Part shown: positions 1 to 64,000 of the stretch, piece by piece
How positions within the stretch are numbered: the stretch's first letter is position 1
Layout: each line of letters begins with the position of its first letter
DNA from: Paenibacillus sp. 481
GTDB lineage: Bacteria > Bacillota > Bacilli > Paenibacillales > Paenibacillaceae
Assembly (NCBI RefSeq): GCF_021223605.1
Contig: NZ_CP075175.1
Location: 3,489,501 to 3,553,500 of the forward strand
Length of the DNA: 64,000 bases
Direction: 5' to 3'
The notes under the pieces: model-generated
The model's input: only the letters and a program-made list of their open reading frames with translations
The model's database searches: none
What the model was told of the DNA's origin: nothing
Translations under genes and position numbers: made by a program

Positions 1-2
1 AT

Positions 3-2432
3 GTACCTATTGATCCTGAATATCCGGCGGAAAGGATGGGCTACATTTTACACGATTGTCAAGCTGACTTGCTCTTAACCGAACAGCATTTGCACGATAA
101 AGCAGCACAATCGGGATATAATGGAGCGGCTCTGTACGTGGATGGTATGGATTGGCAGGAAAAGGCGAGGCCTAACGCTACTCTGTCAGGGGATAGCCGT
201 GATAAAAGTAAACTGATAGAAAGTGATGAGCTGGCGTATATCATTTACACCTCAGGCACGACCGGCAAGCCGAAAGGGACGTTAACGACCCATCGTAACA
301 TTTCGCGTGTTGTGATGAATACGAATTATATTCAAGTAACCGAGAAGGATGTCGTGCTGGGGCTTTCCTCGTTTGCGTTTGATGGTTCTACCTTTGACAT
401 CTTTGGAGCGCTGCTAAATGGTGCTACTTTAGTTATCGCATCTAAGCAAGATGTGCTTGATATTTCTAAATTAGTCTCCATTATCGAACGACAGCACGTA
501 ACGGTGCTTTTTATTACGACAGCTTTGTTTAATCTAATCGTCGATTTGCGACTGAGTAGCCTGCGCGGGCTGCGCAAAATTTTGTTTGGCGGTGAGCGTG
601 TATCCGTCCATCATGTCGAAAAAGCGTATCAAGCACTAGGAGCCGGCAAGCTAATCCATGTGTACGGTCCTACGGAAAGCACGGTGTTTACGACCTATTT
701 TCCGATAGATGACTGGAAGCAATGGTCCACGATTCCGATCGGCAGGCCGTTAAGCAATACGACGGTTTATATATTGGGTAGTCACAATCAGCTACAGCCG
801 CTAGGCGTTGCAGGTGAGCTATGTATCGGTGGGGAGGGGGTGGCGCAAGGATATTTGCATCGACCTGAACTGACGCGCGAAAAATTTACGGCACACCCTT
901 TTCAAAAAGGGAAAACCATTTATCGCACAGGAGATATGGCTCGCTGGCTGCCAAATGGGACTATTGAGTATATCGGCAGAATAGATGATCAAGTCAAAAT
1001 TCGTGGGCATCGAATTGAGCTGGGTGAGATCGAAACGGTATTGCGTAGCCATCCGGTTATAAGGGATGCGTTTGTGACGGAATGGACTGATCAACAAGGA
1101 GATAAGCATATATGTGCTTATGTTGTAAGCAGGAAAGACGGGCTAGATAGGGTAGGCGAGAAAGACAAGAAAGACAAGGAAGACAACGACGGCGAGGGTG
1201 GCAAGGGTGACGTGGACAGCATGGGTGATATGAACGATATAGGCGACATGGATAACATGAACGACATGGCACAAATTAAGGCGTATCTTAGTCAGCAGTT
1301 GCCTAGCTACATGATTCCTACGTTTTTAATTCCGGTGTCTGTCCTTCCGCTTACACTGAATGGAAAGGTGAACCTAGGTAAGCTCCCGCAACCTAGCGGG
1401 GAATGGCTAAGGGAGCTAGGACAAGCATGCTATGCTATGCCTGTTACCGAAAGTGAACTGTATTTGCTTGAACTGTGGCAGGACATTTTAGGAGTTGAGT
1501 CGATCCGTACCGATGATAACTTTTTCGTTATTGGCGGAAATTCACTCAAGGCCTTGGCACTTGCTGCAAAAATAAGTGATCAATTCAAGATAGAGCTGCC
1601 GACGACGGCCCTATTTGAACATAGCACGATTAAGTCTTTGGCGACGTATTTGGATCACGCTGGTGGTCATTCTGGTGAAGTACAGTCTGTTTTCAAATTG
1701 AATCAGCAGGCGGAAAGAGCTGTTTTTTGTTTCCCACCTGTTATCGGAAATGGCTTTATTTTTTACGAGCTAGCACAAGGTTTGCACGCACATACTTTGT
1801 ACGGCTTCGAGTTTCTTGCAAATGATCTTCGGCTTGAGCAATATCTCGCTCACATCCTAAACATTCAACCTGACGGGCCATATGTACTGCTTGGGTATTC
1901 GGCAGGTGGTAATCTTGCTTTTGAAGTTGCGCAGAAGCTGGAAGAGCTAGGGCATGAGGTATCGGATATCATTATAATGGATGCCGCTGCGAAGTCAGAT
2001 GCTTTGGCGCTAACCGACGCGGAACGCGCGGCGAAGTTGGAGGAGATGTTCCAATATTTTTTCGAACATGAACTGTACAAGGATTATCTTACCCATGAGC
2101 GGGTGCGGCGCAGCGTAATGAGGTCTACCAGCAGCTACTTATCTTATTGGAGCTCATTGCAGCATAGTGGTCAGGTGAATGCGAACATTCATATGGTACG
2201 TCATCAAGTGCAGGACTGTAACGAGCAGGAGATGGATGTTCATAAGGCAGAGTGGGCTTCCTTCACAACGGCTCAGTATTGCGAATACGCTGGATTTGGC
2301 AAGCATGATGAAATGTTGTTTGGCGGTTACGTGGGGCGTAATCGTGAGTTGATCAAAGAAATTTTGGAGCGTATTGAATCGCGGAGTGCGCTTGTTACGG
2401 TTTCGGATGAACATCTTATTAAAATAGAGTAA
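3..2432 (+). CDS. NRPS terminal module, 3' part (A-PCP-TE)
   Basis: The reading frame is already open at base 3, inside the adenylation core motif A2 (VPIDPEYPAERM), so the gene starts upstream of the window. A-domain motifs follow in order: A3 (YTSGTTGKPKG), A4, A5 (VYGPTEST), A6, A7 (YRTGDMARW), A8 (GRIDDQVKIRGHRIELGEIE) and A10 (LPLTLNGKV). Next come a carrier domain (DNFFVIGGNSLKAL, Ser for phosphopantetheine) and a type I thioesterase (GYSAGG) that would release or cyclise the peptide. Aligning the binding pocket by eye gives D-G-F-F-L-G-V-V-F, close to remembered isoleucine codes; this is inference. An Asp/Lys/Gly/Met-rich stretch (about 1140-1270) sits between A8 and A10 and looks like an expanded low-complexity insert. 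A terminator follows. Confidence 0.95.
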   Translation, partial: VPIDPEYPAERMGYILHDCQADLLLTEQHLHDKAAQSGYNGAALYVDGMDWQEKARPNATLSGDSRDKSKLIESDELAYIIYTSGTTGKPKGTLTTHRNISRVVMNTNYIQVTEKDVVLGLSSFAFDGSTFDIFGALLNGATLVIASKQDVLDISKLVSIIERQHVTVLFITTALFNLIVDLRLSSLRGLRKILFGGERVSVHHVEKAYQALGAGKLIHVYGPTESTVFTTYFPIDDWKQWSTIPIGRPLSNTTVYILGSHNQLQPLGVAGELCIGGEGVAQGYLHRPELTREKFTAHPFQKGKTIYRTGDMARWLPNGTIEYIGRIDDQVKIRGHRIELGEIETVLRSHPVIRDAFVTEWTDQQGDKHICAYVVSRKDGLDRVGEKDKKDKEDNDGEGGKGDVDSMGDMNDIGDMDNMNDMAQIKAYLSQQLPSYMIPTFLIPVSVLPLTLNGKVNLGKLPQPSGEWLRELGQACYAMPVTESELYLLELWQDILGVESIRTDDNFFVIGGNSLKALALAAKISDQFKIELPTTALFEHSTIKSLATYLDHAGGHSGEVQSVFKLNQQAERAVFCFPPVIGNGFIFYELAQGLHAHTLYGFEFLANDLRLEQYLAHILNIQPDGPYVLLGYSAGGNLAFEVAQKLEELGHEVSDIIIMDAAAKSDALALTDAERAAKLEEMFQYFFEHELYKDYLTHERVRRSVMRSTSSYLSYWSSLQHSGQVNANIHMVRHQVQDCNEQEMDVHKAEWASFTTAQYCEYAGFGKHDEMLFGGYVGRNRELIKEILERIESRSALVTVSDEHLIKIE

Positions 2433-2437
2433 GGGAT

Positions 2438-2485
2438 AAAGCCGGTAACGCCGATTGCAGCGATGCATAGGGTTATCGGCTTTTT
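2438..2485 (+). terminator. Terminator after NRPS gene
   Basis: AAAGCCGGTAAC at 2438 pairs with GTTATCGGCTTT at 2472, one G-U pair, followed by a T run. It lies a few bases after the NRPS stop codon. The following 200 bases up to the cobC-like gene hold no convincing gene; TTGACG at 2511 with GATACT 18 bases later is a possible weak promoter. Confidence 0.75.
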
Positions 2486-2689
2486 AGAGTGCGATTTGAT
2501 AGCGTTACATTTGACGAAATGAACAAAAAGTATGGATACTATTAGTAGGGTGAATTCAATGTTCGGATAGTGTTAAATGCTAGACGTAAAAGGGGTATCT
2601 AATCTAGTAGGATGAATGTTGTTACTTTGAGGGTGCTTATGTTTTTTGTGTTGTAAGTCGACATAGCTGAATGGAGAGGGATTGTTGTT

Positions 2690-3550
2690 ATGGGTAGAGG
2701 AAGTAGTAGGGTGAAGTGGAAAAATAATGTGCGACACCGTATCCGTAAACGTGGGACAGGTATGGGGTGGTGTTGCCTAGGTGAGCGTCGTTCGTTGCGA
2801 GTAAATCGCATCAGTAAAATGCCAAAGATCGTCCGCATCGTACTCATGCGGCACGGTACGACGCAAATGAATATAGAGCGGCGTTATGTGAGCCGCACAA
2901 ATGCCCCGCTGCTGCCAGATTCGCAGGCTGAGTTGCGCCCCCTGCGCGGCGCCTTGGCAAGCGGGCGACCGCTCGCTTATACGAGCGACCTGCAGCGCTG
3001 CCGCGATACGCTGGCGTACGTATGTCCTTATAGCGCTTCGCGGGCTACCGTGGATGTCCGCTTGCGCGAATTGGACTTCGGCCAATGGGAAGGCCGGACG
3101 TACAATGACTTGCAAGCGGAGCCACGCTACCGCGCGTGGCTGGACGACCGCACCGCCGTCGCACCGCCGGACGGCGAGTCATGGAGCGCCTTCAGCGCAC
3201 GTACCGCTGCTGTATGGGCAGCGGTGCTAGAGGCGGCGCATCCAGAGGGGCGCGCAGTAAGGCGCACAACGCAGCACACAGCACGCTCCAACTCGAATCG
3301 TAGTCGCCGGCCTTCTGTCCGCAGTTGTTTGCATAAGAATTCTCGCAACAGCCGCGCGACGCAGTTCAAGCCAACAGCGGATGTACTGATCGTCACACAT
3401 GGTGGAGTTGTCCGCGAGTTGTATACGATCGCTTTTCCACATACATCGTATTGGGACGTACCTGCACCCACTGGCGGCGGTATTCTAATCGTCGCACAAA
3501 TGGGCAGAAATAAAGCATGGCGCTTCCTGCGCAGCGTTTCACTTACATAG
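2690..3550 (+). CDS. cobC: Histidine phosphatase, probable alpha-ribazole phosphatase (CobC-like)
   Basis: This is a phosphoglycerate-mutase-fold histidine phosphatase. The catalytic motif LMRHGTT lies near residue 52, RELDFGQWEG carries the usual phosphatase signature, and the second catalytic histidine is in VTHGGVVRE. CobC removes phosphate from alpha-ribazole 5'-phosphate late in cobalamin assembly. The assignment is by family plus the cob genes downstream; a generic phosphoglycerate mutase is possible. The start at 2690 follows GGAGAGGG, but the family core begins at an ATG at 2819 that has no ribosome site, so the protein carries a basic extension of 43 residues. A second Arg/Ser/Asn-rich insert (about 3255-3375) separates the two catalytic halves. 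Both are odd for this normally compact family of about 200 residues. Confidence 0.8.
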   Translation: MGRGSSRVKWKNNVRHRIRKRGTGMGWCCLGERRSLRVNRISKMPKIVRIVLMRHGTTQMNIERRYVSRTNAPLLPDSQAELRPLRGALASGRPLAYTSDLQRCRDTLAYVCPYSASRATVDVRLRELDFGQWEGRTYNDLQAEPRYRAWLDDRTAVAPPDGESWSAFSARTAAVWAAVLEAAHPEGRAVRRTTQHTARSNSNRSRRPSVRSCLHKNSRNSRATQFKPTADVLIVTHGGVVRELYTIAFPHTSYWDVPAPTGGGILIVAQMGRNKAWRFLRSVSLT

Positions 3551-3876
3551 CCTAAACTAGCCTATACCTTGTAGTATTCCATAAACAGGGATTTCCCATA
3601 AATGGTTTGCATATGTCGAGCGCATTTTTTAGCTCCTTAGCGGATTGTGAGTCCGCCAAGATGTTCGTAAGCTTCAAAAAATAGGCGCGATGGCGGATTC
3701 ACAGTCTGTATTGGACAAGTAGCAGATGAGAGGTTACGTAAAGAGGCGTGTCTTGCCGTCATTTTCAATGATAGTTGATGCACATCCTGCTATTCTGCTT
3801 AGGGATCGATCTATTTTTCTTTCCTGATTGATTGCTGATAGCCATACAATAATCGACTACGAATGGAGCGAGTGCA
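3551..3876. other. Intergenic region with imperfect inverted repeats
   Basis: No gene is supported here. GCGGATTGTGAGTCCGCC (about 3640) is matched in inverted orientation, imperfectly, by GGCGGATTCACAGTC (about 3694). The second half, about 3694-3780, resembles 46805-46975 in several blocks (GCGGATTC, GAGGTTACGT versus GAGTTACAT, and GTCTTGnCGTCATTTTC). It may be a decayed mobile element or a dispersed intergenic repeat. No cobalamin-riboswitch-like B12 box was found. Confidence 0.4.
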
Positions 3877-5142
3877 ATGCGTAAACGACATATTCTTATT
3901 TTGGGCGATGTGCATAGTGTAAGTGCTTATATGGATTTTTTCGAAAATGAGTATTCTATCATTACGTCAGAGTACGAGTATCGGTCGATGGCCGCTGCCA
4001 TCAAGTATGCGGTGAACGTTGCCTATAAATTGGCGACACCGGATGTTTTTGATGCATCATGTTTTGAACATAGAATGGATGAGGTTCTGGCCTACGCCGC
4101 GCAAATCGTAGAGCAGTTCGGGCCGCTTGATTGCGTAGTCGCCACACATGAGCATACAGTGCTACCTGCGGCGATCATTCGCACTCATTTTCAAATTCAA
4201 GGACTACAAGCTAATGAAGCTTACGCACTTCGAGATAAAAATAAAATGAAGCAAAAAATAAGTGAATACGGCCTGCCTATCCCTAAGTTTGCCCACGTTG
4301 AACAACACCATTATCCACAGCAAATTGATGATTTTTTAAACCAATTCGATACGATTGTCATTAAACCTGCAAATCAAGGGGGCAGTCAGGGTGTCCTCGT
4401 CACGAGCAATAAAGATAAAGTACAGCTGCATATTGAACAGCTACTTCAACAGACGAACAACATCTCATTGGAGCAATACATCAATCTACCAACGATGCAC
4501 ATTGACGGGGTCATGTGTAAGGGCGACATTCATTTTCTCTCCGTTTCTTCCTATGTGGGCAGCTGCTACAATTTTGTACATCATCGAACGAATATCGGTA
4601 GTGTCATTCATAACGATAAACAGCTCTATGACAGAGCGAAGCAGTATGCTGAACAATGTTTGGCTGCATTTCAGATTGAGTCGTTAGTGTTCCATTTGGA
4701 GCTGTTTGAGCAAGATTTGGACAACTTTATTTTCCTTGAAATGGCCGGCCGTTACGTTGGTGCGGGTATGACGAAGTTAATTGACAATGTGTTTGGCTTT
4801 GATCTCGTGAAAGCAAGCTACGATTTGGATTGTCTGCATCCGATCGATCGAAATTACAGCGAGACGATGTTAGCCACGATTAAACCGTCGGGCGTATTGC
4901 TTATACCGTCTCCTATAAAGAAATCTATTCGAGTCAAAGGAATAAGCGGATTAGGCGAATTACCACACAATGTTGCAGCTTCTGAGTTTGCTGGTCCTGG
5001 TTCGACAATACTTTTTTCCAACATTGAATCCTTCAAAACACTTGCCCGGATTACGATTACAGACGATACGATAGCTTCTATTAAGAGCACGATGGCACAG
5101 CTGAACGACCGCGTACAATTTGTGTACGAAGAAGTACAATGA
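3877..5142 (+). CDS. ATP-grasp domain protein
   Basis: The 421-residue product has the layout of ATP-grasp carboxylate-amine ligases: an N-terminal nucleotide-binding-like region (ILILGDVHSV), a central ATP-grasp fold (about residues 115-310) with FDTIVIKPANQGGSQGV as the phosphate-binding loop, and metal-ligand-type acidic residues in VFHLELF and FIFLEMAGR. Such enzymes form amide or peptide bonds through an acylphosphate; the substrate cannot be told. GGAGCGAG precedes the ATG. It sits alone between cobC and btuF and is followed by a strong terminator, so it need not belong to the B12 pathway. The nearby NRPS gene leaves open a role in specialised metabolism, but nothing in the sequence proves it. 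Confidence 0.85.
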   Translation: MRKRHILILGDVHSVSAYMDFFENEYSIITSEYEYRSMAAAIKYAVNVAYKLATPDVFDASCFEHRMDEVLAYAAQIVEQFGPLDCVVATHEHTVLPAAIIRTHFQIQGLQANEAYALRDKNKMKQKISEYGLPIPKFAHVEQHHYPQQIDDFLNQFDTIVIKPANQGGSQGVLVTSNKDKVQLHIEQLLQQTNNISLEQYINLPTMHIDGVMCKGDIHFLSVSSYVGSCYNFVHHRTNIGSVIHNDKQLYDRAKQYAEQCLAAFQIESLVFHLELFEQDLDNFIFLEMAGRYVGAGMTKLIDNVFGFDLVKASYDLDCLHPIDRNYSETMLATIKPSGVLLIPSPIKKSIRVKGISGLGELPHNVAASEFAGPGSTILFSNIESFKTLARITITDDTIASIKSTMAQLNDRVQFVYEEVQ

Positions 5143-5153
5143 CCGTGCTGATG

Positions 5154-5182
5154 TTGGATTGCCATTTATAATCGTGTATAAT
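5154..5182 (+). promoter_or_regulatory. Promoter upstream of btuF
   Basis: TTGGAT at 5154 and TATAAT at 5177 are spaced by 17 bases, a near-consensus sigma-A promoter. Another TATAAT lies at 5167. The transcript would start about 30 bases before the terminator-like hairpin at 5219, so the hairpin may act as an attenuator in the btuF leader. Confidence 0.6.
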
Positions 5183-5218
5183 TAGCTACAGTTAAAGCGA
5201 TTGCAAGAAAACGCATAC

Positions 5219-5249
5219 AAAACCCTGATCCGCAAGATCGGGGTTTTAT
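5219..5249 (+). terminator. Bidirectional terminator or attenuator before btuF
   Basis: AAAACCCTGATC (5219-5230) pairs with GATCGGGGTTTT (5236-5247) around a CGCAA loop, with one G-U pair. It terminates the ATP-grasp gene, but a good promoter lies upstream of it, so it may also control btuF. Confidence 0.8.
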
Positions 5250-5282
5250 TACGATTTACGATTAAAGGAGAGAAATGACATC

Positions 5283-6290
5283 ATGAACATGAGCTGGAGC
5301 AAAATAGGAACGACTGCTTTGGTACTTCTTATGGCGGTCAGTTTAGCAGCTTGCGGGCAGCCTAAAACGGTTGACAATAAAGCAGCAGAACAGCAGGGCC
5401 AAGGTACTGGTGCTGGAACGACCGCTGGCAATCAGGAGCAAGCTAAGGATCAACAACTAAAGACTACATATCCGTTAAAGATTAAAGATTCAACGGGCAA
5501 AGAATTTACATTTGAAAAAGCGCCTGAACGCATCATTTCGGTCGCTCCATCTGATACAGAAGCGTTGTTCGCGATTGGTCTTGGTGACAAAATCGTAGGC
5601 GTATCCGATCATGACGATTATCCAGCTGAAGCGGCAGCTAAGCCTAAAATGGGCGGGTTGGAGCCTAATGTGGAGGCGATTGTTGCTGCGAAGGCGGACA
5701 TCATTTTTGCAGGGGCATTAGGGGATGCAACGATTCAAAAATATCGCGACCTTGGTTTGAACATGATCAAGCTGGAAGCGAAAACATATGACGGCATTAT
5801 GAAAAATATCGAAACGTACGGCCTCATCACCGATCACCAGCAGCAGGCGAAAGCGGTCGTGGACAAGATGAGCAAGACACGTGCCGACATTCAAGCAGCC
5901 GTTACTGGAGTGAAAGAGAAGAAGAAAGTGTTTATTGAGTTCTCCCCAGGATGGACAGTCGGTAAAGGGGAGTATATGCATGATATGATTGAGCTGGCAG
6001 GCGGCATGAATGTGGCGGCGAGCGAAGAGGGCTGGATTGAAATGAGCGAGGAAAAAATCGTGAAATCGAATCCAGATGTCATCTTGTATGGTGAAGGTGT
6101 AGAGGACTTTAAGACGAAGCAAAAATTAAAAGATATTATACAAGGTCGCAGCGGTTGGAGCGGCATCAATGCGATGAAAAACAATCAGGTGATTGGCTTG
6201 GCCGATGATATGATTAGCCGTCCAGGACCACGCGCAGCTGAAGCGCTGCACGCGATAGCGAAGGCCATTTATCCTGAGCTCGTAAAATAG
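5283..6290 (+). CDS. btuF: ABC transporter substrate-binding lipoprotein, BtuF-like
   Basis: The first 25 residues form a lipoprotein signal (LMAVSLAACGQ, lipobox LAAC), so the protein is tethered outside the membrane. A Gln/Gly/Thr-rich linker follows, then a periplasmic-binding fold of the BtuF/FecB class: PERIISVAPSDTEALFAIGL, NVEAIVAAKADIIFAG and a C-terminal SRPGPRAAEALHAIA. It would bind cobalamin or a cobinamide precursor and deliver it to the permease and ATPase encoded next. B12 rather than iron-siderophore specificity is inferred from the cob genes that follow. AAAGGAG lies 13 bases before the chosen ATG; a second in-frame ATG is at 5289. Confidence 0.88.
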   Translation: MNMSWSKIGTTALVLLMAVSLAACGQPKTVDNKAAEQQGQGTGAGTTAGNQEQAKDQQLKTTYPLKIKDSTGKEFTFEKAPERIISVAPSDTEALFAIGLGDKIVGVSDHDDYPAEAAAKPKMGGLEPNVEAIVAAKADIIFAGALGDATIQKYRDLGLNMIKLEAKTYDGIMKNIETYGLITDHQQQAKAVVDKMSKTRADIQAAVTGVKEKKKVFIEFSPGWTVGKGEYMHDMIELAGGMNVAASEEGWIEMSEEKIVKSNPDVILYGEGVEDFKTKQKLKDIIQGRSGWSGINAMKNNQVIGLADDMISRPGPRAAEALHAIAKAIYPELVK

Positions 6291-6377
6291 GGCCTATAAC
6301 TGAGCTTATGGTGAGTTTGAGCTGGTGAAGTGATCTATGATTGTCCAGTTGAAGAAGACTCAATATAGGAGAAACGT

Positions 6378-7417
6378 ATGAAAAAAATAACATTTTACGG
6401 AGGAGCAGCGGTCACGCTTCTCCTTTTGTCCGTTATTGGATGTTTAGCGATTGGAACGGTTCAGATGCCGTTTGCTGAAACAGCACGGATTTTGTTGCAC
6501 CAAATTCCAGGGGTGCAAGCGTTGATTCCCGTCACTTGGGATGACATTTCGGCGCAAATTATGGTCGATATTCGATTGCCACGCGTTGTGTTGGCCATGC
6601 TAGTGGGAGCAGCGCTAGGTATTGCAGGAACCGCGTTTCAAGGTGTGCTGCGCAACCCGTTAGCTGATCCTTTTACACTTGGTGTATCTTCCGGCGCGTC
6701 TGTAGGAGCGGCATTTATTATTTATTTTGGATACCAGTATGCTTTATTTGGCGAATGGACGGTGCCTGCGGTTGCCTTTTTGACGGGCAGCATCACGCTA
6801 TATGTCGTCATGCTCCTTGCTTATGATGAAGGCAAGCTGCCTGTTACGATGCTTATTTTATCTGGAGTCGTCATCAATGCGTTTCTTGGCGCGGTCGTTT
6901 CCTTTTTGTGGCGATGACCAAGGAACCTGTGAATGAAGTGTTGTTCTGGTTAATGGGGAGCCTGTCCTTACGAGGGTGGACCTACGTGGCCATGCTTGCG
7001 CCTTATTTGATCGTGGCGCTTGTCGTATTGTTGTCGTATGCGCGACAACTTAATTTGCTGGCGCTAGGTGAGCGGCAAGCGATGCATGCAGGTATGCATG
7101 TGGAGCGGACGAAGTGGATCGTCCTGTTGGCAGCGACACTCGTTACGGCAGCAGCTGTGTCTGTGGCTGGTGTTATTGGCTTTGTTGGGCTTGTTGTACC
7201 GCATATGCTGCGGTTTATTGTTGGTTCAGACTATCGGATTCTGATGCCGTTATCCGCTGTGGGCGGTGCCATTTATGTGATGTGGGCGGATACGCTTGCC
7301 CGCTGGGTACTCGCGCCAATCGAAATTCCGCTGGGGGTAGTGACTGCGTTTATAGGCGCACCGTTCTTTGTATTTTTGCTAGTGAAGCATAAACGTGAGA
7401 AACGGAGGCTGACGTAG
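6378..7417 (+). pseudogene. btuC: BtuC-like permease interrupted by a one-base frameshift
   Basis: Two abutting frames make one FecCD/BtuC permease. The first (6378-6917) carries the N-terminal helices and the DIRLPRVVLAMLVGAALGIAG and RNPLADPFTLGVSSGAS motifs. It runs into a TGA right after GAVVSFL. The second frame (from about 6908) continues without a gap as AMTKEPVNEVLFWLMGSLSLRGW through AGVIGFVGLVVPHMLR, the loop that meets the ATPase. One extra T in the T5 run at 6903-6907 would restore a 346-residue protein, normal for the family. Sequencing or assembly error, or a recent inactivating mutation, are equally open. Flanking btuF and btuD are intact, which favours an error or a very young mutation. 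Confidence 0.85.
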
Positions 7418-8259
7418 TGATGAGTGAGTGGAGCGAGCAGAGTAAGCAGAGTGAGCAGTATACACAAAAAGCGGGAGAACAGGTGCTTCGTGCAGAGCGG
7501 CTTGTTGGACGCTACGGTCAGCGGATCGTTCTGCATCATGTTTCATTAGCCATTGCTAAAGGGGAATGGGTCGGCATTATTGGGCCGAACGGTAGCGGAA
7601 AATCAACGCTGCTAGCGTTGCTCTCTGGCGCGGAAGTGCCCGCTGCTGGTAGCGTCAGCTTATTCGGCAAGCCTATTCCGTCCTATAAGCGGAAGGAGCT
7701 TGCACGCAGCATGGCAGTGCTTCAACAGGAAGCGCTTCCAGCTGTCGGTTATACGGTGCGTGATGTGGTTGAAATGGGCAGGTTTCCTTACCAGAAGTGG
7801 TTCGGTACAGAGAGTGAGGATAGCGGTCCATTTATCGATCTCATTATGGAGCAGCTACAGCTGACGGCAATCGAGGAGCGACCGCTTGATCAACTTAGTG
7901 GGGGGCAGCGGCAGCGCGTGGCCTTGGGCAAACTGATGGCCCAGTCACCCGATATTGTGCTGTTGGACGAGCCGACGACGTATTTAGATATTCATCATCA
8001 GGTACAATTTTTGGACATTGTGCGGGAATGGCAGCGTACTGCCAGTTTGACTGTAGTATCTGTTCTGCACGATTTAAACTTAGCTTCTTTGTATTGCGAT
8101 CGGTTAGTGGTGATGAATGAGGGGCAGATCGTAGCAGAAGGGAAGCCAGAGGAAGTCATTACAGAGCAACTGCTGGCCGACATTTTTGCAACACGAACCT
8201 CTATTGTACAACACCCAGAGTACGGGCGACCGCAAGTGCTTGTGTGCACGAATGAGTAG
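7417..8259 (+). CDS. btuD: ABC transporter ATPase, BtuD-like
   Basis: This is the ATPase of the presumed cobalamin importer. Walker A is GPNGSGKST, the Q-loop lies in AVLQQEAL, the signature is LSGGQRQRVALG, and Walker B with the D-loop is IVLLDEPTTYLDI; the switch histidine is in VLHDLNLA. The GTG at 7417 overlaps the permease stop by one base, and an ATG follows at 7420; GGAGG at 7404 serves either. The first 22 residues are a Ser/Glu/Gln-rich repeat (SEWSEQSKQSEQ) that is not part of the fold. Confidence 0.9.
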   Translation: MMSEWSEQSKQSEQYTQKAGEQVLRAERLVGRYGQRIVLHHVSLAIAKGEWVGIIGPNGSGKSTLLALLSGAEVPAAGSVSLFGKPIPSYKRKELARSMAVLQQEALPAVGYTVRDVVEMGRFPYQKWFGTESEDSGPFIDLIMEQLQLTAIEERPLDQLSGGQRQRVALGKLMAQSPDIVLLDEPTTYLDIHHQVQFLDIVREWQRTASLTVVSVLHDLNLASLYCDRLVVMNEGQIVAEGKPEEVITEQLLADIFATRTSIVQHPEYGRPQVLVCTNE

Positions 8260-8491
8260 ATGGCGGTGGAATAAAGTACACGGAATCTGAATTTCAAAAT
8301 AAGAAACACAGAGCACAAAAGATAGAGCACAGAACACAGAACACATACACGGAAGATGGAACACAGAAATGGAACAAGGATGGGCAAACGGAACGGAATA
8401 CGTGTTGAAAAAAGAATGCAAGAATAAATGATATAGGATTCGATTCGGATTGGTAGTAGGCTAATGGAGCTAATGCGCAGGGGAGATGGAA
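8260..8491. other. A-rich repetitive intergenic stretch
   Basis: No gene is seen. Between about 8300 and 8380 the sequence is a purine-rich run of degenerate ACAGAACAC and ACAGAGCAC units. It adds to the short-repeat expansions seen inside the neighbouring genes. Confidence 0.6.
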
Positions 8492-9577
8492 ATGAAAATG
8501 GCTAAAGAGTTATACGATTACATCCAAAATATTATTTCGTTGGACGAACAAGCGATGCAAGCGGCGAGAGACCACCAGCTTCAACTGACGAAACCACCTG
8601 AAAGCTTGGGAGTTCTTGAAGAGATTGCTGTTCAAGTAGCTGGAATCACGTCGGAACTGACAACGGATGTATCGAAAAAAGCAGTCGTCGTGATGGCTGG
8701 CGACCATGGTGTGTGTGCGGAAGGGGTAAGTGCATTTCCTGCCGAGGTTACGGCACAAATGGTAACTAATTTTGTGCGAGGCGGAGCGGCTGTGAATGTG
8801 CTGGCTCGTTCCGTTGGCGCAGAAGTCGTATGCGTTGATGTCGGTGTGAATGCGGATTTTGAAGCACCTGTAATGGCTGGTGAACCTACTCATTTTGTCT
8901 CACGCAAGGTGCGCAAAGGGACGTCAAATATGGCCCATGGTCCAGCGATGACGCGGGCTGAAGCGGTGGCTGCGATTCAAGCGGGTATAGACACGGTAGA
9001 GGAGCTAGTGAGCAAAGGCTATCGGATGTTTGCAACTGGGGATATGGGTATCGGCAACACGACAGCGAGTTCAGCGCTGCTGTGCGCATACACAGGCCTT
9101 GCACCAGAGGATGCGGTAGGTCGCGGAACCGGGATTGGCGACGCCCAGTGGGAGCATAAGTGCACGGTCGTGCGTCGCGCTCTGGAACTTAATCTGGCGC
9201 AGACGGATGATGCGCTGGACGTGTTGGCCAAAGTCGGCGGCTTGGAAATCGCCGGACTTGTCGGTGTGATTATTGCCGCGGCTCGTCACCGTGCTCCGGT
9301 CGTAATTGACGGCTTTATTTCAACAGCAGCGGCGTTGGCAGCAGTGCGCCTTGCACCTGCGGTAAAGCCTTATATTATCGCTTCTCATCTATCCGAGGAG
9401 CGTGGTCATCACGCACTGCTCGCTGCGCTGAACGTTAAACCAGCGCTGCACATGAATATGCGCTTAGGCGAAGGAACGGGTGCAGTACTTATGTTCCAGT
9501 TGATCGATGCCGCGATACGCATCATGGACGAAATGGCGACATTTGCCGAAGCGGGAGTGTCGAACAAGGAGGACTAA
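8492..9577 (+). CDS. cobT: Nicotinate-nucleotide--dimethylbenzimidazole phosphoribosyltransferase
   Basis: CobT transfers phosphoribose from nicotinate mononucleotide to the lower-ligand base, giving alpha-ribazole phosphate for the cobalamin nucleotide loop. Family signatures are clear: LTKPPESLGVLEEIA, VVMAGDHGVCAEGVSAFP, FATGDMGIGNTT, and GGLEIAGLVG, which contains the catalytic-type glutamate. Length (about 361 residues) is normal. GGGGAG at 8480 directly touches an ATG at 8486, so the ATG at 8492, six bases away, is the better start; 8498 is a third option. The next gene, cobU, starts three bases after the stop, so they are co-transcribed. Confidence 0.95.
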   Translation: MKMAKELYDYIQNIISLDEQAMQAARDHQLQLTKPPESLGVLEEIAVQVAGITSELTTDVSKKAVVVMAGDHGVCAEGVSAFPAEVTAQMVTNFVRGGAAVNVLARSVGAEVVCVDVGVNADFEAPVMAGEPTHFVSRKVRKGTSNMAHGPAMTRAEAVAAIQAGIDTVEELVSKGYRMFATGDMGIGNTTASSALLCAYTGLAPEDAVGRGTGIGDAQWEHKCTVVRRALELNLAQTDDALDVLAKVGGLEIAGLVGVIIAAARHRAPVVIDGFISTAAALAAVRLAPAVKPYIIASHLSEERGHHALLAALNVKPALHMNMRLGEGTGAVLMFQLIDAAIRIMDEMATFAEAGVSNKED

Positions 9578-9580
9578 GCG

Positions 9581-10285
9581 ATGGCAGAGGCGGCAGAGAA
9601 AGCAGTGAAAGCGGAGAAAGCAGGACGGATTATTCTTGTCACGGGTGGGGCGCGCAGCGGTAAGAGTACGTTCGCAGAGAGATTCATGATGAAGCACGAG
9701 CCGGCTGGGGCTTTGTACGCTGCGACCGCACAGGCGTTTGACGAGGAGATGGCGGCGCGTATTCAACAACATCGCGTTGATCGTGCAGCAACTAACTATC
9801 CATGGAGCACGGTCGATTGCCCGCTTTCCTTACCAAAGTGGCTGCATACGTGTACGGCCCCAGCGGTGTTGGTAGACTGCCTAACGTTGTGGTTGTCTAA
9901 CGAATTACTGACGCTGGAACAGCAGGACGAAGTACAGCAAGACGTGGAGCAGCATGACATGAAACAGCCTGACATTAAATCACATGCTGTGGAGTCGCAC
10001 GATACAAACGTGCCAGCATCCTCGTCAACACGAACATCTTCTGTGGAAGATGTCTTAAATGAGCGTATCGATGCTTTAGCGGCAGCGGCACGAGCTTTTT
10101 CCGGCACCTTGGTGCTTGTGACGAATGAGGTCGGCAGTGGCGTTGTGCCTGCGTACAAGCTGGGACGCCTGTTCCGCGATGCAGCCGGACGGATGAATCA
10201 GCGTCTGGCAGCTGTCGCGGATGAAGTGTACCTTGTAACCGCAGGGATTCCGATTGAGTTAAAAAGCAGGATGGTCGAGCTATGA
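9581..10285 (+). CDS. cobU: Adenosylcobinamide kinase / guanylyltransferase
   Basis: CobU phosphorylates adenosylcobinamide and then adds GMP. The P-loop TGGARSGKSTFAE is near residue 20; AATAQAFDEEMAARIQQHR is the guanylate-site region; VLVDCLTLWLSNEL and LVTNEVGSGVVPAYKLGRLFRD complete the signature. The enzyme is usually about 180 residues; here it is 234 because a Gln/Asp/Glu/Val-rich insert (about 9915-10055, ending in a Ser/Thr tract) splits the region after the SNEL motif, and the N-terminus begins with an Ala/Glu/Lys repeat. The stop overlaps the cobS start as ATGA. Confidence 0.93.
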   Translation: MAEAAEKAVKAEKAGRIILVTGGARSGKSTFAERFMMKHEPAGALYAATAQAFDEEMAARIQQHRVDRAATNYPWSTVDCPLSLPKWLHTCTAPAVLVDCLTLWLSNELLTLEQQDEVQQDVEQHDMKQPDIKSHAVESHDTNVPASSSTRTSSVEDVLNERIDALAAAARAFSGTLVLVTNEVGSGVVPAYKLGRLFRDAAGRMNQRLAAVADEVYLVTAGIPIELKSRMVEL

Positions 10286-11199
10286 GTAGTGAACCATCGA
10301 TTGCTGCGGGCTTGAAGGGCTGGCTACAGGCGCTTGCAGCGGCTGTACAGTTTTTGACACGTATTCCTGTGCCGTGGGCTGTACCATTTACGAATGAGGT
10401 GCTAAAGCGCAGCACTACATTTTTTCCGTGGGCTGGATTGCTTATCGGATTCCTGGTGTGGGGGACGGGCTGGGGGCTTGCGCTCGTACTCCCAGCATGG
10501 CCTGCGGCAGCGTTGACCTTATTTGTAGCAATTGCGCTGACAGGCGGGCTTCATCTCGACGGATTAATGGATACGGCAGATGGCATTTTTAGTCACCGTT
10601 CACGCGAAAGAATGCTTGAAATTATGAAGGACAGCCGTGTAGGTGCGATGGGCGTGATCGCCTGTGTCGCTGTACTCATCTTGAAGTGGTCGTTAGTGGC
10701 GACCATGATGGAGGCAGGCCAGTGGCAATGGGGCTTGGCAGCTGTCTTGCCGTTTATTTGGAGCCGTTATGCCATGGTGTGGGCAATGGCTAGAGAGCCG
10801 TATGCACGCCCTAATGAGGGGCTTGGCGGCTATTTTAAAGGACTTGGCACCGTTCACCTGTGCGGTGCAGGTCTAATGTCCGTTGCTGCGAGTGCCTTAG
10901 TCATATGGCTGTGGCTACAACTAGCGCAACCGTTGCACTTCACACAACTGAAGCAACTGACACAATTAACAGAGCGATTCACTCTAGCTACAACGCACGG
11001 GCAAATATCGCCCGTATTAGCTTCACTCGTCCTAATCGCTACGCTTGCTGTTGCGGTTAGCTTGCTTGCGTGGGTATGTTCACGCGCACTTTCTCGCAAA
11101 CTGGGCGGTTTGACGGGCGATACGTATGGAGCCATTAACGAACTGATAGAAACAGCCGTGCTGATCCTCATCACGCTGATTTTTGTAGGGAAAGGGTGA
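10282..11199 (+). CDS. cobS: Adenosylcobinamide-GDP ribazoletransferase (cobalamin synthase)
   Basis: CobS is the membrane enzyme that joins adenosylcobinamide-GDP to alpha-ribazole (phosphate). It is recognised by AVQFLTRIPVP near the start, LTGGLHLDGLMDTADGIFS with the metal-binding acidic residues, SRERMLEIMKDSRVGAMG, and several hydrophobic helices up to LGGLTGDTYGAINELIE at the C-terminus. Length is slightly above the family norm owing to a Leu/Thr/Gln-rich loop (about 10905-11010). Start and stop overlap cobU and the ribosome-site region of cobQ. Confidence 0.95.
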   Translation: MSSEPSIAAGLKGWLQALAAAVQFLTRIPVPWAVPFTNEVLKRSTTFFPWAGLLIGFLVWGTGWGLALVLPAWPAAALTLFVAIALTGGLHLDGLMDTADGIFSHRSRERMLEIMKDSRVGAMGVIACVAVLILKWSLVATMMEAGQWQWGLAAVLPFIWSRYAMVWAMAREPYARPNEGLGGYFKGLGTVHLCGAGLMSVAASALVIWLWLQLAQPLHFTQLKQLTQLTERFTLATTHGQISPVLASLVLIATLAVAVSLLAWVCSRALSRKLGGLTGDTYGAINELIETAVLILITLIFVGKG

Positions 11200-11204
11200 G
11201 CGGG

Positions 11205-13031
11205 ATGAGTGAAACAACAGAAGCTACAGAAGGTACAGGAGCAACAGGGAAAATAGGAACAACAGGGACAACAAGGACAACTGGCAAAGTGGGCAGAACA
11301 ATCATGCTCCAAGGTACGGCATCGGATGTCGGAAAAAGTGTGGTCACGACGGCGCTGTGCCGTATTTTTAAGCAGGATGGCTATGCTGTTGCACCATTTA
11401 AGTCGCAAAATATGGCGCTGAATTCGTATGTAACGCTGGACGGCAAAGAAATTGGCCGAGCCCAAGGCGTACAGGCAGAAGCTTGCGGCATTGCAGCGAC
11501 GACAGATATGAATCCGGTGCTCATTAAACCGATGCACGGGATGCAGGCGCAAATCGTCGTGCATGGCAAGCCGTATATGAACTTGAGCGCTGGCGACTAT
11601 CGGTCGCGCTTCTTGCCAGAGGCAAAGCGCACGGTCGTTGATGCGCTAAATCGCCTGCGCGAGCAATATGACATTGTCGTGATGGAAGGGGCAGGCAGCC
11701 CAGCGGAAATTAATTTAAAGCAAAATGATATTGTTAATATGAATATGGCTGCATGGGCAGATGCGCCCGTTATTTTAGTGGCAGACATTGATCGCGGCGG
11801 TGTATTTGCATTTATTGTTGGTACACTGGAACTGCTGGAGCCACATGAGCGGGAGCGGGTGCGCGGCTTTATTATTAATAAATTTCGCGGCGACATTAGT
11901 CTGTTGCAATCCGGCTTGGACTGGCTGGAAGAGCGCACAGGCATCCCTGTGTTAGGCGTGCTTCCTTACGCTGAAGATCTGGACATCGAGGCAGAAGATT
12001 CGGTGGCGTTGGAGCAATGGAAAGGGAAGGGGAATGTGCAGCCTGAAAATGACCTCGACATTGTCGTGCTCGCATTGCCACACATTTCGAATTTTACAGA
12101 TATGGACCCGCTCCTAGCAGAGCCAGACGTGCGGGTTCGTTATGTCCGAAGCCCTGACCAATTCGGCAACCCTGATGCTGTCATTATTCCCGGAACCAAA
12201 AGTACGATGGACGATTTGCAATGGCTGCGCGATACAAAGCTGGCGGACTGCGTGAACAAGTATGTTCAGCCGTGGATTCAATCTCAATCTCAATCTCAGT
12301 CTCAGCCTGAGTCTCAATCTCAGTCTCAGCCTGAGTCTCAAGCTCAGTCCCAGCGGCCATCCGAACCCCCAGCCCAGCCCCCAGCACGACATAACGGCTG
12401 GGTGATAGGCATTTGCGGCGGCTATCAAATGCTTGGTCAGAGTTTGCATGACCCTCACGGTGTGGAGGGGGCAGCGGGTAAAGCGATGGAGGGGCTTGCG
12501 CTCCTGCCACAAACAACAGTTTTTGCGGCAGAGAAGCGTACGGAGCGGGTTGCGGGCTGCATCCAAGCGGCCGCTGCTTTGCCTGCCTCGCTGCATGGTT
12601 TGCCTATGGAAGGATATGAAATCCATATGGGCCGCACTGAATTCACGTCTGCGGGGATACCTGTAACGGAAGCGAACACGAACACAGCTTCCATTTTCAA
12701 CGAACAGGCTAACGAACATGCTTCCGAACAGCAGACACCATTCCGATTTGAACCGCTCATGACATTAACGGGCAACGATGAAGGCAGCGTATCAGATGGC
12801 TGCGTGCATGCTCAGGGGCATATTGTTGGCACGTATATGCACGGTTTATTTCATAATGATGCTTTCCGGCGTACGTGGCTCAATGAATTGCGTGCGGCCA
12901 AGGGATTATTGCCGTTGAGCGATCGGATTAACGTAAGCGAGCGGCAGGAGCAAGCTTTTGACCGTTTGGCAGACATTGCTCGCCAGCATATGGATATGGA
13001 AAAACTGTACCATATTTTACATGGCCAATAG
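11205..13031 (+). CDS. cobQ: Adenosylcobyric acid synthase (glutamine-hydrolysing)
   Basis: CobQ/CbiP amidates adenosylcobyrinic acid a,c-diamide. The N-terminal dethiobiotin-synthetase-like domain has MLQGTASDVGKS as P-loop and PFKSQNMALNSYVT; the C-terminal glutamine amidotransferase has the nucleophile Cys in GICGGYQMLG and a catalytic His in GTYMHGLFHN. AAAGGG lies 8 bases before the ATG at 11205; an in-frame GTG at 11196 overlaps cobS. Two inserts make it long: a Thr/Gly-rich head of about 25 residues and a Gln-Ser repeat (QSQSQPESQSQ) followed by a Pro-rich tract at 12277-12390, just before the nucleophile elbow. A cobQ gene without the earlier corrin-ring genes here suggests salvage of an incomplete corrinoid, or that the rest lies elsewhere. 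Confidence 0.95.
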   Translation: MSETTEATEGTGATGKIGTTGTTRTTGKVGRTIMLQGTASDVGKSVVTTALCRIFKQDGYAVAPFKSQNMALNSYVTLDGKEIGRAQGVQAEACGIAATTDMNPVLIKPMHGMQAQIVVHGKPYMNLSAGDYRSRFLPEAKRTVVDALNRLREQYDIVVMEGAGSPAEINLKQNDIVNMNMAAWADAPVILVADIDRGGVFAFIVGTLELLEPHERERVRGFIINKFRGDISLLQSGLDWLEERTGIPVLGVLPYAEDLDIEAEDSVALEQWKGKGNVQPENDLDIVVLALPHISNFTDMDPLLAEPDVRVRYVRSPDQFGNPDAVIIPGTKSTMDDLQWLRDTKLADCVNKYVQPWIQSQSQSQSQPESQSQSQPESQAQSQRPSEPPAQPPARHNGWVIGICGGYQMLGQSLHDPHGVEGAAGKAMEGLALLPQTTVFAAEKRTERVAGCIQAAAALPASLHGLPMEGYEIHMGRTEFTSAGIPVTEANTNTASIFNEQANEHASEQQTPFRFEPLMTLTGNDEGSVSDGCVHAQGHIVGTYMHGLFHNDAFRRTWLNELRAAKGLLPLSDRINVSERQEQAFDRLADIARQHMDMEKLYHILHGQ

Positions 13032-13207
13032 TGTTTGTCAGATCGTATTTGCTTTTTGTTACATTGTTCCACAGGGTTGCTTTATGAGCAAAGATCGTTC
13101 ACCATTAGCAAGGTTCAACTCTCAATTATGTTCTCTGTTTCAGGAGTAAATGTTGGGGGTAATGACCACAATACAACTGGGAAAAGGCAGTCAGGAGAGA
13201 TTGGATC

Positions 13208-13723
13208 ATGCTAACGATTCTTATAGCTATATTTGTTATACAAATTGTGTACGTTTCCTTCTTTACGCTTCGTATGATTATGACGCTAAAAGGGCAACGA
13301 TATATAGCCGCAGGGCTTAGTTCGATAGAAATTATTATTTACGTGCTTGGGTTAAATATGGTATTGCAATACTTGGATGAACCGATCAGCTTGATCGTGT
13401 ATGCGGTCGGCTACGGCATCGGTGTTCTTGTCGGCACGTGGATTGAGGACAAAATTGCACTCGGCTACGTTACGCTTAAAGTGATTATTAATGATCCTGA
13501 AAGTTCGCTGCCGAATCATCTGCGCGACTTAGGGTATGGTGTAACGACTTGGTTAGGTAGCGGGCGTGATGGTCATCGTCTGATGTTGGAAGTGCTTGCG
13601 CGTCGTAAAAATTGCAACAAGCTGTACACGTCCATTTTGGAACGTGATCCGAAAGCATTTATCGTTACTTCAGAGCCTACGCGATTGCACGGTGGTTTCT
13701 GGGCGAAGGCGACACGTAAATAG
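13208..13723 (+). CDS. UPF0316 / DUF2179 membrane protein
   Basis: A 171-residue protein with three hydrophobic segments in its first 85 residues (TILIAIFVIQIVYVSFF, an internal VLGLNMVLQYL and LIVYAVGYGIGVLVG) and a soluble C-terminal domain matching the remembered UPF0316 layout (GTWIEDKIALGYV, then LRDLGYGVTTWLGSGRDGHR). The family's function is not established. GGAGAG precedes the ATG. It lies 176 bases after cobQ and is followed by its own terminator. Confidence 0.8.
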   Translation: MLTILIAIFVIQIVYVSFFTLRMIMTLKGQRYIAAGLSSIEIIIYVLGLNMVLQYLDEPISLIVYAVGYGIGVLVGTWIEDKIALGYVTLKVIINDPESSLPNHLRDLGYGVTTWLGSGRDGHRLMLEVLARRKNCNKLYTSILERDPKAFIVTSEPTRLHGGFWAKATRK

Positions 13724-13738
13724 AGGAAGACCGGCAAG

Positions 13739-13764
13739 AGGGGCTGCATTCGCAGTCCTTTTTT
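13739..13764 (+). terminator. Terminator after UPF0316 gene
   Basis: AGGGGCTGC at 13739 pairs with GCAGTCCTT at 13752 (one G-U) around ATTC, followed by a T run. Confidence 0.7.
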
Positions 13765-13790
13765 ATATGTGTTGAATCGATTTTGCACAC

Positions 13791-13815
13791 AAAAAAAGTG
13801 CCCTTTAAATGGCAC
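13791..13815 (-). terminator. Terminator of the toxin-antitoxin operon
   Basis: On the minus strand GTGCC and GGCAC form a short stem followed by seven T, directly after the toxin stop codon. Confidence 0.6.
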
Positions 13816-13816
13816 A

Positions 13817-14038
13817 TTAGAGTTTAGAGTTAAAATATTGTTTAGTAACGTTTAGCTGCTGCTTTAAAATTTTAGCAAATAGTCCGGGGGAAATTTCGCC
13901 TGTGCTCTTGGATACCCGTGTACGAAGAATCGTTCCATCTTCAAGTTGCTTGATATAAATATCATCTCGGCTGCCGTGTCTTAGCAGCTTATAACCGTCT
14001 CGTTCTAGAAATCTACGCAAGTCCTTCCAACTAGCCAC
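13817..14038 (-). CDS. HicA-like toxin
   Basis: From the GTG at 14038 the product is 73 residues and begins VASWKDLRRFLERDGYKLLR, the first helix of the small double-stranded-RNA-binding fold of HicA mRNA interferases. It is followed by strands (DDIYIK, TILRTRVSKSTG) and a C-terminal helix (LFAKILKQQL). The GS-x-H of classical HicA is replaced by HGSRDD, so a catalytic role is uncertain. I chose this GTG because it matches where the family begins and overlaps the antitoxin stop by 8 bases, with GGAAAGGAG 15 bases upstream; an ATG at 14068 is the alternative start. It is encoded downstream of its antitoxin, the reverse of canonical hicAB order. Confidence 0.7.
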   Translation of the reverse strand: MASWKDLRRFLERDGYKLLRHGSRDDIYIKQLEDGTILRTRVSKSTGEISPGLFAKILKQQLNVTKQYFNSKL

Positions 14039-14456
14039 GTAACAATTGGACAACTCCTTTCCGGTCATCTTGCAGCAATACACGCAGGATGTATGGGAAA
14101 TGTTCACGACGATTAGGAGAGTGATAATACATGTTGAAATTGTCGTAGTACTCTTTAGCATAATCGTACAATTGATCAGCTAAGTCTTTTATGAGTTCGT
14201 CTAAACTAATTCCTTCTCCGACGATGTCAGGAATTTGTACAATTGAACCATTGAAATGTTCATTTTCTATGCTGTATTCTATCGTGATGTCGTGGCTTGC
14301 AAGGAGATCGAGAGTATGTTGGATAGACAGGGCTGCAATTAAATCGCGATTGCGTTTAATGACCTGAGGCTTATCATGGACGACATTGTCAATGAATGAC
14401 CCGAAGTTTGCTCGAACTTCAGTGGAGTTTAAAATACTCATATGTTCAATCACCAT
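14031..14456 (-). CDS. Antitoxin with Phd-like head and HicB-like tail
   Basis: The first 45 residues (STEVRANFGSFIDNVVHDKPQVIKR) look like the DNA-binding Phd/YefM region. The middle part (IEYSIENEHFNGSIVQIPDI, then a SLDELIKDLADQL helix) resembles the HicB partly degraded RNase-H fold that covers HicA toxins. The combination fits a type II antitoxin that binds both the operator and the toxin encoded next. AAAGGAGG lies 6 bases before the ATG. Promoter and a perfect palindrome lie immediately upstream, suggesting autorepression. Confidence 0.7.
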   Translation of the reverse strand: MVIEHMSILNSTEVRANFGSFIDNVVHDKPQVIKRNRDLIAALSIQHTLDLLASHDITIEYSIENEHFNGSIVQIPDIVGEGISLDELIKDLADQLYDYAKEYYDNFNMYYHSPNRREHFPYILRVLLQDDRKGVVQLLRG

Positions 14457-14471
14457 CCTTTACCTCCTTTC

Positions 14472-14510
14472 ATTATATCGAACGAACACGTAAGTGTACA
14501 TCATGTACAC
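14472..14510 (-). promoter_or_regulatory. Promoter and palindromic operator of the TA operon
   Basis: On the minus strand TGTACA (14500-14495) and TATAAT (14477-14472) are 17 bases apart. The -35 lies inside a perfect palindrome, GTGTACAT-c-ATGTACAC (14494-14510), with another ATGTAC half-site at 14520. Repressor binding here would block RNA polymerase. Confidence 0.65.
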
Positions 14511-14684
14511 AGTGTGCAGAATGTACTTTTTTAAGTTAATATGCGAGGTCGTTCTAAATGAGAACATCATTTTAATCCTTCAGTTGTATTTCCAGCCATA
14601 AGTGTTCCCATCTAAATAAGCATATATACGGTAATCCGATAGAATCGTGTATGATTCAAGTAAATGTGTGTTACATCATAAGTC

Positions 14685-14713
14685 TTGACGCTTACAGTCG
14701 TTGCTGTTAAAGT
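14685..14713 (+). promoter_or_regulatory. Promoter of the purine permease
   Basis: TTGACG at 14685 and TAAAGT at 14708 are separated by 17 bases, about 25 bases before the riboswitch aptamer begins. Confidence 0.6.
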
Positions 14714-14736
14714 AAGGGACATACATTTTAATAGCC

Positions 14737-14805
14737 CCTTGTATAAGTTCGTGAATATGGCGCGGACGTTTCTACAAAGCTACCGTAAAAGGCTTGGCTA
14801 CAAGG
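14737..14805 (+). ncRNA. Purine riboswitch aptamer, guanine class
   Basis: The conserved core of purine riboswitches is readable in order: P1 strand CCTTGTA, TATAA, P2 strand GTTCGTG, ATATGG in loop 2, P2 partner CGCGGAC, GTTTCTAC, P3, CCGTAAA in loop 3, then GGCTAC and the P1 partner TACAAGG. All three helices can form with Watson-Crick or G-U pairs. The ligand-pairing base equivalent to position 74 is C (14798), which predicts guanine or hypoxanthine rather than adenine. The aptamer is followed by a strong terminator and the NCS2 permease, so excess purine should switch the gene off. Confidence 0.9.
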
Positions 14806-14916
14806 AGATACCGGCAACAGTTACCGTTTCATGTTTCGAATTTTCGAAAGTCACCATTCTTATAAATGGGTGCAACGTGTTAGGTGTGTTACGTTATATC
14901 TCTTTTCGTACTCAAG

Positions 14917-14961
14917 CTTTGGCCTCTTTTCTACACAGAAAAGAATTGCCAAAGTTTTTTT
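14917..14961 (+). terminator. Riboswitch-controlled terminator
   Basis: CTTTGGC (14917) pairs with GCCAAAG (14948), with inner TCTTTTCT/AGAAAAGA pairing, followed by seven T. It is the likely OFF-state expression platform of the riboswitch; the 110 bases between aptamer and terminator presumably hold the antiterminator strand. Confidence 0.8.
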
Positions 14962-15029
14962 CATTTTATGGCATAGCGCTATTGGCTTGGGGCATGATCG
15001 TATGAAGAGCAATCATCAGGAGGCGCATC

Positions 15030-16325
15030 ATGAAATCATTTTTTGAATTTGAACAAAGGGGAACGACGTACCGCAAAGAAATAATGGCGGGATTAACGAC
15101 GTTTTTGGCCATGGCGTACATTTTGGTCGTGAATCCGCTTATTTTGAGTGATGCGGGCATGGATCGTGGTGCGGTCTTTACGGCAACGGCTGTCACAGCT
15201 ATTTTTGGTTCCTTGCTCATGGGTGTGCTGTCCAACTACCCGATCGGTGTGGCATCCAGTATGGGGCTTAATTCCTTCTTTACGTATTCGGTCGTGATTG
15301 GCATGGGAATTCCGTGGCAAACGGCGTTAACAGGCGTGCTCGTGTCGAGCGTGCTGTTTCTTATTTTAAGTGTCATTAAGATTCGTGAAAAAATTATTAA
15401 TACGATCCCAGAAGATTTGAAATATGCGATTGCGAGCGGTATCGGTTTTTTTGTTGCCTTTATGGGTTTGAAAAATGCGGGCATTATCGTGAGCAGCGAA
15501 GCGACATTTGTTACACTTGGCAACTTGCGGTCAGCGCCGACGTTACTTGCTTTGTTCGGCTTTATCGTGATGGTCGTGCTGCTCGTGCGCAATGTGCACG
15601 GCGCTATTTTTTACGGTATGGTCATTGCCACTGTCGTGGGCATGGCCTTCGGTATTATTGAGCTGCCGCAACAAATTGTCGGCACAATTCCAAGCTTAGC
15701 GCCGACGTTTGGCGTGGCGTTCGATCAATTGTCAGCTACGTTTACACCCGAGCTGCTGGCTGTTATCTTTACATTCCTGTTCGTCGGTTTCTTTGATACC
15801 GCAGGAACACTCATTGCGATTGCGAGCCAAGCAGGAATTATTAAAGATAACAAAATTCCAAAAGCAGGCCAAGCCCTTGCCGCAGATGCTGCGGCGTCGC
15901 TATTCGGTGCGGTTGTCGGTACGACGACGACAGCGTCCACGATTGAATCGTCCGCAGGCATTGCAGCTGGCGGTCGGACAGGCTTTACTTCCGTAATCGT
16001 GGCAGGTTTGTTCACGTTAGCACTGTTTTTCTCGCCGGTATTGTCGGTCGTGACGACAGAAGTAACGGCTCCGGCCTTGATACTGGTCGGTGCGATGATG
16101 GCGTCGCAGGCACGCTTTATTAAGTGGGAGAAGATTGAGGTCGTTATCCCAGCATTTATTACGATTGTAGCGATGCCGTTTACGTTTGGCGTAGCGACAG
16201 GTATCGCGCTCGGCTTTATTTTGTACACCGTTATTAAAGTGGCTAAAGGTGAGTACCGTGAGGTGCACCCAATTATGTATGTGCTAACGGTGATGTTCTT
16301 GGCGTATATCGGTTACGTGGCATAA
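15030..16325 (+). CDS. NCS2-family guanine/hypoxanthine permease
   Basis: The 431-residue polytopic membrane protein starts FEFEQRGTTYRKEIMAGLTTF and has the hallmark MAYILVVNPLILSDAGMD. The later motif FFDTAGTLIAIASQAG and the PKAGQALAADAAASLFGAVVGTTT stretch hold the substrate-contacting residues of the AzgA/PbuG branch. It would import guanine or hypoxanthine with protons. AGGAGG lies 7 bases before the ATG. Control by the guanine-class riboswitch upstream supports the substrate assignment. A hairpin terminator follows at 16343. Confidence 0.92.
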   Translation: MKSFFEFEQRGTTYRKEIMAGLTTFLAMAYILVVNPLILSDAGMDRGAVFTATAVTAIFGSLLMGVLSNYPIGVASSMGLNSFFTYSVVIGMGIPWQTALTGVLVSSVLFLILSVIKIREKIINTIPEDLKYAIASGIGFFVAFMGLKNAGIIVSSEATFVTLGNLRSAPTLLALFGFIVMVVLLVRNVHGAIFYGMVIATVVGMAFGIIELPQQIVGTIPSLAPTFGVAFDQLSATFTPELLAVIFTFLFVGFFDTAGTLIAIASQAGIIKDNKIPKAGQALAADAAASLFGAVVGTTTTASTIESSAGIAAGGRTGFTSVIVAGLFTLALFFSPVLSVVTTEVTAPALILVGAMMASQARFIKWEKIEVVIPAFITIVAMPFTFGVATGIALGFILYTVIKVAKGEYREVHPIMYVLTVMFLAYIGYVA

Positions 16326-16342
16326 CGTTAAAAGAAGTTATT

Positions 16343-16736
16343 GAAGGAGCTATTCATGATACAAATAGCTCCTTCAGTTTGTCGAGAAACCTCTGTTTGT
16401 TAAGACGAAGGTTTCTCTTCATTGAGATAACGGCAAGCAGCTTCGCACTTATCGGTTGGTAGTCAGCTGATTCACTGTGCCTTCTTTCCTAACGGTCGCC
16501 ACAGTTGTTATTTCAGCGAATATGAACCCATTCAACATGTAACGGTTATGAGGGAGCTTATTACGCTGAAAACAGCTGGATGTTGAATGAAATTGGAGCA
16601 ATAAGCTCACCTATAACCGTTAGAAATCAAAACGAGGTAAATCTGGCGATATAGCCACTGTGGCAACCGTTAAGAACTAACTTTGCTTGCTCGACAGCCT
16701 GAAGGAGCTATTCATGATATGAATAGCTCCTTTTTT
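16343..16736. repeat. Nested inverted-repeat element bounded by duplicated terminators
   Basis: The permease terminator (GAAGGAGCTATT paired with AATAGCTCCTTC, 16343-16375) recurs almost unchanged at 16701-16736. Between the copies no gene is visible, but inverted pairs are: TGTCGAG 16380 with CTCGACA 16690; GAGAAACCT 16384 with AGGTTTCTC 16409; TAACGGTCGCCACAG 16490 with an inverted CTGTGGCAACCGTTA ending 16672; CATTCAACAT 16529 with ATGTTGAATG 16580; TTTCAGCG 16511 with CGCTGAAA 16564; TAACGGTTAT plus GAGCTTAT 16540-16561 with ATAAGCTC plus ATAACCGTTA 16601-16622. The region could fold into one large cruciform or RNA and may be a miniature mobile element. Confidence 0.75.
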
Positions 16737-16931
16737 GTGTAAATGTGTACATTTACAAACAGTTATTACCCTCCGACTCTCTTTTCGAGGATAGCAAGTT
16801 GTCTGTATCTTGACTTACAAAGTAGCTATCGTAAAATGTTATTAGAAGATATTAACATTTATATTGTTAGTTTGTTCAAGACGATTCAACCTTCATTTAT
16901 TTACAAAATGATGTTACTAGGAGGAGCAAAT

Positions 16932-17381
16932 TTGAACACGAACAAAAATGAAAATAAACCGTCCCTACTTCAAATTTCTCAAGAATCGAAAGAAAATTCC
17001 GCGCAGGCTATTCAAAATATAAGAAGTTTTAATAATCATTTGGATGAAATTTTTAATAACTATGTCGATAAGGGAGGCTTAGATGATTTAAAAGGGCAAG
17101 GTAAGCCTCTACATGTTTCCGAAGGCAGTGTGTTAGATTCTGTACTTAAAAATGCCAATTACTTACCACCGTGGCTTGAACTTCAGAAGGAAATTAGAAA
17201 TACAATAGCTGCGACAATAGACAAAATAGACAAGGAAGTTGAACGAGATCGGATTGCTATAGCAATTGACGAAATTAATGTTCGCATTCAGTTATACAAC
17301 ACTAAAGTTCCCAGCAGTATATTGCAAAAAGGTTTAATTTCGTTTGAGAATATAAAAACGAAGTACGCGATGTGGGAATAA
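16932..17381 (+). CDS. DUF1992 (DnaJ-homologue C-terminal-like) protein
   Basis: The 149-residue product carries the compact DUF1992 signature: IDEIF-like helix NHLDEIFNNYVDKGGLDDL, then KGQGKPLHV, and VLKNANYLPPWLELQKEI. This domain is also found in human DNAJC28 and its role is not established. I chose the TTG at 16932 because AGGAGGAG ends 6-7 bases before it; the open frame extends upstream to 16743 but that part overlaps the repeat element and has no ribosome site. A terminator follows. Confidence 0.75.
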   Translation: MNTNKNENKPSLLQISQESKENSAQAIQNIRSFNNHLDEIFNNYVDKGGLDDLKGQGKPLHVSEGSVLDSVLKNANYLPPWLELQKEIRNTIAATIDKIDKEVERDRIAIAIDEINVRIQLYNTKVPSSILQKGLISFENIKTKYAMWE

Positions 17382-17448
17382 CCAGTTACAGAGCAGTTAG
17401 AGTGGAAACGGGATATAATAATGGCCCACAAGGAGTATGAAGGGGTTC

Positions 17449-17486
17449 CTTTAAGTAGTCACCACCTACTTAAAGGGCCTTTTTTT
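17449..17486 (+). terminator. Terminator after DUF1992 gene
   Basis: CTTTAAGTAG (17449) pairs perfectly with CTACTTAAAG (17466), followed by GGCC and seven T. Confidence 0.8.
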
Positions 17487-18002
17487 GATTTTAAGAAATG
17501 ACAACAACCAATCTTAAAGAAAATATAAAATTTTTTAAATTTAACACTAAAATATGTTCCTTTGTAATTACAAATATTTTTAGCGAATGATGTCTGAATA
17601 AGGCGTAATGTTGCACTGATTTTTAAATAACATTTAGTAGATTAATTTCTATTTAATATTTATATATCATATTTAATCTATATAACAACTTAATTACCAA
17701 GGAAAAAAGTGGTTTACAAGCCTATTAAATAGGAATAAAATAAAGTTGCAGCTGAACACCACCTACTTCTCCGCTAGAAATTATCAGATATTAATTATCA
17801 CCTGTTCATCTAAGTCGTACACCGCATCCATGACACCTGCAGCTCTATTCAGATTGAACCCGTACAACAAGATGAAATGATTTACGTTACTTTCGTTGTG
17901 GCATTTGCTTATGTGAATTGCAATTACGGCTTATTTGCTCTATTACATAGCGCAATTTACGTAAGTTTAATGTATAAATTTCCTTAACGAGGAGGAAGTC
18001 GT
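17487..18002. other. AT-rich intergenic region before the bacteriocin-like gene
   Basis: No gene is seen. The stretch is strongly AT-rich (runs such as TTTATATATCATATTTAATC near 17660). It must hold the promoter of the bacteriocin-like gene; TATAAA near 17970 is a possible -10, but I see no convincing -35. Confidence 0.5.
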
Positions 18003-18374
18003 ATGTTGTTCAAAGGTACAGTGGTCAAGTCATTAGTCGTTGTCGGTTTATTGGGAGGTCTTGCAACTTCTGCGTTTGCAGCCTCCAGCGAGTACAAGGG
18101 TTGGTCAGAAGGGCAGCAAAGTGCGGTTGTGAGCAAATCAAGTGAGATTAACCCACTTGCTCCTAGACACGTTGGCCGCGCGGAGACTAGAGGCACATTG
18201 AAACGTGCTGTTGGAGAAACATGGTGGAGTGAAAGACATTATACGAGAGCGCGTTTAGAGAGCGGAAGTCTCATTGTCGGAGACAGCGGACGGGTGTGGG
18301 GAACTGGCTATACAAAGGCAGTCTCAGGTTGGGGGCCAATCTTATATTCAGCTAGAACGTACTACGGTCGTTAA
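18003..18374 (+). CDS. Secreted bacteriocin-like peptide, lactococcin-972-like by context
   Basis: The 123-residue protein has a Sec signal peptide (VVKSLVVVGLLGGLATSAFA, cleavage expected after AFA) and a small Gly/Ser/Tyr/Trp-rich mature part ending SARTYYGR with no cysteine. Size class, the basic aromatic C-terminus and the following genes (membrane permease proteins plus an ABC ATPase) match the lactococcin 972 operon plan, although sequence similarity to the classical peptide is weak by eye. That family targets lipid II. GAGGAGG precedes the ATG. A perfect terminator hairpin after the gene would make this gene more abundant than those behind it. Confidence 0.6.
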   Translation: MLFKGTVVKSLVVVGLLGGLATSAFAASSEYKGWSEGQQSAVVSKSSEINPLAPRHVGRAETRGTLKRAVGETWWSERHYTRARLESGSLIVGDSGRVWGTGYTKAVSGWGPILYSARTYYGR

Positions 18375-18380
18375 TTGAAC

Positions 18381-18416
18381 AAGGTGAAACTGCCAGCTGG
18401 CAGTTTCACCTTTTTT
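18381..18416 (+). terminator. Perfect palindromic terminator inside the bacteriocin operon
   Basis: AAGGTGAAACTGCCAG (18381) is followed at once by its exact complement (18397-18412) and a T run. It separates the secreted peptide from the export/immunity genes and probably allows partial read-through. Confidence 0.85.
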
Positions 18417-18434
18417 AAGAAAGGTATTGATAAC

Positions 18435-19484
18435 ATGAACAATTCGACCATAAAGACACTGCGCAATAACGGGATGCTCTGGATTGTGATTTTGTATCTC
18501 TTATTAAGCGTCATCATCGTCGCCACAAGCTTCTATCAGACCAAACATCAAGAGCTGCACACGCTAACCAGAGGCTTATACGATGCCAATAGCTTATCGT
18601 TTACGCTAAACAATCCAGAGCTGGTAGATTGGCGGCAATTGAATACGCCACATGCCTATACGATATTTAAAGAATTGGAAACGACCTCAATTGATGTAAG
18701 GGCCATTTACTATAACAAGAATACATACATTCCGCCCATGATAAAGGGCCAATTTTTCCAAGAGCGTGATTTTTATAACGGAAAAAAAGTTGCCGTTGTC
18801 GGTAAGCAAACCGATGAGTCGCACCTGATTCAACGCGATGGCAAATGGTACTACGACTTTCAAGGTCAATATTTTGAAGTAATCGGTAAGATGGGGGCAT
18901 CCTATCATTCCAAATTAGATACGACCGTTTTATTGAATTTAGATGCAGTTGAGAGTGGGCAGCCTGATTCATCCCGTATTTACGTGTTAAACATGGAAGA
19001 TTTCCGGCCCGTTATGAAAGAAGGCGCCTTAAAGTTGACTCATGCTGACGTTAGCATTCATACGTTTGATCGGGGTGAGCGAGGGGCGCAGCGCTATGTG
19101 GGGACAGGAAATATGGATCAGCATATCTTGTTCATCGTGATTGCACTACTCGTTAGTTCTAGTGTTCTATTTACCCAATATTGGTTAGGCAAAAAAACGA
19201 CCGAAATCAAGGTTCTATGGTTAATGGGAGTCTCGCTTCAACATGTGTATCGGCGATATAGGATTACTTACATCTCGCTTGCCCTACTAGGCTATGGTAG
19301 TGTCTGTGGCATGAGCTATTTGTTATTGATGCCTTATCTAGATCATCATGCATCTCTCAAGATGTATGCCTCCTATTTAGTGTTGGGCTTTGGTGCGGTG
19401 CTGTTATGTGCTTACATTTCGATGTGGTTATGTGAAAAGGTGATAACAAAACAGATCGCGCAGAAAGGTATGCGAGGCCTATGA
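18435..19484 (+). CDS. Bacteriocin-associated membrane protein (permease half 1)
   Basis: The product has one N-terminal membrane helix (LWIVILYLLLSVIIVATSF), an external domain of about 200 residues, and three C-terminal helices (LFIVIALLVSSSVLF, ISLALLGYGSVCGMSYLLL, LVLGFGAVLLCAYISMWL), the FtsX/MacB-like plan also seen in bacteriocin-associated integral membrane proteins. The ATG at 18435 is preferred (AAGAAAGG upstream); the frame is open back to 18375 but that part overlaps the terminator. It overlaps the next gene by 4 bases. Expected role with the following protein and ATPase: immunity or export. Confidence 0.65.
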   Translation: MNNSTIKTLRNNGMLWIVILYLLLSVIIVATSFYQTKHQELHTLTRGLYDANSLSFTLNNPELVDWRQLNTPHAYTIFKELETTSIDVRAIYYNKNTYIPPMIKGQFFQERDFYNGKKVAVVGKQTDESHLIQRDGKWYYDFQGQYFEVIGKMGASYHSKLDTTVLLNLDAVESGQPDSSRIYVLNMEDFRPVMKEGALKLTHADVSIHTFDRGERGAQRYVGTGNMDQHILFIVIALLVSSSVLFTQYWLGKKTTEIKVLWLMGVSLQHVYRRYRITYISLALLGYGSVCGMSYLLLMPYLDHHASLKMYASYLVLGFGAVLLCAYISMWLCEKVITKQIAQKGMRGL

Positions 19485-20764
19485 AAATGATTATGAAGGA
19501 AGTTGGCGAGAGTCTCAAACAGCGCAAAGGATTTACCTTTTTCATTATGCTTCAAATCTTCGTCTTGCTGCTAGCCGTAACCATTTTATTTCTTCATTAT
19601 ATTCAGATTGAGAAAAAGTCAGCTCAGGTTCATGCTTTGCAATCGTTATCAAGCTTTCAGTTATCGGACACGCTGCTTAGCAACAGCGATTTCAACGCCT
19701 TTTTGGATGAGCCAGATTCGCTTCTGCGTTTAAAGAAGTTGTATTCCAACCTAGAACATCAATTAGGGGAAAAGTATATTTATATGTTTACACAACCGAT
19801 TGATATTCGGACTAGCGCTTATCAGGAGAAATTTTTGGTAGGATACGAGGATGGTGTAAAAAGAGAGCCTTTTTTGATCGAGGGTGAAGGTCCTTATCAA
19901 AACGTAAAGGCGATTCAGCTTAATCAACAAGCATGGGAGAGCTACCAAATTAAAATAGCGGACGGTGCTAATTTTTCCGCTGTCGACTTTCAACATCATA
20001 GCCAAGGAATGATTCCTGTGCTGCTTGGAGCTGAATATAGCGGAACATATCAAATTGGTGATCGGTTAGCAGGGAATTATTTATTTAAAGATTTTCAACT
20101 CATCGTCAAAGGATTTATTCAGCCGAATACGCTTGTATTTAACAAAAATAATCCAGAGCTGTATGTAGATCGATATATTGTAATGCCAGCACAACAATTT
20201 GCTGTAGTCCCTGCCGACGAGAAGGAGCTTTATTTTCAACAAATTCATTATTTGCAAATGATTAATGGGACTATTTTTAGTGCGGAAAATGAGTATGTTG
20301 TACGTAGCAAGTTTGAACACATCAAAGCGATTTCTGATTTTCCAGATACGATGTTAATTGGAATGACCAACCTTCCGCTTCATTTTATTTTTGCCGCACT
20401 TAGTCAAAATATGCTGCTGCTAGCGATAATGGCTGTTTCATTGTTCGTCGTCTGTATGTTAAGCATCGCGATTTTAATGAAATCTAAGCTGCAAGATAAT
20501 ATGAACAATTATTCCATTCATCTCGTTTCAGGAGCCACACGAAGCAACTTATTTGCCTATATGTTGGCCGAAATGATCGTATTGCTTGCGATTCCAGGCA
20601 CAATAGCCGTGCAGTTGTATTCAACAGTAATTGATGTTCATGTTGGAACGTATGCGTTGTTAGTTGCAGCTTGTATAGGCTGCATGTTGATGTTAAGTGC
20701 AGCTCCAATCTATTATCAATTCCGCAAATGGCCGGTAAGCATGCTTCTAAAACGAACGGGGTGA
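19481..20764 (+). CDS. Bacteriocin-associated membrane protein (permease half 2)
   Basis: Architecture repeats that of the preceding gene: an N-terminal helix (FFIMLQIFVLLLAVTILFL), an external domain (about residues 40-300), then three helices (MLLLAIMAVSLFVVCMLSIAI, MIVLLAIPGTIAVQLY, ALLVAACIGCMLMLSAAPI). In lactococcin-972-type loci a single large membrane protein usually fills this role; here the function seems divided between two proteins. Start overlaps the previous stop (ATGA), and the ATPase gene follows within 5 bases, so the three are translated as a unit. Confidence 0.65.
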   Translation: MKMIMKEVGESLKQRKGFTFFIMLQIFVLLLAVTILFLHYIQIEKKSAQVHALQSLSSFQLSDTLLSNSDFNAFLDEPDSLLRLKKLYSNLEHQLGEKYIYMFTQPIDIRTSAYQEKFLVGYEDGVKREPFLIEGEGPYQNVKAIQLNQQAWESYQIKIADGANFSAVDFQHHSQGMIPVLLGAEYSGTYQIGDRLAGNYLFKDFQLIVKGFIQPNTLVFNKNNPELYVDRYIVMPAQQFAVVPADEKELYFQQIHYLQMINGTIFSAENEYVVRSKFEHIKAISDFPDTMLIGMTNLPLHFIFAALSQNMLLLAIMAVSLFVVCMLSIAILMKSKLQDNMNNYSIHLVSGATRSNLFAYMLAEMIVLLAIPGTIAVQLYSTVIDVHVGTYALLVAACIGCMLMLSAAPIYYQFRKWPVSMLLKRTG

Positions 20765-20768
20765 TCGC

Positions 20769-21464
20769 GTGATTCACATTCAAGATATGAAAAAAAGCTT
20801 CGCCGTAGGGAAACAAACGTTAGAGGTGCTCAAAGGAATTAACCTCGTTATCAATCAAGGCGAAATGATTGCCATTATGGGGAGAAGCGGCTCTGGAAAA
20901 TCGACTTTATTGCATATTATTGCAGGCCTAGATAAAGCGGACAGCGGAAGCTATCAACATCGTGAGTGGCAAATGACGGATAAGAATATGGATGAATTAG
21001 CAGCATTTAGAAAAGAGCATATCGGGTTTGTGTTGCAAAATTACGCGTTGATCGATAGTAAAAATGTGTTTGAAAATGTAGCGCTGCCTTTACGCTACAG
21101 CAAGCTGCCGAAGCGCGATATCCAAGCGAAGGTTGAACAAGCTCTGCGGGTAGTGGGAATAAGCGATCTCACCAACAAATCGATTGACATGCTGTCTGGA
21201 GGGGAAATGCAGCGGGTCGCCATCGCACGGGCAATCGTGCAGGACCCTGAGTTATTATTGGCAGACGAGCCGACAGGCTCGTTGGATGAGCAGACGGAAC
21301 AAGATGTTTTGGTGTTGTTCAAGGAATTGAATGCGCAGGGAAAGACGATTATTATCGTCACCCATGATCAGCAAGTTGCGGCGATATGCGATAAAATATA
21401 CTACATTAAAGAAGGTGTATGCACGGAGGTTGTAACCGATCGCCGGATTGAGCAATACGGCTAG
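20769..21464 (+). CDS. ABC transporter ATPase, MacB/LolD type
   Basis: The 231-residue ATPase has Walker [10 protein letters not shown], a Q-loop in [11 protein letters not shown], signature [14 protein letters not shown] and Walker [14 protein letters not shown], with the switch histidine in VTHDQQVA. The [11 protein letters not shown] form is typical of ATPases paired with FtsX-like permeases (lipoprotein release, bacteriocin immunity), matching its two partner genes. It starts with GTG; a bidirectional terminator closes the operon at 21514. Confidence 0.88.
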
Positions 21465-21513
21465 TGATATGCGCTAACGGATGATGGGCGTTAATAGATG
21501 TATCGTGTAAAAA

Positions 21514-21550
21514 GAACACCCGCTCTTTCAAAGGAAAGAGCGGGTGTTTC
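21514..21550. terminator. Bidirectional terminator between convergent genes
   Basis: GAACACCCGCTCTTTC pairs perfectly over 15 bases with GAAAGAGCGGGTGTTT; A run before and T run after serve both the ABC gene (plus) and the MFS gene (minus). Confidence 0.85.
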
Positions 21551-21579
21551 GTTCCGTATACAATTAACTCGTTGCGAAC

Positions 21580-22824
21580 TCAATCGGTCCGACGAAGCTT
21601 CTTCCCTTTCCATACAATCGCAACTGCAATAATGAGACCGATTAAGCTCATGACGCCCATAATCGATTGAATCGCAAATCCGACTGACAGTAGCACCGCG
21701 ATCACGATATGCGCAACCGGATCAAAAGCATTTTGCGACATCGAGACGATCCCCATGACGCGACCCATTTTGTCCGTGTCCGTCGTTTCTTGAATAATGA
21801 CTTCACTCGTAATAAACGTAACAAAGCTGCTTAATCCGATGAACATGGCAATTAGAACTAACCATATCAATGAAGAAGTCTGACTAAATACAAACATAAG
21901 TATTAACGACATAATTAAACATACAGATACAATTGCACCGCGCTTTTTTCGCAATAAAAAGACCGATAGACCAACGGTAGCCACTAACGAACCTAACGAA
22001 AATGCGCTTTCTAAGAAGCTAACGTGCAACGGAGTTCCGTCCATTGATTTTACGATAATAGGCAGGCTTAAAAATAAAGGCCCCAAGATGAACAGATTAA
22101 TCATAATAATGATTAAAATGCTGGAAATATGCAGAGGGGACTGTTTAACGTAAACCCAACCCTCGATAAAATCGGCCTTAAAGCTTTGTTTATGCTCACG
22201 CTGCTCAGGCACGGGGTCTTGAATGATTTTAGGGAAAATAAATAGACAGTGAACGAGCTTGGCAATAGCTGCGATCAATAAAGCTAGCGAGATCGAATAG
22301 TAATTCATAATAATACCTGACACGATAGGTCCGGTAAAAAATATGAGCTCTGAAGCGCTATGCATCACCGTATTCGCGCGCTGCAATTGAGATTTATCAA
22401 CGAGTTGGGGAATGATGGATGTGGCCGCTGGGTAATAAATGCCTTCCGTTAATCCCATCACAAAGCAAATCAGTAATAGCGTTGTAAACGTTAAAGCTTG
22501 GTTGCTTTCAAGCATATATAATACGAATAACAGCGCAGTTGTAATGATGCCTGCGATAAACATGAGTTTCGATTTGCGTACACGATCGGCAAGCACGCCG
22601 CCGAACAGCATCATACATATACGTGGAATGGATGCAACCACAATGACCAAGCCTAAGTATTGCGGGAGCTTTAATTCAGCTACGACATACCACGATATCG
22701 TGCTTATAAAGATGGAGAAGCTTAAAATAGCTAACAGATTCGATACCCATAGCGCGCTGTAAGCTCTATTTTTGAATAAACTGCGTGACTCCGTATGTTC
22801 TACATTTCTTGCTGACTGACTCAT
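21580..22824 (-). CDS. MFS transporter
   Basis: A 414-residue membrane protein with about 12 hydrophobic segments and the family-typical loop between helices 2 and 3 (MLFGGVLADRVRKSKLM). It resembles drug-efflux MFS members of the DHA3/MefA type: NRAYSALWVSNLLAILSFSIFIS near the start and long paired helices throughout. The substrate is unknown. The gene is translated from an ATG that overlaps the stop of a MarR-type regulator by 4 bases, so expression is likely relieved when that repressor binds a ligand. Confidence 0.85.
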   Translation of the reverse strand: MSQSARNVEHTESRSLFKNRAYSALWVSNLLAILSFSIFISTISWYVVAELKLPQYLGLVIVVASIPRICMMLFGGVLADRVRKSKLMFIAGIITTALLFVLYMLESNQALTFTTLLLICFVMGLTEGIYYPAATSIIPQLVDKSQLQRANTVMHSASELIFFTGPIVSGIIMNYYSISLALLIAAIAKLVHCLFIFPKIIQDPVPEQREHKQSFKADFIEGWVYVKQSPLHISSILIIIMINLFILGPLFLSLPIIVKSMDGTPLHVSFLESAFSLGSLVATVGLSVFLLRKKRGAIVSVCLIMSLILMFVFSQTSSLIWLVLIAMFIGLSSFVTFITSEVIIQETTDTDKMGRVMGIVSMSQNAFDPVAHIVIAVLLSVGFAIQSIMGVMSLIGLIIAVAIVWKGKKLRRTD

Positions 22825-23273
22825 GATTCCTCCTGATTTTTTCCTTTCATCGTGTGCGTAATCGATTCCATTACGTGCACAAGATGCTCTAGCTGCTTCA
22901 ATTCAACTTTGGAAAAATATTTTTGAATGAGTGTTTCTGTAGTGTGATCCATATCTTTTGCAAATTGCTGACCTTTAACACCTAGCAAAATAAACGATTC
23001 ACGCCGATTGTTCGGGTTGACCTGTTTATAAATCATTTCTTTGCTTTCTAATTTAGATAGAAGCTGGCTGACGGCACTTTTGGATACCCCTAAATAGTCC
23101 ACGAGTGCGGAGGAAGTAATATGCTCACGGCTGGCAAGATAAAACATGACTAACTCCTGTGAAAACGTTAAGTTGTATGAATCTAACCGAGTTGACTCTT
23201 TGAACAGCAAAGCATCCAAATTGTCAGAAGCATTAAAAAATTTATTTACAACATCGCGGTATGGATTGTGCAA
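22821..23273 (-). CDS. MarR-family transcriptional regulator
   Basis: The 150-residue protein has a winged helix: LVMFYLASREHITSSALVDYLGVSKSAVSQLLSKLE as helix-turn-helix, then a wing with NNRRESFILL. Start is a TTG (23273) with AAAGGATG upstream; no ATG fits. It probably represses its own two-gene operon and responds to a small toxic molecule pumped by the MFS protein. A possible operator lies just upstream. Confidence 0.88.
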   Translation of the reverse strand: MHNPYRDVVNKFFNASDNLDALLFKESTRLDSYNLTFSQELVMFYLASREHITSSALVDYLGVSKSAVSQLLSKLESKEMIYKQVNPNNRRESFILLGVKGQQFAKDMDHTTETLIQKYFSKVELKQLEHLVHVMESITHTMKGKNQEES

Positions 23274-23286
23274 TGATAAGCATCCT

Positions 23287-23358
23287 TTCTGAACTTAAGT
23301 ATCTGAACTTAAAATTCTTAAAATTAATTATAATGTTAAGTTAAGTGAACTAAACTAT
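23287..23358 (-). promoter_or_regulatory. Repeated AACTTAA sites upstream of the MarR gene
   Basis: Two CTGAACTTAA direct copies 14 bases apart (about 23290 and 23304) and the inverted GTTAAGTTAAGTGAAC (about 23334) surround TATAAT (minus strand, about 23330). This is the kind of clustered dyad a MarR dimer would bind over its own promoter. Confidence 0.5.
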
Positions 23359-23517
23359 TAGCTAGTGACTATTTTACTGTATACGAAATGAGTTGTAAAG
23401 AGGATGAAAGGCAGGAGAAATAGAACTATTTTTCAGAAAATAGTCTGAAATTTAGATGCAAAATCTTTTCGCTTTCATATAATCTAGTAATCTTCCAAGA
23501 GAAGGGGTGTGAAATAG

Positions 23518-23781
23518 ATGGAAGAAAATACAGTTCAATCCGTTCCGATTACGATTGTATACGCTGGTTACGGCGTTTGGAATAGTGTGAATGATGCAAC
23601 ACAGGCAATTCGAAATGCTTATTTTTTAAGAGGCGTGCGTAATTTTTATGCAAGCAACAATTGGGCGGGTGATCCTGCCCCAGGTGAGCGTAAATATTTG
23701 TTTATCGTGTGGACGCACAATGGCGTTACGAGCTCTGCTGTTGTTGGGGAAGATGACTCAAGGGGCGTTTGGTTGCCATAA
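23518..23781 (+). CDS. Small protein of unknown function
   Basis: An 87-residue product with no signal peptide; the sequence is strand-rich (VPITIVYAGYGVW, KYLFIVWTHNG) with a GDPAPGERKYL motif. The pattern G-D-P-x-P-G-x-x-K-x-L followed by a strand recalls small beta domains seen in diverse eukaryotic and bacterial proteins, but I cannot name a family with confidence. GAGAAGGGGTG precedes the ATG. It is monocistronic: a hairpin follows 28 bases after the stop. Confidence 0.6.
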   Translation: MEENTVQSVPITIVYAGYGVWNSVNDATQAIRNAYFLRGVRNFYASNNWAGDPAPGERKYLFIVWTHNGVTSSAVVGEDDSRGVWLP

Positions 23782-23808
23782 GTGATTTTTGAAAATAGTT
23801 GATGAAAG

Positions 23809-23842
23809 CCGGGCATTTGATCGAAAAGGATCGGGTGTCCGG
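23809..23842 (+). terminator. Terminator-like hairpin after the 87-residue gene
   Basis: CCGGGCATTTGATC (23809) pairs with GATCGGGTGTCCGG (23829) through mixed Watson-Crick and G-U pairs, followed by TTTGTTTG. Confidence 0.55.
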
Positions 23843-24353
23843 TTTGTTTGTATATGGTGGACAAACATTTAATATGTCTATACAAAAGTGGACAGAAAGG
23901 GGGATATCGGGAGACTTCGTTTTAATACGGGAAAAATCCGTATATAGATATTTGGGGAATGATATTGACTATATGTGGAGTGGGGGAGGTTGGGCTTGAT
24001 GTGTCTCCTTTTGAGAATAGTGTCCACTATTTGAAAGACATATTGTTATTGAATTCCACAAGAGAAGGACATTGAAGTATATGTATAAGACTTTATATGT
24101 TTCAATTTATATATAACTGTTTATATATATGACATACATATATGACTTATATATGACTTATATATGACTTACATATATGATTTGCAAGTGATTCATGCGA
24201 TTCAACATACGTGTAACTGCCACTACGCTAGGCCGCTAAACCTTTTGTTTCCCCCATGTTTTAAGGGAAAGTGCCACAGTTTATCATTTTCGATAATCAC
24301 GCATGATTAAAGCGCGTACAGCTAGGCAAATCTGACAATGAGGTGATCTATGC
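23843..24353. other. Intergenic region with AT-rich short repeats
   Basis: A 66-codon open frame (23799-23999) overlaps the hairpin and lacks a good ribosome site, so I do not call it. From about 24080 to 24180 there are irregular TATATGACTTA repeats (three or four copies). The last 100 bases should hold the opuC promoter, but I see no consensus boxes. Confidence 0.5.
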
Positions 24354-25700
24354 ATGATTGAATTTAAACAGGTGATGAAGGTTTATGACGACGGCTTTGA
24401 GGCGTTGAAAAATATTAATCTAACGTTTAAGCAGGGCGAGCTTACGGTTCTTATTGGGCCGAGCGGCTGCGGGAAATCGACGACGATGAAGATGATTAAT
24501 CGTCTGGTGGTGCCGTCCAGCGGGAAGGTGCTGGTGAACGGCAAAGATATTGGGCAGCAAAATCCAGTTGAGCTGCGCCGCAACATTGGTTATGTCATTC
24601 AACATATTGGATTGTTTCCGCATATGACGATTGGGAAAAATGTAGCGGTTGTCCCGAATTTGAAAAAGTGGGACAAGGAGCGCATTGAGCAGCGCGTGGA
24701 TGAGCTGCTGCGGTTGGTGAATTTGGACCCTGACGTGTATCGGGATCGATATCCGTCGGAGTTAAGTGGTGGGCAGCAGCAGCGCATCGGCATTATTCGG
24801 GCGTTTGCGACTGATCCGGATATCATTTTGATGGACGAGCCGTTCAGTGCCTTGGACCCGATTAGTCGTGAGCAGTTGCAGGATGAGTTGGTTCGTATGC
24901 AGCAGGAGCTGAATAAGACTATTGTGTTTGTGACGCATGATATGGATGAAGCGATTAAAATTGCGGATACGATCGTCTTGATGCAAGACGGTGAGGTTGT
25001 GCAATCCGGTTCGCCGGAATCGATTCTCCGGCGTCCTGCTAATGATTTTGTGCGCTCGTTTATCGGGCAGAAGCGGATGGACGGTGGTAGCGGCTACGAT
25101 ATTCCGGTCGTAGACGAGGTGATGGTACCGCAGCCTGCGACGGCAGCTCCGACGCGTGGCTTGGCAGAGGCGATAAAAATGATGGAGCGCCGTAAGGTTG
25201 ATTCTTTGTTTATTGTGGAGCGGGATGGAACGCTGCAAGGCATCGTTTCCATTTATAACGTGTTGGATCAATATGGAGAAGAAGGTAAGACGGTACGGGA
25301 TGTGATGAAGCCGATCGGTTATGAGGTGCGCCAAGGAACGCCATTGCCAGAGGCGGTGGAAATGATGACGAAGCATGGTCTGACCAACTTGGCGATTGTG
25401 GATGATCACAATCGGCTTAAAGGTCTGATTACGCGCGGCAGTATCGTCAAGCATTTGTCGGAGGTGTATCCGATGATTACGGAGCAGGCGGCTACGGCGG
25501 CCCCGATGTTTAGCCGTGCCGAGTATGCCGAGCCTATTGAGCTAACAGAGCCTACTAAGCTAACTGAGCCCGCCGAGAATGTCGAGCCTAATGAGCTTAC
25601 AGAAAATGCTGAGCCTACCGAGCCTACTGAGCTAACTGAGCCTACTGAGTTAGGTGAGTCTTCCGAGTCCACGGGGCATGCGCTCGAAAAGGAGGCATAA
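24354..25700 (+). CDS. opuCA: Osmoprotectant ABC transporter ATPase, OpuCA-like
   Basis: ATPase of a glycine-betaine/carnitine/choline importer. Walker A GPSGCGKST, signature LSGGQQQRIGI, Walker B IILMDEPFSALDP. Two CBS domains follow (about residues 250-370: VDSLFIVERDGTLQGIVS and LTNLAIVDDHNRLKGLI), which sense ionic strength or nucleotides in this family. The last 60 residues are a Glu/Pro/Thr repeat (LTEPTKLTEPAENVEP and variants), outside the known fold and another low-complexity expansion. GAGGTGAT precedes the ATG; opuCB starts 3 bases after the stop. Confidence 0.93.
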   Translation: MIEFKQVMKVYDDGFEALKNINLTFKQGELTVLIGPSGCGKSTTMKMINRLVVPSSGKVLVNGKDIGQQNPVELRRNIGYVIQHIGLFPHMTIGKNVAVVPNLKKWDKERIEQRVDELLRLVNLDPDVYRDRYPSELSGGQQQRIGIIRAFATDPDIILMDEPFSALDPISREQLQDELVRMQQELNKTIVFVTHDMDEAIKIADTIVLMQDGEVVQSGSPESILRRPANDFVRSFIGQKRMDGGSGYDIPVVDEVMVPQPATAAPTRGLAEAIKMMERRKVDSLFIVERDGTLQGIVSIYNVLDQYGEEGKTVRDVMKPIGYEVRQGTPLPEAVEMMTKHGLTNLAIVDDHNRLKGLITRGSIVKHLSEVYPMITEQAATAAPMFSRAEYAEPIELTEPTKLTEPAENVEPNELTENAEPTEPTELTEPTELGESSESTGHALEKEA

Positions 25701-25703
25701 CGA

Positions 25704-26363
25704 ATGAATGCGGTTCTTAGCTTTATTCAACAGCGCAGCGCCGATATTGGCGTGGCGTTTCAAGAGCATTTGATTATTTCGTTAGCAGCGGTGTTGCTTG
25801 GCTGTGTACTCTCTATTCCGCTGGGCATCGTGTTGGTGTACAACCGCTTTGGCTGGTTGAACAGCTTCGTGTTCTTTGTGGCAAATTTGCTGCAAACGGT
25901 GCCGAGTTTGGCGCTGCTGGCGATATTAATTCCGTTTATGGGAATTGGGATGAAGCCCGCGATTGTCGCGTTGTTCTTGTACTCGATTATGCCGATTTTG
26001 CGGAATACATATGATGGCTTCCATTCGGTTGATCGCGGCGTGCTGGAATCTGCACGTGGGATGGGGTATGGCACGTTTCAACGCATCGCGCAAATTCAGC
26101 TGCCGTTGGCGCTGCCTTATATCATGTCCGGCGTGCGAATTACGACGGTGTACATTATTAGCTGGGCGACGTTGGCGACACTTATTGGGGCTGGTGGACT
26201 TGGACAGCTTATCGTGTCGGGCCTAGGTGTGAATAAGCCAGAGATGATTGTAGTTGGCGCTGTCGGTGCCATTGTGCTGGCATTAATTGCGGATGCGTTG
26301 CTGGGCTTGTTGGAAAAAGCGTTAACGCGTCGATTTGGCCGTTCGAGCAGTGTGACGGCGTAA
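25704..26363 (+). CDS. opuCB: Osmoprotectant ABC transporter permease, OpuCB-like
   Basis: A 219-residue permease with five or six membrane segments and the EAA-type loop that meets the ATPase (VLESARGMGYGTFQRIAQIQLP). The motif NLLQTVPSLALLAILIPFMGIG is characteristic of OpuC/OpuB permeases. It heads a tandem with OpuCC and OpuCD. Its stop codon is the first TAA of a 42-base tandem repeat, so expansion of that array has reached the end of the gene. Confidence 0.92.
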   Translation: MNAVLSFIQQRSADIGVAFQEHLIISLAAVLLGCVLSIPLGIVLVYNRFGWLNSFVFFVANLLQTVPSLALLAILIPFMGIGMKPAIVALFLYSIMPILRNTYDGFHSVDRGVLESARGMGYGTFQRIAQIQLPLALPYIMSGVRITTVYIISWATLATLIGAGGLGQLIVSGLGVNKPEMIVVGAVGAIVLALIADALLGLLEKALTRRFGRSSSVTA

Positions 26364-26506
26364 GGTCGTGAATGAGCGACAGCGTGCAGGAGGATGACGA
26401 CGTAAGGTCGTAAATGAGCGACAGCGTGCAGGAAGATGGCGACATAAAGTCGTGAATAAGCGACATCATATAGCAAGGTGGCGGCGTAAGGTCGCCAATA
26501 AGTGAT
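26360..26506 (+). repeat. 42-base tandem repeat between opuCB and opuCC
   Basis: Units begin GTAAGGTCGT at 26360, 26402, 26444 (ATAAAGTCGT) and 26486 (partial, GTAAGGTCGC). Copies 1 and 2 differ at only a few positions; copies 3 and 4 are decayed. No promoter or ribosome site is evident within the unit. Confidence 0.9.
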
Positions 26507-26539
26507 ACCTGTAGGAGGTATGGCTGAGGAGGATGCACA

Positions 26540-27442
26540 ATGAAACGACGGTTATTGTCGGCTAGCTTGGCGACAGTCCTATTAGCACTGACGGTGCTAT
26601 TGTCTGCATGCGGTGCGGACAATCGGATCGTTATCGGCACGCAGACGTTTACAGAAACTAAAATACTAGCCGAAATGTATAAGGCATTAATCGAAGATCG
26701 CACAGATTTGGAGGCAAAGGTAGTGCCTGATCTGGCTTCCAGTGGACTTGTGCTCAACGCGATAAAGAAGGGCGAGCTGCAATTGGGGACGCTGTATTCG
26801 GGGGAGATTTTCAACAAGCATTTTCCAATCAAGGAGACGAAAGATCGGGCAGAAGTGCTGAAGCAGGCGCAAGTCGGTTTTGATAAGCATTTTAATTTAA
26901 AATGGTTCGATCCGTTAGGCTTTGAAAATACATATGCGTTTACGGTGCGCCAAGATATAGCTGAACAAAAGGGATATACATCTATTTCTGACATTCAGCC
27001 AGATGCGAATACGTTGCGTTTAGGGGTGGATACGACATGGCTGGAGCGGGATACGGACGGGTATCGCAGCTTTCAGAAAGCGTACGGTTTTGCTTTTGCC
27101 AAGGAATTTCCGATGGAGCAAAGTCTCGTGTATCAAGCCGTTGCGGGCAACCAAGTGGATATCGTGTTAGCTTACTCTACCGATTCGCGCTTGAAGGCGT
27201 ATAACTTAAAGACGCTTGCAGATGATAAAAAGTTTTTTCCACCGTACGATGCTTCGCCCGTTATGCGTAAAGAAGTGTTGGACAGCCACCCGCAGTTGGC
27301 CGAAATTATAGGGCTATTAGTCGGGCGTTTGGATGTCGAAACGATGATTAATTTGAACTATGAAGTGGATATCGAGAAAAAAAGCGAGCGCGAGGTGGCG
27401 CTGAATTATTTGAAAAAAGTCGGGTTGCTAAAGGAGGGGTAA
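26540..27442 (+). CDS. opuCC: Osmoprotectant-binding lipoprotein, OpuCC-like
   Basis: The lipoprotein signal ends in LLSACGAD (lipobox LSAC). The mature part begins RIVIGTQTFTETKILAEMYKALIE, typical of OpuAC/ProX-type betaine-binding proteins, with DLASSGLVLNAIKKGELQLGTLYSGEIF as the first lobe and QVDIVLAYSTDSRLKAYNLK later. It captures the solute outside the membrane for OpuCB/OpuCD. GGAGGATG precedes the ATG. Confidence 0.92.
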   Translation: MKRRLLSASLATVLLALTVLLSACGADNRIVIGTQTFTETKILAEMYKALIEDRTDLEAKVVPDLASSGLVLNAIKKGELQLGTLYSGEIFNKHFPIKETKDRAEVLKQAQVGFDKHFNLKWFDPLGFENTYAFTVRQDIAEQKGYTSISDIQPDANTLRLGVDTTWLERDTDGYRSFQKAYGFAFAKEFPMEQSLVYQAVAGNQVDIVLAYSTDSRLKAYNLKTLADDKKFFPPYDASPVMRKEVLDSHPQLAEIIGLLVGRLDVETMINLNYEVDIEKKSEREVALNYLKKVGLLKEG

Positions 27443-27445
27443 GAC

Positions 27446-28147
27446 GTGGTTGATTATGAATGGACGTTCGCCGACTTACTAGCATATATGAGCCGGAATG
27501 CGGATATGTTGTGGGAGTACTTTCTGTTGCACGTGATGATGGTACTGGGTGGACTTGGTTTGGCACTGCTGGTTGGGGTGCCGCTAGGTGTGCTTTGTAC
27601 GCGCAATGAGAAGTTGGCCAAAGGAATTTTGCTGCTGACGAGCGTGCTGCAAGTCGTGCCAAGCTTAGCGCTGCTTGTCCTGCTTATGCTCTTTTTCGGC
27701 CTCGGCAATACGACGGTCGTTGTCGGCTTGTTTCTTTACTCCCTTAACCCGATTGCACGCAACACGTACATTGGCTTGAAGGAAGTTGACGCCAGTTATG
27801 TGGAGGCGGGGCGCGGCGTAGGCATGAGCCCGATGCAGCTCTTATGGAAGGTGCGCTTTCCGCTGGCGCTCACCTATATGATGACAGGTCTGCGCATTGC
27901 GGCCGTAATCGCCATCGGCGTGGCGACGATTGCTCCACTCGTCGGCGGCGACGGATTAGGCCGGGAAATATACTCCGGCATTAACAATCAAAACCCGCTG
28001 CGTATTTTCGCGGGTGCTATTCCGGCAGCGCTGCTGGCCATTGTGGCCGATATTGTACTCGGCACCTTGCAGCGTAAGCTGCGCTTGGACAATCGGAAGT
28101 CGAAGCGCACGAGCGGCGGCAGTACGCCAAATGTAAAAACGTCGTAG
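27446..28147 (+). CDS. opuCD: Osmoprotectant ABC transporter permease, OpuCD-like
   Basis: Second permease of the importer, 233 residues, homologous in plan to OpuCB: LTSVLQVVPSLALLVLLMLFFGLG in the membrane and VEAGRGVGMSPMQLLWKVRFP as the ATPase-contact loop; GGDGLGREIYSGINNQNP near the end. It starts with GTG, AAGGAGG lying 9 bases upstream, 3 bases after the opuCC stop. Downstream are three GAGTCTGGA units (about 28191-28217) and a strong terminator. Confidence 0.92.
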   Translation: MVDYEWTFADLLAYMSRNADMLWEYFLLHVMMVLGGLGLALLVGVPLGVLCTRNEKLAKGILLLTSVLQVVPSLALLVLLMLFFGLGNTTVVVGLFLYSLNPIARNTYIGLKEVDASYVEAGRGVGMSPMQLLWKVRFPLALTYMMTGLRIAAVIAIGVATIAPLVGGDGLGREIYSGINNQNPLRIFAGAIPAALLAIVADIVLGTLQRKLRLDNRKSKRTSGGSTPNVKTS

Positions 28148-28274
28148 TGTCCGCAGAGGCTGTTACGAAAGCGAAGATGTACATGGGTGAGTCTGGAGAG
28201 TCTGGAGAGTCTGGAGCTATTCCGATCGGTTACGACAAGTAAGCTGTCTAGTGCTTCAACAAATGAACATACAC

Positions 28275-28316
28275 AAACTGCCCCGCATAGCATCAGGCTA
28301 CAGCGGGGCAGTTTTT
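28275..28316. terminator. Bidirectional terminator
   Basis: AAACTGCCCCGC (28275) pairs exactly with GCGGGGCAGTTT (28303), T run following; it lies between convergent opuCD and the endonuclease gene. Confidence 0.9.
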
Positions 28317-28325
28317 ACGATTATG

Positions 28326-29135
28326 TTATTTCCAAATCTTACTTACCCATTCTGGGTGGTCAATAAAGGGATTGCGATTATTTTGATATTTGCTGTAAAT
28401 AAGCTCGTTACGTCTTTTTTCGAATGCATCGACCGGATCTTCCGCATGCCATTTCAAGAGCTGGCTCAGCTTGCCGTGCAGCGGTTTGCCTGTATTGCCA
28501 ACACTTTCGGTCAGTTCCAAATTAGGATCGCCACTGTCGCCTTCATAACGAACAGCCATATAGAATAGCATGCGAGCAACGTCGCCTCTCACTTTAGCTG
28601 GCGGCTCCCACGAATCTTGGTCGTATTTGCAACCGCACTCTGGATTCGTTTTGTTGCCACCAAGATCAAAATCGAGGTTGCCACGATTGGAGTTGACAGA
28701 AGCGTCAGTCGGGCGAAGATGATGCAGATCGGAATTAGCTACTGAAGATTTCAAGTTGCCACGTGAGCGAGCCCACACATGTTCACGGTTCCAATCGTCT
28801 ACACCTGGTCCAAATGTGCTTTTAGCTTGCGAGCGTTGTGTGTACAGCAATAGAACATTATTTTTGTTGTTCGGGTCTTCGTCAGTTTCCTTTAAGGCGT
28901 TGGTAACTTGGCTGTAGGTGATGACGCGATGATCGTCAATAATGTTGTGCAACGCTTTTTTGAGTGCGTCGCCGGATAATCCTTGGGCGGAAGCATAGTA
29001 ATTGGAGCTAGTAGCGTTACTGGAGTTAAGATCAATCGTACTGCTCGCTTGTGTTAGGGAAGCGCTCAGCAGCCATATGGAGGCCATTGTAATACATACT
29101 TTTTTAATTTTTTTTGCAACCTCATTCTTTTTCAT
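28326..29135 (-). CDS. Secreted endonuclease I family nuclease
   Basis: The protein starts MKKNEVAKKIKKVCIT with a Sec signal ending near LTQASS, so it is exported. The nuclease core follows: DDHRVITYSQVTNALKETDEDP, then GVDDWNREHVWARSRG (catalytic His in a beta-beta-alpha metal fold), DLHHLRPTD and NSNRGNLDFD. This matches the endonuclease I/extracellular ribonuclease group, which degrades RNA and DNA non-specifically for nutrient use. The ATG at 29135 is chosen with GAGGAG 13 bases upstream; the frame extends to a TTG at 29156 that lies in the ribosome site itself. Confidence 0.9.
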   Translation of the reverse strand: MKKNEVAKKIKKVCITMASIWLLSASLTQASSTIDLNSSNATSSNYYASAQGLSGDALKKALHNIIDDHRVITYSQVTNALKETDEDPNNKNNVLLLYTQRSQAKSTFGPGVDDWNREHVWARSRGNLKSSVANSDLHHLRPTDASVNSNRGNLDFDLGGNKTNPECGCKYDQDSWEPPAKVRGDVARMLFYMAVRYEGDSGDPNLELTESVGNTGKPLHGKLSQLLKWHAEDPVDAFEKRRNELIYSKYQNNRNPFIDHPEWVSKIWK

Positions 29136-29319
29136 GAAAAATAAACAACTCCTCAAATTGGATACGTGCGGTATTCCTTATGTCAGGATTGCTATCTGCG
29201 ATGAAAATGGGGTGTTTCGTATTGAATCCTCCCTTCAAAAGGTTTTGATACAATATGTATCCACCTATCTGTCTATCTATCGAAAACACGAACTATAAAG
29301 TAAGACGGGACGGAGTGGA

Positions 29320-29368
29320 GGAGAGCTAAGAGAAAGCACTTAGTCGTAAACTTTTCATTTAGCTCTCC
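29320..29368 (-). terminator. Dyad downstream of the WXG100 operon
   Basis: GGAGAGCTAA (29320) and TTAGCTCTCC (29359) form a perfect 10-base stem with a long loop, 20 bases after the last gene of the operon on the minus strand. No T run follows, so its role as terminator is uncertain. Confidence 0.4.
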
Positions 29369-29388
29369 CGTTCCCCCACCGCGCTAAG

Positions 29389-29874
29389 CTAACGCCGCAA
29401 CCCGCGCTCATTAACGAGCTGGCGAAGTTGCTTGAGCGCACGGGAAAGTTCCTCGTCCGTCATCAAATAGTAAGTATTTGCAATCACTGTAGTGCCGTTC
29501 TGCTGTTCAAACACGAACTGTGGAAATTTAGGGAACAGTCCTTTTTGAATACCCGACGATGTCAATTCGACTTTGCGAATTTGCGACCAAGCGACTTGGT
29601 CGCGGTTCGTCCACACATGTTGATGATCATACGATAGCAGCACTGTATTCCGCTTCAGGAGATGAATAAGGCTCGCTACAAAATAAGGGCCAAAAAACGT
29701 ATATCCAATTAGTGCAGCCGTGATCGAAAAGAAGCGGCGTAATCCCGAAATATGCTCGGTCAACATGCCTGAATAGGCTAAAAAAGTGCTGCCTAGTAAT
29801 AGAAGTAGTGAAGCGGTCGCTTTCCACACTGCAACCATGCGGCGATAGCGAATAGTCTTAACTTCGTGCTGCAT
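29389..29874 (-). CDS. Small membrane protein, possible immunity protein
   Basis: The 161-residue product has two hydrophobic segments (TASLLLLLGSTFLAYSGML and ITAALIGYTFFGPYFVASLI) and a C-terminal soluble half with strands typical of bacterial PH-like domains (VWTNRDQVAWSQIRKVEL, FVFEQQNGTTVIANTYYL). I do not recognise a named family. It is the last gene of a WXG100 operon and overlaps the preceding gene by 17 bases. A membrane immunity protein against the putative membrane-active toxin is a reasonable guess, no more. Confidence 0.6.
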   Translation of the reverse strand: MQHEVKTIRYRRMVAVWKATASLLLLLGSTFLAYSGMLTEHISGLRRFFSITAALIGYTFFGPYFVASLIHLLKRNTVLLSYDHQHVWTNRDQVAWSQIRKVELTSSGIQKGLFPKFPQFVFEQQNGTTVIANTYYLMTDEELSRALKQLRQLVNERGLRR

Positions 29875-30859
29875 GATCGGTGCTCGCTTTCATCGCAGCT
29901 GCAATTAATTGCTGGGTGCGATCTGTCCAGTGAGCTTGACTAACTGTGGTCATCCAGAGCGACGGTGGCTTCGTCAAATCGGCCTCTTTGTTGTAAATGA
30001 ACCACGTACGTTCGGTTCCGATGACGAGGAACAACACGTCCGCTAGATGAGGGTATGGCTGGTCTGTCCAACTCATGGCGCTCATATTGGACATAGAATA
30101 GCCAGCTTCCTTGCAGTCCTGCCAAAATTGTGAGATCACGGCTTGATCGGCTGCCTCTAGCAATAGTTGCGGAGGAAGGGGATCAGCTTTGACTTGCACC
30201 GCGTGCTGCACCGCGTGTTGCGCCGTGTTATGCCCTGCGCCTTGCGAAGTGTCTTGCCCTGCACTTTGAGCTTGCATCGTGCTTGCGTGTTGTGCAGCTG
30301 TTTGTACTGCTGTTGCAAGCTGCTCCCATGCTTCCTCAGATAAGGCTGTCGCTAAGCGGCCATGGTCAGTTGTATGTAGAGATTGTACAGACTGTTCGAA
30401 CTGTGGTTCAAACAACGGCTCCAAATGCGCAGCCATTTCAGCTGGCTGAATCCACGTAAGCACATGGATCAGTGAATCCGTTGCCAAATGGTACAGAACA
30501 CGCTCCGGCTCGGTGTGCAGAAGATGCATCGTTAAGACACGTTCGCTACTGTCCGTCGTATGGACGCAGCGCACCATGGAGCGGGCTATGGTGATCTGCT
30601 CCAACATCGACTCTAGCTCGGGATGAAAATACGTCTGCATGGTCAGCTCGTCCCAGCGTTCCATGTATCCTTTGGCGATGAGACCGTGGGCTGCCGTCCG
30701 TAAAATAAGCTCCCAGCTCTGCTCCGTCATTTGCTCATCGGGATAAAAGGATTTCAACAAACCTGCTGCCATATCGTCGGCACCTTTTGCTGACAATGCA
30801 AATCCAAGCTCCTCCACAGACAATATGAATGTAACATTATTTTCAACAATGCTTTGCAT
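29858..30859 (-). CDS. Unknown protein of WXG100 operon, possible chaperone-like
   Basis: About 333 residues, no signal peptide, mostly helical with strands; it begins MQSIVENNVTFILSVEELGFAL. General size, cytosolic character and position directly after a WXG100 gene recall EspG-type chaperones of ESX substrates, but sequence identity to that family is not established here. The start at 30859 follows GGAGG by 6 bases (ATG also at 30862 and 30880). A Gln/Ala/His-rich repeat (about 30185-30300, SAGQDTSQGAGHNTAQH) interrupts the middle, as in other genes of this window. Confidence 0.55.
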   Translation of the reverse strand: MQSIVENNVTFILSVEELGFALSAKGADDMAAGLLKSFYPDEQMTEQSWELILRTAAHGLIAKGYMERWDELTMQTYFHPELESMLEQITIARSMVRCVHTTDSSERVLTMHLLHTEPERVLYHLATDSLIHVLTWIQPAEMAAHLEPLFEPQFEQSVQSLHTTDHGRLATALSEEAWEQLATAVQTAAQHASTMQAQSAGQDTSQGAGHNTAQHAVQHAVQVKADPLPPQLLLEAADQAVISQFWQDCKEAGYSMSNMSAMSWTDQPYPHLADVLFLVIGTERTWFIYNKEADLTKPPSLWMTTVSQAHWTDRTQQLIAAAMKASTDHAARS

Positions 30860-30909
30860 CATGTTCCTCCATACGTACATTTTGATTGCGTCTTATTCAA
30901 ACTTGCTCA

Positions 30910-32037
30910 TTATTTAAATTTCTGCCACAGCCATCGTAATCCCTTCTCGACGACTGGCGCTATATGATCTCCGGCAAATGAGCCGACAGTCCCACCAACA
31001 TAGGCACCTACGGCGGCTCCGACAGGCCCACCGATTAGCCCCAGCGTTCCACCTGCCAGCGCTCCCACGTAAGTGGCGCCCGATTTAACGATAACATTTG
31101 AAGCCGCTACTGCTCCTTCTTCGGCGGTCAGTGTTCCTTTGTGCCACTTCTCAACGACACCAAGACCTTCTGACGCCACATTAAACGTCACATTGATTGG
31201 GAACAACTTTTTGGCGATCATGCCGGGTATTTTGTTTGTCTTCATACCAGATTGATTTTGATTCACGCCGACGACAACGTTTTTTACCCAATGAGGGAAG
31301 TTGTTCGCGCGGTTAAGCCCTAGACCGAAGTTAACGCCTAGTTTGCTCGACCATTTATCAAAGCCTTTAAGGGCGCTTAGCACTCGCCCGGGGTGGTGGA
31401 ATTGCTTGTCCATCGAACGGGCCATCTTTTTCATAAACTCGTTGCTGCCGCGGCCTTTGACCCATTGTGCCGTATGAATGACGGCTCGTCCGTGATGTCC
31501 TGGCTTTCTATTGAAGCCGACGGTGCCGGACAGGACCATCGCTGCGGCAACACCGCTGTAAAAGGCGGTTCCGTACTTTTCTAGATTATCTCGCAGACCT
31601 AGGCCGCCGCCCATCCCACCGATTACAGAGGAGGTGACCGTTCCATCATGGGCTGCTCCGTTAGTACTTCCTGTGCTGGCTCCTGCTGTTGGGTCAGAAC
31701 CATGTGTCCCTGTAGAACTATCTACGCCAGCCGTACCGTTACTGTTTCCACCAGTCATGGCCCCATCGCTCGTTCCATCCGCCTGACTGAATCGTACAGC
31801 TATCGTGTTCAACTCTTGGCCGATGCCCTGCATCGTGGACACGCATTGACCTAACAGTGCGCGTGAACGATGAAAGTCGTGAAAAAATTGCTGCTGCGTG
31901 ATACCGTTCCAACGCGATTCTAAGGAAGAAAGTTGTCTGCTCAGTTGTTCAATGAGCTGTGAACTCTGTTCGCTTGCACGCGAAAATTGATTAGAGACTG
32001 CTGTTAGCTGTTCAGGGGTGACCTGAATTTTTGTCAT
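30910..32037 (-). CDS. WXG100 protein with C-terminal glycine-zipper domain
   Basis: Residues 1-95 form a WXG100-type helical hairpin: MTKIQVTPEQLTAVSNQFS, then SLESRWNGITQQQFF with W-x-G in the turn. A Gly/Ser/Thr-rich linker follows (about residues 95-150). The C-terminal 120 residues contain a glycine zipper (GALAGGTLGLIGGPVGAAV, AVGAYVGGTVGSFAGD) and end GLRWLWQKFK. Small-residue zippers of this kind occur in membrane-active toxins. It therefore looks like a type VII secreted effector that disrupts membranes, with the two following genes as helper and immunity candidates. GAGGTGG lies 5 bases before the ATG at 32037. Confidence 0.75.
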   Translation of the reverse strand: MTKIQVTPEQLTAVSNQFSRASEQSSQLIEQLSRQLSSLESRWNGITQQQFFHDFHRSRALLGQCVSTMQGIGQELNTIAVRFSQADGTSDGAMTGGNSNGTAGVDSSTGTHGSDPTAGASTGSTNGAAHDGTVTSSVIGGMGGGLGLRDNLEKYGTAFYSGVAAAMVLSGTVGFNRKPGHHGRAVIHTAQWVKGRGSNEFMKKMARSMDKQFHHPGRVLSALKGFDKWSSKLGVNFGLGLNRANNFPHWVKNVVVGVNQNQSGMKTNKIPGMIAKKLFPINVTFNVASEGLGVVEKWHKGTLTAEEGAVAASNVIVKSGATYVGALAGGTLGLIGGPVGAAVGAYVGGTVGSFAGDHIAPVVEKGLRWLWQKFK

Positions 32038-32126
32038 TGCATCCACCTCTAAGGAAAATGTACCCATTATATAGATTCATCTCTCATTAACCAAATCCTG
32101 CTTGGACCAAACAACGGAAATAAAAA

Positions 32127-32159
32127 GAGGCACGCCTACTCTATTAGTAGGGGCGCCTC
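32127..32159 (-). terminator. Terminator of the MOSC gene
   Basis: On the minus strand GAGGCGCCCCTACT and AGTAGGCGTGCCTC form a stem, one mismatch, followed by TTTTTA, just after the MOSC stop. Confidence 0.75.
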
Positions 32160-32189
32160 ATGTTTATATTTCATTTATATGAATAGTAA

Positions 32190-32870
32190 CTAGCTTCCAC
32201 TAATTCGTGCGCTCGTATCCGTAACCTCGCCACCGAGCCGCTTCGTGAACGTTGCCCGCCAGCTTCTCGACAGCGCTTTAACAGCTAGCATTTTCCGAAC
32301 GCCGTCTTCGCCGTCCCGTTTATGATGCATCACTTCGTTCGCATACTGGACCGTCACGCCGTTCGGGTCCACGCTAATCCGCTCTAGCTTATCGTCCGGA
32401 CGGACAAGGCCTGGTTGCAGCACGCGGACATAATAGCCGGTATACCCCGTATCCTGCATCCACACCGGAACTTCCTTCATATCATAGCGAGCCGCTACTT
32501 TAAAGCAGGGCTGGCGCGGTTGCGAAATTTGCACGACAGCTTCGCCTAGCTTAAATGTATCACCGACATGGATTTCATGTTCCAACATACCGCTCGTCGT
32601 AATATTCTCGCCAAATGCTGCGTGCGGCAGCTCGCGATTCCACTCACTCGACCAATAGGCATAATGCTCCGCAGCGTATACGCATACGGCTTTATCTCGG
32701 CCGCCATGATGCTTCGTATCCGCAACGCCGTCGCCCTCGAAGCCAAGCTCATGGAGCATCGTCGGCTCGGAAAGCGGTTGCTTCACCATACCCGACAGCA
32801 CAGGCTTCCCTCTGTACACCAAGCTCTCGCTCGGCATCGCTACATTTAAAGAAACAATCGTACCTTGCAT
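32190..32870 (-). CDS. MOSC domain protein, YiiM-like
   Basis: The 226-residue protein has the MOSC fold of the YiiM type: LGFEGDGVADTKHHGGRDKAVCVYA near residue 45, FGENITTSGM, VGDTFKLGEAVVQISQPRQPCFK with the conserved cysteine, then a C-terminal three-helix region. MOSC proteins handle a sulfide or molybdenum cofactor; YiiM-type members reduce N-hydroxylated compounds. AGGAGG lies 10 bases before the ATG. It is a single gene with its own terminator. Confidence 0.9.
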   Translation of the reverse strand: MQGTIVSLNVAMPSESLVYRGKPVLSGMVKQPLSEPTMLHELGFEGDGVADTKHHGGRDKAVCVYAAEHYAYWSSEWNRELPHAAFGENITTSGMLEHEIHVGDTFKLGEAVVQISQPRQPCFKVAARYDMKEVPVWMQDTGYTGYYVRVLQPGLVRPDDKLERISVDPNGVTVQYANEVMHHKRDGEDGVRKMLAVKALSRSWRATFTKRLGGEVTDTSARISGS

Positions 32871-33056
32871 GTGAAAAGTACCTCCTCTATGATAAAAGAA
32901 AATGTGCTCTAGCTAGCTCTATCATGCTCGTCATGAGAGGCATGCATTTAGATTGTATACACTTTACCATAAGCCAAACTTGCAGAACAATAACTTTTAA
33001 CCCTTACTATATTAAAGCTTTGTGAACCTACGAGCTGCGCAGACAGGGGGATGCAA

Positions 33057-34040
33057 ATGCCAGTCGACAACAAAGGTGATGAACAGCAGCTGGAGCCACA
33101 AACGAATCGATCTGCCAACGGCGTACGGATATTTCGAGCCGAGCAAGAGCTGCAAGCTAATCTACCTTTTAAAATGTACACGCGCAACGAGTCTATCGGC
33201 AACATATGGGACCATACTCATGATTACATCCAAATCTGGTATGTAGTCAAGGGGGAGTTTAAACATACGATCAACCACCGCTCTTATAAAATGGTGCGCG
33301 GCAACTTGTTCGTCATCCCACCGTTCGCGGTGCATCGGGTCGAGACGATTCCGAATCAGGAGCTGGAAGTGATAGGATGCGAGTTTTTGCCTCATTTTAT
33401 TAACGAGCGCTTTGAACATGCGGCTGCGGATAGCAGTAAGGACTGTTTTGACTTTTCTTATTTGGAGCAATTTTTGACGGATGAGGAGCAGGTGACGCCT
33501 AAGGTGGCGTTTACAGGTAAGGCCGATACGGAAGTGAAGCGGCTGCTTCATGAGATGTTGGATGAGCACCGTGAGGCGGATCGCTTTTTTGAACTTGTAT
33601 TGAAGGCGAATTTGCTAAAGCTGCTATCCATCATTATTCGTGAATACACGCGCATGGCGGAGCAGGATCAGTTGAATGATGGGCAAGGTGAGCGAGTTGA
33701 AAAATACCGCGAGCTCATGATGTCCGCCATCGAGTACATAAACGGCCATTTTGCTGAGGAACTGCGGCTTGAGCGGTTGTGCAGACAGTTTAACATTTCC
33801 AAAACGTACTTCTGCTATTTGTTTAAAATTTTTACGGGCAACACGTTCAACGACTATGTCATCGATTTGCGCGTCCGTCAGGCGGCGGAGTGGCTGCTTG
33901 CTACCGATATGACCGTGACCGAAATTTGCTTCGGCGTGGGCTTTAACGATTTGGCCTATTTCTCACGTATGTTTAAGCGGCAGACGGGTGTGACCCCGAC
34001 TCATTTTAAAAAGAATGCGCAAACTTTGAAAATGAAGTAG
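33057..34040 (+). CDS. AraC-family transcriptional regulator with cupin domain
   Basis: The N-terminal part (residues about 40-120) reads as a sugar-sensing cupin: SIGNIWDHTHDYIQIWYVVKGEFKHTI, RGNLFVIPPFAVHRVETI. The C-terminal 100 residues hold two helix-turn-helix motifs (LRLERLCRQFNISKTYFCYLFK and MTVTEICFGVGFNDLAYFSRMFK). It probably activates genes for uptake or use of a carbohydrate; no target gene is adjacent. GGGGG lies 6 bases before the ATG at 33057; another ATG at 33051 is too close. Confidence 0.9.
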   Translation: MPVDNKGDEQQLEPQTNRSANGVRIFRAEQELQANLPFKMYTRNESIGNIWDHTHDYIQIWYVVKGEFKHTINHRSYKMVRGNLFVIPPFAVHRVETIPNQELEVIGCEFLPHFINERFEHAAADSSKDCFDFSYLEQFLTDEEQVTPKVAFTGKADTEVKRLLHEMLDEHREADRFFELVLKANLLKLLSIIIREYTRMAEQDQLNDGQGERVEKYRELMMSAIEYINGHFAEELRLERLCRQFNISKTYFCYLFKIFTGNTFNDYVIDLRVRQAAEWLLATDMTVTEICFGVGFNDLAYFSRMFKRQTGVTPTHFKKNAQTLKMK

Positions 34041-34152
34041 GGCTTTAGGATATGGTTCTGAGCGAAGGAACTGAGGCTGGGTGAGGAATTAATTGTGAAA
34101 AAACTTTTTTTGGTTCAAAGGTTTGAAGATCTAATAAAAGGAAGCTTTTTTT

Positions 34153-34196
34153 GTCGTCGACCCTCAATCGCGTAAATAGCACGGGGGATCGACGAC
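34153..34196. repeat. GTCGTCGA hairpin, copy 1 (CRISPR leader side)
   Basis: GTCGTCGA and TCGACGAC form the stem ends of a 44-base element with inner CCCTCAATCGCG and ACGGGGGA. It lies 157 bases before the first CRISPR repeat. Two further copies are at 45044 and 63879. Confidence 0.85.
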
Positions 34197-34353
34197 ATTT
34201 TGATAAGCGAAGTTGCTATACGGGATGAAGGTTTGTGAGTTTTTATGTATTTAATTACATACAAATGGCGGGCGGGAGTGGATTTTGAAGAATAAGATGA
34301 AAAAACGTTGTGTAGCAAGGGTTTCGAATGATTGCGACTTGGTGTAAAATGGG

Positions 34354-34585
34354 GTTTGTATCGTACCTATAAGGAATTGAAACCCGCCACCGCCCCTCAT
34401 GCCACCAATGATTTTGATAGGTTTGTATCGTACCTATAAGGAATTGAAACTCCAAAGAAAGAATTCACATGAACGGTCGAGTTATCGTTTGTATCGTACC
34501 TATAAGGAATTGAAACCGAAACACTGTGTAATCGTCGCCATTCGTGTCGTAATCGGTTTGTATCGTACCTATAAAGAATTGAAAT
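34354..34585 (+). CRISPR. CRISPR array, 4 repeats and 3 spacers
   Basis: Four 30-base repeats begin GTTTGTATCG and end ATTGAAAC, at 34354, 34421, 34487 and 34556. Spacers are 37, 36 and 39 bases. The last repeat carries two changes (AAGGAATTGAAAC to AAAGAATTGAAAT), so it is the trailer end, and the leader is the region up to 34353, which includes a GTCGTCGA hairpin. The repeat end ATTGAAAC would form the 8-base 5' handle after Cas6 cleavage. Cas6 lies immediately downstream. There are no adaptation genes in the window, and the array is small. Confidence 0.98.
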
Positions 34586-34809
34586 TACGTACATTTTTCT
34601 GTCATGTTGACGAACTTTTTTTCAATTGTAATATCCCCTAAAGTGGATAGTGCCCTCGTTACAAAATCCTATAACAATCCCCACTTTTCAGCATCAGAAA
34701 TTATTTTATTCATGTACCAACTCAAAATGTAAAACCACCCTAAAAATCTGGTAAAATAGTAAAGATTATATTTCGAAAAGTACGATTTTAACTACATGAA
34801 GGTGAGTAT

Positions 34810-35568
34810 ATGCGTCTAAAGCTTGTATTATCTAGTCCGAATGGGCTGGAGCTGCCGTTGGGCTACCAGCAAATGCTGCAAGGTATTATTTATCGAACTT
34901 TATCGAATCCAGATTTAGCAGAGTTTATGCATGATGAAGGATTTTTTTATGGAAAGCGCTCGTACAAATTGTTTACGTTCAGTCAGCTGCGAGGGAAGAG
35001 CACGGTGGATAAGCGGCGGGCGACGATTGCTTTTAGAGGTACCGTGACTTGGGAAATTAGTTCCGTTATTACGGAAATGATCGAGGATTTGGCGGTGCAA
35101 TTTTTGTTGTCTTCGTATATCGAAATGAATGGTCACCGCGTGCGGGTGCTGCAAGTGTCGACGGAGCGGGAGGAGCAATTGCCGAGTACGGGGCCTTGGC
35201 TTGTCCAAATGATTTCCCCTGTTACGGTCTACCAGACGGAATTGCGAGATGAGCGGAAATATACGAAGTATATGGAGCCTAGTGAGCCTTTGTTTGCCGA
35301 GTTGATTACACAAAATATGCAGCGTAAATATTGCGCTTTTACGGGCGAGAAGGATGTCGATTTCTCGATTCGTCCTGTTCAGGTAAGTACGCAGGATAAG
35401 GTGCTTACGTATTATAAGAAGTTTTTGATTGTGGGTTGGAAAGGAATCTATGAGCTGTCGGGTCCGGCGGATGTGCTTGCTTTTTCTTATTTTGCGGGAT
35501 TAGGCAGTAAGGCATCGCAAGGATATGGAATGTACCGGCTGATAGGTAGTGAGAAGACTAAAACGTAG
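34810..35568 (+). CDS. cas6: CRISPR endoribonuclease Cas6
   Basis: Cas6 cuts the precursor transcript within each repeat to give crRNAs. The 252-residue protein begins MRLKLVLSSPNGLELPLGYQ, has the RAMP fold, and ends with the Gly-rich loop GLGSKASQGYGMYRL typical of Cas6. A histidine-type active site is not obvious from sequence alone. GAAGGTGAG precedes the ATG. It is followed by a terminator, so it forms a unit with the array rather than with the effector operon. Confidence 0.92.
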   Translation: MRLKLVLSSPNGLELPLGYQQMLQGIIYRTLSNPDLAEFMHDEGFFYGKRSYKLFTFSQLRGKSTVDKRRATIAFRGTVTWEISSVITEMIEDLAVQFLLSSYIEMNGHRVRVLQVSTEREEQLPSTGPWLVQMISPVTVYQTELRDERKYTKYMEPSEPLFAELITQNMQRKYCAFTGEKDVDFSIRPVQVSTQDKVLTYYKKFLIVGWKGIYELSGPADVLAFSYFAGLGSKASQGYGMYRLIGSEKTKT

Positions 35569-35570
35569 AG

Positions 35571-35601
35571 TGGCCATTCGTTATTCGAATGGTCATTTTT
35601 T
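35571..35601 (+). terminator. Terminator after cas6
   Basis: TGGCCATTCG pairs with CGAATGGTCA around TTATT, followed by TTTTT, separating cas6 from the nuclease and effector genes. Confidence 0.75.
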
Positions 35602-35720
35602 ATATGTTCTTTTTTTACATTCTAAAATATGGATGGCGAAGAAAATATAATCTATACTATACTCATGGATTATTTTACTAATATATTACTTGAAATATTC
35701 CCTGAGAGCGAGGAGATAAA

Positions 35721-36728
35721 ATGACAGAAAAGAACGAAAAAAATGTAATGTTTAAAATTAATAAAAATTACAATTACATAAACACAATGATGGTAGACGA
35801 GCTGGAACTTTCTTCTGACCATGATGGATTAACTGGTAACTATCGTGAGGAAATGTGGTTGAAATTTTTTAGAAGTATTATTCCGCAGAAATACGCGATG
35901 GCACAGGGAGTCAAGATTATTGATTCAGATGGTAAAGTATCGAATGAAGTCGATATTGCGGTATTTGACGAGCAGTATACACCTTATGTATTTCAATATA
36001 ATACATTGAAGTTTATCCCGATTGAAGCGGTTGTTATCGCAATCGAATGTAAAAGTACAGGTTTGCCTGAAGATGACCTTATAGAATGGGCTAATAGAAT
36101 TGATAAGCTAAATACAAAAAATTCCGGAGTCGCCCGCATGGTAGCTGGTTACGCAACCGGATTAACAAATCCTACGCAAAAGAAAACACGTCCTCTAAAA
36201 ATATTGGCTTGCACAAAAACAGGCAAAACAGAACGAACGATAAAAAATTTAAAAGAGGACTACGGTAACCATTTCGATATCATTATCTCAAAAATGCAAA
36301 GAGAGAGCACGAAGTTTGAGGTCGTGATTCCATTTGAGACCAAATCACTGGAGTGGTGGGGGCAGCGATTAAACAATGTGAATGACGAGCTTTATACGGC
36401 TGAACAGTTAGAGAATAAGCTAGGGCTTCAGAATTTCTCTGCTAGCCCAAAGAAACTCACAGATGAGCAAATGAAACTGCAGAAACTCCAGACAGATTTA
36501 TGCCCTGAACTTTCATTTGATGATGAATTTTACCTTACCAACACACTAGCGGAATTAAAGGTAGAAGATAATCCTTTACTCTCTCTAAATTTCCAATTAA
36601 ATCAGCTCCTTATGCTTATTAATAACCCCATGCTGTTCCCGCATTTTGCGTACGCCAAACAATTTAACAAGATTATTAACGATGAGAAAAAGAAAGAGAA
36701 AGCCGAACAGCAAAGCGTAAAGCAATAA
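35721..36728 (+). CDS. DUF6602-like PD-(D/E)xK nuclease in CRISPR locus
   Basis: The first 130 residues match the DUF6602 pattern: GNYREEMWLKFFRSIIPQKY (Glu near residue 40), SNEVDIAVFD (Asp 77) and VVIAIECKST (Glu 109, Lys 111). These are the classical acidic, Asp and Glu-x-Lys positions of a PD-(D/E)xK nuclease. The C-terminal 200 residues are helical and unassigned; no CARF or SAVED sensor is recognisable. AGCGAGGAG precedes the ATG. It stands first in the type III operon, 36 bases before cas10, so it is a candidate accessory effector, although a passenger defence gene is equally possible. Confidence 0.75.
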   Translation: MTEKNEKNVMFKINKNYNYINTMMVDELELSSDHDGLTGNYREEMWLKFFRSIIPQKYAMAQGVKIIDSDGKVSNEVDIAVFDEQYTPYVFQYNTLKFIPIEAVVIAIECKSTGLPEDDLIEWANRIDKLNTKNSGVARMVAGYATGLTNPTQKKTRPLKILACTKTGKTERTIKNLKEDYGNHFDIIISKMQRESTKFEVVIPFETKSLEWWGQRLNNVNDELYTAEQLENKLGLQNFSASPKKLTDEQMKLQKLQTDLCPELSFDDEFYLTNTLAELKVEDNPLLSLNFQLNQLLMLINNPMLFPHFAYAKQFNKIINDEKKKEKAEQQSVKQ

Positions 36729-36764
36729 CGACCAACCCATACAAGCAGAGAGCGAGGGTAATAT

Positions 36765-38315
36765 ATGGCTGCCTATGTATTCATAGATGTATCGCATAAG
36801 CAAGAATATATTTTTAAACATAATAAGTTGAAAGACAATTTGTACAATTCATTTGTGATTAAAGTAGTCAGCGAGGTTGATGATATTGCTGATCTTGATA
36901 CCTCTGAATATATAAAAGCTACTTTAAAGGGACATTTAAATGAAAATTTCAAAGGCAGTCACGATGTTAAATATTCTGGTGGAGGCAACAGTATTATACG
37001 GTTTGAAACAGAGGAAGCTGCCAAAAGTTTTGTGAAGAATTACTCAACAAAAGTGTTGAAGGACTATCCTGACTTGGAGCTGTATATGAGTATCGTGGAT
37101 GATTCTGAAATCACTGCGACCGAAAAAGGAGACAAGGAAATTCGCAGGAAGCTGCATCAAAAGGCGGATGAGCTGAAAGATAAGCGTCAGGTTAAATTTA
37201 GACGCTGGACGTATGGTGTGGAGAAGATTGATGAGACGGGACAAGCTGAGCTTAGCGGTGCTGTAAAGCGTGAACATAAGCTGTCTAAGAGGTATTTATA
37301 CCACAAGTTTGAAGAGAAGACACAGGGCACGTCAATTAAGGTGACACAAGAATTACAAGATTACAAGAGCACCGAGGAAGGTAAAAGCTATATCGGGGTT
37401 ATCGTGATTGACGGCAATAAAATGGGAGATATGGTAAACCAAATATCTTCTTTTGAAGAACTGGGGCAATTCAGTCAGTGCATTGGTGAGTTGTATGAAT
37501 CGGCAGTCATTGATGTGCTAAAAGCATTTCAACAAGAAGGTACATCATTATTAATCACGCCAATCGTGATGGCTGGAGATGATATTTGCTTAATTGTGCA
37601 GTCCGATCATGCCATTGAAATAGCGGGAACCATTGTAACACGTATTCAGGAGTTGTCCCGTGATGAAAAGTATAGAGCTGCTTTAGGGAGATTCATGGAC
37701 GGTATGCAAGAGATGACAGCTTGTGCGGGAGTTGCGATTGCCAGATACAATCACCCGTTTTTTGAGACGGTAAAAACGGCCGAAATGCTGTGCAAGCGAG
37801 CCAAAGAAGAGATTTATCAAGTGAAGACGGACGATAACGGTGTCGCCAATGCTTCCTTTATTCATTGGAACGTTATTCAAGGTCAAGTACTTTCGGCACA
37901 AACCTATGAAGACGGTGTGAGGCATGGTAACGACGTAGAGCGGTTTCATATGAAGCCGTTGCGGATTGATCAGACAGAAGCCGTAGAGAACGGTATTTAC
38001 AGCTATGAATCGTTTGTACACGCAGTGAAAGAGATACAGCAAGCGCAGGTGAATCAAGAATTAAGCAGCTCTGTGCTGGAAGGGATAAAAAACGTGATTT
38101 ACTCTGGCAAGGAATCGTACGAACTGTATTTTGACAAAAATCAAACCGAAGCATGCCATAAGGTTACGCAAATCATGCATGAGGCGTTCAATTGCAATCG
38201 TTATGGTGCAATGCAAGAGGAGCAAGGGAAATCTCTGATATATACCTATTTGCTGAATGATGTGATAGATGCACTACCTTATTTGAACCAGAAGCGGGAG
38301 GCTGCCAAGCGATGA
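36765..38315 (+). CDS. cas10: Cas10-like protein lacking HD domain
   Basis: The 516-residue protein has two palm domains: YVFIDVSHKQEYIFKHNKLKDN at the start and VIVIDGNKMGDM (about residue 214) paired with PIVMAGDDICLIV (about 269-272). The GGDD motif is AGDD, so the two metal-binding aspartates are kept and cyclic oligoadenylate synthesis is conceivable. The N-terminal HD nuclease of most Cas10 is absent, and I see no Cys pairs for the usual zinc finger. DNA cleavage by HD is therefore not available to this complex. It overlaps the next gene by 4 bases. Confidence 0.88.
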   Translation: MAAYVFIDVSHKQEYIFKHNKLKDNLYNSFVIKVVSEVDDIADLDTSEYIKATLKGHLNENFKGSHDVKYSGGGNSIIRFETEEAAKSFVKNYSTKVLKDYPDLELYMSIVDDSEITATEKGDKEIRRKLHQKADELKDKRQVKFRRWTYGVEKIDETGQAELSGAVKREHKLSKRYLYHKFEEKTQGTSIKVTQELQDYKSTEEGKSYIGVIVIDGNKMGDMVNQISSFEELGQFSQCIGELYESAVIDVLKAFQQEGTSLLITPIVMAGDDICLIVQSDHAIEIAGTIVTRIQELSRDEKYRAALGRFMDGMQEMTACAGVAIARYNHPFFETVKTAEMLCKRAKEEIYQVKTDDNGVANASFIHWNVIQGQVLSAQTYEDGVRHGNDVERFHMKPLRIDQTEAVENGIYSYESFVHAVKEIQQAQVNQELSSSVLEGIKNVIYSGKESYELYFDKNQTEACHKVTQIMHEAFNCNRYGAMQEEQGKSLIYTYLLNDVIDALPYLNQKREAAKR

Positions 38316-39079
38316 GGATCGATCAAGATTACAAAATTGAGGTGCGTCTTGATAGCGAAGCGATATTTAGCAGCGGTGAAAAGGAGCGCAATCTCGTTCA
38401 GACCAAAGTGTTGGCAGACCGTCACGGCTTCGTTTATTTTCATGCGAAATCCTTTAAAGGCCAGCTGAAACGGCAGGCGTTCTGGTTGCTGGAGAGGTAT
38501 AGTGAAATTGATAAGGAGCTGGAGAAGTCCTTTTTTTCATCGATTGTCGTCTTGTTTGGGATTAACAAGGAAGAAATAGAGCTATTCGACATTGAAAAGT
38601 TAGCATCAGATGATGAAACATTCAAAGGGAACTATGTTCAACAGCAACCCGGTGTATTGAGATTCGGTCATTTGGAGCTGGATGAACAAGTTAAAAGACG
38701 TTTTACCGCGCTGCAATCCGAAGATCAAGCAACCGGGTATTTTCGAGTAACGCCACACGATTTGATCGAAGCGCAAACTCATATTCGAACAGGCATTCAA
38801 TTACAGGACGGCATAGTTAAAGACCGAATGCTAACCACGTACCATACCGTGAAACAGGGGTTAGTCTTCTACTCTTCGCTTACCTTTGACTCTACTATTT
38901 TCAAAGAAGAGGATGGAAATAAGGAGCTTCATATTGAAAATTTGCAGCGTATTGTCTCCTCATTCCGACGAATTGGCGCGGGCATACATAGAGGGCGCGG
39001 CGAAGTTACCGCAAGACTGCTCGTGGATGGGCAAGCGACATGCAGCAAGCACGATAGCAAAGTAGGTGGAACCGCATGA
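38312..39079 (+). CDS. Csm3-like Cas7 RAMP protein
   Basis: The 255-residue protein has the single RAMP fold of Cas7-type backbone subunits: FHAKSFKGQLKRQAFWLLERY as the helix after strand 1 and the Gly-rich loop RRIGAGIHRGRGEVTARL at the C-terminus. A catalytic Asp of Csm3 type (target RNA cleavage) could not be assigned with certainty. Start and stop overlap both neighbours by 4 bases, so it is translationally coupled with cas10 and csx10. Confidence 0.85.
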   Translation: MRIDQDYKIEVRLDSEAIFSSGEKERNLVQTKVLADRHGFVYFHAKSFKGQLKRQAFWLLERYSEIDKELEKSFFSSIVVLFGINKEEIELFDIEKLASDDETFKGNYVQQQPGVLRFGHLELDEQVKRRFTALQSEDQATGYFRVTPHDLIEAQTHIRTGIQLQDGIVKDRMLTTYHTVKQGLVFYSSLTFDSTIFKEEDGNKELHIENLQRIVSSFRRIGAGIHRGRGEVTARLLVDGQATCSKHDSKVGGTA

Positions 39080-40746
39080 AACGGTATAGTGTCATCGAAA
39101 TTGTAAACCTTGAGCCTCTGAAAATCGGCGCGGTGGGAAGTAAAGCGAACCAAACGGAGCCTTCAAAAGATTATGTGCCAGGTTCTACGATTAGAGGGGC
39201 CATGATTAGTCAATTAATCCACAATAACTCTTTTGATGAGCATCAAAAGGAAATTCTTACGAAGTTGGAGTGCTATAACGCTTATCCTTATCACGGCGAA
39301 CATATCTATTTGCCTACACCGCAACATTTGCGGATGAACAAGCATCAGTGGCGAAAAGCAAAGGTGCTGGCAAGAAGCAGCGATGAAGAACAGATGCAGA
39401 CGATCAAGATATCTAATTTATTGGATACTTGTAAGGAGCAGGACGGAGAGCAGGATAAAAATACGCTCGAGTTCCGGTTTCTATCCGTGCAAGATAAGAA
39501 CATCAGAGGAATGAACGCAGTCAAGGAGTACCGTCTCCATCACAATATGAGTCGCAAGCAGGACGAGAAGGAACGAGACAATCTGTTCCGCTATCAGGCG
39601 CTGGCAGCAGGCCATACATTTCGGGCGATTGTCAGCTATGATCAATCCATTGAGCATGTCATTGTTCCAGTTCTCAAGCAATCCACGAAATGGTATTTGG
39701 GTGGTGCAAAAGGTTCGGGCTATGGCTTATGTCAACTTCGTCTCATTGCGCACGTTCAGACTGATTTTCATGCCGCGAAAAAAGCTCTGGGTCTGCATAC
39801 AGCTGCTATGCCAACGGCCGATAAGCTAACGATAACTTGCTTGTCAGATTGCATATGCCGCGATACATATGGACAACCCGTCAATGCTATTCCGACGGAT
39901 GAAATAGAAAGCTTAATCGGCGTGCCAGTCAAGTTAAAGCGACAATATGTGCAGACAGGCATTACAGAAGGGTATAACGCGACATGGAAAGCTCGCTATC
40001 CAAAAGAAACAACGTTAAAGGCGGGATCTGTGCTTGAATACGAGTTACAAAAAGAATTAACACAGCAAGAAAAAATCCAAATGATTCAAGCGCTAGAAAG
40101 CAAGCTTATTGGTTATCGGACGCAAGATGGTTTCGGTTGGATTGGGGCGGAGATGTCAAATCCAGCACAGCAATTGCTAGTGGTAAAAGCCGTACAGCCA
40201 TTGTCGGAGCAGCAGAAGCACAATGCGGCTGCAATGCATCAGGAACAACAAAGAACAGCGGAAGTAGATCGGGTTCTGGACATCATTATCTCAGGATTGA
40301 AGCCAGCCAAGGAGCGTTGGCTGGAAATGATTTATGTAAAATCACGGAGCCAGTCTTCGGAAGGGGAGCCGGATTCTAATCGTATCCTCATTTCCGATCA
40401 ATTAAATCGTCACCAGCTCGAACAAATGAGAAAATTGTTGGAGCAACGACAGAAGCAGTTGGAGGAAGGTGAATTACCAACTATGCCTGATTCTATCGAA
40501 AGGTATTACAAAAAGGACAATCGTTTGTGCTCTGTTGCGGGGTGCAATTTTACAGAAATATTAGAGTTTATATGCACAACAAATCGTCAATCCAATGGCT
40601 TAATGCAATTTGCTAAACAACGATTGGACAGCACCAAGGGCGAATTGTTCTATTCTAAGGCCTCGTTAAAGGAAAAGCTATTTATTGCTGAACTGTTGCA
40701 CGCAGGTTTATATATTGAGCAAAGGAGGGCGGGCAAAAGTGAATAA
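39076..40746 (+). CDS. csx10: Csx10-like RAMP protein (type III-D marker)
   Basis: A 556-residue RAMP protein. The head VIEIVNLEPLKIGAVGSKANQT and DYVPGSTIRGAMISQL match the remembered Csx10 family, the Cas5-type subunit that marks subtype III-D. Gly-rich loops are at LGGAKGSGYGLCQL and YRTQDGFGWIGAEM, suggesting two RAMP folds. It would bind the 5' handle of crRNA. The final 180 residues (Gln/Glu/Arg-rich helices) are unassigned. The stop overlaps the next start by 8 bases. Confidence 0.8.
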   Translation: MKRYSVIEIVNLEPLKIGAVGSKANQTEPSKDYVPGSTIRGAMISQLIHNNSFDEHQKEILTKLECYNAYPYHGEHIYLPTPQHLRMNKHQWRKAKVLARSSDEEQMQTIKISNLLDTCKEQDGEQDKNTLEFRFLSVQDKNIRGMNAVKEYRLHHNMSRKQDEKERDNLFRYQALAAGHTFRAIVSYDQSIEHVIVPVLKQSTKWYLGGAKGSGYGLCQLRLIAHVQTDFHAAKKALGLHTAAMPTADKLTITCLSDCICRDTYGQPVNAIPTDEIESLIGVPVKLKRQYVQTGITEGYNATWKARYPKETTLKAGSVLEYELQKELTQQEKIQMIQALESKLIGYRTQDGFGWIGAEMSNPAQQLLVVKAVQPLSEQQKHNAAAMHQEQQRTAEVDRVLDIIISGLKPAKERWLEMIYVKSRSQSSEGEPDSNRILISDQLNRHQLEQMRKLLEQRQKQLEEGELPTMPDSIERYYKKDNRLCSVAGCNFTEILEFICTTNRQSNGLMQFAKQRLDSTKGELFYSKASLKEKLFIAELLHAGLYIEQRRAGKSE

Positions 40747-42205
40747 GGCGATAACGTACTATTTTACGATTCGAGCGATTTCTCCTGTTTATTTTGGTGA
40801 CAGTGAAAAAGGATCGGTGGTGAAAAATTGGAAAGGAGAGCCGATTGTGTTAGGCAATGCACTTGGTGGGGCACTAAGGGATTATGTTCAGCGAATTTTG
40901 CAATCTTTGAATAAGGATGGACAGGAACAAGATAGGAAAAAGGTAGAGGAATTGATCTATGGAAGTTTAGGCGGTCAAAGGAAAGGTTCTTCTACGCTTG
41001 AGGAGAGTAGCATTTATATTAGTGACGGACATATTCATTACGCTGAGCTTGGCAAAAAGGAAGGAACGGCAATTGACCCGCAATATGGATCAGCAAAAGA
41101 TCAGCATAAATATACGTTAGAGTATTTACCGATAGGGACAGAAATTCATTTTCGAATTGAATGTGATGTTTTGTTAGATAGAGAGACAGAGACAGCCAAA
41201 GAGGAGCAACAATTGCGTGTACAAGATTTTCATACCATGATTGGCACTTGGGCAAAAGGAATTGCCACTCAACAACTACTGCTAGGCGGTCAAAAAAGCA
41301 ACGGCTTCGGCAGGTTTGAGCTAATAGAGCTGCAAAGGGTAGAGTTTGCACTGAACAGCAAGGATGCGCTGGATGAGTATATTTTTCGGCGTGAAAGTGC
41401 AGAGCGTACACCCATTGACTGGCAGGCGTTAGCACAACTAGAAACCAAGCAAGAACAAGTTCAAGTAATCTCGTTCTTCATGTCGGGCTATTTTCCATAT
41501 GGGGTTTATCAGAGCTTTAACTTAGATAAAAATCGAGTGAAACAGGAGCGTGAATTGACGGGCTTGCAGACTAGACAAAGTGGCTATTACATGCCTGCTA
41601 CCAGTCTGAAAGGTCTGATGAGGAATGAAGTTGCTTTGTTAATCAAGCGTATGCTCATGGATGAACCTATAGATGCCGACGAATTGAATAACAAAGTGAA
41701 TGCAAAATGTGCGGAATGGTTCGGCAGTTTGAATCAGAGAGGTAAAGTCGTATTTTCCGATATCGAATTTGAAAACAGTAAGCTTGTACAAATGGAGAGG
41801 CCTAAACAGAAAGACGAAAATGGTGCTGAGCCAGATAAACATCCCGTCTATATTAAAATTGATCGCTTAACAGGCGGGGGGTATTCCAAAGCCTTGAAAC
41901 ATCAGCAAGAAGTTCAGGGGGCAGCTACTATTCGGTTTGAGCTTGTAAAAGGTGTGAACAGCGGGCCAGAGGAGGAAGAAGGATTTATTTTTCCATTGGT
42001 GTATGTGCTGCGTAGAATAGGAGCGGGTCATGTTCCACTCGGTGGTAGAACTGTAATTGGCCTAGGGCAATTCGCGGCAGATAAAGTCAAAATTGAAATC
42101 GGTCAAAACTGTACGGAGATTGAAACGACCGAGGCGTTAACGGAACAAAGCAAGGCATGGTTGAAGCAGCATTTTGAGGACTTTAAAGGGTGGTGCAAGA
42201 AGTGA
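40739..42205 (+). CDS. Double RAMP (Cas7-Cas7 fusion)
   Basis: Two RAMP units are fused in one chain of about 488 residues. The first (about 1-205) has PVYFGDSEKGSV and ends in LLLGGQKSNGFGRFELI. The second (about 235-455) has FMSGYFPYGVYQSF, PATSLKGLMRNEVALL and the loop LRRIGAGHVPLGGRTVIGLGQF. Fusions of this type are known in III-D loci and lead towards the single-effector III-E type. The GTG at 40739 is chosen (AAAGGAGG ten bases upstream), overlapping csx10. The next gene overlaps the stop as GTGA. Confidence 0.82.
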   Translation: MNKAITYYFTIRAISPVYFGDSEKGSVVKNWKGEPIVLGNALGGALRDYVQRILQSLNKDGQEQDRKKVEELIYGSLGGQRKGSSTLEESSIYISDGHIHYAELGKKEGTAIDPQYGSAKDQHKYTLEYLPIGTEIHFRIECDVLLDRETETAKEEQQLRVQDFHTMIGTWAKGIATQQLLLGGQKSNGFGRFELIELQRVEFALNSKDALDEYIFRRESAERTPIDWQALAQLETKQEQVQVISFFMSGYFPYGVYQSFNLDKNRVKQERELTGLQTRQSGYYMPATSLKGLMRNEVALLIKRMLMDEPIDADELNNKVNAKCAEWFGSLNQRGKVVFSDIEFENSKLVQMERPKQKDENGAEPDKHPVYIKIDRLTGGGYSKALKHQQEVQGAATIRFELVKGVNSGPEEEEGFIFPLVYVLRRIGAGHVPLGGRTVIGLGQFAADKVKIEIGQNCTEIETTEALTEQSKAWLKQHFEDFKGWCKK

Positions 42206-42633
42206 AGATGCATACGATACTTGATCAGTATGAGTGGGGCAAACTTATAGCTGATGACAGTAATTATGTCATCGCTCATTTATTGGACAAGGTGCTGATT
42301 GGGAAAGTAGCTGAACTAGAGGATAAGAAGAGGGTTGCTTTTGAAAAAGCTCTTGAAAACAAAACGTTGCTTGAGGCACATTTCTTTAACGAGAGGCGAG
42401 AAGTTTTTGTGGGCAGACACGATCAGCAGTTGGTCGTATATGCACCGTTAGAGCATACGAATGGCTCAGAGGACTCGGAGCCGCCAGTTGTACTGCGCTC
42501 ATATGCTGTGGAACAAAATTGCAATGCAAACGGATATAAATTTTTGGAAGTGAAAGAGTATTTTAATTACGACGAGGAAAGTCATTTAGCATATGTGGAA
42601 AAAACGGTTTTATATCGACTGGTAAAGGGGTGA
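42202..42633 (+). CDS. Csx19-like (TIGR03984-type) protein
   Basis: About 143 residues, recognisable by LLEAHFFNERREVFV followed by a strand-rich tail (YKFLEVKEYFNYDEESHLAYVEKTVLYRL), which matches my recollection of the small Csx19/TIGR03984 protein of III-D operons. Its role is not established; it may be the small subunit of the complex. The GTG at 42202 overlaps the previous stop; an ATG at 42208 is an alternative. It overlaps the following gene by 4 bases. Confidence 0.6.
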   Translation: MKMHTILDQYEWGKLIADDSNYVIAHLLDKVLIGKVAELEDKKRVAFEKALENKTLLEAHFFNERREVFVGRHDQQLVVYAPLEHTNGSEDSEPPVVLRSYAVEQNCNANGYKFLEVKEYFNYDEESHLAYVEKTVLYRLVKG

Positions 42634-45026
42634 ATAACATGCGTAATGATAGATATAAACACACAGGACATAAGGATAAAGGTAAGAAGCAAGGAAATAA
42701 ATCCAATCCCTCTGTAAATGTAACGCTTCCGTACGATTTTGTACCATTTGCAGAAGAAGAGAATCGAATCTACCCGTACGAGTGCACGGAACAAAACAAC
42801 AATCTTCCGAAGCATAATGATTTTCAAGGATTAAGCGGGACAATTGACTATGAAATTACACCTTATTCTGATCTAGCCATCGAAGTCAGAACAACGTGGA
42901 ATGAGGAGCTATTTTTTAGCGGAAGTTCTATACGGGGGAAAATACGTTCAAATGCGGAAATATTGAGCGCCAGTTATCCGGAATTTATTGACCGCTCGGA
43001 GATGGTTTATAGGGATATTTCGAGTCCTCTGTACCGCAATAGAGCTCAATCACAACACGGAATACCCAATAGAGCGAGTAGGGACTTAGGAATAGAAAGA
43101 ACGATTCAGGTTGGATTTTTAAGAAAAATAGGTAATCAATTTTATGTCACTCCAGCAAAAAAGTTTGATGATAAATATTTTTTGTCCATCAAGGAGCATC
43201 GTTTGATGCATATGGGCGTTGCTGGGAAACAATACTATAGTATTTACGAATGGAATAATAAAAACATTATCGAATTTAACAATTTACAGTCTGAAATTGA
43301 GAAAAAAACAAAACAAATAAAGCTGAAAAGAGAGCTGCTAAAAGGGAAACTAAATATTATCGAAGGGGAAATCACTAAAATTTTTACAGACATTTTTTCG
43401 TTGTTTAAAAAGCTAGGCGATATAAAGATAAAAGGCCTTGATCATGTTAAAGACCAATTATTGTTGAAATTAAAAGAGATTAAACCTTATAGTTTGACAG
43501 AAAAAGAGCTGTTTTTACTTCATGAACTATATCAGTTATATGCTGATAGATGGGGATGTAAAGTGAAAATGTATCTAATGTACAACAGGCTCAGACCAAA
43601 CGAAGATTTTATCCCTTATCAAAGAAGTGTCTATTATAAAAAAGCAGCTAATAAGCAAGGTATTGAATATATATCAACCAATCATTCAACAGAAGTGAAA
43701 CAAAAGGGTTATCTATTTAACTCAACTAATGCGAGTTCGAAGCGGAGTCACTATTTTGTACTTGGCCCCAATGACGAATTGAAAAATGAATATTTAGTAC
43801 CTCAATCCGTAATTAATGGATACAATAGAAATCTGAAAAAATTCAGGATTACCAATTCTAAACGGAATGATATTGTAAAATCATTTTATAATATTTTCGA
43901 TAATTATGAAGCAGTTATTCAATTAATGATTTCGTCAAATGAAGTTAAAGAAGAGGATGCTGCACAAGGAGTTATTGTATTTTATCATAGTTGTGAACCT
44001 TCAGTTGAAAAAGAGATTGTAAGTATTGGTCGAACACCGTACTTCAAAGTTCCATATAAAAATCAACTTGAAGATTTAATTGGAGTTAGAGAGAACGGCA
44101 AGTTGGATTATGCCAATGCTTTATTTGGTTTCGCGCCTGATAGTCAAAGAAAAGAGCCCAATTATCATATTGCTTACAAGTCGAGGCTTCGTTTTAGTCC
44201 AGTTGATATTCCCTATAAAGGAACTTTTGAGCCTGAAGTAGTTAAAGATTTTGTACTTATGACACCTTCTGCAACAGCGAACGGGATGTATATTCAACAA
44301 AATGAAGCAGAAAATATAACGTATGAAGACGATGAAGTCAAATTAAACGGATACAAATATTATCATGTACTAAAAGAGCACATTGTCCCAACACAAAAAA
44401 CAAAACAGATTGAACAAACATCTAAAGAAGATGAAAACACTAGCAATATGTTCTCCACACGAAAAGTGTTGAAGGCTGACGAGCTTAATAAGGCTACAGA
44501 CAAGATTCGAGGTAAGGTTTATTTCCGTAATTTATCCGATGAAGAATTAGGCCTGCTGCTGCTTAGTCTGGATTGGAGAGAGGTACTTACTTCTAAAAAG
44601 TATAGCGAGAATGTAACCGATCTTAAAGCTTTGCAAGATAAATCCTATGAGTTAATAGGTGGAGCCAAACCTTATGGATACGGCAAGGTGAAAATTGAAA
44701 TCAAAAGTTTGCAGCTTGAAAAAAAGGGTAATGATTTTGATTCTCTTATCTTGAACCCGACTGAAGCGCATTCGGAACGTGCTGTGTACATCGATCAATT
44801 TATTACTGTTATGGGCGGCGAACAGTATTTTAAGAAAAATCAATTTAAGCCATTTATTCAGAGTAAACTGGAAAAGAGCTTTAATACGAACGGGGATGGC
44901 ACGGTAAGAAATCCAAAACATGTTAACTGGGATAATATAACTGAAGAGATAGGTAAGGAAAAAAGAAGTGGTAAAGGAGGAGGATACCCTAAATCATGGC
45001 GGTTGAGTAAATCGAAATCAGAATAA
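42630..45026 (+). CDS. Large TIGR03986-like CRISPR RAMP protein
   Basis: A 798-residue RAMP protein beginning with a basic tail and then VTLPYDFVPFAEE, the typical start of the TIGR03986 family found in III-D loci. The motif LFFSGSSIRGKIRSNAEIL and the C-terminal loop IGGAKPYGYGKVKIEI are of the RAMP type. A coiled-coil segment (about residues 220-290, Lys/Glu/Ile-rich) separates domains. It may cap the complex or bind the target. The stop is 18 bases before hairpin copy 2, so the effector operon ends here. Codon use in this gene is more AT-rich than in flanking housekeeping genes. Confidence 0.8.
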   Translation: MNNMRNDRYKHTGHKDKGKKQGNKSNPSVNVTLPYDFVPFAEEENRIYPYECTEQNNNLPKHNDFQGLSGTIDYEITPYSDLAIEVRTTWNEELFFSGSSIRGKIRSNAEILSASYPEFIDRSEMVYRDISSPLYRNRAQSQHGIPNRASRDLGIERTIQVGFLRKIGNQFYVTPAKKFDDKYFLSIKEHRLMHMGVAGKQYYSIYEWNNKNIIEFNNLQSEIEKKTKQIKLKRELLKGKLNIIEGEITKIFTDIFSLFKKLGDIKIKGLDHVKDQLLLKLKEIKPYSLTEKELFLLHELYQLYADRWGCKVKMYLMYNRLRPNEDFIPYQRSVYYKKAANKQGIEYISTNHSTEVKQKGYLFNSTNASSKRSHYFVLGPNDELKNEYLVPQSVINGYNRNLKKFRITNSKRNDIVKSFYNIFDNYEAVIQLMISSNEVKEEDAAQGVIVFYHSCEPSVEKEIVSIGRTPYFKVPYKNQLEDLIGVRENGKLDYANALFGFAPDSQRKEPNYHIAYKSRLRFSPVDIPYKGTFEPEVVKDFVLMTPSATANGMYIQQNEAENITYEDDEVKLNGYKYYHVLKEHIVPTQKTKQIEQTSKEDENTSNMFSTRKVLKADELNKATDKIRGKVYFRNLSDEELGLLLLSLDWREVLTSKKYSENVTDLKALQDKSYELIGGAKPYGYGKVKIEIKSLQLEKKGNDFDSLILNPTEAHSERAVYIDQFITVMGGEQYFKKNQFKPFIQSKLEKSFNTNGDGTVRNPKHVNWDNITEEIGKEKRSGKGGGYPKSWRLSKSKSE

Positions 45027-45043
45027 GGTTGCTTTAACGTTTT

Positions 45044-45085
45044 GTCGTCGATTTCTAATAGCTTATAGTTACAGGGATCGACGAC
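45044..45085. repeat. GTCGTCGA hairpin, copy 2 (end of CRISPR-Cas operon)
   Basis: Same stem ends as copy 1 with a diverged middle (TTTCTAATAGC, ACAGGGA). 135 bases downstream, TACCTATAAG (45220) equals ten bases of the CRISPR repeat, a possible relic of a lost array. The remaining sequence to 45373 has no gene and must hold the promoter of the receptor gene. Confidence 0.8.
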
Positions 45086-45373
45086 AATTCACAAAATTGA
45101 TGACGATATTTTGCTTCTGTTACATAATCGTTTATATGATTGGATTTTATGAGACGATGGATTCCCCAGTTTACTCTATGCTTAGTTATATCGTATGAGT
45201 TGAAATAGGGATTCTTATATACCTATAAGTAAGTATACCCAGCCATTCTTTTACACGCTCCTTCGATCGACAGCAATACTCGAAAAAAGTCGAAAAATGA
45301 AATAATTTACAAATTTATTATTATAAAGTAATATATAAATAGTTTCGCTGTACAATCGAAGGAAGGTGAGGAT

Positions 45374-46666
45374 GTGGGAACTGATACAGCAATCCTGTCC
45401 ACGCTCGGTCAGCTTATTCAGCAATATCGGCGCGACCAAGGCGTAACTTTTCAACAACTGTCTGATCGCACAGGAGTGAAGCAAGAGTCCATCGTAAATA
45501 TAGAGAACGGCATATCGAAAAGGCCAGACTATTTTACAATTCAGTCTCTAGCAACTGCGCTAAACATACCTTTAATCGAGATAGTAGAGCGCTTTCTTCT
45601 TATTGAACAGCGTTCAGAAGAACTTTTACATATGCTTAAAGAATCCGCATCTATGAAAAATGCCTCTATCACAACTAACATTGCCTTTCATTTTTTGGCT
45701 TCACAAGACGAGGATAGCTTTACGTTACTGCACAAACTGTATGATACGGTACAGCAGCTCATTTGTGACGCTCCAACCAAACTATTTTTATACGATATCA
45801 TTATTAATTTTGGACGAAGCCACGGTATTCAGTCATGTACAGCAAAAGGAGCGCTACAAAAATATTTTGTGGAGCGGAACGATTTTAGTAAGCTGCAAGA
45901 AACGTTCTATTCAGGAAAGTACGTGCTGCACTACGTCCCTTATTTAAGTAATGAGGAGCGTATTTCGCTCTATTACAAATTAGGTGTGCACGCCTACAAT
46001 TTGCGCAAGTTTGATGAGTGTATTGAATTGTGCGAGAAAGTGATTATTGAAGATGAAGTGGATAGTAACTTTAAGGCGTACTCTACGCTAGCTATTTGTT
46101 CTTCCTATTACTATCAGGAAAAATACGACCTAGCTGAGGTCTATCTTGGCATTCTGAGTTCATTTGATAGTTCAATTGTGGACGAGAATATCTTGCTGAT
46201 GACAGGCTTGCTTAACAGTAAGAAGGGTGAGGTCGATCTCGCGATCAAGCAGCTTCAGCAAAGCTTTCAGACAGCCGCCATCAAAATTAATGTTGTTACG
46301 GAGCTGTTTGATTTGTATTTGTTCAAGAACAACTTTGAGGCGATCGAGGATTTGTTGAAGATGGAGTTTCAATTTACAGAGTCGAATATGATGAATCCGT
46401 ATCTTTACTCCGAGTATGCACACTACTATTTGAAGAAGGGAGGATATTTAAGTAGAGTAGGCCAATGCGATGAGGCTGTTGATTCTCTCGTAAAAAGTAT
46501 CGCCATGTTCGGCAAAATTAATGGTCTTGAAGGTGTGTACGAGTGCATGGAGCTTATGTTTCATGCTTTGAACAATAACTCGAATTCAAAGGCAGAAATG
46601 CAGGAGAAAGTGACAAGACTCTTTATGGATTTGAAACTGGTGAATGTAAAGGAGAATCCAAAATGA
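45374..46666 (+). CDS. HTH-TPR regulator of RRNPP type
   Basis: The 430-residue protein has an N-terminal XRE-type helix-turn-helix (GQLIQQYRRDQGVTFQQLS, then GVKQESIVNIENG) and, from about residue 90, a repetitive helical region of TPR type (for instance ISLYYKLGVHAYNLRKFDEC). This is the plan of PlcR, NprR, Rgg-like and AimR regulators, which bind re-imported signal peptides in the TPR groove. Decisive support is the gene that overlaps its stop: a 44-codon exported peptide. It starts with GTG, with GGAAGG 7 bases upstream. Target promoters are not visible, but autoregulation is common in the group. Confidence 0.8.
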   Translation: MGTDTAILSTLGQLIQQYRRDQGVTFQQLSDRTGVKQESIVNIENGISKRPDYFTIQSLATALNIPLIEIVERFLLIEQRSEELLHMLKESASMKNASITTNIAFHFLASQDEDSFTLLHKLYDTVQQLICDAPTKLFLYDIIINFGRSHGIQSCTAKGALQKYFVERNDFSKLQETFYSGKYVLHYVPYLSNEERISLYYKLGVHAYNLRKFDECIELCEKVIIEDEVDSNFKAYSTLAICSSYYYQEKYDLAEVYLGILSSFDSSIVDENILLMTGLLNSKKGEVDLAIKQLQQSFQTAAIKINVVTELFDLYLFKNNFEAIEDLLKMEFQFTESNMMNPYLYSEYAHYYLKKGGYLSRVGQCDEAVDSLVKSIAMFGKINGLEGVYECMELMFHALNNNSNSKAEMQEKVTRLFMDLKLVNVKENPK

Positions 46667-46797
46667 GAAAAATCATAATGTGCAAATTTGTCGTTACTGT
46701 ATTGGGAGCGACCCTTTTGTTTACTCCAGCGGCTGTGAGTACATATCAGAATGAAACCAGTTTTTTTGCGGAAGGTCCTGTGGTTCCGTGGTCTTGA
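46663..46797 (+). CDS. Exported pro-peptide, probable signal peptide pheromone
   Basis: A 44-residue gene overlapping the regulator's stop as ATGA. AAAGGAG (46648-46654) is 8 bases before the ATG. The product has a basic start (MRKIIMCKF), a hydrophobic core (VVTVLGATLLF), a likely signal-peptidase site at PAAVS, and a short tail ending FAEGPVVPWS. Size, overlap and layout mirror PapR, NprX and Phr peptides, in which the C-terminal 5-8 residues are the mature signal. The mature pheromone is thus probably within GPVVPWS; the exact cut is inference. A terminator follows. Confidence 0.75.
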   Translation: MRKIIMCKFVVTVLGATLLFTPAAVSTYQNETSFFAEGPVVPWS

Positions 46798-46943
46798 AAT
46801 TGAATCGGTAGCGGATTCGCGGTCCATATAGGTGAGCAACAGACGAGGAGTTACATACTTGGGTATGACCTGATCGTAGTAGTAAATAACAAAGAAAATT
46901 CCCCCGACAAAAGAACAATTTCTTTTGATCGCCAAATTAGAGA

Positions 46944-46985
46944 GGGATGTCTTGACGTCATTTTCGATGACTTTGGAGACATCCC
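46944..46985 (+). terminator. Terminator after pro-peptide gene
   Basis: GGGATGTCT (46944) pairs with AGACATCCC (46977), with inner GTCAT/ATGAC pairing, then TTATTT. A related sequence lacking the outer stem is at 3745-3780. The 146 bases between peptide gene and hairpin contain no gene. Confidence 0.7.
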
Positions 46986-47009
46986 TTATTTAGTTATTTC
47001 ATTCCATTT

Positions 47010-50000
47010 TTAGTGCGTTCCTCTTACGCTAAAATCGTCGACAGAGAATTGGTCAGCATGGTAGAACATCACATCGCCGTCGCGCAGGGCAAACGTTACG
47101 CCATAAGGGTCTGTGATGTGATAGGTAAAGCCTTCGCGTTTCCACTGATTGGTCAGCGGGGCATGGATGTACTGTAAGTGCGGATGGAGCATGTCCCCGT
47201 TACGGACGGTTTCGATATTAAAGTTGATAATGAGATAACCGTCGCGCAAAAAGAAAGGGGCGGAATCATTGAAGCGGAATTGCCGACTTAAATCGAACCC
47301 TTTGGGCACGATAAAGATTTTGCTCGGCAGATTGAATTCACTGTACCATTGCTGAACCGCTCCAAACGCTCGTGCGCGGTTTACGCCGTTCGGCACATCG
47401 GTTGGGCCGATATACGTTCGCAGTCGTTCGGGCAGAAATTGCTGACTGTAACGGCCGACTTCGGTGTCGCGCTGGGCCTGCTTCAGCGCGGCTTGAATGT
47501 AGGCATCCCGATTCAGCGGGAGTTGTCTGCTGAATAGATCGTAGTACGCCGCTGCGGTGTCGCGCAGCGTTTGCTGTGGGACGTTGCGCAAGCGGGCGTC
47601 AAGCACGACTTTTCGTTTAATCGTATCGGATGTGGAGCCGATACGATTAAAGTAGCGCTCGTTCGTATGATAGTACAAATCGACTTCTTGCCGTTGCTGG
47701 CCTTTCTTATCGACAAAATAAAAAGTCGGTGTCACACGGATGCCATCTTTATGGGCGAACATATTGCCCGTCGTTTTGAGGTCAAACTTAAACGCATAGC
47801 CTTGTTTGACGGTCACATTTTTGTACCCCGAATGGGCATGGCTACCACGACGAATCGGAAGCTCGTAAGGAGGCTGGTTGCCTCTTGGTTGCCCGTCAAT
47901 GCCGTACTCCCCAACCCAATAATAGGCTCCCGTATGTTCTTTGCTGCCAGGAGCTTTGCGAAATACTTGCTCCCATTTGAGATCCATCACATCTGTAATG
48001 CGAAAATCAAATACGCGGCCGATCACTTCCACGTCGACCATATCAACAGCGACATGGTGCTGCAAGTCCGTATTGGCCTTGCGCTGTGTTGAAAACCCGT
48101 TGTACGGTGCGTTTTCGGCAAAGGAGCGGAATAGCACGGTGTAATCCCCTTCATCGACCCAAACGGGCATTCGAAAAGAAGTGTATCGTTCGTTTACCGC
48201 AATATTGTGCCACGTGCCTTTAGGGACAAATGTTCCGCTTGCGGTATACACATCGAACGGAAAATACACTTGCTTGAGACTCGTATACTTGGCATAATCG
48301 CGGTTGCCGTAACCAGAAAAGTGGGCGTGTGGGCCAGAAGTAGGCATCGACACTTGGAAAGGACGATCTAGAATAAGAGCGGAGCGGATTGGATTTGGCC
48401 GCGTCTTTTGATTATGGGCTCGATCATCGGATATGGAAGCGTAGATGACAACAGGTGTATGTACGGTTACAGGATTGATGCCGTAAATCGGAAATTCCTT
48501 ATTCGCACCGCCATTGATGCTACTGCTCATGAGGTCGTAGTACATGTGGCCGTAACTAGGTGTATGTTCGCGATTCGTGTTGCTTGATGCAATGAGCAAG
48601 CTGTCTTGGTATAGCACACGCGGACCGATCGGTGTCGGCATCGGAATCGAACCGGGTGTAGGCGCAGACTCCGCATGCGTGCCTCCGTTCATAATCGTCT
48701 GCCCCAGAAAGGTAAGTTCGTCGTTTTGGACGTTTACTTTTCCGATGGAAGCTTCCGCAGCTGCGCGAAACTCACTCGCAGGCGAAGGTATACTTGGCTT
48801 ACTAGAGCCGCCACGCACCGATTCACTTGGCAAGGTCAACGCTCGCGGTCGTGGAGATTCCACAATTCCGGCTTGTTGTACGGCGGTGTGATCGGGTGGT
48901 GTATAACCAGCAGGAGATAAGGTGAGTTCTCCGCTCGGCAGCGCATAATTTTTGAGCTGGGCGCGCTGTAGCTCGTACACTTCTAATCGATCTATTTTCC
49001 AGAAGTCGTAGTTTCGGTTGATGGTAATCGTTTCAGACACCGTTTCGGTGGCCTGTTGTGGTTTGCTGATTTGCCTAGACTGACCGTTAGGTCCGGTTAT
49101 GGTTTCGGTTTCGGTCCAATGGAGCGTGTATGTTTTTTGCACGGGAACTTCGTATGTACAAACGCCTTTCATATGTACGAACTGATTCGTAAACAAATAG
49201 TTACGCCCGAGCGCTTGACCGTAAAGATGCTCGGATGTGGGAATCCCTTGTGTCACGTTAAAAGAATGCGGCGCATTGCTGGCATCATCTGCTTGAATGG
49301 TGGCGGTGGCCAGCGGATCAAGCGCTTGTCCGGTCAGCGTTCTTCCGGCTGAAGGCTCGGAACAAAATCCGGTTCCGGGATCAGGATTGGGCTGGTTGCC
49401 ACCACCACCCGGATTGCCGATGTTATCTTTATAATAGAGGTGGAGCGTATACGTATCGAGCTGCTTGACATCATAGTTCGTTCGCCACGGCCGTCCTGAA
49501 ATGATGGAACCCGTAGGATCGTTGGCGGTGGTTGATTTTTTAAAGCCGACGTAGGTGTAGTCTCGGTGTGTGGGCGGTTCATTTTGCGGGTAAGTGCGGC
49601 CGTGTATCATTTCGATCGTTTTGTTCGGAAAAATATGATTTAGTGATTCGCCAGTTTGCTTAAAATGTTTGACGGTAAAGGTGCCAGCCAGCTCGATTTC
49701 GAACACGACAGGGAAGTAGATGCGGTTGTGCAGCACGTTAGCCGCGCAACCGCCGAGTTTTGCACATTCTTCGTCAGTTTTATCTTGTGGTTTGCTTGCG
49801 TTTAGAATACCATTCACAGTTATTTGAATAGATATATTTGACGTTCCTATTCCTCTTGGTGGCTGCTTAACAATCGTAGGAGCATCTCCCGAGATGGCAG
49901 CTCTGTAGTTTATCCAGTTCTCTTTATCCCATGGCCTTGAGTCAAAAAAGTAATCCAAATTGCGATTAGGATCATAAAAAGGGTACACATTTACTTTTTT

Positions 50001-50270
50001 TACTTTACGATTGGAAAAAGAAAAATGATATTCATTTGGTGTGATGGATACCCCTTCACCTACATTAGGTGCTTTGCCATGTTGCCATGTCTTTCCGTCA
50101 GCGTGGCGCCACATATCATAATAGACCATCCCAACGATGTATCGCATGTTTCCTTTCTCGTGAGTGCTAAGTGCTGTTTGACCTCCTGAAGCTGTATGTA
50201 CAGGATTAGAAGGAAGCAGGGTGACCATGATGCAAATAGCCAGAAGACAGCAAATGATTTTATGGATCAT
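47010..50270 (-). CDS. Large secreted protein, DUF5704-like
   Basis: A 1086-residue protein with a Sec signal (IHKIICCLLAICIMVTLLP). The mature part is rich in strands, with Thr/Ser/Pro linkers (GNPGGGGNQPNPDPG), an N-terminal RYIVGMVYYDMWRHADGKTW segment and a region SFRMPVWVDEGDYTVLFRSFAEN. Several features agree with DUF5704-type proteins known chiefly from Paenibacillus; function unknown. GGAGGGAG lies 8 bases before the ATG. The stalk protein gene upstream overlaps it (TGATG), so they form one operon and may act together at the cell surface. Confidence 0.7.
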   Translation of the reverse strand: MIHKIICCLLAICIMVTLLPSNPVHTASGGQTALSTHEKGNMRYIVGMVYYDMWRHADGKTWQHGKAPNVGEGVSITPNEYHFSFSNRKVKKVNVYPFYDPNRNLDYFFDSRPWDKENWINYRAAISGDAPTIVKQPPRGIGTSNISIQITVNGILNASKPQDKTDEECAKLGGCAANVLHNRIYFPVVFEIELAGTFTVKHFKQTGESLNHIFPNKTIEMIHGRTYPQNEPPTHRDYTYVGFKKSTTANDPTGSIISGRPWRTNYDVKQLDTYTLHLYYKDNIGNPGGGGNQPNPDPGTGFCSEPSAGRTLTGQALDPLATATIQADDASNAPHSFNVTQGIPTSEHLYGQALGRNYLFTNQFVHMKGVCTYEVPVQKTYTLHWTETETITGPNGQSRQISKPQQATETVSETITINRNYDFWKIDRLEVYELQRAQLKNYALPSGELTLSPAGYTPPDHTAVQQAGIVESPRPRALTLPSESVRGGSSKPSIPSPASEFRAAAEASIGKVNVQNDELTFLGQTIMNGGTHAESAPTPGSIPMPTPIGPRVLYQDSLLIASSNTNREHTPSYGHMYYDLMSSSINGGANKEFPIYGINPVTVHTPVVIYASISDDRAHNQKTRPNPIRSALILDRPFQVSMPTSGPHAHFSGYGNRDYAKYTSLKQVYFPFDVYTASGTFVPKGTWHNIAVNERYTSFRMPVWVDEGDYTVLFRSFAENAPYNGFSTQRKANTDLQHHVAVDMVDVEVIGRVFDFRITDVMDLKWEQVFRKAPGSKEHTGAYYWVGEYGIDGQPRGNQPPYELPIRRGSHAHSGYKNVTVKQGYAFKFDLKTTGNMFAHKDGIRVTPTFYFVDKKGQQRQEVDLYYHTNERYFNRIGSTSDTIKRKVVLDARLRNVPQQTLRDTAAAYYDLFSRQLPLNRDAYIQAALKQAQRDTEVGRYSQQFLPERLRTYIGPTDVPNGVNRARAFGAVQQWYSEFNLPSKIFIVPKGFDLSRQFRFNDSAPFFLRDGYLIINFNIETVRNGDMLHPHLQYIHAPLTNQWKREGFTYHITDPYGVTFALRDGDVMFYHADQFSVDDFSVRGTH

Positions 50271-51277
50271 CAACTCTCCCTCCAACTATTTTTCATTAAG
50301 ATCATATATTCTTTGGAATAGTCATAAAAGCCTATGTACTTCACATCCCCTAAATCCCAATAATGCGGGTTTTGGATGTTTAATAGCTCATCACTGGAAG
50401 AACGAATTTTATACCGATAAGTTGAAGTTACTTTATCTGCGTGCTTCTCTACTGATATACTATTCCTGAAACGTGGAACACCATCATCCATGAGGTGAAA
50501 AATGTTAACCCCAATATCACCTCTGCTATTAGTACGCATAGAAATACGTTGGCCTGATTTTTTGTCTTTGTCTGCACCCATTAACCCCATATCCATAATG
50601 ACAGTATGCTCTCTAAACTGGAATGGCAATGTCTCGGGCTCAATAATCATTACCTTTTTAAATTGTCCAATGACTTGACCTTGATCGTTTTCGCGATTTA
50701 ACAAAAACTTTTCCTTCTTAAAATACTTCTTAAACGGCTCGATACTTTGCGGCTTGTACCCCAGCTCCTCCAACGTCTTAAACTCCTTTTTACCAATCCA
50801 AACCCACTGGGATACATTATCCCACTCGACCTTCTCCCCAAACGCCTCACTCACAACACGAAGCGGCACATACGTACGCTGCTGTTTTTTTACCATTGGC
50901 GTATCAAATGTCTTTTCTTGCCCGTTCACCAATCCGCTCAACTTGCCGACCGTCATTTCAACCTTCAACTCATTTTTCGTAATCGTAGCTGTGTCTGTCT
51001 TTGGGTCCCAGTTCACCTTCGCCCCCAGAGCTTCAGACACAAAGCGCAGCGGAACGAGCACGCGATCGTTTTCATCTTTGTACGGCCTCGCATCGGGAAA
51101 CTTCATCTTACGCGTATGTAACAGCACCTCGACAGACGTAGAGGAGATCACCTGCTTCTTTTTACTATCCGCCTTCACTGCCTTCACCGCCTTCGCGGCA
51201 TTCGTAGATTCCGCAAATCCTAGCAGCGTACCGCCTGCCACAACAGCTGCCAGCAACGTCAACATACCCTTTTTCAT
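50270..51277 (-). CDS. Secreted protein with copper-amine-oxidase-like stalk domains
   Basis: The signal peptide is MKKGMLTLLAAVVAGGTLLGFAES. Two stalk repeats follow: DENDRVLVPLRFVSEALGAKVNWD and QQRTYVPLRVVSEAFGEKVEWD, the conserved core of the copper amine oxidase N-terminal-like domain common in Paenibacillus surface proteins. The remaining 200 residues are unassigned. I start at 51277 because the signal peptide begins there and AAAGGAAAAGAGAG is upstream; the frame extends to 51373 without a supporting site. It is co-transcribed with the large DUF5704-like gene. Confidence 0.8.
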   Translation of the reverse strand: MKKGMLTLLAAVVAGGTLLGFAESTNAAKAVKAVKADSKKKQVISSTSVEVLLHTRKMKFPDARPYKDENDRVLVPLRFVSEALGAKVNWDPKTDTATITKNELKVEMTVGKLSGLVNGQEKTFDTPMVKKQQRTYVPLRVVSEAFGEKVEWDNVSQWVWIGKKEFKTLEELGYKPQSIEPFKKYFKKEKFLLNRENDQGQVIGQFKKVMIIEPETLPFQFREHTVIMDMGLMGADKDKKSGQRISMRTNSRGDIGVNIFHLMDDGVPRFRNSISVEKHADKVTSTYRYKIRSSSDELLNIQNPHYWDLGDVKYIGFYDYSKEYMILMKNSWRES

Positions 51278-51676
51278 CGTGATCAACGCCCTCTCTTTTC
51301 CTTGAAATAGTAGTAAATGTGCAAAAAAATAGAGACTTTCTTGTCCATCCGCGTAAAAAAGAAGCCCAAGCAACCTCTACGCAGAGGAAATCAAAAAATG
51401 TCTCGTACGTATAAGGTATCACAACGATGACTGCGAAACAATGATTTTATTGGTTTAATATTGAAAATAATTCCTTATATTTCTTGTGAAATTGTAAAGG
51501 GAAACGGAAATCGTTTCAAGCATTATTTATCAATCTGTATGTAGGGGGTGAAGCAGAGGTCTCTTTTTTTGAACCAACGGGCAGATTACTACAATAGAAT
51601 GTATAAGTTAAATGTTTACATGTTGGAACGTACGTTCTATGATTAGTGCTATCTTGCAAATCAAGGAGTCGATGTT
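51278..51676. other. Intergenic region between divergent genes
   Basis: No gene is seen. GAAACG-gaaat-CGTTTC (51501-51517) is a perfect 6-base dyad resembling a regulator site. The AT-rich stretch 51440-51490 may hold promoters for the genes on both sides. Confidence 0.4.
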
Positions 51677-52693
51677 ATGTTCTTGACTAAAGAGATTTCG
51701 GATCAATTCAATCCAGTAATTGAACATGTGGAACGAACCCAACGAGCAATTCAATGTTCTGGTGCTGCCATTATGGTCATCCATCGAGACAAAGTGGTTG
51801 CTGAAACGTATTGGGGCCAACACTCTCCGACCAGTGATGCAAGAGCCATACAAGCGGACTCTCAATTTCATGTGGCATCTGTTCGAAAAAGTTACATCGG
51901 TTTCGCTGTTGCTTACGCCATCCATCATGGATATATATCATCCATCGACGCGCCAGTGTCGGATTATATCCCTTCCTTACATGCACTTGTCATTAAAGGA
52001 ACTACCATTAGACATTTACTGACACATACCCATGGCTTGAACATTGAAAATGGAGAAATGGTACGAGAGTTCCCACCAGGTGAAAGCTGGTCATACCGCG
52101 GGGTTGGCGTTGATTTGCTATGCGATATTGTATATACAACAACGGGGAAGTCTGTCTCACAAATTTTAGCTGAAGAAGTATTTGAACCTTTGGAATTCAA
52201 GGAAACGGGTTGGTATGCGGTCCCACAGGAAAATTTCGTTGACACAGTCAGAGATCCGAATAATCCGCATTGGGGAACGTTTGAAAGTACTAACGGCGAT
52301 AAAATGAATATGTACGTTTCGGCGCGAGAATTAGGGCGCTGGGGTTATTTTCATCTCCAAGGAGGGAATGTGCTTGGGGGACAAGTCGTTTCTCCGAAAA
52401 TTATCGAAATGGCAACCTCTTTTCAAAGTCCTGTCTTGAATGATATCGATTTACCGCAAAATGGGTTTCTGTGGTTTGTTAAGGAACATTCCGCTAAACG
52501 TCATGAAATAGGGGAGATGATTCCCGCGGAGTCGTATCAAATTCTAGGATACTCGGGCGTAACATTACTTGTTATTCCTAAATACGAGACTGTCGTTGTT
52601 CGGATGTTCAATGGCTGGGGTTCCCCTTCAGGGTTTGATTACCTTGCCAATGTTAGAGAATTTGGTGACGGTGTAATGCGCTGCCTAAAGTGA
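51677..52693 (+). CDS. Serine hydrolase (beta-lactamase/penicillin-binding-like)
   Basis: A 338-residue class-C beta-lactamase-like hydrolase. The S-x-x-K motif is SVRKSY (Ser near residue 74), the tyrosine motif is in SWSYRGVGVDLL, and HLLTHTHGL precedes it, as in esterases and D-aminopeptidases of this family. No signal peptide is seen, so it is probably cytosolic. The substrate is unknown. AAGGAG precedes the ATG. Confidence 0.85.
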   Translation: MFLTKEISDQFNPVIEHVERTQRAIQCSGAAIMVIHRDKVVAETYWGQHSPTSDARAIQADSQFHVASVRKSYIGFAVAYAIHHGYISSIDAPVSDYIPSLHALVIKGTTIRHLLTHTHGLNIENGEMVREFPPGESWSYRGVGVDLLCDIVYTTTGKSVSQILAEEVFEPLEFKETGWYAVPQENFVDTVRDPNNPHWGTFESTNGDKMNMYVSARELGRWGYFHLQGGNVLGGQVVSPKIIEMATSFQSPVLNDIDLPQNGFLWFVKEHSAKRHEIGEMIPAESYQILGYSGVTLLVIPKYETVVVRMFNGWGSPSGFDYLANVREFGDGVMRCLK

Positions 52694-52876
52694 TCTAATG
52701 GAATAGGATAAGCTTGAGTAGGTTATCAACATTTATATGAAAATGGAGCCTGCAACTGATTCATTGAGGGTAAAAGGGAGCCATTCTAAGTTAGGAAAGG
52801 GTATAATAAATGTATAGAAGTAAACCCTAAAGGGGCATTACCGATATGAGAACATATTAGGAAAACAGGAGATACG

Positions 52877-54370
52877 ATGACAACTAAAAATGAAAGAATA
52901 GAAACCGGCTGGAACTTCGACAACAGTTATAGTGGGCTGCCGAAATTATTTTTTAGTGAACTGAATCCAACGCCTGTCCGTTCACCGAAGTTGATTATGT
53001 TCAATGAGTCGTTGGCAGCATCACTAGGGTTGGATGCCAAAGCGCTGCAAGGCCCTGATGGTGTTGCGGTGTTTGCTGGTAACGAGATTCCCGAAGGCGC
53101 TTTGCCGCTTGCGCAAGCTTATGCAGGACATCAATTTGGGTACTTTAACATGTTGGGCGACGGCCGCGCGCTGCTGCTTGGCGAACACATTTCGCCCTTC
53201 GATGAGCGGGTTGATATCCAGCTTAAAGGTTCAGGTCGAACACCATACTCACGTCGTGGCGATGGTCGAGCGGGGCTTGGGCCAATGCTGCGTGAATACA
53301 TCATCAGTGAAGCGATGCACGGGCTTGGTATTGCGACGACTCGCAGCCTAGCGGTGGTGACAACGGGGGAGTCCGTCTACCGTGAAATCGAGCAGCCGGG
53401 TGCGATTTTGACTCGTGTGGCTGCCAGTCATATACGCGTAGGTACCTTTCAATACGCTGCAAGATGGGGAACGGTTGAGGATCTCCGCGCTCTGGCGGAT
53501 TACACCTTGCAGAGGCATTTTCCAGAGGTTGCAGAACGTTCAAAAGTTGATGATGCGGAGAATCGCTATCTTTCCCTTCTTAAGGCAGTGATGAAGCGTC
53601 AGGCTGAATTGATCGCCAAATGGCAGCTCGTTGGCTTTATTCACGGGGTGATGAACACCGACAATATGGCGCTGAGCGGAGAAACGATTGATTACGGCCC
53701 GTGCGCCTTTATGGATACTTACGACCCTGCGACCGTATTCAGCTCTATTGACGCTGATGGTCGCTACGCTTATGGTAATCAGCCGCATATTGCCGCGTGG
53801 AATCTTGCGCGTTTGGCTGAAGCCTTGCTGCCGCTGCTGCATGATGAGGAGGAGCAGGCTGTCAAACTGGCCGAAGATGCGATCTCGCATTTTGTAGAGT
53901 TGTACTATGAGAATTGGTTCGCAGGAATGAGGGCGAAGCTGGGGATCTTTAATGAAGAGCCAGAGGATGAATCCCTGATCGAAGACTTGCTTAGCATGAT
54001 GAAAAAGGTTGGTGCGGATTACACGAATACGTTTCGTGCATTAACTGTTGATAAACCAGAGGAAACGGCCTTGTTTGGAACTGAGGAGTTTGTTCAGTGG
54101 TATGAATTGTGGCAGGCGAGACGAGGGAGGCAGCAGGAATCAGCAGCGGACGCGCAGCAGTTGATGCGAAGCAGCAATCCAGCGCTTATTCCGCGCAACC
54201 ATCGGGTAGAAGAGGCGCTAGAAGCTGCGGTGCAACAAGGAGACTACAGCGTGATGGAGCGGCTTCTTGATGTTCTCTCCAATCCTTATGCGCACACTCC
54301 TGAACAGGCTAATTACGCAACACCGCCTGTGCCATCAGCTCGTCCTTACCGAACGTTCTGTGGTACATAA
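52877..54370 (+). CDS. selO: Protein adenylyltransferase SelO (YdiU)
   Basis: SelO is a pseudokinase-fold enzyme that transfers AMP to protein hydroxyls in redox regulation. The signature is [23 protein letters not shown] and [27 protein letters not shown], then [26 protein letters not shown] containing the metal-binding Asn and Asp. The protein ends in TFCGT; the Cys stands where the selenocysteine of eukaryotic SelO sits. Length (497) is normal. AACAGGAGATACG precedes the ATG. Confidence 0.95.
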
Positions 54371-54500
54371 GGATATAGCAATGTCTTAGTGAACGTGTAC
54401 ATAAAAATGACATGGGTTTCGCATTAAGGCGCGAAGTAAGGGGTTGTTTCATAGGTTATGTTAGGTCACAGTGAAACAGCTTTCTGCAGAGTTACGCATC

Positions 54501-54547
54501 AAAAAAGGTCGAGTTCGGGGCAGAAGGATTCCGAATTCGACCTTTTT
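54501..54547. terminator. Bidirectional terminator after selO and blaR1-like gene
   Basis: AAAAAAGGTCGAGTTCGG (54501) pairs with CCGAATTCGACCTTTTT (54531), one G-U pair, long A and T tracts on both sides. Confidence 0.85.
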
Positions 54548-54604
54548 ACTTGTTTTAAGGGTAGCGCTGCAAACGGGAGTCGATAGCGGTAGCCATCTCT
54601 CCAT

Positions 54605-56668
54605 TTACCGTTCCCAGTTCTTCACCATCCAAATTTCACCTTGCGCATTGTATGACACACTGAATGAATGCTTTCCTTCTTTAATAAAGGTGGCACTACC
54701 AGGTCTTTTATTATCCCGTGTCATCGTATAATCATTCAAATCACGGCCTAATAACTGACGCACAATAGGAGAAGCGGCGTTTGTTACCTGCTTATCGGTT
54801 ACACTAAGCAGCCTCTTATCACGGTTAACCCTCTCCTGTTCATCATAACCAACCTTAAGGAAATCAGCTAATGAAGAATCAGAGATTTCTAGAATCTCAT
54901 AACTAATAGGATGGAACAGCACAACACCATCTGGCCCATACATCAAAGCCAAATACGAATGAGTGTCTGAAAAATATCTAGAAGCCCCCGTTAAACGCTC
55001 AATCTTTTTTCCACGCAATGTAGCAAACGCTTGTTGTCCTCTTTGATCCTGCTCCACCGTAATCTTCGCGGGATCAACCGCATAACTTACATAGGCTATT
55101 TCATCATCCAGAAACAGAACGGTTGCCCGAGCTTTCTTATCCTCAAAGCGAGTCTGAATCTTAGTACCCGCCTGTGCGGTACGAACCTTAAAATTCGGTG
55201 TTCCCTCAAAACCCTTCTCCATGATAGCCTGTTCTGCCCGTTGAAGCAGAAGGGGATTCACACTCGCAAGCGGAAGCGGGAGTCTTAGGTTCTCACTATT
55301 AAGTCCGCCCGTCTCAGAGCTTATCCAGATAGAGGCTGGGCCGTTATCCTCGCCAATAAATTCGATGAACAGTCCTTTTTCACTAGGCACGGGTGTAATC
55401 TTTTTAAGTGGGAGAACTGTGTTATGTCGCGTCATCAGATCGATGATCGTAAGCTCGACCTGTTCACGAATCGATTCATCCACTGTCAGGAGCAAGGGAT
55501 GATCCTCATATGCAACCCTGATAGGGTCTTGTAAGGTGGCTTGCCCTTCCGCTGTCGCATTCGTCAAGGCCACACCCGTAAAGATGGCGAGAATCGCGAT
55601 CCCGAGAGCAGACCATACATAAGAACGTCTTTTGAACATGGAAATCAGCTTGATTCTCCGCTTAATGAGTGATTTATCCGTTGTAAAATGGGCAGTAGCT
55701 ACAAATCGCGATGAATGAGCGGCTCTTTTTTCCAAAAGCTTAACAATGGTATAGCCGTAATCTCTGACCTCATCGGATTGAATATAAGAAATGACTTTGG
55801 CGTCGCATGAACATTCCTGATCTTCCCGCATTTTGCGAGCTGCATACCACAATACAGGATTAAACCAGTGGACAATGAGCAACACGGTCATGATTCCATT
55901 CACAACAATATCTTTTCGCTTCAAATGAACCAACTCGTGTAGAAATATGTACCTTAACTCTTTGCTAAGAAAACGCTCAACCCCAGTAGCGGGCAGCAAT
56001 ATTTTCGGGCGTTTGCATCCATAAAGCGTAGGCCCGTCTACTTCAGTTGTCATCATTAGCGGGATATTTCTGGTGATGTTTAGCTCGTGACCACATTGCT
56101 GAAGCACATTCAAATGATCCGTATTTGCTGATGCGTAAGCCCCCGCCTTCATTTTTCGACCAAACTTGCGATTTACCACGACCAGATACGCGGCAAAAGC
56201 AAGTACACCAAGCAACCATACAAGAAATAAACCGATAGGAATCAAAGAAGGTTGGGCGGTGTCGCTAAGCGTATTTTGATGAATAGGAACATGACTTTCA
56301 GATTGGGATGTACTAGGTGTAGATTGCATATCTTGTTGTGCTGCGGATGCTGTAGTTGCTACGGTCGACTTTGCTATCTTGTTCGGATCGTTTACGACCG
56401 TTAACACAGATGGCGTACTTTGCTGATGAATTTGAGTAGTAAACGAAAATACATTGTACAAACTGAACGAGCTTTCAGGTGCCCATGGCAACAGCAGCCT
56501 TATGAGTACAACGAACCAAAGCATATATTGCCATTTAACAGGAAGTCGCTCTTGCATGACGTATTTAACGACCAAGATGAGTACAACCATAACAGATGCC
56601 ATGAAAGATGTCGTGATGATCCACTCCAAAAAAGAGGGGATTAAGGCTACCAGTGCATTCATGTTCAA
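54605..56668 (-). CDS. BlaR1/MecR1-type M56 metallopeptidase sensor
   Basis: The N-terminal half has four membrane helices and the M56 zinc motif HELVHLKRKD (about residue 245) with WYAARKMREDQECSCDAKV behind it. In BlaR1 this domain cleaves the BlaI-type repressor when triggered. The C-terminal 300 residues lie outside a membrane helix (SALGIAILAIFTGVALT) and do not look like the penicillin-binding sensor: no S-x-x-K-type active site was found. It is therefore an M56 antirepressor with an unknown trigger, the sort found next to BlaI-like regulators in many Bacilli. It overlaps the repressor gene by 4 bases. Confidence 0.88.
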   Translation of the reverse strand: MNMNALVALIPSFLEWIITTSFMASVMVVLILVVKYVMQERLPVKWQYMLWFVVLIRLLLPWAPESSFSLYNVFSFTTQIHQQSTPSVLTVVNDPNKIAKSTVATTASAAQQDMQSTPSTSQSESHVPIHQNTLSDTAQPSLIPIGLFLVWLLGVLAFAAYLVVVNRKFGRKMKAGAYASANTDHLNVLQQCGHELNITRNIPLMMTTEVDGPTLYGCKRPKILLPATGVERFLSKELRYIFLHELVHLKRKDIVVNGIMTVLLIVHWFNPVLWYAARKMREDQECSCDAKVISYIQSDEVRDYGYTIVKLLEKRAAHSSRFVATAHFTTDKSLIKRRIKLISMFKRRSYVWSALGIAILAIFTGVALTNATAEGQATLQDPIRVAYEDHPLLLTVDESIREQVELTIIDLMTRHNTVLPLKKITPVPSEKGLFIEFIGEDNGPASIWISSETGGLNSENLRLPLPLASVNPLLLQRAEQAIMEKGFEGTPNFKVRTAQAGTKIQTRFEDKKARATVLFLDDEIAYVSYAVDPAKITVEQDQRGQQAFATLRGKKIERLTGASRYFSDTHSYLALMYGPDGVVLFHPISYEILEISDSSLADFLKVGYDEQERVNRDKRLLSVTDKQVTNAASPIVRQLLGRDLNDYTMTRDNKRPGSATFIKEGKHSFSVSYNAQGEIWMVKNWER

Positions 56669-57042
56669 CGTTTCCTTTCATCCAGTAACTTTTTCAGATC
56701 CTCGACCTCTTCTGCTGTTAACTGCTCCTGCTTTAAAAAATTGACCAACATCGGTTTCAAAGCCCCACCGTACAGTCGCTGCAAAAAGGAGCTGCTTTCT
56801 GCTTTCAGGCATTCCTCTTCACTAACCAGTGGGAAGTACAAATACGTCTTGCCTGCTTGCTGAAAGCCAAGCGCCTTCTTGTTAAGCAATCGGTTGATTA
56901 GCGATTTAATCGTTGCGGGCTTCCAATCGGTATTGTCGCCTAGCACATCGATCACATCATTGGCGGTAGCGGGCGCCTTGGACCAAAATACTTTCATCAC
57001 TTCCCACTCCGCTTCTGAAATGCGCGGAACTTCTTTGCTCAC
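56665..57042 (-). CDS. BlaI/MecI/CopY-family repressor
   Basis: The 125-residue winged-helix repressor begins RISEAEWEVMKVFWSKAPATANDVIDVLG and continues WKPATIKSLINRLLNKKALGF, the standard DNA-binding core. The C-terminal helices mediate dimerisation and carry the site that the M56 partner would cut. It starts with GTG, with GAGGAGG 7 bases upstream. It should repress its own operon through the twin palindromes upstream. Confidence 0.92.
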   Translation of the reverse strand: MSKEVPRISEAEWEVMKVFWSKAPATANDVIDVLGDNTDWKPATIKSLINRLLNKKALGFQQAGKTYLYFPLVSEEECLKAESSSFLQRLYGGALKPMLVNFLKQEQLTAEEVEDLKKLLDERKR

Positions 57043-57061
57043 ATCAAGTCCTCCTCTTTAT

Positions 57062-57121
57062 GATTACGAACGTAATCAATTCATCCACCTATAGATTACA
57101 TACGTAATCGATGTTTGTCAA
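57062..57121 (-). promoter_or_regulatory. Promoter with twin BlaI-type operators
   Basis: GATTAC-gaac-GTAATC (57062-57077) and GATTAC-atac-GTAATC (57094-57109) are perfect dyads 32 bases apart. On the minus strand TTGACA (57121-57116) and TAATCT (57098-57093), spaced by 17, form the promoter, so the second operator covers the -10. Confidence 0.8.
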
Positions 57122-57256
57122 TTCCTAACAAGAAAATAGAAGAGAAGTGATTTGTCACCCCAATCTGAGGATTGTCCCATTATCTCGTGCGCCCAATTCC
57201 TTTAATGTAAGAAAGCGAGATACCACATCAAGCCACACAAACAAGGAGGAACTGCA

Positions 57257-58120
57257 ATGAAAAAAAGAAGAGCACGTATTCTAGTACGCATGTTGGCTGT
57301 TATGTTCGCCGTGTTGTCGATCCCTTACCCGACGTTTGCATCGGAATCATTGAAAGATGTCAACGGTGATCCGGTACTAACGAGCAAATCGTATTATATG
57401 GTCGCCCAGACAGGTCCGCTAAAAGGCCAATATGTCACCTTTAACGGTAGTTATATTTACTTAACCGACTCGCAGGCAGAAGCGAGGCCGATTTACTTTA
57501 CTCATAATTTTAAGAAGAATGATGTGTCCGTTGACCTAGGGGATGACGTCTATATCGATTTAGATATCGAAGACTCCAATCGCTTGTTCGCGCATCAAGG
57601 ACTTACGAATAACGAGTTTCGCGAGGACGCTTTTAGCAAGCAGCTTTATACGGCAAAATCCTACCGCCTAGATCGCGGTAGCGAAGGACACGCCTTTAAA
57701 ATATACACGCACGGCGGGGGATATTTAGGCTATCGCGAAAGTGATAAGCTGCTGCGGCGTGAAATCGATGAACAGTGGTCGCTTATCCCTGTTGCTGCCG
57801 CCAAGAGGGATGTGGAGTGGTCAAACCTGCTTGTCAATACCGCAACGAATGAGATTAAGTTTCCTGACGGAGTGGAATCCGAAGGAGCCGAACTCACTCC
57901 TCATATTCAAGTCAAAGGCCAAGATGTGGACCGATCGAAGGTGCGTTGGTATTTGGACAAGCCTATCCCTGGTGTGATGCTGGATCGTAAAAATGGAACG
58001 ATGACCGTGTACAGCTCCGCACCTAAGGGCAGCGTAATCAAAGTTTCCGCGGTGTATGTCGAATACGGGCCTATTAACCCCATCAAGGTGATCAATACCG
58101 CTGAGTTTAAAATCACATAA
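57257..58120 (+). CDS. Secreted protein of unknown function, partner of the HELEH protein
   Basis: The 287-residue protein has a Sec signal (ILVRMLAVMFAVLSIPYPTFA). Residues 35-185 form a strand-rich domain that suggests a beta-trefoil or lectin-like fold (SKSYYMVAQTGPLKGQYVTF, SYRLDRGSEGHAFKIYTHGG). The last 100 residues look like an immunoglobulin-like or Big-type domain (HIQVKGQDVDRSKVRWYLD ... VKVSAVYVE-like strands). Function not recognised. AAGGAGGAA precedes the ATG, and the next gene is 30 bases away, so the two secreted proteins are co-expressed. Confidence 0.65.
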   Translation: MKKRRARILVRMLAVMFAVLSIPYPTFASESLKDVNGDPVLTSKSYYMVAQTGPLKGQYVTFNGSYIYLTDSQAEARPIYFTHNFKKNDVSVDLGDDVYIDLDIEDSNRLFAHQGLTNNEFREDAFSKQLYTAKSYRLDRGSEGHAFKIYTHGGGYLGYRESDKLLRREIDEQWSLIPVAAAKRDVEWSNLLVNTATNEIKFPDGVESEGAELTPHIQVKGQDVDRSKVRWYLDKPIPGVMLDRKNGTMTVYSSAPKGSVIKVSAVYVEYGPINPIKVINTAEFKIT

Positions 58121-58149
58121 ACCGTTAACACGTGAGGAGGTAGCTTACG

Positions 58150-61100
58150 ATGAATGCAACGAATGCAACGAATACAATGAGTAAAAAGAGCGCGATGTAC
58201 AAATGTAGAACGATTTTATCTTTATTGTTGTGCGTGACCTTGTTTACAGGCCAGTTTGCAATGTTTCCATTAGGAATAGCGGGTGCTGATCCTAAACATC
58301 CGTGGCTGAGTAGAGACATTTATGTATACGACGGATCAAGAGTGACCATCTATGAAATGTCTCCTGGCATTTGGGTTACGGGCGAGCCTAACCGGGATTT
58401 AGTAGATAATGATCCGGCTAAAAACTTCGTAGTAGACCCTAACTACGAGACAAAGTATCTGGTAGGCGATCCCTTTTTGGATTATGTATTTAAAACACTA
58501 AAACAAATTAATAGTTCCAAGACAGGACGAACACAGCTTAAGGAGCTGAGCATCGGTTTTCCGATCACCGAAAGCACCACGACGCCGAACGAAGCGAAGC
58601 AAAGTTATGAAACGATAAGAAACGCAAGTCTTAAGCTGCAAAAAGAGGAAGAAATTACGAGAAAACTCGGGCAAGAAGTGAAAAAACTTGCGTTAGGTCA
58701 TTGGGAAAAGCAGCAGGGAGCAAATGGGCTAAACGAAGTGGATGCAGCATTTAAACAATTCGAAACGGATTTAAACGCCCTATTTCAACAAAGTATGAGC
58801 AGTGAGCTTGAAGTGCAAAAATATATGCGTTACATCGGGGAGAAATTAGCAGTAATCAACTGGGATGAGTATGTTGAATTTAGCAGGCTGCGCATCGAAA
58901 TGATTACGGCGAAGCGCAAACTGAATAGTAATACGATTAAGCTGGCGACGCAGAACGCGCAAATCGGAATGGTGAAGCAGAAGCTAGAATCGATGAAAGG
59001 CTCCAAAAAGCAACTAACGCAGCAGCTTGAGGAGTTTGAGCAAAACTATGCGAAAATTGAAAAGCAGTTGGCTAAAGATTTTGAATATGTGACGAAATTA
59101 AATGCTAATTTAAAAAAGCATATCGCGACAGTACAGCATTCACATTCGTATGATTTGCCAGCCATTTTCAAACAAGCAGATAAAAATATGTTCGCCTCAC
59201 ATGCCGCGGTAAAGAAATCAATCTATCAATTATCCAAAGTATTGGAACCGTTAAATACAATTGTTCATTTTAATGTTACAGACACCCTGAGTCTTTATGC
59301 GCAAAAGTTGCTCGGTGACCAAATGTTCCGTCATTTGGACCGACATATCACAATTGAATTATTTAGCAGAGATAATTTTGTCAATGAACGGGTGATGTAC
59401 GATGTCAACGGTGAGCCCTTTAAGCTCAGTGTCTTCATTGAGCCGAGTGGCAAGGCGCGATTCAACTCGAATAGTAGCTCGTCAGCACGGGTAGGGCAAT
59501 TAGGGAGCAGAAGCATTATTACACTGGACCCACATCATGGGGTCGGAATTAGTTCCGGTAAAGAGATTATCCATCCAGCTACCGTACTCATGCATGAGCT
59601 AGAGCATGCCAAAGAGACTTTGTTTGGGCAAGGTAAGAATTTGACCCTACTAGAAAAGAACAAAAAGATTCTCAAGGTAATTAAAAAGAAAGGAATAGAA
59701 GTTGTTCCTTCTAGTAGTCGCATCGATGAACGCCGTTTTATCACGGTGACCGAAGAAGCACGAGCGACAGGCGGCAAGCAGTTCGAGAAGATCAAGTCCA
59801 AAGACGTGTATGCAAATGCGGAGAGCAATGTGCAGATCAAAAAGAGTGAGCTGCTGAAAAAGAAGCGTCAGACGATGCAAGGGCAAGAGTTGGCAGAGAT
59901 TGAACGTGTACTGACGTATCAGACGAAGGAAACGTCAGAAACGATGTTCAGCAAAGAAATGGGCTATCCGATACGAAAAACGTATACGGATACGGACAAC
60001 GATTCGTTCTTAATTAAAGATCCGCTTCGTGCTTTACAGCAAAAGAAGATGCTGAAGAAAGATAGTAAGCGAATAGGCTTACCTGAAGCCCTTGCTTGCG
60101 CGGCGGGTCATGGTGCGCAAGGCTGCTTTAAAGAAGTGGCTGAAGGTGAAACGGTGCAGGCAGATATGGAGCTTGCGGAAGTAGAAGAAATCGAGATGCC
60201 AGCGGAGGGAATTGATCCAGTACCTGCGGGTAAAGAGGCGGGTAATGAGGAAGAAACGAAGCCTAACCGTGAGAACAAAACGCCTACAGACGAGCCGGAA
60301 TTAGATTTGAGCAAAATGACGCTTGAAGAAGCTTACGACAAAGTGATCGAAGCACAAAAAATGCCGGAGCAGATCGATCTGGAGAAGCTGAAATTTACTT
60401 CGTCATTGCAGGAAGCGCTGCGCGAACCTGACGTGGTGTACAGCCCACTCCCCAAATCAACAGTAGCCATGAACGAGTTTATTGAAGGACCGGGCTTGAA
60501 TGGTGCAATGATGGCAGGCGATGTCGTACTGTTCGTCAATAATCTTGCAACTACACATAAACTCGATGTAGATACGATGCTTCAAGGCGGGGCGTTGTTA
60601 GCCAATGCGATAAGCGCTGAATTCGGGATGGGCTTAGGCTTAGTAGTAGGCATTTATCAAGCAGCCGAACATAAGCAGTGGGTGACAGTAGGAACGGATG
60701 CTGCTTTGCTCGTGACGTTTGCCGGTATTTTAGCGACAAATCCTGAGCTGTCTGTCGTCATGATGCCGCTTGCGGGAATCGGCGGTCTTGCCACGGCAAT
60801 TGATGCCATCATCCATCAGTACGATGCGCTTGAAGCCTATTTGGGCAAAATGGTAGAGAAGCGTACTGAGCTGTGGCATCAAGCTTACACATCGACGGCT
60901 GACAAGTGGAAGACAGAGGTGCTGCCAAAGTACAAAGACAAGGCAGACAAGCTGCACACGATTTTAACGAACCATAGCAACAACGTGGCGTTAGTGCTCG
61001 ATCATGTAAAGAATAAAGTCGAGAAGTCCACACATGATGAACTGGACGGCGCAACGAAGCAAGTGAAGGATTCGCTGACTGGAGCGGGACAACAAATGAT

Positions 61101-61335
61101 GGACAGCCTATCTCAGTTGGCACGGCAGTCGTTGGACAATGCCATCGAGATGGTCCCTGTCGAAATGGTGGAGATCGACGCGAAATTTAGAAACAAAGTG
61201 TTTCAAGTGTTCTTAACGCATAAGGGCGATTTCCAGTCCACTTGGGACGATTATTATTTAAGCAAGGTGCGCAATGCGGTTGAGCCGCCAGCACAATTGC
61301 TGGAACCGTACTATCAACTCGCAACATTTAAATAG
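58150..61335 (+). CDS. Large secreted protein with HELEH metallopeptidase motif (toxin candidate)
   Basis: 1061 residues with a Sec signal (ILSLLLCVTLFTGQFAMFPL). A long coiled coil occupies about residues 150-350. HPATVLMHELEHAKETLFG puts the zinc ligands at H482 and H486 with E483; TEEARATG about 50 residues later (E536/E537) may supply the third ligand, as in M91/NleD-like peptidases. An acidic linker (650-710) leads to a C-terminal part with strongly hydrophobic helices (about 780-910: MMAGDVVLFVNNLA, GMGLGLVVGIYQAA, ALLVTFAGILA) and amphipathic helices. The mix of protease and membrane-active segments is typical of exported toxins; this is inference. GAGGAGG precedes the ATG; a terminator follows. 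Confidence 0.7.
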   Translation: MNATNATNTMSKKSAMYKCRTILSLLLCVTLFTGQFAMFPLGIAGADPKHPWLSRDIYVYDGSRVTIYEMSPGIWVTGEPNRDLVDNDPAKNFVVDPNYETKYLVGDPFLDYVFKTLKQINSSKTGRTQLKELSIGFPITESTTTPNEAKQSYETIRNASLKLQKEEEITRKLGQEVKKLALGHWEKQQGANGLNEVDAAFKQFETDLNALFQQSMSSELEVQKYMRYIGEKLAVINWDEYVEFSRLRIEMITAKRKLNSNTIKLATQNAQIGMVKQKLESMKGSKKQLTQQLEEFEQNYAKIEKQLAKDFEYVTKLNANLKKHIATVQHSHSYDLPAIFKQADKNMFASHAAVKKSIYQLSKVLEPLNTIVHFNVTDTLSLYAQKLLGDQMFRHLDRHITIELFSRDNFVNERVMYDVNGEPFKLSVFIEPSGKARFNSNSSSSARVGQLGSRSIITLDPHHGVGISSGKEIIHPATVLMHELEHAKETLFGQGKNLTLLEKNKKILKVIKKKGIEVVPSSSRIDERRFITVTEEARATGGKQFEKIKSKDVYANAESNVQIKKSELLKKKRQTMQGQELAEIERVLTYQTKETSETMFSKEMGYPIRKTYTDTDNDSFLIKDPLRALQQKKMLKKDSKRIGLPEALACAAGHGAQGCFKEVAEGETVQADMELAEVEEIEMPAEGIDPVPAGKEAGNEEETKPNRENKTPTDEPELDLSKMTLEEAYDKVIEAQKMPEQIDLEKLKFTSSLQEALREPDVVYSPLPKSTVAMNEFIEGPGLNGAMMAGDVVLFVNNLATTHKLDVDTMLQGGALLANAISAEFGMGLGLVVGIYQAAEHKQWVTVGTDAALLVTFAGILATNPELSVVMMPLAGIGGLATAIDAIIHQYDALEAYLGKMVEKRTELWHQAYTSTADKWKTEVLPKYKDKADKLHTILTNHSNNVALVLDHVKNKVEKSTHDELDGATKQVKDSLTGAGQQMMDSLSQLARQSLDNAIEMVPVEMVEIDAKFRNKVFQVFLTHKGDFQSTWDDYYLSKVRNAVEPPAQLLEPYYQLATFK

Positions 61336-61350
61336 AATGATGTAGTAAGG

Positions 61351-61401
61351 CCCTGTAGGAGAACCTCTATTTGTCATAAAGGTTTCACCTATAGGGTTTT
61401 T
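61351..61401 (+). terminator. Terminator after the secreted-toxin-like gene
   Basis: CCCTGTAGG pairs with CCTATAGGG, with inner AACCT/AGGTT pairing, then TTTTTG. Confidence 0.75.
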
Positions 61402-61505
61402 GCTGTACATTGACATCTAATCTTCATTTTTAATCCAACCTGATATGTTAAAATGATAACCCTAATCGGAGATCGAGAGCCCACTCCACGATATAAAGGT
61501 GGTTA

Positions 61506-63164
61506 ATGATGGCGAACAACTTAGAATTTGCGCACTGCCTGAAATGTATCATGAAACTGGCTGGACTGCCTGTGCATCAGCTTGCTGAGAGCATTCATTT
61601 TGAAGTATCATCCGTCTATAAGTGGCTAAACGGAAAGCGTCTGCCACAAGACAGCAGCTTCACCCTGCTGTCTAGCTTTATTGCGAACTACATCGCCGAT
61701 AAATTGGCGCACGGAACGCCGTTGGAAGCCTCAATTAATCGATTTTTATTAGCGTATGCTCCCGCACCGGAGGCTTTACATGAAGCTGCATCCGTCGTAG
61801 ATAAAGAACGTCTGTACGCCGAGTGGGTCAAGCAAGTTCTAGCCGTGACCTATGAACAGGCGAAATGGAATGTTCTTGATGTTGAAGCAGACTGGTCAAT
61901 CGGACAACAGGAGCCCGCTAGCAAAAAGTCGATTAACAAGGCACCTAAAGAAGAGCGCATCCTAGAACAGGATGAATCTTCAGAGATTACGGAGATGAAT
62001 GCCCTCGCGGGTCAAGCGGAAATGTATTGGGCATCGGACAGTTACTACCGTTTGTTTTCTCGTTTGCTGGAAGAGGCCGCTCACATACAGCCTGATGGAG
62101 AGAAGAAAATAGTTAGCATCGTCCACTGGGGCAATGACATCATCCACCAATCGGAGGGAGTACGGACTCCAATTATTGAGCTGCTCCAACAGCTTGCCGA
62201 GCGGCAGTGGGTGTTTGATATTGGTTATGTGCATGACCAGTTTGAGGGAGTCACCTTTGAGTCGTTTATGAAATTGTTGAACAGCTACATAGACTGCACA
62301 GGAATTCGTTATTATTTTTCCAAACATAGTTGTAAAATGATTAGCTTTGACCGTATCGCAGTCGTGGCGGGCGTGGGTGCTGTGATGAGCTATGCAACAG
62401 AGGGGCGCGGTGATTTGACGCTGCTTGTGCGTGATGAACAAGTTGTTGCGCAACTGCTCGCTTACTACGAAAAGGTCATGCAAGGCTTTCAGCCTGTGCT
62501 TGAACAGCATAGCCAAGACCCGCTGATTCAAATTTATGCGGAGGAATGGAATTTTTCTTACAGCGATGTGTACGCGATTACGCCGTCACTACCGCCTGTG
62601 TTGATGTCGGATCAACTATTTGAAAGTGTGCTGAAGCAATTTTCAACTCAAACGGCAAATGAACCCCACATGCAGAAGTTCGTGGACAATATGCGGGAAA
62701 AAAAGGGGAGCACTGTCGAAGCGCTACATAGTTATCATTTTTACTGTATTTTTGCAAAATGCGTATTTTTGAAGTTTCTCCGTGCAGGCAAAATGAAATT
62801 TTTCGGTCAGCAAATGAGCTTCACGGTGGCGGAGCGTATCGACTGTATCCGTCACCTTATTCAAATGGTGCAAATGCCGACGGTGAACATTTTGATTCAG
62901 AGTTTACAGGATAGCGATTTTCGCGATGTGAAACGATTCATTTTGTACGATGAGGAGCATCTCATTTTACAAATGCCGACGAACAGCCGCTCATCCGCCG
63001 CAACAACTTCGACGCATGTATCGATTCACAACGCCTACATCACCAATTTGTACAAAGCGCGGTACTTAAATCATTGGGAGCATTCCGATTGGAAGACCAA
63101 AGATAAATTGTATTGGATCACATGGCTGGAAAAACAGCTTGTATGGCTGGAAAAAATGCTTTGA
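61506..63164 (+). CDS. HTH-domain protein of unknown function
   Basis: A 552-residue protein with an N-terminal XRE-like helix-turn-helix (LPVHQLAESIHFEVSSVYKWLNGKRLPQ), so it probably binds DNA. After a charged linker (about 140-165) comes a domain of 350 residues that I do not recognise (KKIVSIVHWGNDIIHQSEG, SYIDCTGIRYYFSKHSCKM, DLTLLVRDEQVVAQLL). It has no TPR periodicity, and no small peptide gene follows, so it differs from the RRNPP receptor at 45374. AAAGGTGG precedes two ATGs (61506, 61509). It may control the secreted protein genes upstream. Confidence 0.65.
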   Translation: MMANNLEFAHCLKCIMKLAGLPVHQLAESIHFEVSSVYKWLNGKRLPQDSSFTLLSSFIANYIADKLAHGTPLEASINRFLLAYAPAPEALHEAASVVDKERLYAEWVKQVLAVTYEQAKWNVLDVEADWSIGQQEPASKKSINKAPKEERILEQDESSEITEMNALAGQAEMYWASDSYYRLFSRLLEEAAHIQPDGEKKIVSIVHWGNDIIHQSEGVRTPIIELLQQLAERQWVFDIGYVHDQFEGVTFESFMKLLNSYIDCTGIRYYFSKHSCKMISFDRIAVVAGVGAVMSYATEGRGDLTLLVRDEQVVAQLLAYYEKVMQGFQPVLEQHSQDPLIQIYAEEWNFSYSDVYAITPSLPPVLMSDQLFESVLKQFSTQTANEPHMQKFVDNMREKKGSTVEALHSYHFYCIFAKCVFLKFLRAGKMKFFGQQMSFTVAERIDCIRHLIQMVQMPTVNILIQSLQDSDFRDVKRFILYDEEHLILQMPTNSRSSAATTSTHVSIHNAYITNLYKARYLNHWEHSDWKTKDKLYWITWLEKQLVWLEKML

Positions 63165-63215
63165 ATAAGTAAAAAGGCCAATCTTTGGACAGCGAATGGA
63201 CACTAGCGGACACGT

Positions 63216-63242
63216 ATGGTTGCGAACGGTCAACCATTTTTC
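63216..63242 (+). terminator. Terminator after the 552-residue regulator
   Basis: ATGGTTG (63216) pairs with CAACCAT (63231), followed by TTTTT. Confidence 0.6.
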
Positions 63243-63343
63243 GTCAACTTTGCGGCTCTGTTCAGGCTGGGGCAGCCTCTTTAAACTAAGGGTAAGACTT
63301 CCTGCGTTTAATCTTGTATCTGAGTTAGGAGGCTCGTGAACCA

Positions 63344-63718
63344 ATGAACATTGTCGTGAATCCGCGTGATGACTGGCCGGAACAATCCTATATAGAACCT
63401 ATTGCGATCGCTCAAAGTTGGATTAGAGCGAATTGTCAGAAGCATATTACGGTGCGCATGATTGCGAACCAAGTGTATATGAATGAGAATTATTTTTGCA
63501 GCTATTTTAAAAAGAATACCGGATATACCGTGCTTGAATATATTACGGCCAACCGCATGGAGCATGCAAAAGAGTGGCTGCAATGTACGGATTGGCCTGT
63601 TCGTGAGATTGCCGTGCACGCGGGCTACAAGGATGTTAAATATTTTAGCCGTTTATTTAAGCAGCTGGTGGGGCAATATCCGTCCGAGTACAGGCTGGAC
63701 AAGCTGTATGGGGAATGA
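63344..63718 (+). CDS. Small AraC-type HTH regulator
   Basis: The 124-residue protein is almost entirely the AraC DNA-binding domain: ITVRMIANQVYMNENYFCSYFKKNTGYTV and WPVREIAVHAGYKDVKYFSRLFKQLVG, the two helix-turn-helix units. It lacks any sensor domain, like SoxS/MarA-type regulators or the output domain of a YesN-like response regulator. AGGAGG lies 12 bases before the ATG. No neighbour suggests its target. Confidence 0.88.
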   Translation: MNIVVNPRDDWPEQSYIEPIAIAQSWIRANCQKHITVRMIANQVYMNENYFCSYFKKNTGYTVLEYITANRMEHAKEWLQCTDWPVREIAVHAGYKDVKYFSRLFKQLVGQYPSEYRLDKLYGE

Positions 63719-63878
63719 TGTGGCTGGCTTAGGCTACAGGCTAATGGCTAATGAACCAAGTGAAGTATGTGGTGTTGTGAAAAGGTGAGCTTAACGGATT
63801 CGTGCTGAATCCGTATGGAAACTGTATGAAGCCCATGTGGAATGGTACGGATTGTTGGGCTCAGCGCTCGTCATAGTT

Positions 63879-63922
63879 GTCGTCGACCTCCAATAGCGTA
63901 TAAAACCCGGGGGATCGACGAC
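63879..63922. repeat. GTCGTCGA hairpin, copy 3
   Basis: GTCGTCGACCTCCAATAGCG and CCGGGGGATCGACGAC form the same 44-base element as copy 1, same orientation and very similar middle. The rest of 63719-64000 shows no gene. In copy 1 the first CRISPR repeat begins 157 bases after the element; the equivalent point here is beyond the window edge. Confidence 0.85.
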
Positions 63923-64000
63923 AATGTTTCATTGTTTATATAAATATGTATACATATTTACAAGTGTCGTTTTCATTTTTTTGTAATGTATCGGTCGTAA

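Follow-up and report, generated by a model that had tools for sequence, protein, structure and literature searches.

In Paenibacillus sp. 481 a gene for an HTH-TPR regulator runs directly into a tiny gene whose product resembles the precursor of an exported peptide. Do the two form an RRNPPA-type cassette for a peptide pheromone, to which of the described receptor families do they belong, and what do they control? We addressed these questions in a window of 64,000 nucleotides (the whole stretch of DNA analysed, contig NZ_CP075175.1), in whose numbering the locus consists of the following features:

45374..46666, plus strand: receptor gene, 430 aa, GTG start and TGA stop, encoding an N-terminal HTH and nine predicted TPR-like helical pairs
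46663..46797, plus strand: propeptide gene, 44 aa, ATG start and TGA stop, encoding a basic start and a hydrophobic core
46765..46794, plus strand: codons of the tail FAEGPVVPWS, which has a motif in common with relatives and is predicted to hold the mature signal that maturation would release

The stop of the receptor gene and the start of the propeptide gene share the bases ATGA (46663-46666), and a ribosome site, AGGAG, ends 8 bases 5' of the ATG; coordinates, frames, overlap and ribosome-site distance had all been given exactly in an earlier note on this DNA. The propeptide begins with MRKIIMCK (three K/R within 8 residues), and its top hydrophobic 15-mer starts at residue 4 with a mean Kyte-Doolittle value of 2.17. 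A secretion-like filter, which was designed after the propeptide sequence was already known and which asks for at least two K/R in residues 1-10 and a hydrophobic 15-mer of mean at least 1.9 starting by residue 14, is passed by 4 of the 391 window ORFs of 30-60 aa. Among the 21 short ORFs found directly after an ORF of at least 150 aa, the 44-aa propeptide is the sole passer, which makes it unlikely to be a chance ORF. Judged by its sequence, the receptor thus appears to be accompanied by a short adjacent propeptide of the secreted type, one of the RRNPPA traits, and the 44-aa product would be cut at one or more sites.

The N-terminal part of the receptor matches HTH_3 at 36.2 bits (Pfam cut-off 23), a match shared by all 38 members of the receptor alignment A3, while TPR_1 reaches 24.6 bits, just under its cut-off of 27.8. 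An NCBIfam search gave matches, all of them below cut-off, and a collection scan with the single protein gave none. In an AlphaFold2 model of mean pLDDT 89.1 the HTH is followed by nine helical pairs (residues 81-427), so that a C-terminal TPR superhelix, another trait of RRNPPA receptors, is predicted. The top structural matches of this model are TPR proteins, with the RRNPPA receptors (NprR, Rap, AimR and PlcR are all present) on a level with generic TPR proteins. A sequence search of solved structures returned HTH repressors and designed or generic TPR proteins as the best hits, with ComR at E 0.063 via its HTH, and a viral fold search with the model retrieved an unnamed 425-aa protein (TM 0.65).

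Receptor matches at E <=1e-92 occur in 9 of 19 genomes of the genus, the source genome included, and occupy ten places besides the window; in a 295-genome sample of the bacterial family, matches at E <=1e-98 are confined to the genus (8 genomes). Even the nearest of these receptors are merely 48-49% identical to that of the window. At the ten places six receptors are intact and unfused, three are broken by stops (G007:C7, G011:C1 and G001:C1) and one is fused (G018:C1). Each of the six intact, unfused receptors is followed by a propeptide, whose start lies -4 to +13 bases from the end of the receptor stop and whose tail ends in [PAG]W; the pair is conserved on this count. Four of the tails carry one motif copy (FGGGHDVDIPW, FSGGKDAEIAW, FSGGGVINPW and NLGDHGW). 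The other two belong to propeptides of 64 aa (L027, at the locus of L087) and 73 aa (L028, at the locus of L075) with two copies, GDGPSIPWS...FSGGDVIAPW and GGDFIGPWS...GGGDDVYVPW; there the first copy is followed by S (GPSIPWS, FIGPWS), as in the window tail, and the second is C-terminal (VIAPW, VYVPW). The window tail, FFAEGPVVPWS, is similar to the relatives' tails and has a single copy. The earlier note had made its case hang on homologues keeping both the small gene and its tail, and in all six intact, unfused relatives the outcome is favourable. PW-motif propeptide ORFs persist even beside the broken G007 receptor. In a tree of 51 receptors the window copy groups with L075, L087, L089, L091 and four receptors carrying an extra domain, described below (100/98), and then with L092 (100/99); L093, the source of the tail NLGDHGW, is placed elsewhere.

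In the source genome (5.69 Mb, a single contig) the window receptor has 27 matches at E <=0.001, which comprise 23 loci of full-length receptors of 392-459 aa, the window copy counted, and fragments. A downstream propeptide can be assigned to 14 of the 23, with example tails GGSAPWDTKH, SPWIGPK, DNGWSKQ and NDPGWK; the nine receptors without an assigned one slightly reduce our confidence in a pheromone cassette. From 65 full-length receptors (23 own, 38 named external ones, L075 and three from plasmids) we chose by hand 39 receptor-propeptide pairs, leaving out receptors without a clear propeptide, the near copies L100, L107 and L121, and L118. Tryptophan occurs in the last 14 residues of 33 of these 39 curated propeptides, as against the first 26 residues in 2 of 39; PW is found in 21 tails, D[PTNHG]G in 14 and DPG in 6. 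Co-variation between receptor and tail is significant across the 39 pairs, but the signal part of the propeptide correlates as well.

Gene layout, the conservation of propeptide and tail, the predicted HTH and nine-TPR fold and sequence kinship are the basis on which we regard the window pair as an RRNPPA-type pheromone cassette, most likely of cluster/subfamily 08 of Paenibacillaceae, with a probability of about 0.8. The earlier note's proposal of an RRNPP-type receptor with its propeptide is upheld by the layout and tail seen in relatives. In such a cassette the 44-aa propeptide would be exported by means of its N-terminal hydrophobic segment and trimmed outside the cell to a C-terminal peptide of perhaps 7-9 residues containing GPVVPWS. 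The mature peptide would be taken up again by an oligopeptide permease and bind within the TPR superhelix of the receptor, and binding may then alter the contact of the HTH with DNA, in either direction of regulation. A short hydrophobic peptide encoded after a regulator gene could also bring to mind a membrane-active or toxic product kept under an HTH-TPR repressor, with no signal involved. We consider this very unlikely, as it is the C-terminal tail that contains the motif shared with relatives, the propeptides of two relatives carry this motif twice, a form reported for pheromone propeptides (PMC11343458), and the receptor fold is predicted to be of the TPR type.

The cassette reading places the pair among several known systems. 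With NprR-NprX, Rap-Phr, AimR-AimP and PlcR-PapR it shares the TPR fold and the adjacent propeptide. However, Rap lacks the HTH, whose loss is described as founding the Rap subfamily (PMC12700828), whereas the window receptor has one, and PlcR is assigned to a clan with five TPRs (PMC12700828), as against nine predicted helical pairs here. Multi-pheromone propeptides such as Phr of phages phi3T and phi105 (PMC11343458) are comparable to the two-copy propeptides of the two relatives, but the window propeptide has one copy. The nearest published candidates are AloR-AloP and cluster/subfamily 08. The latter occurs on chromosomes, plasmids and phages, with a secreted propeptide after the receptor (PMC10075063; PMC12700828); subfamily 08 of Paenibacillaceae is described as having an HTH and nine TPRs and as the sister of AloR (PMC12700828). 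The DPG motif is given there as widespread in its peptides, a reported trait and not a clustering rule, and a figure legend of the same paper presents the numbered subfamilies as candidates, subfamily 08 being without experimental validation.

AloR-AloP of Paenibacillus polymyxa was the first family considered. The AloP13 signal is SHGRGG, and Alo13 controls spo0E in P. polymyxa (PMC7425212). Of 394 genomes in the bacterial family, 56 contain the DNA pattern for this signal, most probably by chance; in the 30 loci fetched, our ORF filter recovered a secreted-type propeptide ending in SHGRGG at three (G320, G325 and G308), and two further stretches with the pattern, G068 and G404, hold other genes. 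The 470-aa receptor of G325, identified by its SHGRGG propeptide, served as comparator in place of AloR13 of P. polymyxa. Its alignment to the window receptor covers 59 residues at E 0.42, short of the rule of at least 30% identity over 80% mutual coverage by which known clusters are recognised, for example by comparison to AloR13 (PMC10075063). AloR membership was accordingly rejected, the receptor preceding the SHGRGG propeptide having no significant similarity to that of the window. The neighbour of the AloR13-type receptor gives E 0.56.

The plasmid pBRLA33 of Brevibacillus laterosporus LMG 15441 is informative in this respect. Its receptor BRLA_RS22615 (WP_003338811.1) is 33.3% identical to the window receptor over 96% of the query and is followed by a 44-aa peptide ending in DYDPGY. 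The neighbouring BRLA_RS22620 is 45% identical to the AloR13-type receptor of G325, and gives E 0.38 against the window receptor. The window-family receptor with its propeptide and the AloR-type receptor thus adjoin each other, at positions 3974-7073 of L067, from pBRLA33. A second LMG 15441 plasmid has an AloR relative and no match to the window family. One AloR-AloP system and one novel cluster 8 system are reported on a B. laterosporus LMG 15441 plasmid (PMC10075063), and since pBRLA33 pairs a window-family receptor with an AloR relative just as described, the window pair would by deduction belong to cluster/subfamily 08. The HTH with nine TPRs and the kin in Paenibacillaceae chromosomes, plasmids and phages are points of likeness to that subfamily; the tail GPVVPWS differs in that it has PW and lacks the DPG of its peptides. 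That the pair is instead an AloR-AloP system can hardly be credited. The two do share the bacterial family, the gene order, the HTH-TPR receptor, large paralog sets and, 3' of several systems, a Spo0E-like gene, which relatives of the window pair have downstream too (PMC7425212), and weak cross-matches between other members of the two receptor families (a 50-residue HTH match at E 7e-4; 119 aligned residues at E 0.002-0.003) fit a distant kinship. However, the window receptor is not significantly similar to the AloR13-type receptor, the signal differs from SHGRGG, and relatives of both families are separate adjacent genes on pBRLA33. The earlier note had proposed a new quorum-sensing pair; the pair and its signal letters are indeed new, but the receptor family, by the same deduction, had already been published in silico as cluster/subfamily 08.

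What such a receptor might control is suggested by the genes 3' of its relatives. Spo0E-like matches (PF09388) are present in 19 of 19 genus genomes, among the matches listed. Around the ten best relatives a separate Spo0E-like gene lies within 0.8 kb downstream in six and a Spo0E-like match lies in the receptor frame in two, the remaining two having no such gene within 1 kb among the matches listed. In the source genome at least 10 of the 23 receptors have a same-strand Spo0E-like match within 0.8 kb downstream (14 of its 16 matches listed). A motif count, which misses some, places a Spo0E-like gene within 1 kb downstream of 15 and upstream of 2 of 34 unfused named receptors, four fused ones being counted apart. 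These four are full-length receptors with a C-terminal Spo0E-like domain (39-43 bits, cut-off 23), a domain also present on the broken G011 receptor:

L088:6001-7326: HTH-TPR receptor with C-terminal Spo0E-like domain
L089:8914-10251: HTH-TPR receptor with C-terminal Spo0E-like domain
L091:7962-9281: HTH-TPR receptor with C-terminal Spo0E-like domain
L091:9359-10696: HTH-TPR receptor with C-terminal Spo0E-like domain

They form one branch of the tree (96/99), and none of the four comes with its own propeptide of secreted appearance. The fusions of P. alvei DSM 29 and sp. NAIST15-1 sit after an intact receptor-propeptide-Spo0E set. At least 14 Spo0E matches, in 8 of the 19 genus genomes, fall within open frames with a length of at least 324 aa, among the matches listed. 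A limited literature search found no mention of such fusions, and the words "fusion" and "fused" are absent from the main text of PMC10075063. Related receptors also occur on mobile elements, where the next gene bears the annotation Spo0E or Spo0E family: Brevibacillus phage SecTim467 (L070), P. larvae plasmid pPLP3 (L069) and a P. thiaminolyticus plasmid (L068).

Because a Spo0E-like gene lies directly 3' in most of the closest relatives, the inherited output of the window receptor's clade is probably Spo0A phosphorylation and the timing of sporulation, in line with what is reported for Alo13 and spo0E (PMC7425212). After the window propeptide itself there is no Spo0E-like gene among the PF09388 matches listed, and a tblastn search for a remnant gave nothing credible: the best piece spans 13 residues (E 0.035) and lies on the opposite strand. 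Such an absence could mean that the cassette is decaying, its Spo0E output lost and the pair intact only through recent disabling, with no present role. The stops in G007, G011 and G001 suggest frequent decay of this type of receptor within the genus. Nevertheless, both ORFs, their ribosome sites and the overlap are intact in the window, and the tail is still recognisable even though receptor identity to the closest kin is no more than 48-49%. Decay thus seems improbable to us, and a functional pheromone cassette is the reading we retain; most likely the window copy has left its Spo0E-linked role and acts on its own promoter and on targets located elsewhere.

The region 5' of the receptor and that 3' of the propeptide contain the following candidate elements:

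45279..45294, plus strand: candidate regulator site CTCGAAAAAAGTCGAA, CTCGAA-N4-GTCGAA, two boxes ten bases apart, 5' of the likely promoter
45306..45334, plus strand: likely receptor promoter, TTTACA, 17-base spacer, TAATAT
46943..46986, no strand assigned: inverted repeat with 10-bp perfect arms, a possible shared terminator of the convergent genes, absent from the results of a terminator scan

The promoter scan by itself proves nothing, since it gave 6 sites with 5.5 expected by chance; ATTTACA is enriched upstream of the receptor family (18 of 60 sequences, 4.9 expected in shuffles). GTCGAA occurs in all five of the relatives' propeptide-to-Spo0E spacers that were tested (0 of 5000 shuffles), the five including the near copies L089/L091 and, from outside the clade in the 51-receptor tree, L093. 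It is with CTTTTT the only forward-strand hexamer common to the four non-redundant spacers, and is found upstream of 3 of 8 relatives' receptors, or 2 of 7 without L091 (47 of 5000 shuffles). As an operator of the whole family GTCGAA was rejected: among the 23 own receptors it is present upstream of 1 and downstream of 4, among 37 others upstream of 3 and downstream of 8, and no count stands clearly above that in shuffles (L121 was left out of the 37 external receptors, here and in the ATTTACA count). The tandem pattern CTCGAA-N4-GTCGAA occurs four times genome-wide and its reversed control five times, so that it defines no regulon. Paired boxes at a ten-base distance, as at 45279-45294, are reminiscent of Spo0A sites. 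The pattern may be considered as a candidate regulator site, as a lead only.

The earlier note had also suggested that the regulon may take in the neighbouring CRISPR island and nearby secreted proteins. On the receptor's strand and 5' of it (34810-45026) lie type III CRISPR genes for Cas6, Cas10/Cmr2 and several RAMP proteins; downstream of the propeptide follow a DUF5704 gene and a copper-amine-oxidase-domain gene (Pfam), both convergent. A spacer of 347 bp separates the receptor from the gene on the CRISPR side. Within the CRISPR set a DUF6602 gene (35721-36728) lies between those for Cas6 and Cas10/Cmr2, and a 147-aa protein (42190-42633) has no Pfam match; directly after its last gene is a perfect 11-bp inverted repeat, TTGTCGTCGAT/ATCGACGACAA (45042-45087, 24 bp between the arms). 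Farther away, on the minus strand (30910-32067), is the gene for an apparent type VII secretion substrate, a protein of 385 aa that has a WXG100 domain at its N-terminus and weak matches to glycine zippers. When 15 window ORFs (30910-52693) were compared with the stretches around the ten related receptors, the one match besides the receptors was an AraC-type regulator, in 2 of 10 stretches (32% over 92 residues). The DUF5704 protein is matched in 19 of 19 genus genomes, and in all eight other receptor-bearing genomes it is on another contig than the related receptors or at least 80 kb off. The P. thiaminolyticus plasmid L068 has the order receptor, Spo0E family gene, 1019-aa gene, copper-amine-oxidase-domain gene; synteny with it was considered and rejected, the window DUF5704 and copper-amine-oxidase-domain proteins having no match there. 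Control of the type III CRISPR, DUF5704 and copper-amine-oxidase-domain genes by the pair, for which only adjacency in the window speaks, is highly improbable, although the pair may act in trans or on this one locus alone. The idea is unsupported because no such genes are found again next to those related receptors that were examined, where the recurrent partner is the Spo0E-like gene, and the upstream spacer and the convergence of the downstream genes also tell against it.

With 23 receptors, a single genome here draws on a candidate pheromone family that is described as being without experimental validation (PMC12700828). In the clade of the window receptor the signal motif is clear, the Spo0E-like genes are a likely ancestral output, and there are natural variants in the form of two-copy propeptides, receptor-Spo0E fusions and Spo0E loss, which together make the family testable in B. 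subtilis as Alo13 was. The value of the pair itself lies in its family tie to Spo0E, in the receptor-Spo0E fusions of its clade and in a signal motif open to synthetic peptides. It is conceivable, if still tentative, that one pheromone family has been wired in three ways: to a separate Spo0E-like gene; in a receptor-Spo0E fusion, which may hear the signal of its neighbour and act directly on Spo0A; and, in the window, through a receptor redirected from Spo0E to other genes. If this is true, the fusion would mean that a peptide-gated sporulation phosphatase pathway was invented independently, besides Rap, and the window pair would be a pheromone switch with a changed output.
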